Source of the DNA: a virus
IMG/VR virus record: IMGVR_UViG_3300031630_000039
Location: 1-21,806 of that record
Length of the DNA: 21,806 nt
Direction: 5' to 3' (one strand)
The notes below the pieces were generated by a model, which was not told the DNA's origin, did not search any database, and saw nothing but the letters and a program-made list of their open reading frames with translations. Below, piece after piece: positions 1 to 21,806 of this stretch (within the stretch, counting starts at the first letter, position 1; the number at the start of each line of letters is the position of its first letter). The translations under genes were made by a program, and so were the position numbers.

Positions 1-195
1 CTAAAGAATTTAAATCATATATGCCAAAATGTGCCTGTTACTACAGCTGAAGATATGGCTGAGCACGTAAAGAAGTTTGTTGATGGTAGATTGGATAATC
101 AAATGCTAGATACAAACTTTTTAATTCAAGATAACACAAATAAAAGGTTAAATTTTGAAAAAAACAGTGTACATTTAGATGCTTTTATGGTATAA
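1..195 (+). CDS. C-terminal end of an unidentified protein (5' end outside window)
   Basis: Frame 1 is open from the left edge to a TAA at 193-195 and gives 64 residues, while the other two forward frames close within about 70 bases. The residues look like real protein, with a predicted helix around TTAEDMAEHVKKF. I do not recognise the family. In T4 the DNA polymerase gene (43) lies upstream of uvsX, so position would allow it. The end of the protein (HLDAFMV) is only loosely like the clamp-binding tail of polymerases, and I do not claim it. The last nine or so codons overlap the promoter that serves uvsX, which is odd and could mean that the true end is elsewhere. Confidence 0.5.
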   Translation, partial: LKNLNHICQNVPVTTAEDMAEHVKKFVDGRLDNQMLDTNFLIQDNTNKRLNFEKNSVHLDAFMV

Positions 196-196
196 T
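168..196 (+). promoter_or_regulatory. Sigma70-like extended -10 promoter for uvsX
   Basis: TGTACA at 168-173 is followed by exactly 17 bases and TATAAT at 191-196, with TGG directly before the -10 box. The same arrangement recurs at 5505, 7402 and 18207, which supports function. It lies 28 bases upstream of the uvsX start and overlaps the end of the preceding reading frame. Confidence 0.8.
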
Positions 197-223
197 ATAA
201 CTATTATTTGGAAGGAAAAATAA

Positions 224-1264
224 ATGTCTAGTATAATGGATAAACTTAAGAAGAATAGCAAATCAGATTTTACGTCAATACTTGCTGATTCTAAATTTTT
301 TAATGATAAAGATATGGTACCAACAGACGTACCTATGATAAACGTAGCCTTGTCTGGCTCAATGGACGGTGGTTTAGCACCTGGACTTACAGTATTAGCT
401 GGTCCTTCTAAACATTTTAAAACTTCATTTGCATTAATTATGGCAGCTGCATACTTAAAAAAGTATGACGACGCTGTATTATTGTTTTATGATTCAGAGT
501 TTGGTTCGCCTTCATCATACTTTGAAAATTATGGTATTGATACAAAAAGAGTATTACATACACCTATTACTAATGTTGAAGAACTTAAATTTGATATAGT
601 AGGTCAACTTGAAAATTTAGATAGAAACGATAAAGTTGTAATAGTTATTGATTCAGTTGGTAACTTAGCATCTAAGAAAGAATTAGATGATGCTATAAAC
701 GAAAAATCAGTTGCCGATATGTCAAGAGCTAAAGCGCTTAAAGGTTTATTTAGAATGACTACTCCATATTTAAATATGAAAAATATACCTTTAATTGCAG
801 TAAATCATACTTATCAAGAAATTGGTTTATTTCCAAAAGCTGTAGTTTCAGGTGGTACAGGCATTTATTATAGTGCTGATAACATATGGATATTAGGCCG
901 TCAACAAGACAAAGTTGGTACTGAAATTAGAGGTTACCACTTTGTGATTAACGTGGAGAAATCAAGATATGTTAAAGAGAAGTCTAAAATACCTATTTCT
1001 GTCAGTTGGGACGGTGGTGTGCAGCATTACTCTGGCCTGCTTGACGCTGCTTTGTCTGGCAATTATGTTGCTAAGCCCAGCGTTGGTTGGTACTGTAGGG
1101 TTGATAAATCTACTGGAGAATTGGTGGATCCAAAAGTTCGAGAAAAAGATACATTAACTAAAGAGTTTTGGAAACCTATTATAGAAGATACTGATTTTAA
1201 ACAATACTTAATGAATAAGTATTCAATAGTAAATAAGTCAGCAATGATAGATGAAGAAGAATAA
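224..1264 (+). CDS. uvsX: UvsX, RecA-like recombinase
   Basis: A strand-exchange recombinase of the phage RecA/Rad51 branch. It polymerises on single-stranded DNA and drives recombination-dependent replication and repair. The 346 residues fit the family (T4 UvsX is about 390). The Walker A loop GPSKHFKT lies at residues 60-67, in the phage-type GPSKxFKT form rather than the bacterial GPESSGKT form. Walker B VVIVID lies near 138-143, and a YDSE segment follows strand 2 near 89-92. The start has a clear ribosome site (GGAAGGA) and its own promoter. The cupin gene begins directly after the stop. No uvsY or gp40 gene is recognisable next to it. Confidence 0.95.
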   Translation: MSSIMDKLKKNSKSDFTSILADSKFFNDKDMVPTDVPMINVALSGSMDGGLAPGLTVLAGPSKHFKTSFALIMAAAYLKKYDDAVLLFYDSEFGSPSSYFENYGIDTKRVLHTPITNVEELKFDIVGQLENLDRNDKVVIVIDSVGNLASKKELDDAINEKSVADMSRAKALKGLFRMTTPYLNMKNIPLIAVNHTYQEIGLFPKAVVSGGTGIYYSADNIWILGRQQDKVGTEIRGYHFVINVEKSRYVKEKSKIPISVSWDGGVQHYSGLLDAALSGNYVAKPSVGWYCRVDKSTGELVDPKVREKDTLTKEFWKPIIEDTDFKQYLMNKYSIVNKSAMIDEEE

Positions 1265-1594
1265 ATGAGAGTTCACATACAAAATATTGGCGGTTTAGTT
1301 GCCAAAGAAGACGATAGATATATTGTAAAAGATAATATAACATTAAAAAATCTAGTACTAAGCAGCACTCGACTTCAACCACGCAAATCAACAACAGGGC
1401 ATAAACATCCAGGTCAAGAAGAAGTATATTATTTCGTTGAAGGCACTGGCAAAATGGAATTAGATAAAGAATGGATTCCTGTGAATCCTGGAGATGTTGT
1501 GTTAATTGAAGATGGAGTATTTCATCGTGTACATGCTGCAGATGAAGAACTATATTTTGTATGTGTATTTGACGGAACTCGAGGACACAAATGA
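1265..1594 (+). CDS. Small single-domain cupin protein
   Basis: A 109-residue cupin. Motif 1 is visible as GHKHPGQEEVYYFVEGTG (residues 45-62), giving metal ligands H46, H48 and a glutamate at 52 or 53. Motif 2 is PGDVVLIEDGVFHRV (75-89), with H87 as the fourth ligand. A metal-binding beta barrel is therefore expected. Such small cupins include sugar-phosphate isomerase-like and dioxygenase-like proteins, and the substrate cannot be read from sequence. It starts directly after the uvsX stop and shares an ATGA overlap with the next gene. Its place between uvsX and the helicase is unlike T4. A link to the sugar island at 9.7-18.2 kb is possible but unproven. Confidence 0.85.
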   Translation: MRVHIQNIGGLVAKEDDRYIVKDNITLKNLVLSSTRLQPRKSTTGHKHPGQEEVYYFVEGTGKMELDKEWIPVNPGDVVLIEDGVFHRVHAADEELYFVCVFDGTRGHK

Positions 1595-1893
1595 AAGAAG
1601 GTATAGATTATCAAATAATTCCAGATAGAAACGACGAACAATCTTGGAATGTTAGAATTTTAAAAGGAATATTTACTGAAACAGTTCTTAAATATGGAAC
1701 TGTTAAGTTTAATGAAATACCTGAGAATATGTCATTTGATTTTATAATAGTATATACACCTGATACAGAACTTAAAGTAAGTGATGAAAAACTACAAGAG
1801 TTTGCTGGATATATGCTTGAAAAGATTATGGCCCAAGGTATAGAAGAAGGCAGCGTTATAACAAAGGAAATTAAAAATGGAAAAAGTGAGTAG
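1591..1893 (+). CDS. Hypothetical protein, 100 aa
   Basis: I do not recognise this family. The 100 residues are soluble and mixed alpha/beta, with a central strand-rich part (FDFIIVYTP near residues 49-57) and a C-terminal helix (EKLQEFAGYMLEKIM). There is no cysteine. The start is supported by GAGGA six bases upstream and by an ATGA overlap with the cupin stop. The next gene starts inside its last codons, so the two are probably translated together. Confidence 0.75.
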   Translation: MKEGIDYQIIPDRNDEQSWNVRILKGIFTETVLKYGTVKFNEIPENMSFDFIIVYTPDTELKVSDEKLQEFAGYMLEKIMAQGIEEGSVITKEIKNGKSE

Positions 1894-2062
1894 CACTACA
1901 AGATTAATCTTATTAATGGATGAAATAGCCATTGCTAAAAGTCAACTACGACCAGAAGACACTGGTCATATACACACTGCAATCAGTTACTTAGAAAGTA
2001 GAGTTGATGAAGTGTCAATGAAAATCGATAATGATTTAAAGAAAGTAGCATATGCCAACTAA
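1877..2062 (+). CDS. Hypothetical small helical protein, 61 aa
   Basis: A 61-residue, mostly helical protein of unknown function. It has two predicted helices, about residues 8-22 and 30-57, and no membrane segment or cysteine. The ATG overlaps the preceding gene by 17 bases and has a GGA-type ribosome site. Its end overlaps the helicase start by 11 bases. Its position directly before the gp41-type helicase is where a helicase-associated factor could sit, but no sequence motif supports that. Confidence 0.7.
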   Translation: MEKVSSTTRLILLMDEIAIAKSQLRPEDTGHIHTAISYLESRVDEVSMKIDNDLKKVAYAN

Positions 2063-3419
2063 TTTAGAACAAACTATATTACGAAATCTTCTTACTAATG
2101 AAGACTACATGCGCAAAGTATTGCCTTTTATAAAACCTGATTATTTTCAAGGTATTTATAAAGTCTTATTTAATGAAGCAGGTGTATTTGTATCTAAATA
2201 TAATAAGTTGCCAAATGCCGAATCATTTAAGATCGAACTTGATCAATCAGAAAAATTAAGTGAAGAGCAATACAGTATGGCAGTAGATATTGTGCCTCAA
2301 TTATTTAATAAGAATGATGTAGACGAACAATGGTTACTTGATACTACTGAAAAGTGGTGTCAAGATAGAGCAATATATAATGCTATTATGGAATCAATAT
2401 CAATTATTGATGGTAAGCATGAACAATTGACTAAAGGTGCTTTACCTGATTTATTAAGTAAAGCACTTGGTGTTGGCTTTGATCTTAAAGTTGGTCATGA
2501 CTATACAGAGAATGTAGAGGAAAGATATGATTTCTATCATACAACAGAAGACAGACTACCATTTGATTTAGAATACTTTAATACAATCACCAAAGGTGGT
2601 GTCCCACGTAAAACTCTTAATATTGCTCTTGCTGGTACTGGTGTCGGTAAATCTCTTTTTATGTGTCACGTTGCTGCCTCATCTTTAGTTCAAGGCCGTA
2701 ACGTATTATATATTACAATGGAAATGGCTGAAGAAAGAATTGCAGAAAGAATCGATGCTAACTTATTAAATTGTCCTATTGATCAACTTGATAAATTATC
2801 AAAAGATCAGTTTACTACAAAAGTAAATGACATTGCACGTAAAACAACTGGTAAGTTAATTATAAAAGAATATCCTACTGGTTCTGCGCATTCTGGTCAT
2901 TTCAGAGCATTGCTTAATGAACTTAAATTAAAAAGACAATTTGAACCAGATTTAATTTTCATAGATTATTTAAATATATGTTCAAGTGCAAGAATGAAAG
3001 CAATGGGAGGATCGATCAATTCATACACTTACATTAAAGCAATTGCTGAAGAACTTCGTGGCCTTGCAGTTGAATTTAATGTACCGGTCTTTTCTGCAAC
3101 GCAAACAACTCGTTCTGGTTTTAGTAACTCGGATGTTGGGCTTGAAGATACAAGTGAGTCTTTTGGATTACCTGCAACAGCCGATCTAATGTTTGCTTTA
3201 ATATCTACTGAAGAACTTGAAAAACAAGGTCAGTTTATGGTTAAGCAATTAAAGAATAGATATAATGATCCAACGAATCATAAAAGATTTGTGGTTGGTG
3301 TTGATCGTAGTAAAATGCGTCTATATGATGTAGAAGAAGGAGAACAAACATTAACAGATGATACACCAGTATTTGATAAAACGACAACTGGTAAACGATT
3401 TGCAGACTTTAAATTATAA
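2052..3419 (+). CDS. 41: Replicative DNA helicase, gp41/DnaB family
   Basis: The hexameric 5'-3' helicase that opens the replication fork and works with the primase. Its 455 residues match the T4 gp41 class. Residues 1 to about 150 form the N-terminal helical domain. The RecA-like core begins near 170, with Walker A AGTGVGKS at 194-201, a glutamate-bearing strand LYITMEM near 219-225, Walker B LIFIDY at 301-306 and an SATQTTRSG sensor region about 45 residues later. The start overlaps the preceding gene by 11 bases, and the stop shares TAATG with the next gene. No primase gene is recognisable in the window. Confidence 0.93.
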   Translation: MPTNLEQTILRNLLTNEDYMRKVLPFIKPDYFQGIYKVLFNEAGVFVSKYNKLPNAESFKIELDQSEKLSEEQYSMAVDIVPQLFNKNDVDEQWLLDTTEKWCQDRAIYNAIMESISIIDGKHEQLTKGALPDLLSKALGVGFDLKVGHDYTENVEERYDFYHTTEDRLPFDLEYFNTITKGGVPRKTLNIALAGTGVGKSLFMCHVAASSLVQGRNVLYITMEMAEERIAERIDANLLNCPIDQLDKLSKDQFTTKVNDIARKTTGKLIIKEYPTGSAHSGHFRALLNELKLKRQFEPDLIFIDYLNICSSARMKAMGGSINSYTYIKAIAEELRGLAVEFNVPVFSATQTTRSGFSNSDVGLEDTSESFGLPATADLMFALISTEELEKQGQFMVKQLKNRYNDPTNHKRFVVGVDRSKMRLYDVEEGEQTLTDDTPVFDKTTTGKRFADFKL

Positions 3420-3601
3420 TGACATGGGACGACTTTAAAGAAGGTCAATTGATATTAGATCCAGCAAATAGGCCATGGGAATACGATGGTGATGGAACAC
3501 AGATATATAAATTAGAGTGTAAATTTGGTTCTAAAACACCATGGGACGGCGGTTACCTACTTTGGAAAAAACAATACGGAAGTGAATGGGAAAAAGAATG
3601 A
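3419..3601 (+). CDS. Hypothetical protein, 60 aa
   Basis: A tryptophan-rich 60-residue protein (five Trp) of unknown function, with several short beta-type segments (KEGQLILDP, IYKLECKF, GGYLLWKK). It sits between the helicase and thyX with a TAATG overlap at its start and an ATGA overlap at its end, so it is embedded in a translationally coupled string. No family is recognised. Confidence 0.7.
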   Translation: MTWDDFKEGQLILDPANRPWEYDGDGTQIYKLECKFGSKTPWDGGYLLWKKQYGSEWEKE

Positions 3602-4275
3602 TAGCAAAATTAATTTCATATAGCAAACCATCTGAGTTTGAAACACATGAAGAAGAATCGAATTTAACATCCTGTCAAGATCTAATTGCATATTGTGCAA
3701 GAGTATCTAATCCATCAGGACAAACAAATACTGCAACTAATGAAAAGCTTTTAAAGTATCTTATTAAACATCAGCATTGGTCACCATTTGAAATGGTTAG
3801 TGCTTGTATTGAAATAAATACAACAAGAGATATTGCTAGACAGATATTAAGACATAGAAGTTTTAGTTTTCAAGAGTTCAGTCAAAGGTATGCTAATCCA
3901 GTTGATGAATTAGAATTTATAACTAGAGAAGCAAGATTACAAGATGATAAGAATAGACAAAGTAGTGTCGAAATTGATGATGAGGCTTTCCAAACAGATT
4001 GGGAAAGAGAACAGAAAAGAGTTATCTGGATGTGTAAACAAGTATACAACGCTGCAATTAAAAAAGGTATTGCAAAAGAAGTTGCCAGAGCAGTCTTACC
4101 TGAAGGATTAACTACATCTAGATTGTATATGAATGGAACTATAAGAAGTTGGATTCATTTTATTGAACTAAGATCTAGTAATGGCACACAGAAAGAATGT
4201 AGCGAAGTTGCAATAGCCTGTGCAAAAGCAATATCAAAGATATTTCCAATGGCTGATGATATATTATCGCAATGA
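3598..4275 (+). CDS. thyX: Flavin-dependent thymidylate synthase ThyX
   Basis: Makes dTMP from dUMP using FAD and methylenetetrahydrofolate, supplying thymidine for phage DNA. The ThyX signature RHRx7S is complete: R85-H-R87 to S95 within RHRSFSFQEFSQRY. The later part LPEGLTTSRLYMNGTIRSW is the typical substrate-binding region. I chose the ATG at 3598 because it forms an ATGA overlap with the preceding stop and gives MIAKLISY, the usual strand at the start of this family. An in-frame ATG at 3586 would add four residues. The length of 225 residues is normal. ThyX is common in marine T4-like phages, in place of T4's ThyA-type enzyme. Confidence 0.96.
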   Translation: MIAKLISYSKPSEFETHEEESNLTSCQDLIAYCARVSNPSGQTNTATNEKLLKYLIKHQHWSPFEMVSACIEINTTRDIARQILRHRSFSFQEFSQRYANPVDELEFITREARLQDDKNRQSSVEIDDEAFQTDWEREQKRVIWMCKQVYNAAIKKGIAKEVARAVLPEGLTTSRLYMNGTIRSWIHFIELRSSNGTQKECSEVAIACAKAISKIFPMADDILSQ

Positions 4276-4499
4276 CAATTACCTATATGAAAGATGGTTC
4301 ATCTAAAGCCTGGGATAAGACACCACGTAGCTATGAAATCAAATGGCCAGATGGCAAGAAAGAAGTATGGAAAGATATTACTGCTCGTGATTGTTTAACA
4401 AAATATGAAAATATGAATCCATATGGAAGTAATCTTGAAATAAGAGAAATAGTTGGTAAAGAATTACAATTACAGAAAGTAATGAACAATGACAAATGA
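4272..4499 (+). CDS. Hypothetical protein, 75 aa
   Basis: A small charged protein with repeated W-x-D/K patterns (YEIKWPDGKKEVWKDITA). The first half looks like a short beta sheet and the C-terminal half is helical. The function is unknown. An ATGA overlap ties it to thyX, and its end overlaps the following membrane protein by 11 bases. Confidence 0.7.
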   Translation: MTITYMKDGSSKAWDKTPRSYEIKWPDGKKEVWKDITARDCLTKYENMNPYGSNLEIREIVGKELQLQKVMNNDK

Positions 4500-4749
4500 T
4501 ATTAATAAAGTTACGCCATTACACGATCTCACATGGTATATTAAATGGACAGCGTGTGTTTTTATACTGATTGCAGTAGCGTGTCGTAGTGTTAATGAAA
4601 TTCCTAAAGTTTATGATGTAGTCTTTAGCCTATTAGGAACATTTGGATGGTTCTGGGTAGGATACTTATGGCATGATAGAGCACTTATAGTATTGAACGC
4701 AGTATTAGTATTTATGTTAACTATTAGCACGTTGAGGTATATGCTATGA
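4489..4749 (+). CDS. Small membrane protein with three predicted TM segments
   Basis: The 86 residues are mostly hydrophobic, with likely membrane helices near 17-35 (starting at WYIKW), 42-62 (SLLGTFGWFWVGYLW) and 65-84 (ALIVLNAVLVFML). A conserved-looking HDRALIV turn joins the last two. Similar small three-helix proteins occur in marine T4-like phages, and their role is not known to me. A holin role cannot be excluded, but nothing nearby supports it because no lysin is adjacent. Its end overlaps the next gene by ATGA. Confidence 0.72.
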   Translation: MTNDINKVTPLHDLTWYIKWTACVFILIAVACRSVNEIPKVYDVVFSLLGTFGWFWVGYLWHDRALIVLNAVLVFMLTISTLRYML

Positions 4750-4961
4750 CAAATAAGTATACTCAAGATATGACAGGAACTGGCGATCATATAACATTAC
4801 CAGCTTATAAAGAGATGATAGGTACTACATCTATGGTTCACTTCGGGTCTCAGCGATCATCTGAGGGACTGCAATTAGAACTGTTTCCGGAATTAATTCA
4901 AGATCCGGAACCAGAAAGATATTATGATTGGATGATGTGGAAACTTCGTTCGTCTAGTTAA
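4746..4961 (+). CDS. Hypothetical protein, 71 aa
   Basis: An unrecognised 71-residue protein with a polar N-terminal half and an aromatic C-terminal part (RYYDWMMWKL). It is the last gene of the run that starts at uvsX. The start is an ATGA overlap with the membrane protein. Its TAA stop lies inside the palindrome that begins the next regulatory region. Confidence 0.65.
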   Translation: MTNKYTQDMTGTGDHITLPAYKEMIGTTSMVHFGSQRSSEGLQLELFPELIQDPEPERYYDWMMWKLRSSS

Positions 4962-5009
4962 CATGTTATGTTTATTTTCCTTTACTTTTAGAGAAAAGTA
5001 TGGTATAAT
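4958..5009 (+). promoter_or_regulatory. Variant promoter with upstream TTAACATGTT box
   Basis: TATAAT at 5004-5009 is preceded by TATGG, as in the other promoters here. The hexamer 17 bases upstream is TTTACT (4981-4986), weaker than the TGTACA of its relatives. A TTAACATGTT box lies at 4958-4967, only 13 bases upstream of that hexamer, whereas it is 33 bases upstream at 5462 and 18164. The 5' leader (TATTAAAAT, then GCGGAGAATATAA) closely matches the leader before 18271. Confidence 0.65.
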
Positions 5010-5044
5010 ATATCTATTAAAATGAAAAATGCGGAGAATATAAA

Positions 5045-5473
5045 ATGTATACACGTGAAAATATGATTAAATTTGCAAAGGAAAACTTTGAAGATATCTT
5101 TAATAATCTTGGTAAAATTGAACAAGGTAGTTTACTAGGAAATATAACAGAAGTAGCTGTGGTTAAAAAAAGAATAGCAGTAGGTACAGACGTTTCAGGT
5201 TCTGATATGATTGAAAATGGTTTAGAAAAAGAAATAAAATCATGTTGGTCTTTAAACGGAGGTGTGGCAAGATTTGGAAACATTTCAAGTAAAAAAGATA
5301 AATGTCATTCTTTTGTGTTTATTGATGGAGTTAATAATAAAGAATATGAAGTTCCTCATGATATCGTTTTCAGTAAAATGAAAATAACAAAAGCGGCTGG
5401 AGGAGAAATCAGAGCTTCTAAATATAATATGCCAATATTTTCAAAATATGAGGTTAACTATTTAACATGTTAA
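5045..5473 (+). CDS. Hypothetical protein, possible PD-(D/E)XK nuclease
   Basis: A 142-residue protein with its own promoter and a strong GGAG ribosome site. Residues 48-66 contain G-T-D-V-S-G-S-D54 and then, after a short turn, E63-I-K65-S-C-W. An acidic residue followed eight residues later by E-x-K on a strand is the layout of PD-(D/E)XK nucleases, and EIKSCW is a familiar ending in restriction-type enzymes. The strand order is plausible: LLGNITEVAVV, then the catalytic pair, then HSFVFIDG. This is a motif-level inference only, and I could not confirm a family. Its stop codon forms part of a perfect 12-bp palindrome. Confidence 0.6.
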   Translation: MYTRENMIKFAKENFEDIFNNLGKIEQGSLLGNITEVAVVKKRIAVGTDVSGSDMIENGLEKEIKSCWSLNGGVARFGNISSKKDKCHSFVFIDGVNNKEYEVPHDIVFSKMKITKAAGGEIRASKYNMPIFSKYEVNYLTC

Positions 5474-5504
5474 TAACAAACTTTACAATAAGTGAAAATA
5501 ACTG
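5462..5504 (+). repeat. Upstream activating-type element, copy 1
   Basis: From TTAACATGTTAA (5462-5473, a perfect palindrome) the stretch runs through AACAAACTTTA and AATAAGTG to the -35 box. The same order of words occurs at 18164-18206, with the same 43-base distance to TGTACA. Bases between the words differ, so this looks like a conserved control region rather than a recent duplication. It overlaps the last codons of the gene at 5045. Confidence 0.75.
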
Positions 5505-5533
5505 TGTACATTTGCCTAAAAGCATGGTATAAT
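5505..5533 (+). promoter_or_regulatory. Sigma70-like extended -10 promoter
   Basis: TGTACA at 5505-5510, a 17-base spacer and TATAAT at 5528-5533 with TGG before it. It drives the gene at 5568, whose leader carries the GGAGAATATA ribosome site shared by other genes of this promoter class. Confidence 0.8.
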
Positions 5534-5567
5534 AGTACTATAAAATAAACCTAACGGAGAATATATT

Positions 5568-5792
5568 ATGTCTAAAATGATTAGTGTTAATAGTTTAGAA
5601 AAGATGATTAAAGACGATCCTAAAAAGATTGGAATGTTACTAAAAACTTTACCTTATAAAATTAAAGAGGAAAGCAAACGTGATGATCCTAGTATGTCAA
5701 TAATGAAGGCTCTTACTAGTCGGCTCGTAATGGTTACACGATTAGCAACTACAAGTCCTGTTGCAATCCCTTATTATAAGTTTCACAATTAA
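5568..5792 (+). CDS. Hypothetical small basic protein, 74 aa
   Basis: A 74-residue basic, helical protein of unknown function. Residues 1-35 are lysine-rich amphipathic helix (NSLEKMIKDDPKKIGMLLK), and the rest is helical with hydrophobic faces. It is the first gene after a strong promoter and has a good GGAG ribosome site. Such small, strongly expressed first genes in phages are often host-takeover factors, which is inference only. Confidence 0.68.
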   Translation: MSKMISVNSLEKMIKDDPKKIGMLLKTLPYKIKEESKRDDPSMSIMKALTSRLVMVTRLATTSPVAIPYYKFHN

Positions 5793-5820
5793 TGGTTACA
5801 CTTTTACAGGAGAGAATATA

Positions 5821-6102
5821 ATGGGAATACATATTGGAAAGCACGAAAGATCAACGTCATGGATTGGTAGGTTTGATCCTAAAGATCCAAGAGATATGGC
5901 TGAATTTGCAATAGTCAAGCAAATTGTAAAAGCTTGTAATTCTAAAAATCAAAAGTTTAGAGTAGAGAAAAAAGGTAGGAAACCAACTAACGGTTTTAAT
6001 TACTTTGGCGATCCTAAAGGTGGTATGAAGAACGCTACTTTATGGGATGTGTATGTTTATAAAAGAACATACGATTATTATAATCAAAGGAGAATTGGAT
6101 AA
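5821..6102 (+). CDS. Hypothetical protein, 93 aa
   Basis: The ATG at 5821 follows AGGAGAGAATATA, the same kind of ribosome site as in other genes here, so I prefer it to an in-frame ATG-less extension starting near 5761 that would run into the preceding gene. The protein is basic and rich in aromatic residues, with motifs KKGRKPTNG, YFGDPKGG and WDVYVYKRTYDYY. It may bind nucleic acid because of its charge, but no family is recognised. It shares TAATG with the RNase H gene. Confidence 0.72.
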   Translation: MGIHIGKHERSTSWIGRFDPKDPRDMAEFAIVKQIVKACNSKNQKFRVEKKGRKPTNGFNYFGDPKGGMKNATLWDVYVYKRTYDYYNQRRIG

Positions 6103-6956
6103 TGATTATTGTTGACTACAGCGGTATTGCACTGGCTAGTATTATTATTAATAAAACTAATGACGAAAGTATGATTCGTCATATGATACTAAATTCACTT
6201 AGAATGTATCATAAAAGATATAAAGGTGTGTATGGCGAAATGGTTCTTGCAGTCGATGCTACAAACAATTGGCGTAAGAAAGTATTTCCACAGTACAAAG
6301 CTAGCCGTAAGAAAAACAGGCAAGAGTCTACATTCGATTGGAATGAAGCATTTCGTTTACTTACTTTAGTAAGAGAAGAAATTGCAGAAAACTTTCCTTA
6401 TAAGGTTATTAGAATAGATACGTGCGAAGCAGACGATATCATTGGTGCTCTTGTAATGAAAAAATCTAAAGTCGAATTTAATCCAGAAAAAATTATGATT
6501 GTTTCTTCAGATAGAGATTTCTTACAATTACAGAAATTTCCTAATGTAAAGCAGTTCTCGCCTCTTCTTAAGAAAGAACTTAAAGAAGATAATGCTAGAT
6601 ATTATTTACTTAATCATATTATACGTGGTGATAAAAGCGATGGTGTACCAAATATTTTATCTAATGATGATACGTTTGTAGAAGGTTTTAGACAAACACC
6701 TATGACACAAAAGAAAGTAGATAGTATCATTGAAGACTTAGAAGAAGGTGAATTATTATACGCTGCTTCTTGGTATCGCAATTATCTTAGAAATGAACAA
6801 TTGATTGCCCTTACTGAAACACCACAAAACTTATATAATGAAATTATAAATACATATGAAAATCAAGATCCTTGGTCTAATAAAGGTAAAGTATTACCTT
6901 ATTTAATTGCTAAGCGTTGTAATAATTTAATATCAAGTGTACAGGAGTTTATTTAA
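6102..6956 (+). CDS. rnh: T4-type RNase H, 5'-3' exonuclease (FEN-1 family)
   Basis: Removes RNA primers and adjacent DNA from lagging-strand fragments. The acidic residues of the FEN/T4 RNase H active site are visible in order: D5 (IIVDYSG), D52 (LAVDATNNWRK), E109-D111-D112 (CEADDIIGAL), D137 and D139 (VSSDRDF) and D177/D180 (RGDKSDGVPNI). The basic patch PQYKASRKKNRQ (63-74) is the usual arch or substrate-binding region. Its 284 residues are close to T4 RNase H (about 305). It shares TAATG overlaps with both neighbours, so it belongs to the transcript that starts at 5528. Confidence 0.92.
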   Translation: MIIVDYSGIALASIIINKTNDESMIRHMILNSLRMYHKRYKGVYGEMVLAVDATNNWRKKVFPQYKASRKKNRQESTFDWNEAFRLLTLVREEIAENFPYKVIRIDTCEADDIIGALVMKKSKVEFNPEKIMIVSSDRDFLQLQKFPNVKQFSPLLKKELKEDNARYYLLNHIIRGDKSDGVPNILSNDDTFVEGFRQTPMTQKKVDSIIEDLEEGELLYAASWYRNYLRNEQLIALTETPQNLYNEIINTYENQDPWSNKGKVLPYLIAKRCNNLISSVQEFI

Positions 6957-7375
6957 TGAAACAATATGTTTATGAAGTTTTAGAAGAAATGGCTAAACAA
7001 AGAAGTCGGGATGATAAAGTGCGTGTTTTAAAAGAAAATGAAACATATGCTTTAAAAGATATTATAAGAGGCTCCATGGATGACACCATTGAATGGAATA
7101 TGCCAGCTGGAGATCCTCCATATACTGCATGTGCAGCTCATAATCATCCTACTACTTTAACAAAACAAAACGGTACTTTTAGATTTTTTGTCAAAGGCGG
7201 TCAAGGCGACAAAATGGCAAAATTTAAAAGAGAACAACTCTTTATAGGAATACTTGAAGGCGTACATCCTGAAGATGCCAAACTCGTTGTTAACATGATA
7301 AACAAAAGAAAAATACCAGGAATTTCAAGACCAGTAGTAGAAGAAGCTTTTCCTAAACTATTGCCGAAAGCTTAA
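6956..7375 (+). CDS. Conserved phage protein, DUF6433-like
   Basis: A 139-residue protein following rnh with a TAATG overlap. Residues 1-60 read as two helices ending in LKDIIRGSMDDTIEWNMPAGDPPY, a pattern I associate from memory with a family of marine T4-like phage proteins (DUF6433). The second half has helices with GDKMAKFKREQLFIGILEGVHPEDAKLV, typical of that family. The function is unknown. In related phages it often stands next to replication or sliding-clamp genes, and here it follows RNase H. The family name is not verified. Confidence 0.72.
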   Translation: MKQYVYEVLEEMAKQRSRDDKVRVLKENETYALKDIIRGSMDDTIEWNMPAGDPPYTACAAHNHPTTLTKQNGTFRFFVKGGQGDKMAKFKREQLFIGILEGVHPEDAKLVVNMINKRKIPGISRPVVEEAFPKLLPKA

Positions 7376-7401
7376 TTTGAAATCAATTGAAAAAACAACT
7401 G

Positions 7402-7430
7402 TGTACAAACTGCAAAAAACATGGTATAAT
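7402..7430 (+). promoter_or_regulatory. Sigma70-like extended -10 promoter
   Basis: TGTACA at 7402-7407, 17 bases, TATAAT at 7425-7430 with ATGG before it. It lacks the TTAACATGTT upstream word. It is the last promoter of this class seen before 18207, so it may feed the nuclease genes and the sugar island. Confidence 0.8.
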
Positions 7431-7457
7431 TAATATATTATTTAAGAAGGTGAAAGT

Positions 7458-8030
7458 ATGAATATTTTTGTGTTACACAAAGACCCAGCAAAAGCTGCTA
7501 TAATGATGTGTGATAAACACATACCTAAAATGATTATCGAAGCAGCGCAAATGCTATGTACATCTCATAGGTTACTTGACGGTTCACCTGAAAGACGCAG
7601 GTCTAAGTCTGGTAAAACTATGCAGCAATATTATACATTTAGTGATAGCCGTGATGATGTATACTACGCAGCAGTTCACAAATATCATCCATGTACTGTG
7701 TGGACTATGAAAAGCTTAGAAAACTACATATGGCATTATGAACATTTTGTAGCACTTTCTCAAGAATTCGAATTTCGTAGAAATAAAAAACATGCAACAT
7801 ACGAAAAACTAGGTGATGTGCTCGCTACTCCACCTATAAATATACCAGATGTTGGTCTTACTGAATTTGCGCAGGCAATGTCTCAATATCCGGATTGTAT
7901 TGTTAAAGGTAATGCAGTACAAGCATACAGAAATTATTACCACACAGCAAAACCATTTGCCAAATGGGACTGGGGAAGATCAGCTCCTGATTGGTGGGAA
8001 GGATATCAAGGTGCCGACTTACACAGTTAA
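7458..8030 (+). CDS. Conserved phage protein of unknown function, 190 aa
   Basis: The N-terminus MNIFVLHKDPAKAAIMMCDKHIPKMIIEAAQML is a signature I have seen in many tailed-phage proteins whose role is not established. Conserved C18, D19, K20 and H21 and the later H-P-C-T-V-W motif (residues 76-81) could form an active or metal site. A WDWGRSAPDWW segment closes the protein. It has its own promoter and an AAGGTGA ribosome site, and so is a first gene in its transcript. It overlaps the next gene by 20 bases. Confidence 0.8.
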   Translation: MNIFVLHKDPAKAAIMMCDKHIPKMIIEAAQMLCTSHRLLDGSPERRRSKSGKTMQQYYTFSDSRDDVYYAAVHKYHPCTVWTMKSLENYIWHYEHFVALSQEFEFRRNKKHATYEKLGDVLATPPINIPDVGLTEFAQAMSQYPDCIVKGNAVQAYRNYYHTAKPFAKWDWGRSAPDWWEGYQGADLHS

Positions 8031-8241
8031 GCCTTTAGAAGAAGGTGATGAATACGATATATTTATTAAGTCAGATGAATTACAAGATTATTTGACTAAA
8101 CATAATTGTATAAAAGTAATGAAATTTCCAGGAATTGTTTCTGGTCAAGGTAGTTTATTGTCAAAAACTGATAATGGATGGAAAGATAACCTTCGTAGAA
8201 TTAAAGCAGGTTCTGGTAGAGGTAACACTATAAAGGTATAG
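8011..8241 (+). CDS. Small conserved phage protein with GTG start, 76 aa
   Basis: The reading frame is open far upstream, but an ATG start at 7849 would bury half of it in the preceding gene. A GTG at 8011 has AAGGA seven to eight bases before it and gives a protein that begins M-PTYTVKPLEEGDEYD. This resembles a short family in marine T4-like phages that begins MPTY, contains a PGIVSG turn and ends with a basic R-x-IK-x-GSGRGNT tail (R-I-K-A-G-S-G-R here). The basic C-terminus may touch nucleic acid or a partner protein. The function is unknown. Confidence 0.75.
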   Translation: MPTYTVKPLEEGDEYDIFIKSDELQDYLTKHNCIKVMKFPGIVSGQGSLLSKTDNGWKDNLRRIKAGSGRGNTIKV

Positions 8242-8251
8242 GAGTGTAGTA

Positions 8252-8518
8252 ATGAATACATTTTTCATAGTAGTAACGTTTGTATTAGCATCAACTCAAG
8301 AAATTGATAGACCTTTGTTTGTGTTTGCTAAACCTACTTTTGAAAGCAATATTGATTGTTATGAATACGTACAAAAAAACAATATGAATATATATAGAAC
8401 AGCAGCTAATCGCTACAATTTTGAGCATAAGCCTGAAGCTATATTTTGTGTTAACGAAGAAGCAATAAAGGAAATATTTAAATATAATGCACCAACAATT
8501 GAAAAGAAAAGTATTTGA
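8252..8518 (+). CDS. Hypothetical small protein with hydrophobic N-terminus
   Basis: An 88-residue protein. Residues 3-14 (TFFIVVTFVLAS) are hydrophobic and could be a weak signal peptide or membrane anchor. The body has two cysteines (C36 in NIDCYEY and C66 in AIFCVNE) that could pair outside the cytoplasm. AGGAG seven bases upstream supports the start. Many marine phages carry similar small exported proteins of unknown role. It overlaps the following nuclease gene by 32 bases. Confidence 0.68.
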   Translation: MNTFFIVVTFVLASTQEIDRPLFVFAKPTFESNIDCYEYVQKNNMNIYRTAANRYNFEHKPEAIFCVNEEAIKEIFKYNAPTIEKKSI

Positions 8519-9179
8519 ACATGAACCAGTTGATATCGGTTATAAAGATTTGGACGCTACAACTACAGAATCAGGCAGAACTTATGCTATTCCTGATGGT
8601 AAGTCTTATCCTAGTATTACAACAGTTCTAAGTATTCTAAGTGAAGATGCTATAAGAGCTTGGCGTGCAAGAGTAGGTGAAGAACAAGCTAATATGATTA
8701 GTGGTAAAGCTTCAAGACGCGGTACTAACGTTCACAACGCATTAGAGAAGTATTTAAGTAATGAAGATACAACAAAAGAATTACCACACATCAGGCAAAG
8801 CCTTGAAAATCTCAAACCTGTCCTTGATGATAATATTGGAAAAATATATGGTCTCGAGGTGCCGCTTTTTAGTCACCATTTGAAACTTGCAGGTCGATGC
8901 GACGTTATTGCAGAATTCAATGGAGTACCCTCAATAATTGATTTTAAAACTTCTAAATATATAAAGAAGAAAGAAAGAATCACAAACTATTTCGCACAAG
9001 GTGCAGCATATGCTATCATGTGGGAAGAAAGAACGGGAATGTCAATACCTAATATTGTAATTGTAATGGATGTTGATCATGAAAAACCGTGTGTGTTCGT
9101 AGAACATAGAGATAACTGGACTAAATTATTAGAGGATACAATTGATGAATATAGAAAACGAAAAATGTTTGGACACTGA
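8487..9179 (+). CDS. RecB/Cas4-like PD-(D/E)XK exonuclease
   Basis: A 230-residue nuclease of the RecB/Cas4 branch. Visible in order are RGTNVHNALE (H83 in the usual RG-x-x-x-H motif), E124, AGRCDV with D139, IDFKTS with D152-x-K154, and QGAAYA with Q171 and Y175 (the QxxxY motif). All catalytic positions are present, so it should be an active metal-dependent DNA exonuclease. There is no iron-sulphur cysteine cluster, unlike Cas4. It probably works in phage DNA recombination or host DNA breakdown. The start overlaps the preceding gene by 32 bases, and a later start is possible but less likely. Confidence 0.87.
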   Translation: MHQQLKRKVFEHEPVDIGYKDLDATTTESGRTYAIPDGKSYPSITTVLSILSEDAIRAWRARVGEEQANMISGKASRRGTNVHNALEKYLSNEDTTKELPHIRQSLENLKPVLDDNIGKIYGLEVPLFSHHLKLAGRCDVIAEFNGVPSIIDFKTSKYIKKKERITNYFAQGAAYAIMWEERTGMSIPNIVIVMDVDHEKPCVFVEHRDNWTKLLEDTIDEYRKRKMFGH

Positions 9180-9411
9180 TATGCCGTTGGGATTAACACG
9201 TGTTGTTCAATTAAGGTATGAGTTTGAAGAACTTACCAGAAGTTATAATATGGATGTATCTGGTTCAGATATAAATACTATAGAATGGTTTATTGAAAAT
9301 GGCTATAAGTCAAATTCACTTCGTAATGGATTTAGTGATGCACTAGCAACAGCGAAGATAATAAAGGAGTTCTACAATGGCGGCACAAAAACAACTGGAA
9401 CCAGGGAGTAA
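9145..9411 (+). CDS. Hypothetical protein, 89 aa
   Basis: The ATG at 9145 is preceded by AGAGGA and is preferred over a TTG three bases earlier. The 88-residue protein is helical, with LRYEFEELTRSYN and a C-terminal part LRNGFSDALATAKIIKEFY. A serine/glycine turn (VSGSDINTIEWFIENGYKS) joins the halves. No family is recognised. It overlaps the nuclease gene upstream by 35 bases and the EF-hand gene downstream by 35 bases, an unusually deep nesting on both sides. Confidence 0.68.
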   Translation: MNIENEKCLDTDMPLGLTRVVQLRYEFEELTRSYNMDVSGSDINTIEWFIENGYKSNSLRNGFSDALATAKIIKEFYNGGTKTTGTRE

Positions 9412-9712
9412 GTACGAAGGTTTCGACAAAGATGGCGATGGAATAGTAACAGACGAAGAATTTGAAATGGAACAAAAATTAGTAATGTTAGAGAATGAAG
9501 ATAAAAAACAAGACGCTCAAAGAAACATGGCATGGTTTGCTTTAGGTGGAATGCTACTTTATCCTGCATTTGTTATTATTGCTACGTTATTTGGATTAGA
9601 TAAAGCTGCTAAAATCTTAGGAGATATGGCAGCAGTTTACTTTGTATCTGTTGCTGCAATCGTTGCAGCATTCTATGGTAAAGAAGCATTGGCAAATAAA
9701 GTAAAAAAATAA
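9377..9712 (+). CDS. EF-hand membrane protein, holin candidate
   Basis: A 111-residue protein. Residues 17-28, D-K-D-G-D-G-I-V-T-D-E-E, are a complete 12-residue EF-hand calcium loop, with acidic residues at positions 1, 3, 5 and 12, a glycine at 6 and isoleucine at 7. A charged helix follows, then two membrane segments near 52-72 and 83-100 and a lysine tail. Calcium binding on the cytoplasmic side, or outside if it is inverted, is predicted. Two short helices and a charged tail would suit a holin, but the lysin gene is 9 kb away. AAGGAG precedes the start. It is the last gene before the sugar island. Confidence 0.8.
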   Translation: MAAQKQLEPGSKYEGFDKDGDGIVTDEEFEMEQKLVMLENEDKKQDAQRNMAWFALGGMLLYPAFVIIATLFGLDKAAKILGDMAAVYFVSVAAIVAAFYGKEALANKVKK

Positions 9713-9727
9713 AATAAGGATTTTGTT

Positions 9728-10537
9728 ATGAAAAGACTAATATATCAAGTTTATACTGGTAAAAAATCGAAGTTGTATGACCACTGTACAGCTTCGGTTA
9801 AAGCATATGCTGAAAGAATTAACAGCGAAGAAAGTCCTAAAAATGGTGTAGAGTACATAGTACAAACACAGCCTATAATGAAAATCAAACCTGATATCTT
9901 TGCTACAAATAGAAGCAAAGAGTCATATGAAAAATATGGTGGATTTCTTCCCATCTATGAAAAAGAAAATGCATTTGATTTTTGGAATAAATATGATCAA
10001 ATAGCAATCATAGATGCTGACATATGGATAAGGCCAGACTCACCTAATATCTTTAATGAACTAAAACCTGAAACTGATTTTGCTGGTGTTGTAGAAAGAT
10101 CTGCACCTATTTTACCTTGGTATCAACAAAAGTTAAGTGGATATACAAGAATGCAATATGGTTCTTTAGATGATGTTGACTGGAAATGGAATAATTCTGG
10201 TGGACATTTTTATAATATGGGTCTTATGTTATTAGATAGAAATATAGCGAAGTATTTAAAAGGACAAACTGGAAAACAGTTCATAGAAAGATCTGAATTT
10301 AAAAGATTTGTAGATGGTCTAGGCGCATGGAAATGGAGCACTGACCAAACTCTTTTAAACTATTGGGTTAAAAAAGAAAATATGATACAAAAAGAATTAA
10401 GTTGGAAATGGAATGCTTTATTTACAGCAATACCAGATGAAAAAGTTAAAGAAGCTTATTTTGTCCATTTCTTTCTTAAAGATAAATTACCAAACGGTGG
10501 TGAAAACGTTGATCAATTAATGGAGATTGTACAATGA
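9728..10537 (+). CDS. GT-A glycosyltransferase, GT8-like
   Basis: A 269-residue protein with the layout of GT8-type sugar transferases. The metal-binding DxD is D96-A-D98 in IAIIDADIWI. NMGLMLLDR, 60 to 70 residues later, is the typical acceptor-side strand, and W-S-T-D-Q-T-L-L-N-Y the catalytic helix. VHFFLKDKLP near the end fits the family's closing H-x-x-G-like segment in altered form. It opens the sugar island and has AAGGA before the start. The donor and acceptor sugars are unknown. Possible targets are phage DNA, virion proteins or host surface glycans. Confidence 0.8.
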   Translation: MKRLIYQVYTGKKSKLYDHCTASVKAYAERINSEESPKNGVEYIVQTQPIMKIKPDIFATNRSKESYEKYGGFLPIYEKENAFDFWNKYDQIAIIDADIWIRPDSPNIFNELKPETDFAGVVERSAPILPWYQQKLSGYTRMQYGSLDDVDWKWNNSGGHFYNMGLMLLDRNIAKYLKGQTGKQFIERSEFKRFVDGLGAWKWSTDQTLLNYWVKKENMIQKELSWKWNALFTAIPDEKVKEAYFVHFFLKDKLPNGGENVDQLMEIVQ

Positions 10538-10869
10538 AATGGTTATATTTTATATTAACATATATGTTAGTATGCATTACTGCTGCTGTAGCAGGTGAAT
10601 GGAACGAAAAACCAGTTATGTGCGAACAAAAAGAAATAGCACTTGAAATAGTAAAAGCTAAAGGTGAACTACCTTTAATTACAGCAGTGCAAAGCGTAAA
10701 GGTTAGAGAAGAGCAAGGCCTTGCAGCTACACCAGTTCATACACCTTTGCAAATATTTGTAAACTTTAAAACTAAAACATTTAGTATATTAGAATTTCAT
10801 CCACATATAAACTCAATATGCGTTATTGGATATGGTGATGATTGGAAAACTTTAGGAAACCCAAGTTAA
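10534..10869 (+). CDS. Exported small protein with signal peptide
   Basis: Residues 1-20 form a clear Sec signal peptide (K2, hydrophobic core LYFILTYMLVCIT, cleavage after AVA). The mature part of about 91 residues has two cysteines (C30 and C94) and ends in CVIGYGDDWK. Its role is unknown. It starts with an ATGA overlap with the glycosyltransferase and ends with a TAATG overlap, so it is coupled to the sugar genes. A periplasmic role during infection is inferred only from the signal peptide. Confidence 0.75.
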   Translation: MKWLYFILTYMLVCITAAVAGEWNEKPVMCEQKEIALEIVKAKGELPLITAVQSVKVREEQGLAATPVHTPLQIFVNFKTKTFSILEFHPHINSICVIGYGDDWKTLGNPS

Positions 10870-11210
10870 TGAAAATTGAAATTGAAATAAGTATGGCTGA
10901 ATACATAGATAAGTATTCAATACTATTAATAAAACAAGACCACGAACTCGATGTTTCAAAAGAGTTAGAGCAATATGAAAGTCTGGATTTAGAATATCCA
11001 GGATTTGATTATTACTTAGGAATTATGTTAGCAATCAATGAGCAGTTGTGGGACTTAGAAGACGTTAAAAGAAAAGGTGTAGAAAGATTCAGTAAAGAAG
11101 AATCTGATACTGCATTTCTTATTACACAAATAAATGATTTAAGACACGAAACAAAGAAACGCATTGACATATATTTTGGAAGTGAAATTACTGAAAAGAA
11201 AAGTCATTGA
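10869..11210 (+). CDS. DUF6165 family protein
   Basis: A 113-residue protein matching what I remember of DUF6165: an opening I-S-M-A-E-Y-I-D-K-Y-S-I-L segment, then AINEQLWDLEDVKR in the middle and a C-terminal end with I-D-I-Y-F-G-S and EKKSH. Members are found beside glycosyltransferases and surface-polysaccharide genes in bacteria, as here. The biochemical role is not known to me. I chose the ATG at 10869, which makes a TAATG overlap with the preceding stop, over an ATG at 10842 inside that gene. Confidence 0.78.
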   Translation: MKIEIEISMAEYIDKYSILLIKQDHELDVSKELEQYESLDLEYPGFDYYLGIMLAINEQLWDLEDVKRKGVERFSKEESDTAFLITQINDLRHETKKRIDIYFGSEITEKKSH

Positions 11211-11977
11211 AACATATAGCATTAAGATCTAAAAGTGTAAGAAGCGGTGATAGACCATACACAACTCCAGGACTTGGTGATAGATCTCATAGTATTTTAT
11301 GTGCATACCAATATAGTAAAGCTCACAATTCGCCTGTAACACTTCATTTAACTGATGATAAATGGAGCATTGCTGGTGGAGTTCCTTCTGATAAAAAAAA
11401 GAACTCATGGGTAGAATTACTTGGATTGCTACCATCTGGCACAGTTTATGTTGAGCCGCATCCAGTTGAAAATCTATCAGAAGTTGATTGGATAAGATAT
11501 TTAAAATCAAAAGGAATAGATGGATACATTTATCATTACGCTGATACTATTCATATGCATGCTAATGAAACACGTGTTGGCATAGAAATGTCACAATACT
11601 TAAAAACCTTACCACAATTAGAACCATCTGTTTCTAGCGGTTGGTTACCAGATGAGTTTATTACTGTGCAATGGGATTCAACTGATGAACGAAGAACTTT
11701 ACCAGAAAATGTAAGAAATGAAATACATAGTAAATATGGATGTCCAGCATTGTATGTAGGTGGAGAAGGTAAAGGTTGGCTAAAAAATTCATTACCTCAT
11801 ATTGGTTTAGCTATGTCTAAAGCTAAATACCATGTAGGCAGTGATTCTGGTATGATGCACATTGCGCAATTATACAAGAAATATGAAGACATACATATAT
11901 ATGATGCACCAGGTTCGTATAGATCTCATCATCTAGTGCGAGCTATTAGTAACGGATCTAAACACACGAAAGTTTAA
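11207..11977 (+). CDS. GT9-like (heptosyltransferase-type) protein, TTG start
   Basis: A 256-residue protein with GT-B features. TPGLGDRSHSI (20-30) resembles the N-terminal G-x-G-D loop of ADP-heptose transferases. YVGGEGKGW (183-191) and KYHVGSDSGMMHIAQ (207-221) match the donor-binding strand and the classic G-x-D-S-G-x-x-H-x-A motif of GT9. It is shorter than cellular GT9 enzymes (about 320-350), so the first domain is reduced. The start is TTG at 11207, overlapping the preceding TGA, because no in-frame ATG occurs until about residue 117 and the TTG yields MKHIALRSK, a sensible first strand. The ribosome site is weak. Confidence 0.72.
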   Translation: MKHIALRSKSVRSGDRPYTTPGLGDRSHSILCAYQYSKAHNSPVTLHLTDDKWSIAGGVPSDKKKNSWVELLGLLPSGTVYVEPHPVENLSEVDWIRYLKSKGIDGYIYHYADTIHMHANETRVGIEMSQYLKTLPQLEPSVSSGWLPDEFITVQWDSTDERRTLPENVRNEIHSKYGCPALYVGGEGKGWLKNSLPHIGLAMSKAKYHVGSDSGMMHIAQLYKKYEDIHIYDAPGSYRSHHLVRAISNGSKHTKV

Positions 11978-11981
11978 TATT

Positions 11982-12602
11982 ATGATGGCAACACACACAA
12001 ATAAAGACTCACCTGCTATAATGCATCTTATAAAAGAAGGTACTATAGGTGCTGAAATTGGTATTTGGATGGGTAACACTTCAACACAATTTCTTAAGAA
12101 AGGTCTTAAAAAGTTTTATATGGTTGACGCATATTCAATAGAACCGTATACAAATTCAACAGAAGTAGACTTTCAAATCTATCTTGCAAAATATGCAGCC
12201 ATTACTGGTGAAATTGCACCAGCTGGTTTTCAAAGATACTATGATAGAGTTTATGAAGAAATAAAATCTAGATTTGAAAGCATTAAAGAAACTGTAATAT
12301 GCCGTACAACATCAGACAAATGGTTTGAGCAATTTGATGGTGAAAAATTAGATTGGATTTACGTTGATGGCGATCATTCATACGAAGGTTGTTTAAAAGA
12401 TTTAAATAATGCAATGAAAATAGTTAAACCTGGTGGAAAAATATTAGGTGATGATTATGGTTGGCCAAAAAAAGATGATGACGACGAATCTATATATCAT
12501 AAGCCTGGCGTAACAAAGGCAGTAGATACATTTATAAATAATAATAACTTAACCAAGCACATATTTAGACATGGGCAAACACAATTCGAGATTCGAGTAT
12601 GA
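11982..12602 (+). CDS. Class I SAM methyltransferase (Methyltransf_24 type)
   Basis: A 206-residue Rossmann-fold methyltransferase. Motif I is GAEIGIWMGNTS (23-34), followed by an acidic strand end YMVDAYS (46-52) and IYVDGDHSYEG (126-136), the marker of the Methyltransf_24/TylF-like group that methylates sugar hydroxyls, often using a metal ion. KPGGKILGDDYG follows as the next strand. Set among glycosyltransferases and a sugar nucleotidyltransferase, sugar O-methylation is the likely job. It has two adjacent ATG codons at 11982 and 11985 and no obvious ribosome site. It ends in an ATGA overlap with the RuBisCO-like gene. Confidence 0.83.
   Translation: MMATHTNKDSPAIMHLIKEGTIGAEIGIWMGNTSTQFLKKGLKKFYMVDAYSIEPYTNSTEVDFQIYLAKYAAITGEIAPAGFQRYYDRVYEEIKSRFESIKETVICRTTSDKWFEQFDGEKLDWIYVDGDHSYEGCLKDLNNAMKIVKPGGKILGDDYGWPKKDDDDESIYHKPGVTKAVDTFINNNNLTKHIFRHGQTQFEIRV
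12533..12540 (+). promoter_or_regulatory. Possible T4-late-type promoter box before the RuBisCO-like gene
   Basis: TATAAATA, the exact T4 late -10 box, lies 58 bases upstream of the start at 12599, inside the end of the methyltransferase gene. In AT-rich coding DNA such an octamer can arise by chance, so this is weak. It is listed because of its orientation and distance. Confidence 0.3.
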
Positions 12603-13687
12603 AAAGATACACAGTTACTTACGAAGTAGACGGTCCTGATATTCCAAAAATAGCTCATGAAATTGCTATTGGTCAGAGCATAGGAAATCCTAACATTAGA
12701 TCTGAAATAGAAAATGCTACAAACGTAAAAGAATATATAGCGCAGGTTGTAAGTGTAAAGAAAAATATTGTTACTATAGAGTTTCCTCTTGGTGCATTTG
12801 ATTGGCCAAATATTAATCAATTGATGTGCATTATAATGGGCGGTCATACCGATATTTTAGGTATTGACAAATGCAGAGTAATAGATATAAAAGTTCCAAT
12901 TAAACATACACCACCTGTTTTAGGTATGAGTGGATGGAAGAAAAGATTAGGTGCAGAAAAAAGACCATTATTTGGTGCTATTGTTAAACCTAAGTCTGGT
13001 CTAAATAAAGAACAACTATTATCTTTAGTTAAAGACATGATATACGGTGGCGCTGACTTTATTAAAGAAGATGAGATTATGGCAAATAATTCTTATTTAC
13101 CTTTGGAAACAAGAGTTGAAGCCATTGAGCACTTAAAACAAATATCTGGTTGGAAAGGCTTTTATGCATATTGCATTAATGCAGATCCTTTAGAATTAGT
13201 AGATAACTGTGCTGCAGTAAAGATGGGTAGTAACAGTGAAGCTTCGGTCGGTGGAGTACACATTAATTTTTGGTCAGGTTTAGGTGCTTATACAACTGCA
13301 AGAAAATACAATTTAGCAACACACTATCAAAGATCAGGTATACGTATTTTAACTGATCCAGGTAATAGGTATTCGTTATCTTGGCCAGTTCTAGTAAAAC
13401 TTGGCTGCATGGCAGGCATTGATAGTATGCATGTTGGTATGCTAGGCGGATATTATCCGGAAGGCGAAAGTGAAACAGAAACACTTGAAGCAATTAAGAT
13501 CTGTGCTAAGTATAATGTTATACCGTCATTAAGTTGTGGTATGAATCCTGTACTTGCAAGAGAAATTAAAGAACGAATTGGAAATAATTGGATGGGATCA
13601 GTCGGTGGCTGGTTACATACAGGTGACGGTACTAAAGGTAACACTTTGTACCATAAAGTGAAAGAAATGAGTGAGGCGATGTTATAA
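12599..13687 (+). CDS. RuBisCO-like protein (form IV-type large-subunit homologue)
   Basis: A 362-residue member of the RuBisCO large-subunit superfamily. The N-terminal domain ends with EFPLGAFDWPNINQLMCII and DIKVP (near 61-100), matching the family. The barrel begins with RPLFGAIVKPKSGL, where K130 and K132 equal K175 and K177 of the spinach enzyme. GGADFIKEDE keeps the carbamylated lysine (K156) and the metal ligands D158 and E159. MHVG supplies H278 (H327). PSLSCG keeps S312 and G314 (S379/G381), and SVGGW keeps the phosphate-binding GG. Loop 6 lysine K334 is replaced by Y285, and the SxGT-W and N123 positions are changed. Carboxylase activity is therefore unlikely, and an enolase, isomerase or decarboxylase of a sugar-type substrate is more likely. 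It is shorter than most relatives (about 400-480). ATGA and TAATG overlaps tie it to a methyltransferase and a sugar nucleotidyltransferase. Confidence 0.9.
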   Translation: MKRYTVTYEVDGPDIPKIAHEIAIGQSIGNPNIRSEIENATNVKEYIAQVVSVKKNIVTIEFPLGAFDWPNINQLMCIIMGGHTDILGIDKCRVIDIKVPIKHTPPVLGMSGWKKRLGAEKRPLFGAIVKPKSGLNKEQLLSLVKDMIYGGADFIKEDEIMANNSYLPLETRVEAIEHLKQISGWKGFYAYCINADPLELVDNCAAVKMGSNSEASVGGVHINFWSGLGAYTTARKYNLATHYQRSGIRILTDPGNRYSLSWPVLVKLGCMAGIDSMHVGMLGGYYPEGESETETLEAIKICAKYNVIPSLSCGMNPVLAREIKERIGNNWMGSVGGWLHTGDGTKGNTLYHKVKEMSEAML

Positions 13688-14427
13688 TGAAAGTGATACT
13701 ACCTATGGCTGGAAACGGCCAAAGATTTTTTGATGATGGATATGATTTACCAAAACCTTTAATTGATATTAAAGGAAAGCCAATGTTTAAGCGTGTAGTG
13801 GATAATCTACATCTTAATGGAAACGTACAATTAACTTGCATTGTAAGACAAGATCATGTTGATAATTACGATATTGATAAAAGAATAAAAGAACATTATA
13901 AAGATGCTAATATATTAGTGTCTCCAGGCCCCACAGAAGGAGCTGCATCTACTGTAAGATTAGCAACTTCTATGTTTGGTGGCGAAGCTATGATAGTTGC
14001 AAACTGTGATCAACTTATGGATTGGGATTCTAAAAAGTTTTATAAAATGATTGAACTCAGTTTATATCCTGGTGGACTCATACCAGTTTTTATAACAGAT
14101 CCTAGTCATATTAATCCAATTCACAGTTATTGTGATGTTGATGCTTATGATAATTTACTTCAACTTAGAGAAAAAGAAATAATTAGTAATCTTGCTACAG
14201 TTGGTGTTTATTATTTTGGTGATGAAGTTAAATGGATTAAAGCGCATGAAAAACAAATGGATGCCAATGATAGAACTAATGATGAATTTTACTTAGCGCC
14301 TACATATAACTATTTAGAAGAAAATGTTGGAGTGTTTCGTGTAAAGAAAATGATAGGTATGGGAACTCCAGAAGAATTAAACAATTTAAAAAATAGTGAA
14401 TATTGGGATAAACTTGAGGATTTATAA
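13687..14427 (+). CDS. Sugar nucleotidyltransferase (RmlA/GlmU-like)
   Basis: Joins a sugar phosphate to an NTP to make an activated sugar. The N-terminus carries the signature LPMAGNGQRF (5-14), the G-x-G-x-R-F nucleotide loop, then LPKPLIDIKGKPM (21-33) with the conserved K-P. AMIVANCDQLM (near residue 100) is the metal-binding strand end. It has 246 residues and no C-terminal acyltransferase repeats, so it is a single-domain pyrophosphorylase. It is translationally coupled to the RuBisCO-like gene upstream and to a glycosyltransferase-like gene downstream by TAATG overlaps. This suggests that it activates a sugar used by the island, possibly one made with the RuBisCO-like enzyme. Confidence 0.87.
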   Translation: MKVILPMAGNGQRFFDDGYDLPKPLIDIKGKPMFKRVVDNLHLNGNVQLTCIVRQDHVDNYDIDKRIKEHYKDANILVSPGPTEGAASTVRLATSMFGGEAMIVANCDQLMDWDSKKFYKMIELSLYPGGLIPVFITDPSHINPIHSYCDVDAYDNLLQLREKEIISNLATVGVYYFGDEVKWIKAHEKQMDANDRTNDEFYLAPTYNYLEENVGVFRVKKMIGMGTPEELNNLKNSEYWDKLEDL

Positions 14428-15170
14428 TGAAAATAGCAGTTTGCATTTCTGGCATTGCCAGAGGTAACGTAAAGCATAATATTGGTAGAATAAAAGAAGC
14501 CTTTGGCGATAAAGCAGATATATTTACTGCGTCGTGGAAAGAACATAAAAATGATTACAGCGAACAATACGGCGCTGAATATTATGACGAGCCTACCCTA
14601 CATTACAATTCTTGGAAAGATTGTGTAACTGATAATCCTCATCCAAAATATAAATTATATAAGCAAGCATTCATAAACCAAGATGGTCCTGCATTTTTTT
14701 TAGCTCAACGAAAAAAATTAATGAATGCAACTAAACAACTTATTGCACACGCCTATCAATTACCTAACATACCTCAAGAATATGATATGATTATAAGATT
14801 AAGATGGGATAGTGTAGTGTCTACAAAATTAGATTTTACTAAATACCTAGAACAATCGTATGATGGCAATATGGCTGTAGGATTTGCTATTCGTGGTGGT
14901 AGACATGCAAAGCTTGATATATTTAAAGATATTGATCATGTTTATTGTGATGATAATACTGATCAAATGTGGAGTAGAGATTGGTGTTATTGGCTTAATG
15001 ACAATATGATATTTCATCCTAGGAAACTATATGATTGCGAAAAAGTTTTACAATATCATGAAGAAAAGAAACTGTGGCCTGCTGAATATGGTTGGTATCA
15101 AATGTTAAGTAATGCAGACGACCATCATGGAGTATATGGTGGTGCTGTCATAGAAAAATTCTGGCGATAA
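14427..15170 (+). CDS. Putative glycosyltransferase-like protein
   Basis: A 247-residue protein that opens with KIAVCISGIARGN and DIFTASW (2-14, 31-37), a start shared by a group of viral and bacterial proteins of glycosyltransferase type. YDMIIRLRWDS (118-128), with its R-x-R-W-D pattern, is the strand and acidic residue typical of that group. DWCYWLNDNMIFHP in the C-terminal third is a likely acceptor-site segment. No standard DxD is present, so the activity is inferred from pattern and neighbourhood. It is coupled to the nucleotidyltransferase by a TAATG overlap and followed after one base by a reduced methyltransferase-like gene. Confidence 0.65.
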   Translation: MKIAVCISGIARGNVKHNIGRIKEAFGDKADIFTASWKEHKNDYSEQYGAEYYDEPTLHYNSWKDCVTDNPHPKYKLYKQAFINQDGPAFFLAQRKKLMNATKQLIAHAYQLPNIPQEYDMIIRLRWDSVVSTKLDFTKYLEQSYDGNMAVGFAIRGGRHAKLDIFKDIDHVYCDDNTDQMWSRDWCYWLNDNMIFHPRKLYDCEKVLQYHEEKKLWPAEYGWYQMLSNADDHHGVYGGAVIEKFWR

Positions 15171-15171
15171 C

Positions 15172-15585
15172 ATGCTCTCTACGTTAATGCAAAGGTATAA
15201 GTCAAACCGACAAAAGCATGCTTTGTTCTATGAAAAAGAATTATTTGAACATCGCAATAAACCTTTAAACATATTACAAATTGGAATTGGTACGAGTATA
15301 TCAGTCTGGCACAAATATTTGTCTTATTCGAATATCTATTGTATCGACGAATTCAACAATTTACAACCTAATAAATACAAATACCTGGAAGAGAAAAGAA
15401 TATTCTGGTCAAGGTGCGATATAAACGATCAAAAAAGTATTAATGATGTTATGATAAATACATGGAATAAACCTAGATTTAATTTTATAATAGACAACGA
15501 AACATCTAGATATCAATATTTAAGAAGATATTGTATTGGAAAATACTATATCGAAACCAGTGACGGCGTAGAGGTAAAGAAATGA
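15172..15585 (+). CDS. Shortened methyltransferase-like protein, paralogue of the one at 19572
   Basis: A 137-residue protein whose parts line up with the methyltransferase at 19572: M-L-S/Q-x-L start, NILQIGIGTSISVWHKYL (33-50) against NILEVGILHGESIRAWLEY, IYCID (55-59) against IYAID, and FNFIIDNETS (103-112) against FDFIIDDGQH. The histidine of the second motif is replaced, and the protein ends soon after, lacking roughly 60 C-terminal residues. It is either a decayed methyltransferase kept as a binding protein or a reduced functional form. It is open throughout with normal spacing and an ATGA overlap with the next gene, which argues against a plain pseudogene. Confidence 0.68.
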   Translation: MLSTLMQRYKSNRQKHALFYEKELFEHRNKPLNILQIGIGTSISVWHKYLSYSNIYCIDEFNNLQPNKYKYLEEKRIFWSRCDINDQKSINDVMINTWNKPRFNFIIDNETSRYQYLRRYCIGKYYIETSDGVEVKK

Positions 15586-16280
15586 AAGCATTTGCAATAG
15601 TTGTACCAGATAATAAAATATCAATGTCTGGATTTAATGAACTTAAAGAAAGCTATGAGAAATACGGTTATGAAGACGGTATTGAAATGCATGAAGCAAT
15701 TGAACTTAATAAAGTAGAAGGATACTGTGGTGGTAATGGATTAGTTTGGAATTATCCATGGGAAGGCCAACACTTAGATATGAAAAGTGGTATGTTGAAG
15801 TCTGCATATCAAACTACAGATAAAAGAAAGCGTATGTCATGTTTTTTAAGTCATTGGTATTTGTGGCGAAAATGCCAAAATCTTAATGAAACTATATTAA
15901 TTCTTGAACACGATTCAAGGTTAATAAAAAGATTACCAGCAGACAGCACATTTGAGAAATCTAATTTCGATATCATAGGAATAAACGATCCATCGATGGC
16001 TACTAGAAAATCTAAAATATATCATGATAAAATCTTAGAAAAAATTGATTTCTTTCAACAAGTTCCAAGGATTGACGAATACAATATTCCACAAGGATTA
16101 GCTGGCAATTCGGCATATGTAATAAAACCAGCTGGCGCAGAACAAATGGTTAATTTGACACAAGAATACGGTATGTGGCCAAACGACGCGTTAATGTGTT
16201 ATCAATTAGTTCCTAAGCTTGGAGTAACACGTAATTTCTACACAAGAATACAAGGATTGAGGTCAACAACAACACTATGA
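15582..16280 (+). CDS. Glycosyltransferase family 25 protein, copy 1
   Basis: A 232-residue GT25-type sugar transferase, the family of LPS galactosyltransferases. The family landmarks are SCFLSHWYLWRKC (near 86-98), ILILEHDSRL (near 106-115), whose E-H-D is the family's ExD-type metal site, and GLAGNSAYVIKPAGAEQM (near 173-190). It is followed with an ATGA overlap by a second GT25 gene with the same landmarks, so the pair arose by duplication or joint acquisition. The acceptor is unknown, but LPS-like or virion glycans are the usual targets. Confidence 0.85.
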   Translation: MKAFAIVVPDNKISMSGFNELKESYEKYGYEDGIEMHEAIELNKVEGYCGGNGLVWNYPWEGQHLDMKSGMLKSAYQTTDKRKRMSCFLSHWYLWRKCQNLNETILILEHDSRLIKRLPADSTFEKSNFDIIGINDPSMATRKSKIYHDKILEKIDFFQQVPRIDEYNIPQGLAGNSAYVIKPAGAEQMVNLTQEYGMWPNDALMCYQLVPKLGVTRNFYTRIQGLRSTTTL

Positions 16281-16918
16281 AAATGTATGTAATAACAATA
16301 ATGGAAAATGAAAGATCAGTGCAAGTTGCTGATAGATGTGTAAAGAGTGGTTTAGTATTTGGTTATAAAATAAACAAACATAAAGCATATACTCCACAAA
16401 ACTGTGATGTATATGAAGAGTTAAAGAAACTTAAATATCCTTCTGCAGCATTTAATGAAATATATAGTAGACCAGAAAATTGTATAGCAGGTTTTTTAAG
16501 TCATCATAGTTTATGGAAAAAGTGTGTCAGATCTAAAGAGCCTATAGTTATATTTGAACATGACGCAGTGCTAGTAGGAGACATTCCACAAATGATGATG
16601 TTTGATATCCTAAACTTAGGTAAACCATCATACGGTAAATTTAATACACCGTCATTCATAGGTTATGGTTCATTAGTATCAAAACCATACTTTCCAGGTG
16701 CACACGCATATAGATTAACACCAAAAGGCGCACAACAACTAATCGATGAATGTGCGTTTTCTGCAGGTCCAACAGACATATACATTCATTCAAGTAAGTT
16801 TACACTAGGTGAATACTATCCATGGCCAGCAGAAGCCAGAGACAGTTTTACTACAATACAACAAAAACAAGGATGCTACGCAAAACATAATTATGGCGAA
16901 ACCTATGAAATTATATAA
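16277..16918 (+). CDS. Glycosyltransferase family 25 protein, copy 2
   Basis: A 213-residue GT25-type protein. The landmarks are AGFLSHHSLWKKC (near 71-83), IVIFEHDAVLV (near 89-99) and PGAHAYRLTPKGAQQLI (near 141-157). In all three places it lines up with the preceding protein, but overall they differ strongly, so the pair is old. GPTDIYIH is the expected D-x-x-I closing motif. The next gene starts within its last 14 to 26 bases. Confidence 0.85.
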   Translation: MKMYVITIMENERSVQVADRCVKSGLVFGYKINKHKAYTPQNCDVYEELKKLKYPSAAFNEIYSRPENCIAGFLSHHSLWKKCVRSKEPIVIFEHDAVLVGDIPQMMMFDILNLGKPSYGKFNTPSFIGYGSLVSKPYFPGAHAYRLTPKGAQQLIDECAFSAGPTDIYIHSSKFTLGEYYPWPAEARDSFTTIQQKQGCYAKHNYGETYEII

Positions 16919-17546
16919 TAAAGCATTCTTAACTGGATGCGATAAAAGCCATGAGTGGATTTTACCATGGTTTTTAAAGAATTTAAAAAAACATACTAAA
17001 GTTCCAATAGTCTTTGCTAACTTTGGTATTAGCGAGTTAAGTTTAAAGATTGTGCGTGAGAATGTTCACGCTGTGCTAGATTTGTCAAAAGTTGATGAGT
17101 CTGGTTGGTTTAAGAAACCATTGTCAATGTATAAATGTCCAGCTAAAAAGACAGTGTGGTTAGATACTGATTGTGAAGTAAAAGATAATATCGATGGCAT
17201 ATTTGATCTAATAGAACCTAATAAACTGGCAATGGTTGAAGATAAACCGTGGACTACAAGACGTGGACACCTTTGGCATAATTCAGGAGTTGTAGGATTT
17301 ATAGATAAACCTATAATATTAAGTAGATGGGTAGAAGCAATTAAAAAGAATAAAGATCAAGCAGGTGATCAGGAAGTTTTGGATAAACTATTAACTCCTA
17401 TTACTAAAATTGGTGCAATAACCGATTTGCCTAACGAATACAATGTGTTAAGATTACAGGTAGAGAATGATGGATATGTGGGGAAAACTAGAATTATGCA
17501 TTGGACTGGTGCAAAAGGTAAAGCTAAAATTAGGAGTATGTTATGA
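16905..17546 (+). CDS. Putative GT-A fold glycosyltransferase
   Basis: A 213-residue protein. TVWLDTDCEV (83-92) carries D87-T-D89, a DxD metal site on a strand end as in GT-A enzymes. HNSGVVGFIDKP is the following family-like strand, and a D-Q-E-V-L-D segment resembles the catalytic helix of GT8-type enzymes. I used the ATG at 16905, which begins the first strand (MKLYNKAFLTGC) and overlaps the GT25 stop by 14 bases. An ATG at 16893 would add four residues. There is no clear ribosome site, so coupled translation is likely. It shares ATGA with the next gene. Confidence 0.72.
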   Translation: MKLYNKAFLTGCDKSHEWILPWFLKNLKKHTKVPIVFANFGISELSLKIVRENVHAVLDLSKVDESGWFKKPLSMYKCPAKKTVWLDTDCEVKDNIDGIFDLIEPNKLAMVEDKPWTTRRGHLWHNSGVVGFIDKPIILSRWVEAIKKNKDQAGDQEVLDKLLTPITKIGAITDLPNEYNVLRLQVENDGYVGKTRIMHWTGAKGKAKIRSML

Positions 17547-18163
17547 GTAAAGTAGTTCACATTATAGGAAATGGTGATCAATCCAGTTTGTATTTTAAAG
17601 AGCAAAGAGTTGGAATGAAATTAACATGCAATATTCCACCATGGCCAGTTCCTGGCGCATATGGTACTATCATGGTAGATTTTAAAATGATGAGAGCTTT
17701 GCATGAAGGATCATTAACTATTCCTGGTGATTGGATTTTAGGCATGAGACCTAAGATTTGGATGGATCAACAACCTACTTTTTACGTAAAACATTCACAT
17801 CAAGTAAAAGAATTCTATACTGAACTTCCAAAATACGTATCAAACTACACAGATTTTAATTGCGGTCATATGGCTGTACATTATGCATCAAAGAAAATTA
17901 AAGCAGATGAAGTACATTTATATGGATTCGATTCACTTTTTGATTTTAACTTAAGAAGTTGTTCTGATTTTTATCTTAATTCTGATAGAGGCAATATGAA
18001 CAGCCACAGACTGGCTAACAATTGGAGACCAGTGTGGGAAAATATGTTTAAAGAATTCCCTAACACTAAATTCGTATTACATCACGTTCATAACGCACTT
18101 AAAGTCAAAGTAGCAGATAATGTACATATTGTAACGTATGACTCTAAAACTAAAATGGACTAG
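17543..18163 (+). CDS. Putative sialyltransferase-like or MptE-like protein
   Basis: A 206-residue protein. It opens VVHIIGNGDQSSLY (4-17), like the N-G-x-S nucleotide-sugar loop of GT29/GT42 sialyltransferases and DUF115 proteins. It later has CGHMAVHYASKK followed by EVHLYGFDSLFDF, the S/C-G-x-x-M-A helix and G-x-D strand of the same fold. H-H-V-H-N near the end could be catalytic. I infer a transferase that uses a CMP- or other nucleotide sugar, with low certainty about the donor. It is the last gene of the sugar island and stops just before the upstream control element at 18164. Confidence 0.55.
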   Translation: MSKVVHIIGNGDQSSLYFKEQRVGMKLTCNIPPWPVPGAYGTIMVDFKMMRALHEGSLTIPGDWILGMRPKIWMDQQPTFYVKHSHQVKEFYTELPKYVSNYTDFNCGHMAVHYASKKIKADEVHLYGFDSLFDFNLRSCSDFYLNSDRGNMNSHRLANNWRPVWENMFKEFPNTKFVLHHVHNALKVKVADNVHIVTYDSKTKMD

Positions 18164-18206
18164 TTAACATGTTCACAACAAACTTTAAAATAAGTGCATT
18201 TTTTAG
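18164..18206 (+). repeat. Upstream activating-type element, copy 2
   Basis: TTAACATGTT followed by AACAAACTTTA and AATAAGTG in the same order and at the same distance (43 bases from the first base to TGTACA) as at 5462-5504. It lies wholly between genes here, whereas copy 1 overlaps coding sequence, so conservation is not due to protein constraint. Confidence 0.75.
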
Positions 18207-18235
18207 TGTACATTCGTTAAAAAGTATGGTATAAT
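18207..18235 (+). promoter_or_regulatory. Sigma70-like extended -10 promoter
   Basis: TGTACA at 18207-18212, 17 bases, TATAAT at 18230-18235 with TATGG before it. The leader TATTAAAATCAAAAAAGCGGAG is almost the same as that before 5045. It drives the gene at 18271 and probably the lysis enzyme after it. Confidence 0.82.
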
Positions 18236-18270
18236 ATATATATTAAAATCAAAAAAGCGGAGAATATAAT

Positions 18271-18459
18271 ATGTCAAATACAAACACTTATTTCATGGAT
18301 TCAGTAGAAGACTTTAACGAGCAAGCAGTAGATATTATTGAAGATTCTAATGTACTAACAGAAGCATTGTCTAGAGTTGAAAGTGTAAGATCATACTACT
18401 ATAACTTTATAGATGCTGAACAAGCTGCTGAGGACGTAACTAACATGTGGCATGCGTAA
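18271..18459 (+). CDS. Hypothetical small acidic protein, 62 aa
   Basis: A 62-residue acidic, fully helical protein (many D and E, no cysteine) behind a strong promoter and a GGAGAATATA ribosome site. The function is unknown. Its TAA shares TAATG with the lysis enzyme gene, so the two are coupled. Being small, acidic and highly expressed, it could be a mimic or regulator, but nothing in the sequence proves this. Confidence 0.7.
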   Translation: MSNTNTYFMDSVEDFNEQAVDIIEDSNVLTEALSRVESVRSYYYNFIDAEQAAEDVTNMWHA

Positions 18460-19007
18460 TGCAGCCATACGCTAATACGATTAAAGGTTTAGCACTAGGC
18501 ATATTTGGAATGTTAGTGTTAACTTATTGCACTCCTGTACATGCAAACTCTCTAAAAAATCAAGAGGTTGCATGCATGGCTAAAAACATGTACTGGGAAG
18601 CTCGTAATCAATCTATTCAAGGTATGATTGCCGTAGGATACGTTACTATGAACAGAGTTCTAGATAAGAGATATCCAAACACAGTATGTTCTGTAGTGTA
18701 TCAAGCGCAACATTCTAAATGGTGGTTAGAAACTCATGGTAAATGGCATCCTTTAAAAAACAGATGTCAATTTAGTTGGTACTGTGATGGTAAGAAAGAT
18801 ATAATACCATCACAAGATAAAGACTTGTATGAATACATTATAGGAATTGCAGCCAAAATATATTATGGATATAATTCAATATTAGTATTTGATTTTACTA
18901 GAGGTGCTACTCACTATCATGCAGATTATGTGTATCCATCATGGGCAGAAAAGAAAACACAAACTGTCACTATTGGTAAACATATATTCTATAGATGGGA
19001 AAAATAA
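18459..19007 (+). CDS. Secreted cell-wall hydrolase, SleB/Hydrolase_2 family (endolysin candidate)
   Basis: A 182-residue peptidoglycan hydrolase. Residues 1-29 form a Sec signal peptide (core GLALGIFGMLVL, cleavage after VHA). The mature enzyme has the SleB landmarks: MYWEARNQ with the catalytic glutamate E47, GYVTMNRVLDKRYP (60-73), CQFSWYCDGK (103-112) and GATHYHADYVYPSWA (149-163). T4 instead uses a lysozyme of another family. The signal peptide means export could occur without a holin pore, as in secreted endolysins. I chose the ATG at 18459 for its TAATG overlap; an ATG at 18447 would add four residues. Confidence 0.88.
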   Translation: MQPYANTIKGLALGIFGMLVLTYCTPVHANSLKNQEVACMAKNMYWEARNQSIQGMIAVGYVTMNRVLDKRYPNTVCSVVYQAQHSKWWLETHGKWHPLKNRCQFSWYCDGKKDIIPSQDKDLYEYIIGIAAKIYYGYNSILVFDFTRGATHYHADYVYPSWAEKKTQTVTIGKHIFYRWEK

Positions 19008-19199
19008 ATGACAACTGATTCTGAATTAGACACAGCTAAATTTATTGTTAAGCAACACGGCAATAAAATAAAACCAGGTGAACTACACGAAAATAATCAA
19101 GCAGTCATTGACTGGATTAATAACGCAAAACAAATAGTAAAGGACAACGATAGTGAAAGAGTTAAGAGAAAAACTAATGCAGAAAATAAGACTAAGTGA
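19008..19199 (+). CDS. Hypothetical protein, 63 aa
   Basis: A 63-residue lysine-rich protein, mostly helical, with no membrane segment or cysteine. It begins directly after the lysin stop. Its 3' third overlaps the next gene by 47 bases, and its lysine-rich tail corresponds to that overlap, so the end may be constrained by the other frame. No family is recognised. Confidence 0.6.
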   Translation: MTTDSELDTAKFIVKQHGNKIKPGELHENNQAVIDWINNAKQIVKDNDSERVKRKTNAENKTK

Positions 19200-19572
19200 T
19201 GATGATTTAAAATCTGTGGTTGTTCATGAGGCGCACAAAAAACCAACTATATCTTATAAGTTCAATGAAAACGTGTATGTTGAAGAGTTAATGGATGTTA
19301 TTGATAAAACTTATAAAGGTCATTATTCTAGAGAACAGTTTCAAGCAACTGAATTCATTATAGATGGCGGACATGGTGCTGGATTTTGTATTGGTAATAT
19401 TATGAAATACGCTCAAAGATATGGTAAAAAAGGTAATACAGATGATGCTAGAAAAGATGTTATGAAAGTATTACATTATGCAGTTATGATGTTACATGTG
19501 CATGATATTGAACAATATGATAAATTTGCTGATATTGATACAAATAAAGAATACAAGTACGATACTGATTAA
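19153..19572 (+). CDS. DUF3310 family protein, GTG start
   Basis: Residues from about 48 match DUF3310: FQATEFIIDGGHGAGFCIGNIMKYAQRYGKKGNTDDARKDV, with the family's F-x-x-GN-x-x-K-Y-x-x-R-x-x-x-K helix pair (written here in parts: GFCIGNIMKYAQRYGKKG), followed by a helix in which HYAVMML is typical. The family is widespread in phages and is sometimes labelled nucleotide kinase-like without proof. The GTG at 19153 has AGGA nine bases upstream and gives 139 residues. The ATG at 19177 is an alternative with a weaker site. It shares TAATG with the methyltransferase that follows. Confidence 0.8.
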   Translation: MKELREKLMQKIRLSDDDLKSVVVHEAHKKPTISYKFNENVYVEELMDVIDKTYKGHYSREQFQATEFIIDGGHGAGFCIGNIMKYAQRYGKKGNTDDARKDVMKVLHYAVMMLHVHDIEQYDKFADIDTNKEYKYDTD

Positions 19573-20165
19573 TGTTACAAGATTTATTTAAAAAGTTTAA
19601 GACTACTAAACAACATCATTCTTACAGCAAGTTATATGAATCAGATTTTAAGCCAATACGACAAAATAAACTTAATATTTTAGAAGTAGGAATACTTCAT
19701 GGTGAAAGCATAAGAGCGTGGTTAGAGTATTTCCCTGATGCTACGATTTATGCAATTGATACATTTGAAAGAAAGCATCCAGGTGCTATATCGGTGCTTA
19801 GAAATCCTTATGTTAATTATGCTAAATTAGATAGCACTAGTGCTGAATGCAAACAATATTTTAAAGATTTAGGTATTCAATTTGATTTTATTATTGATGA
19901 CGGACAGCATACACCAGAAAGTCAACGTTTAACTTTTGAAAATCTTATTGAGTTCACGAACAATTATTATATTGAAGATGTGTGGAATTTAGATGATGAT
20001 GGAATGCAAGCAGTCTTTGTTGCTGATCAAATAACAAAGAATGACGATTTTACAATAGAAAAATGGAATGCTCTTATTCAGTCTATCAGTAAATACAATG
20101 TTACTCATCATGATTATAGGGAAGAAAACAAACCTGATAGCTACATTATTAAAATTGTAAAGTAA
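19572..20165 (+). CDS. Class I SAM methyltransferase-like protein
   Basis: A 197-residue Rossmann-fold protein. ILEVGILHGESIRAW (36-50) is motif I, IYAIDTFER (59-67) the acidic strand end, and FDFIIDDGQHTPESQ (104-118) the D-D-G-x-H motif of the cephalosporin hydroxylase/Methyltransf_24 group that modifies sugars. It is the full-length relative of the reduced protein at 15172, though it lies outside the sugar island. The island may once have extended to here, or the lysis genes were inserted. It is the last gene before a regulatory region on this strand. Confidence 0.78.
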   Translation: MLQDLFKKFKTTKQHHSYSKLYESDFKPIRQNKLNILEVGILHGESIRAWLEYFPDATIYAIDTFERKHPGAISVLRNPYVNYAKLDSTSAECKQYFKDLGIQFDFIIDDGQHTPESQRLTFENLIEFTNNYYIEDVWNLDDDGMQAVFVADQITKNDDFTIEKWNALIQSISKYNVTHHDYREENKPDSYIIKIVK

Positions 20166-20171
20166 AATTTA

Positions 20172-20179
20172 TATAAATA
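20172..20179 (+). promoter_or_regulatory. T4-late-type promoter box
   Basis: An exact TATAAATA lies in non-coding DNA. T4 late transcription starts about six bases after this box, which would place the first base near 20185, four bases before the first stem of the riboswitch. The fit to a transcript that begins with the riboswitch makes chance less likely. Confidence 0.6.
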
Positions 20180-20188
20180 ATGTTATAA

Positions 20189-20260
20189 CGTTCACCCGTA
20201 AGGGCGGAAGTAAGCAATCGCTGAAGGAACGCACTCTAACCAATAACTAGGGGAGGGTGA
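20189..20260 (+). promoter_or_regulatory. Glutamine riboswitch (glnA / Downstream-peptide type)
   Basis: The RNA reads CGUUCACCC, then GGGCGGAAGUAAGC, then GCUGAAGGAACGC, the conserved words I recall for the glutamine aptamers of marine cyanobacteria and their phages. The outer stem CGUUC (20189-20193) pairs with GAACG (20227-20231). Inside are CCC-GUAA-GGG (20195-20204) and AGC-AAUC-GCU (20213-20222), giving a three-way junction. UCACCC (20192-20197) can instead pair with GGGUGA (20255-20260) in the ribosome site of the next gene, so glutamine could switch translation on or off. A 35-codon gene follows, exactly the context that named the Downstream-peptide motif. Confidence 0.82.
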
Positions 20261-20263
20261 CTC

Positions 20264-20371
20264 ATGACTTACACATACAGACCATTTCAATGGAAGATGT
20301 TTGTTCGAGCTCGTAGACGCGCTTTAGTTCATAAGATACTGAACTATCGTTTGCAACTGCGTATAGCTTAA
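20264..20371 (+). CDS. 35-residue arginine-rich peptide under the glutamine riboswitch
   Basis: The ATG at 20264 follows a very strong purine-rich ribosome site (GGGGAGGGTGA) and opens 35 codons. The peptide begins MTYTYRPFQWKM, has a core VRARRRALVHKILNYRLQLR, and carries eight arginines and no acidic residue. Short ORFs are the normal partner of this riboswitch class. Basic peptides controlled by glutamine riboswitches in cyanobacteria include the glutamine synthetase inactivating factors, and the arginine-rich helix here is loosely like them. That link is inference only. Its stop overlaps the stop of the opposing gene. Confidence 0.72.
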   Translation: MTYTYRPFQWKMFVRARRRALVHKILNYRLQLRIA

Positions 20372-20586
20372 TAAACTTTAGTTTTTTCGTTGATGCGCTT
20401 AGGTACGCATATCGCTGTATATGATAGGAACTTAGGCGCATCTTCTCTTGCTGTCTTATTAGGAACACCTGGTTGATTATTTAATCTTTCAGCAAAGTAC
20501 TTACATTGATTAATGTCAGCAAAATACATGTCTTGACTTTCTATACGAGAACCTAAATATACCATAAGTAGAAAAGCATGACTCAT
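20368..20586 (-). CDS. Hypothetical protein, 72 aa
   Basis: A 72-residue protein on the minus strand. It has a short hydrophobic start (AFLLMVYLG), a middle D-I-N-Q-C-K-Y-F-A-E-R-L-N-N-Q and an end containing AICVPK. The two cysteines (C28 and C60) and this word order resemble small phage proteins of unknown role. The stop overlaps the peptide gene's stop in a shared TTAA, making a tail-to-tail junction with no spacer. It is the last gene of the minus-strand block. Confidence 0.65.
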   Translation of the reverse strand: MSHAFLLMVYLGSRIESQDMYFADINQCKYFAERLNNQPGVPNKTAREDAPKFLSYTAICVPKRINEKTKVY

Positions 20587-20588
20587 CT

Positions 20589-20873
20589 TTATTTCTTCTT
20601 TGAATGTTTAACGAGTTCTTGTTGAGAAAAACTAGCCATTGCTTGTTTTCGTAAAGTTTCAATGTCAGCAGCTTTAGAGAACTTAGTTTTCTCTCTCATA
20701 GTTAATTGCGCATTAAACTTATATTTTACAGGTTCAGGATCTTGTGACTGACTGACCATTGTTGTAATTGCTCTATATCCGTCACCTATAAAAATAAGTT
20801 TGCCATCTTTATATAATTTCCCTTTAGATGCAGTTGTTAGATCTAGTTTCATATTTTCATGTTTAAATATCAT
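20589..20873 (-). CDS. Hypothetical protein, 94 aa
   Basis: The ATG at 20873 with GGAAAAG directly before it is preferred over a GTG at 20888 that lacks a ribosome site. The 94-residue protein starts with beta-type segments (KGKLYKDGKLIFIGDGY) and ends in a basic helix (AADIETLRKQAMASFSQQELVKHSKKK). No family is recognised. It overlaps the cysteine-rich gene upstream by 11 bases and ends two bases before the start of the next gene, so the block is read as one message. Confidence 0.65.
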   Translation of the reverse strand: MIFKHENMKLDLTTASKGKLYKDGKLIFIGDGYRAITTMVSQSQDPEPVKYKFNAQLTMREKTKFSKAADIETLRKQAMASFSQQELVKHSKKK

Positions 20874-21000
20874 CTTTTCCACAGTCACATTTTTGGCATA
20901 TATCGTTCATACATTCAGGACAGCCACTAGAATAACAATGGCATTTGTGTCCACAATAACTACATTCTCTTTCTTCTCCAACATTAGATTCACCTAACAT
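20863..21000 (-). CDS. 45-residue cysteine-rich zinc-ribbon-like protein
   Basis: A short minus-strand gene with AGGAGAGA six bases before its ATG. The 45 residues include nine cysteines (13, 16, 20, 22, 27, 30, 35, 38 and 40) and two histidines (18 and 21), arranged as C-S-Y-C-G-H-K-C-H-C, then C-P-E-C, then C-Q-K-C-D-C-G-K. Several CxxC knuckles in so short a chain indicate one or two structural zinc sites. It may bind nucleic acid or a host protein. It fills what would otherwise be a gap between two genes and overlaps the next start by 11 bases, which supports coupling. Confidence 0.75.
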   Translation of the reverse strand: MLGESNVGEERECSYCGHKCHCYSSGCPECMNDICQKCDCGKDDI

Positions 21001-21010
21001 ATTATCTCTC

Positions 21011-21376
21011 CTATTTTACTGCTTCATTTAAACTATCTATAACGCTTCCAATATTTGGTACAGAACCGTAAGGATTATATTTACATTTATACTGTCGTGG
21101 ACATCTGTTTTCAATTGCCATTTCGTATGTTTTATTTTGCCCTTGGTATATACAAACTTCTTCACCAGATTTAGTTTTAACACGCTTCTTAAGTCTGCAT
21201 GTAACCATTCTTGGTAGGATTATATCGCCTTTTCGTATCTTCTGTTGACGAGTGTAGTCTTTTTTCTTTCCAATTTGTTTAGCACCAGCATGAGCATTTT
21301 CCATCATGATACCTACACTTGCTAATATAATTGATATAAAAACAATGTATAATAATGCGTAATCGCTTGATTTCAT
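21011..21376 (-). CDS. Exported protein with signal peptide, four cysteines
   Basis: I use the ATG at 21376, which follows the preceding stop by one base and starts directly at a signal peptide: K2, hydrophobic core YALLYIVFISIILASVGIM and cleavage after AHA (residue 30). The mature part of about 91 residues is basic and carries four cysteines (60, 75, 92 and 98), likely forming two disulphides, with EVCIYQGQNKTYEM and NRCPRQYKCKYNP as distinctive words. I have seen similar small exported proteins in marine T4-like phages; their role is unknown. The stop is TAG at 21011. Confidence 0.75.
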   Translation of the reverse strand: MKSSDYALLYIVFISIILASVGIMMENAHAGAKQIGKKKDYTRQQKIRKGDIILPRMVTCRLKKRVKTKSGEEVCIYQGQNKTYEMAIENRCPRQYKCKYNPYGSVPNIGSVIDSLNEAVK

Positions 21377-21377
21377 A

Positions 21378-21806
21378 TTATACTGGTAACCTGGAATAGT
21401 AAATTGAACCAACCAATATACCAATAATTGCTACTATAGCAAGTGCAACTAAACCAATCATTTTTAAAGCATCCATAGTTTCTTTATGTTCTTTTGCTTT
21501 TTTTATTCGTAACTGTTTTTCGTGCTCTTTTTGTTCTTGGATTCGTCTTGCTCGTTCTTCTAAAATCTCTTTCCAGGTATCTGGACCAAATCTCATGTTT
21601 ATCATCATTGAAACTTCTTGCAGCTTTTCGGCAGCAATCTTTGCGTCAATAGTCTCGCTTGCAATGTGGCTCGTATCAAACTGTTCTCTAACACCTAGAC
21701 CTCTTTTACCACTTTTTTTATTGACTTCTTGGTGTCCTCTTAATAAACCATCAATTGCACTACCGATTTCACCTATGTCTTTACATGTATCGATATTTGA
21801 CTTGAT
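21378..21806 (-). CDS. C-terminal membrane-anchored coiled-coil protein (5' end outside window)
   Basis: The frame stays open from the right edge for 142 residues to a TAA at 21378. Although an ATG pair at 21608 could start a 76-residue protein, the upstream part reads as real protein: GLLRGHQEVNKKSGKRGLG, then REQFDTSHIASETIDAKIAAEKLQEV. The word EQFDTSxIASETIDAK is familiar to me from marine T4-like phage proteins. A long charged helix (EILEERARRIQEQKEHEKQL) follows, and one membrane segment (MIGLVALAIVAIIGILVG) lies near the C-terminus. It is a membrane-tethered protein of unknown role, with its soluble coiled coil probably in the cytoplasm. Confidence 0.75.
   Translation of the reverse strand: MKSNIDTCKDIGEIGSAIDGLLRGHQEVNKKSGKRGLGVREQFDTSHIASETIDAKIAAEKLQEVSMMINMRFGPDTWKEILEERARRIQEQKEHEKQLRIKKAKEHKETMDALKMIGLVALAIVAIIGILVGSIYYSRLPV

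Follow-up and report, generated by a model that had tools for sequence, protein, structure and literature searches.

The window analyzed here, which is the whole 21.8-kb stretch of a virus record from a T4-like marine phage, encodes a RuBisCO-like protein (RLP) of 362 aa at 12599..13687 on the plus strand. The RLP belongs to a real and conserved clade that is predicted from sequence to be non-carboxylating and tied to nucleotide-sugar synthesis. Because the carbon-fixing parts have been lost and a sugar-activating gene lies alongside, the RLP probably helps to build an unusual surface sugar.

The UvsX-like recombinase (224..1264, +; phrog_97, 5e-90) identified the contig as a T4-like phage, and the DnaB-like replicative helicase (2052..3419, +; phrog_19, 3.5e-130) was 62-68% identical to marine Kyanoviridae. 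The other phage genes of the window were ThyX, exonucleases, and an endolysin. A small cupin directly after uvsX (1265-1594) was unlike the RLP-linked cupin described below.

The RLP open reading frame is as the preliminary description gave it, with an ATGA overlap at its 5' end (12599) and a TAATG overlap at its 3' end (13687), and it is translationally coupled to a sugar nucleotidyltransferase (NTase). Its membership of the RuBisCO superfamily, also claimed there, was borne out by the profile search, since the Pfam domains RuBisCO_large (PF00016, 9.3e-23) and RuBisCO_large_N (PF02788, 2.2e-5) both exceeded their gathering scores. The PDB sequence matches were RuBisCO or RLP without exception (best 2e-24). 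The AlphaFold model, built from 62 relatives, reached a pLDDT of 93.8 and a pTM of 0.92, and a structure search returned RuBisCOs as the top Foldseek matches (TM 0.80-0.84, E ~1e-24). Pfam, AlphaFold, and Foldseek thus agreed on the superfamily fold, with its N-terminal and TIM-barrel catalytic domains. The dN/dS value was 0.05-0.12 against relatives 76-91% identical, which is strong purifying selection, and the gene is therefore maintained. Together with the hundreds of homologues, this value shows that the RLP is no chance open reading frame. The superfamily match, the metal-site residues, and the sugar-gene neighbours on which the preliminary description depended are all present.

Residue invariance was judged on 62 sampled clade members with the active-site list of PMC5786004. 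K130-P-K132 (12986..12994, +), the equivalent of RuBisCO K175 and K177, was invariant, as was K156-E-D158-E159 (13064..13075, +), the equivalent of the carbamylated K201 and the D203/E204 Mg site; K156 would accordingly be carbamylated, judging from its alignment. The phosphate loops were also kept: S312-C313-G314 (13532..13540, +; S379-G380-G381 in RuBisCO) was invariant, and in G336-G337 (13604..13609, +; G403-G404) the first glycine was invariant and the second was present in at least 90% of the members. Five carboxylase residues were swapped in all 62 members, namely E60 to G25, T65 to N30, N123 to G82, H294 to Q244, and K334 to Y285. The N-terminal motif G-Q-S-x-G-N-P (G25-P31; 12671..12691, +) stands in place of RuBisCO E60...T65-W66, and its G25, Q26, S27, G29, N30, and P31 columns were invariant (62/62). 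Q244 (13328..13330, +), where forms I, II, and III have His, was Gln in every member, a replacement absent from the preliminary list of markers. The change of the loop-6 lysine to Y285 (13451..13453, +) had been noticed correctly, and Tyr was found in all members. The equivalents of R295 (R245) and H327 (H278) varied. Among the RuBisCO markers named earlier, K156, D158, E159, S-x-G, and G-G were thus kept, whereas H278 was not invariant (His or Gln). This pattern means strict constraint on the enolising core and on one phosphate site, loss of the CO2-handling part, and a loose second phosphate site. The pattern would fit enolisation of a substrate of which one phosphate is firmly bound, and the earlier view that CO2 fixation is unlikely agrees with the replacement of five carboxylase residues in every member sampled.

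Maximum-likelihood trees were built with forms I, II, and III, OiaX-type, MtnW-type, and further form-IV proteins, and one IV-Photo protein, and were rooted at the midpoint only. The RLP clade was separate with 100/100 support, grouping with none of forms I, II, and III and lying outside every form-IV type sampled. The sole IV-Photo representative, which sits in a photosynthesis gene cluster, fell outside the clade on a long branch. An archaeal RuBisCO-like protein (L301) was set aside as a different, degenerate RLP. The RLP fits the broad definition of form IV, a RuBisCO fold with substituted carboxylase residues, and we place the clade as a form-IV-like, non-carboxylating member of the superfamily whose loss of carboxylation is predicted from its residues. 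The equivalog scores were also low, with 110.6 bits against a cut-off of 497 for type III, 100.9 against 700 for OiaX (NF042437, at least 700 bits), and 54.1 against 514 for MtnW, the DK-MTP-1P enolase (TIGR03332, at least 513.6 bits). OiaX and MtnW identities were both rejected on score and tree. In the midpoint-rooted tree, members from Elusimicrobia, Azospirillum, Legionella, and DPANN branched outside most viral ones, which suggests, under that root, a cellular origin with a viral radiation.

The conserved partner of the RLP is the sugar or polyol-phosphate NTase at 13687..14427 (+; PF00483, 6.7e-9; phrog_3980, 1e-42). Its AlphaFold model (pLDDT 96.3) matched 4evw first in Foldseek, followed by GalU, RmlA, and HddC types. 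Of 100 distinct loci, 82 had the NTase on the strand of the RLP and no more than three genes away, compared with a mean of 19.8 and a maximum of 30 for random genes of the same loci (500 draws). Start-stop overlaps between the two genes were typical, and the dominant layouts were RLP-NTase, as in the window, and NTase-cupin-RLP in the distant type. Several of the remaining loci (18%) end near the RLP gene. The pair was also retained in chromosomes of Pelagibacter, Legionella, Elusimicrobia, and Nanoarchaeia, so the link to a sugar NTase that had been proposed is real and conserved across phages, bacteria, and archaea. The proposed unit of methyltransferase, RLP, and NTase held in its second half. 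The methyltransferase (Methyltransf_24; 11982..12602, +; PF13578, 5e-14) overlaps the RLP by ATGA, and it occurred in only 23 of 100 loci, all close relatives; it was rejected as a core partner, and the conserved unit is therefore RLP plus NTase, with cupin and GDPD as further members. In four Pelagibacter loci (L088, L089, L091, and L092), two different NTases flank the RLP, and a protein of 311-344 aa that matches the phage ThyX family precedes the RLP island.

A small cupin of 108 aa (RGWFIGNFEPS...; L149:9645-9968, L082:10055-10384) recurred in 42 of 100 loci at a distance of at most three genes from the RLP, and directly upstream of it in 38; it had no significant Pfam model. A mini glycerophosphodiesterase-like (GDPD) family of 140-150 aa with the motifs HRG, ExD, GHD, and ...GICSDY (L071:9180-9620, L092:7744-8205, L058:8201-8617) lay within five genes in about 45% of loci; it had no Pfam match, and a full GDPD (PF03009, 1.2e-21) takes its place in the Nanoarchaeia locus. 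Neither a cupin nor a GDPD adjoins the RLP of the window. Downstream of the NTase, the window encodes a protein beginning MKIAVCISG... (14427..15170, +), whose family was present in 51 of 100 loci and is probably glycan-related; it was grouped with DUF7796-matching proteins, since a relative matches DUF7796. This family, often in several copies per locus near about half of the RLP genes, is possibly a glycosyltransferase. Two copies of glycosyltransferase family 25 follow at 15582..16280 (+; PF01755, 1.7e-10) and 16277..16918 (+; PF01755, 1.2e-10).

Partner replacement was observed around the NTase. In all four RLP-bearing Legionella genomes, a divergent licD (PF04991, 6e-44) adjoins the RLP-NTase pair, and the three genes are grouped amid unrelated genes; LicD was near none of the phage RLP genes in the loci checked. 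Four Legionella genomes without RLP (L282-L285) have a HAD-NTase fusion beside their licD orthologue (66-68% identical). The same fusion architecture occurs in cyanophages and in six RLP loci. RLP and HAD therefore look like alternative feeders of the NTase, and HAD-NTase beside licD looks like a natural replacement of the licD-RLP-NTase arrangement. In cyanophage S-SKS1 (HQ633071; L289:5001-6428), the NTase is fused to the DHBP synthase RibB (PF00926, 5e-65), and the fusion was kept in about 10 IMG/VR contigs (L290-L299). The RibB-fused NTase nests within the RLP-linked NTase tree beside those of L071 and L073 (SH-aLRT 99). It is followed by a 320-aa unknown protein, a small HAD phosphatase, and a transaldolase, and the same three genes follow RibB in L071, where RLP, cupin, GDPD-like, RibB, and transaldolase genes lie within one cluster. 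RibB acts on ribulose 5-phosphate, and the NTase-RibB cluster looks like a pathway from this compound to an activated sugar. Judging from these associations, each partner would make the phosphate that the NTase activates, and for RibB and RLP the starting compound would be a pentulose phosphate.

We lean towards the reading that the RLP clade, which would not fix CO2, is an enolising isomerase or epimerase making a sugar phosphate for activation by the NTase and delivery to a surface glycan. The enolisation machinery, comprising a putatively carbamylated lysine with its Mg site and K175/K177, would be retained together with the loops for one phosphate, and the groups that bind and attack CO2 would be gone. 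The enzyme may then isomerise or epimerise a ketose phosphate, probably a pentulose phosphate, the NTase would activate the resulting phosphorylated compound, and its attachment to the surface glycan would fall to glycosyltransferases in phages and to a LicD-type phosphotransferase in Legionella. The substrate is a guess from two analogies, namely the RibB fusion and the Rhodospirillum rubrum RLP. The latter is a 5-methylthioribulose-1-phosphate isomerase whose product passes to a cupin enzyme (PMC4958253), and by analogy it could be a precedent for an RLP with a small cupin nearby. An evenly balanced proposal goes further: a branch of RuBisCO may have turned biosynthetic for nucleotide-activated surface sugars and become the main RuBisCO-superfamily protein of the virosphere, making a ketose or branched sugar by a new route, with RLP, RibB, and HAD as interchangeable feeders of one NTase family.

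A rather unlikely alternative is that the RLP is a biosynthetic decarboxylase, transcarboxylase, or C-C cleaving enzyme of the OiaX kind, which would shorten or branch a sugar acid or keto-sugar phosphate before activation. Although the OiaX profile was the second-best NCBIfam match of the RLP (7e-29), the clade falls far under the OiaX cut-off. K175 and the metal site are common to the two groups, whereas H294, R295, and K334 are kept by OiaX-type proteins and are missing or variable in the RLP clade. RibB, the partner of the sister NTase, is itself a C-C cleaving enzyme; however, the OiaX-type relatives adjoin four-carbon acid sugar kinases or aldo/keto reductases, not NTases.

Scans of IMG/VR matched 165 stretches with the single RLP protein and 347 with an alignment, and these 347 contigs encode a clade member. 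The same type of scan with form I, form III, OiaX-type, and mixed form I/II/III alignments gave no confirmed relative at the sensitivity of motif scans followed by tblastn, and the RLP clade was the only RuBisCO-type protein recovered. No RLP homologue was found among 50,697 INPHARED records of phage isolates, no PHROG family matched the RLP, and no RuBisCO fold was found in BFVD. Among 84,980 GTDB species genomes, 23 loci carried a clade member; one of these (L082) lies in a MAG contig whose genes follow the same phage-type order, and probably belongs to a phage. The rare cellular carriers were Pelagibacteraceae single cells, Legionella, Azospirillum, Elusimicrobia, Patescibacteria, and DPANN archaea, and the gene was sporadic, occurring in 3 of 297 Pelagibacterales (none of them new) and 4 of 22 Legionella.

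Such sporadic occurrence in Pelagibacterales would fit a reading in which the pairing with sugar genes merely reflects a shared hypervariable accessory island, with the RLP serving an unrelated path such as methylthioadenosine salvage, in which IV-Photo and MtnW RLPs act (PMC4958253, PMC6302742). This explanation is improbable: the NTase accompanies the RLP far more often than other genes of the same islands do (82 versus 20), the Legionella pair lies outside any large glycan island, the pairing spans bacteria, archaea, and phages, and the MtnW score (54 versus 514) argues against the salvage path.

Viral rbcL has been reported as a carbon-fixation gene in the Great Salt Lake, landfills, contaminated soils, and an estuary (PMC8506154, PMC12607003, PMC12615777, PMC13390420). 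The landfill one clusters with 'RbcL-like' proteins, and one study claimed carboxylase activity with a co-expressed small subunit (PMC12615777). Such activity would not be expected for the RLP clade. Despite the kept RuBisCO fold, carbamate/metal site, and K175/K177, and the usage of several virome papers, one with its activity claim, it is very improbable that the RLP is a genuine or partially active RuBisCO supplying carbon fixation to infected cells. This reading was rejected on residues and gene context: every member sampled has E60, T65, N123, H294, and K334 replaced, the neighbours are glycan genes, inspection of the neighbourhoods recognised neither a phosphoribulokinase nor another Calvin gene, and Legionella, Pelagibacter, and DPANN are not known to be autotrophs using the Calvin cycle.

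RLP-clade genes could easily be mistaken for viral carbon-fixation genes, and reports of viral "rbcL" merit a recheck. The growing viral-RuBisCO literature would be corrected in this respect, as the clade found in IMG/VR is without the CO2-handling residues. To our knowledge, the known functions of RLPs are in breakdown or salvage pathways. The described examples are methionine salvage and apiose breakdown (PMC4958253, PMC6302742), and our literature search on phage-, capsule-, or LicD-linked RLPs turned up no work naming this system. A biosynthetic, glycan-building RLP, if true, would give one of the best-known enzyme folds a new role, and it points to a so far uncharted sugar or polyol phosphate common to phages, Pelagibacter, Legionella, and DPANN archaea.

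Compared with known systems, the RLP is nearest by sequence and structure search to archaeal form III RuBisCO (Methanococcoides burtonii, 9dyr; Thermococcus, 3a12), but it is shorter, has all five carboxylase residues replaced, and stays far below the type III cut-off. OiaX-type RLPs (3-oxo-isoapionate-4-phosphate decarboxylase) likewise keep K175 and the K201/D203/E204 site and act on a sugar-derived phosphate, whereas they belong to catabolic operons and those sampled keep H294 and K334. The viral rbcL auxiliary metabolic genes are also RuBisCO-superfamily genes on viral contigs, and are read there as carbon fixation. The Global Ocean Sampling survey of 2007 described marine homologues of RuBisCO that fall into none of the known forms and vary at N123, K177, H327, and other residues (PMC1821046); by that description, which in the part consulted makes no link to phages or gene context, they could be an earlier sighting of the same clade. 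The R. rubrum isomerase, a form IV protein, shares a RuBisCO fold, a lack of carboxylase activity as predicted here, enolisation chemistry as proposed here, and a cupin partner gene. It differs in that its partner is a cupin methylsulfurylase of methionine salvage, where the RLP has a sugar NTase, and the clade is separate from the single IV-Photo representative in the trees. The signature of the RLP is G-Q-S-x-G-N-P, Q244, Y285, and S-C-G.

Follow-up and report, generated by a model that had tools for sequence, protein, structure and literature searches.

A glutamine aptamer linked to a micropeptide gene behind a putative late promoter in a T4-like phage contig

Introduction

Which gene does a glutamine riboswitch serve when it is carried by a phage, and may it tie that gene to the nitrogen status of the host? 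To our knowledge, riboswitches are seldom seen in phages, and the marine cases described so far have been noted without a clear target. The locus that raises this question lies near the end of a stretch of 21,806 nucleotides from a marine phage (IMG/VR record IMGVR_UViG_3300031630_000039), the whole of which is called the window in the following. A first-pass annotation had read about 200 bases of it as a single compact unit, made up of a late promoter, a glutamine riboswitch and a 35-codon gene. The box and the aptamer class are each of a known kind. The organisation that joins late promoter, glutamine aptamer and micropeptide appears to be new: it has not been found in the literature surveyed, outside of which lay supplementary files and most subscription journals, so that earlier notice is possible.

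Glutamine Aptamer and Micropeptide Gene

The features of the locus are collected in Table 1. An Rfam scan of the whole window has returned a single match at gathering threshold, the glutamine (glnA, type 1) aptamer RF01739, which is recovered at full length (model positions 1–53) with 58.1 bits and an E-value of 1.1e-10 against a gathering score of 35. The aptamer proposed from the conserved words of the sequence has thereby been confirmed with the glnA covariance model, whereas the Downstream-peptide model RF01704, which had been suggested as a further check, gave no match in the window at its gathering score. The P1, P2 and P3 helices also appear when the predicted transcript is folded, and, by analogy with its class, the aptamer would be expected to respond to glutamine.

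Table 1. Positions of the elements of the cassette in the window.
Feature	Position	Strand	Details and basis
T4-late-type promoter box TATAAATA (putative)	20172..20179	+	Exact match; predicted start about 20185
Glutamine aptamer (RF01739)	20187..20235	+	P1 20189–20193/20227–20231, P2 20195–20197/20202–20204, P3 20213–20215/20220–20222
Anti-Shine-Dalgarno strand CACUCU (predicted)	20232..20237	+	Directly 3' of P1; MFE pairing, covariation
Shine-Dalgarno region GGGGAGGGUG	20250..20259	+	Occluded by the predicted helix
Micropeptide gene, 35 aa, net positive, TYRP[FY]QWK family	20264..20371	+	Translation, family alignment, pN/pS

The 35-codon reading frame downstream of the aptamer encodes MTYTYRPFQWKMFVRARRRALVHKILNYRLQLRIA, which has no match in Pfam, PHROG or the PDB sequences. 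Purifying selection acts on its codons (pN/pS 0.34, 91 pairs), the alignment of the peptide family contains 13 invariant columns, and AlphaFold2 predicts a single helix over residues 7–34 with a mean pLDDT of 83. A scan that used the degenerate codons of the window peptide, and in which the RNA played no part, has returned 21 stretches; the match in L286 has been discarded as spurious, which leaves 20 further viral loci. The gene is conserved as coding, and the earlier view of it as a real gene has been borne out.

Conservation of the Cassette

All 20 loci found by their peptide alone carry the aptamer, the TAAATA box and the ribosome-site helix as well. Each of 14 such records scored with RF01739 exceeds the cut-off and contains a single copy. 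Two of the 20 (L287 and L291) have the identical unit with the same neighbours as the window; otherwise, the gene neighbourhoods vary between groups of relatives, and the unit therefore has the character of a cassette. The parts first described as one compact unit are linked, and this linkage is kept in several gene neighbourhoods.

A wider sample has been drawn by an aptamer pattern scan of viral contigs, which yielded at least 120 stretches; the pattern biases this sample, which may include some bacterial contigs. Among the matches listed, the gene that follows a viral aptamer is nearly always a tiny basic open reading frame with a median length of 37 aa, the mean net charge of the peptides outside the YRG type being about +6. 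These downstream peptides belong to many sequence families, one of which is the YRG type (DUF4278-like, with one sub-threshold Pfam match). A common ancestry of the window family (A1) with the W..C[YF] families (A2) is not supported, as the hhalign score of 12.3 falls within the range of shuffled profiles. Tandem glutamine aptamers stand before micropeptides in the viral contigs L010, L014, L026, L046, L057, L073, L077 and L081.

The Putative Late-Promoter Box

The exact TATAAATA box noted in the first reading is present, but its density in the AT-rich window is at chance level (6 found vs. 5.2 expected), so that the box by itself is no evidence. The T4 late box occupies −13 to −6 (PMC1524935), and this spacing puts the predicted start at 20185 and the beginning of the first stem, C20189, 4 nt further on, in agreement with the distance estimated before. 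It is solely through its comparative position that the box points to a putative T4-type late promoter. Among the matches listed, 50 of 105 distinct viral loci have TAAATA before the aptamer at a distance of 9–18 nt, mostly 11–14 nt, and about half are without a box at that position; anywhere within the 40-nt upstream regions it occurs in 58 of 110 viral loci among the matches listed, as compared with about 8 expected from a composition shuffle. In bacterial loci it has been seen anywhere in the 40 nt in 20 of 125 cases, and its position is not locked. Sorted by peptide type, viral loci among the matches listed carry the box in 3/27 cases for YRG and in 42/72 for other small peptides. Many viral loci show the form CTAAATA, which has been reported as a late-promoter form in phage Aeh1 (PMC1524935).

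An intrinsic terminator lies just upstream in 18 of the 50 boxed loci (0.2 expected), and the cassette is therefore often insulated; in the window, none has been found upstream of it. A homologue of the late sigma factor gp55, 61% identical to that of C48C1, is encoded in the relative G001, the window itself being a fragment of 21.8 kb. A TAAATA before the G001 capsid gene has been dropped as support for a late box, since it sits right against the ribosome site. Judged from the box, the transcript would be made late in infection.

The Likely Expression Platform

In the predicted transcript fold (MFE −24.8 kcal/mol), a hairpin comes immediately after the aptamer, its stem formed by CACUCU and AGGGUG (20254–20259) and extended by CC 20240–20241 with GG 20250–20251. 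For 41 peptide clusters, with one member drawn per cluster and the mean reported, full complementarity between the first five bases after P1 and the ribosome-site region has been found in 29.1 clusters, compared with 15.3 ± 2.3 (maximum 22) when the partners were shuffled. Both sides of the helix vary (CACCT/GGGTG, CACTT/AAGTG, CATCT/AGATG, CAATC/GATTG), and bacterial, mostly cyanobacterial, loci have CGCCT/AGGCG at the same place. The anti-Shine-Dalgarno complementarity covaries across unrelated peptide families, and the CACUCU/AGGGUG helix is the likely expression platform.

P1 and the anti-Shine-Dalgarno helix are adjacent, have no nucleotides in common and coexist in the MFE structure, which makes an OFF switch or weak switching possible. 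Directly 3' of P1, a C is found in 104 of 105 distinct viral loci among the matches listed; the 32 loci that lack the helix all have it too. Since it is kept there as well, this first base after P1 is probably part of the aptamer, and the C(A) may form a hinge that aptamer and helix share. With the CA blocked, the helix is weakened from a mean of −7.1 to −4.6 kcal/mol, but the predicted accessibility of the Shine-Dalgarno region does not rise (0.40 to 0.41).

The first-pass annotation had placed the switch elsewhere: in the glutamine-free state, the aptamer strand UCACCC (20192–20197) would pair with GGGUGA (20255–20260) over the ribosome site. The two strings are indeed complementary, and CACCC and GGGTG are kept by almost every member of the window peptide's family. 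However, the forced pairing reaches only −20.4 kcal/mol, 4.4 kcal/mol worse than the MFE, and is incompatible with the aptamer, which is lost. Both strands are near-invariant in their own family, so that no covariation backs the pairing; other families have no excess complementarity of the aptamer 5' strand to the ribosome site (3.5 vs. 2.8 shuffled, 41 peptide clusters), and the relative L078 does not have the CACCC form of the aptamer. On grounds of energy and covariation this switch has been rejected, and we consider it extremely improbable.

Phage Affinity and Host

With 74% identity, the window's UvsX protein comes closest to that of Phage C48C1, all others being below 60%. For the G001 capsid protein, the identities are 66% with C48C1, 62% with Melnitz and about 60% with DLP6 and pelagiphages. 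The relatives look like SAR11/OM43 myophages and less like cyanophages. A Photo_RC gene has not been found in 14 related records or fragments, the largest of 98 kb. A cyanophage origin is unsupported, and these affinities, together with the absence of Photo_RC, favour a heterotrophic host of the SAR11/OM43 kind over a cyanobacterium. No aptamer has been found in C48C1, the nearest phage by UvsX.

Elsewhere on this T4-like contig, the gene at 12599–13687 (+) encodes a RuBisCO-large-chain-like protein (PF00016, E 9e-23), whose nearest models are of type III, with scores far below the cut-offs, and for which tblastn gave no match in the phage collection. The protein keeps GGADFIKEDE and KPKSGL; the aligned loop-6 stretch, GMLGGYYPEG, is without lysine, and the product is therefore probably a RuBisCO-like protein. 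It is adjoined by genes for a sugar nucleotidyltransferase and a family-25 glycosyltransferase (13687–16280, +), perhaps a surface-sugar or modification cassette.

Proposed Mechanism and Alternatives

Taking these elements together, one may postulate a self-contained cassette in which a late promoter, a 5' glutamine aptamer and anti-Shine-Dalgarno control of a basic peptide are combined and glutamine turns expression ON, a reading that we hold to be probable, with some reserve. A T4-type late promoter would start a short transcript that has the glutamine aptamer as its very 5' end, and CACUCU, just 3' of the closing stem, would pair with AGGGUG and hold down translation of the 35-aa basic, presumably helical peptide. 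Glutamine binding would stabilise the aptamer, engage the shared conserved C(A) and most likely weaken the anti-Shine-Dalgarno helix, which would switch translation ON. The target of the peptide would probably be a host protein, plausibly one of nitrogen assimilation, and the phage would sense nitrogen status late in infection. The ON sign is proposed by analogy with the cyanobacterial glutamine riboswitches, which are activated by glutamine and control glutamine synthetase (GS) inactivating factors (PMC6316151).

The same cassette might work with the opposite sign, in that glutamine stabilises P1, the anti-Shine-Dalgarno helix stacks on it and translation is turned OFF, so that depletion of glutamine would allow the peptide to be made. 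The adjacency of the two helices, which coexist in the MFE structure without shared nucleotides, would suit such an OFF switch, as would the proteobacterial relatives, in which the aptamer precedes glutamine synthetase and ammonium-transporter-like genes and repression by glutamine is sensible; yet the helix is placed as in the cyanobacterial loci with CGCCT/AGGCG, whose riboswitch class reportedly activates (PMC6316151), and we regard the OFF sign as plausible but rather unlikely. A smaller chance still is given to transcription from a host-type or upstream promoter in place of a T4-late one. The box starts 6 nt past a methyltransferase stop, TATAAATA is at chance in the window, and half of the viral loci among the matches listed have no box, all of which would agree with such a promoter; it is opposed by the box position, which is locked in viral and not in bacterial loci, by the frequent upstream terminators, and by the search for a sigma-70-like pair at the window promoter site, which found none. 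Finally, the aptamer could be a decaying leader derived from the host, or independent of the peptide, the small reading frame being incidental. Although the tiny size of the peptide and its lack of a database match would agree with this, the pN/pS of 0.34, the 20/20 linkage, the placement of the anti-Shine-Dalgarno strand on this very reading frame and the full conservation of the aptamer make the idea hardly credible.

With the glutamine-ON cassette as the preferred reading, a recurrent design emerges, in SAR11/OM43-type phages and beyond, in which micropeptides, most of them unannotated, are joined to transcription late in infection and to the sensing of glutamine; each aptamer gains a concrete candidate gene and platform. 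The recurrence of the layout with many micropeptides in marine phages suggests that a small protein is commonly tied to host nitrogen status; if this is confirmed, viruses adjust the amount of a peptide to nitrogen status while infecting abundant ocean bacteria. As a speculation that we rate as doubtful, marine T4-like phages might share a modular cassette whose exchangeable basic peptides are unrecognised inhibitors or adaptors of host nitrogen assimilation, gated by a glutamine threshold during virion production.

Comparison With Known Systems

The glutamine riboswitch class has been called restricted to cyanobacteria in a review (PMC6316151). Genomes of the SAR11/SAR116/SAR86 type (L125, L127, L149, L156, L177 and similar) contain glutamine aptamers, single or in tandem, ahead of genes for glutamine synthetase or ammonium-transporter-like proteins, as far as the gene names can be judged from sequence. 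A close parallel to the window is found in the cyanobacterial gifB leader (RF01739), which has the same aptamer and an anti-Shine-Dalgarno strand directly 3' of P1 that faces a small gene's ribosome site. Unlike this leader, the window unit is phage-encoded and would lie at the very start of a transcript predicted to be late, and its peptide matches neither IF7 nor Pfam DUF4278. Phage peptides and the GS inactivating factors (IF7/IF17) are alike in their small size and their richness in arginine and lysine, and by analogy the former may work like the latter. Homology of the phage peptides to IF7-type factors has been rejected, since the best of them reaches 5.3 bits with a profile of 9 IF7-type proteins and shuffled sequences reach 9.2; profile-profile comparison of phage peptides with these factors gave no signal either.

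An aptamer before a short reading frame is also the layout of the Downstream-peptide (type 2) glutamine riboswitch RF01704 (PMC2864571), which is a different RNA family. The glnA elements of the cyanophages S-CREM1 and DSL-LC02 likewise place a glutamine-riboswitch-like element before a short reading frame, that of S-CREM1 scoring 33.5 bits and thus below the RF01739 cut-off; their peptides are of the YRG (DUF4278-like) type, unlike that of the window.

The riboswitch of methylophage Melnitz has been published as controlling tmRNA (PMC9004378). Its aptamer (52.8 bits with RF01739) overlaps the 3' end of the annotated tmRNA gene, and directly downstream, behind CACUUAACC...GGGGAGAGUG, we have observed an unannotated basic reading frame of 32 aa, MTLYQQWCYLKAQKEYRRRQKILMYFRIRLKG, close to those of L031 and L090. 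The record annotates an opposite-strand 33-aa reading frame instead (L302 1501–1665, MZ577097.1 about 46400–46564). With the window, Melnitz shares the aptamer, the likely platform, here CACUUAACC/GGGGAGAGUG, and the basic downstream reading frame; it differs in that no TAAATA box stands at the expected place, the unit follows a tmRNA gene and the peptide is of another family. From the sequence, we would reinterpret the Melnitz "tmRNA riboswitch" as acting on the 32-aa reading frame, which is a simpler reading than tmRNA control. The SAR11 phage isolate Mosig (Pelagibacter host HTCC1062) comes with a window-like layout and a different peptide, of the RPRAKKNLFTDDPRMQGI type: a divergent aptamer (50.0 bits) has ATAAATA upstream and ribosome-site complementarity, and is followed by a basic hypothetical protein of 51 aa (L314 526–765, MT647606.1).
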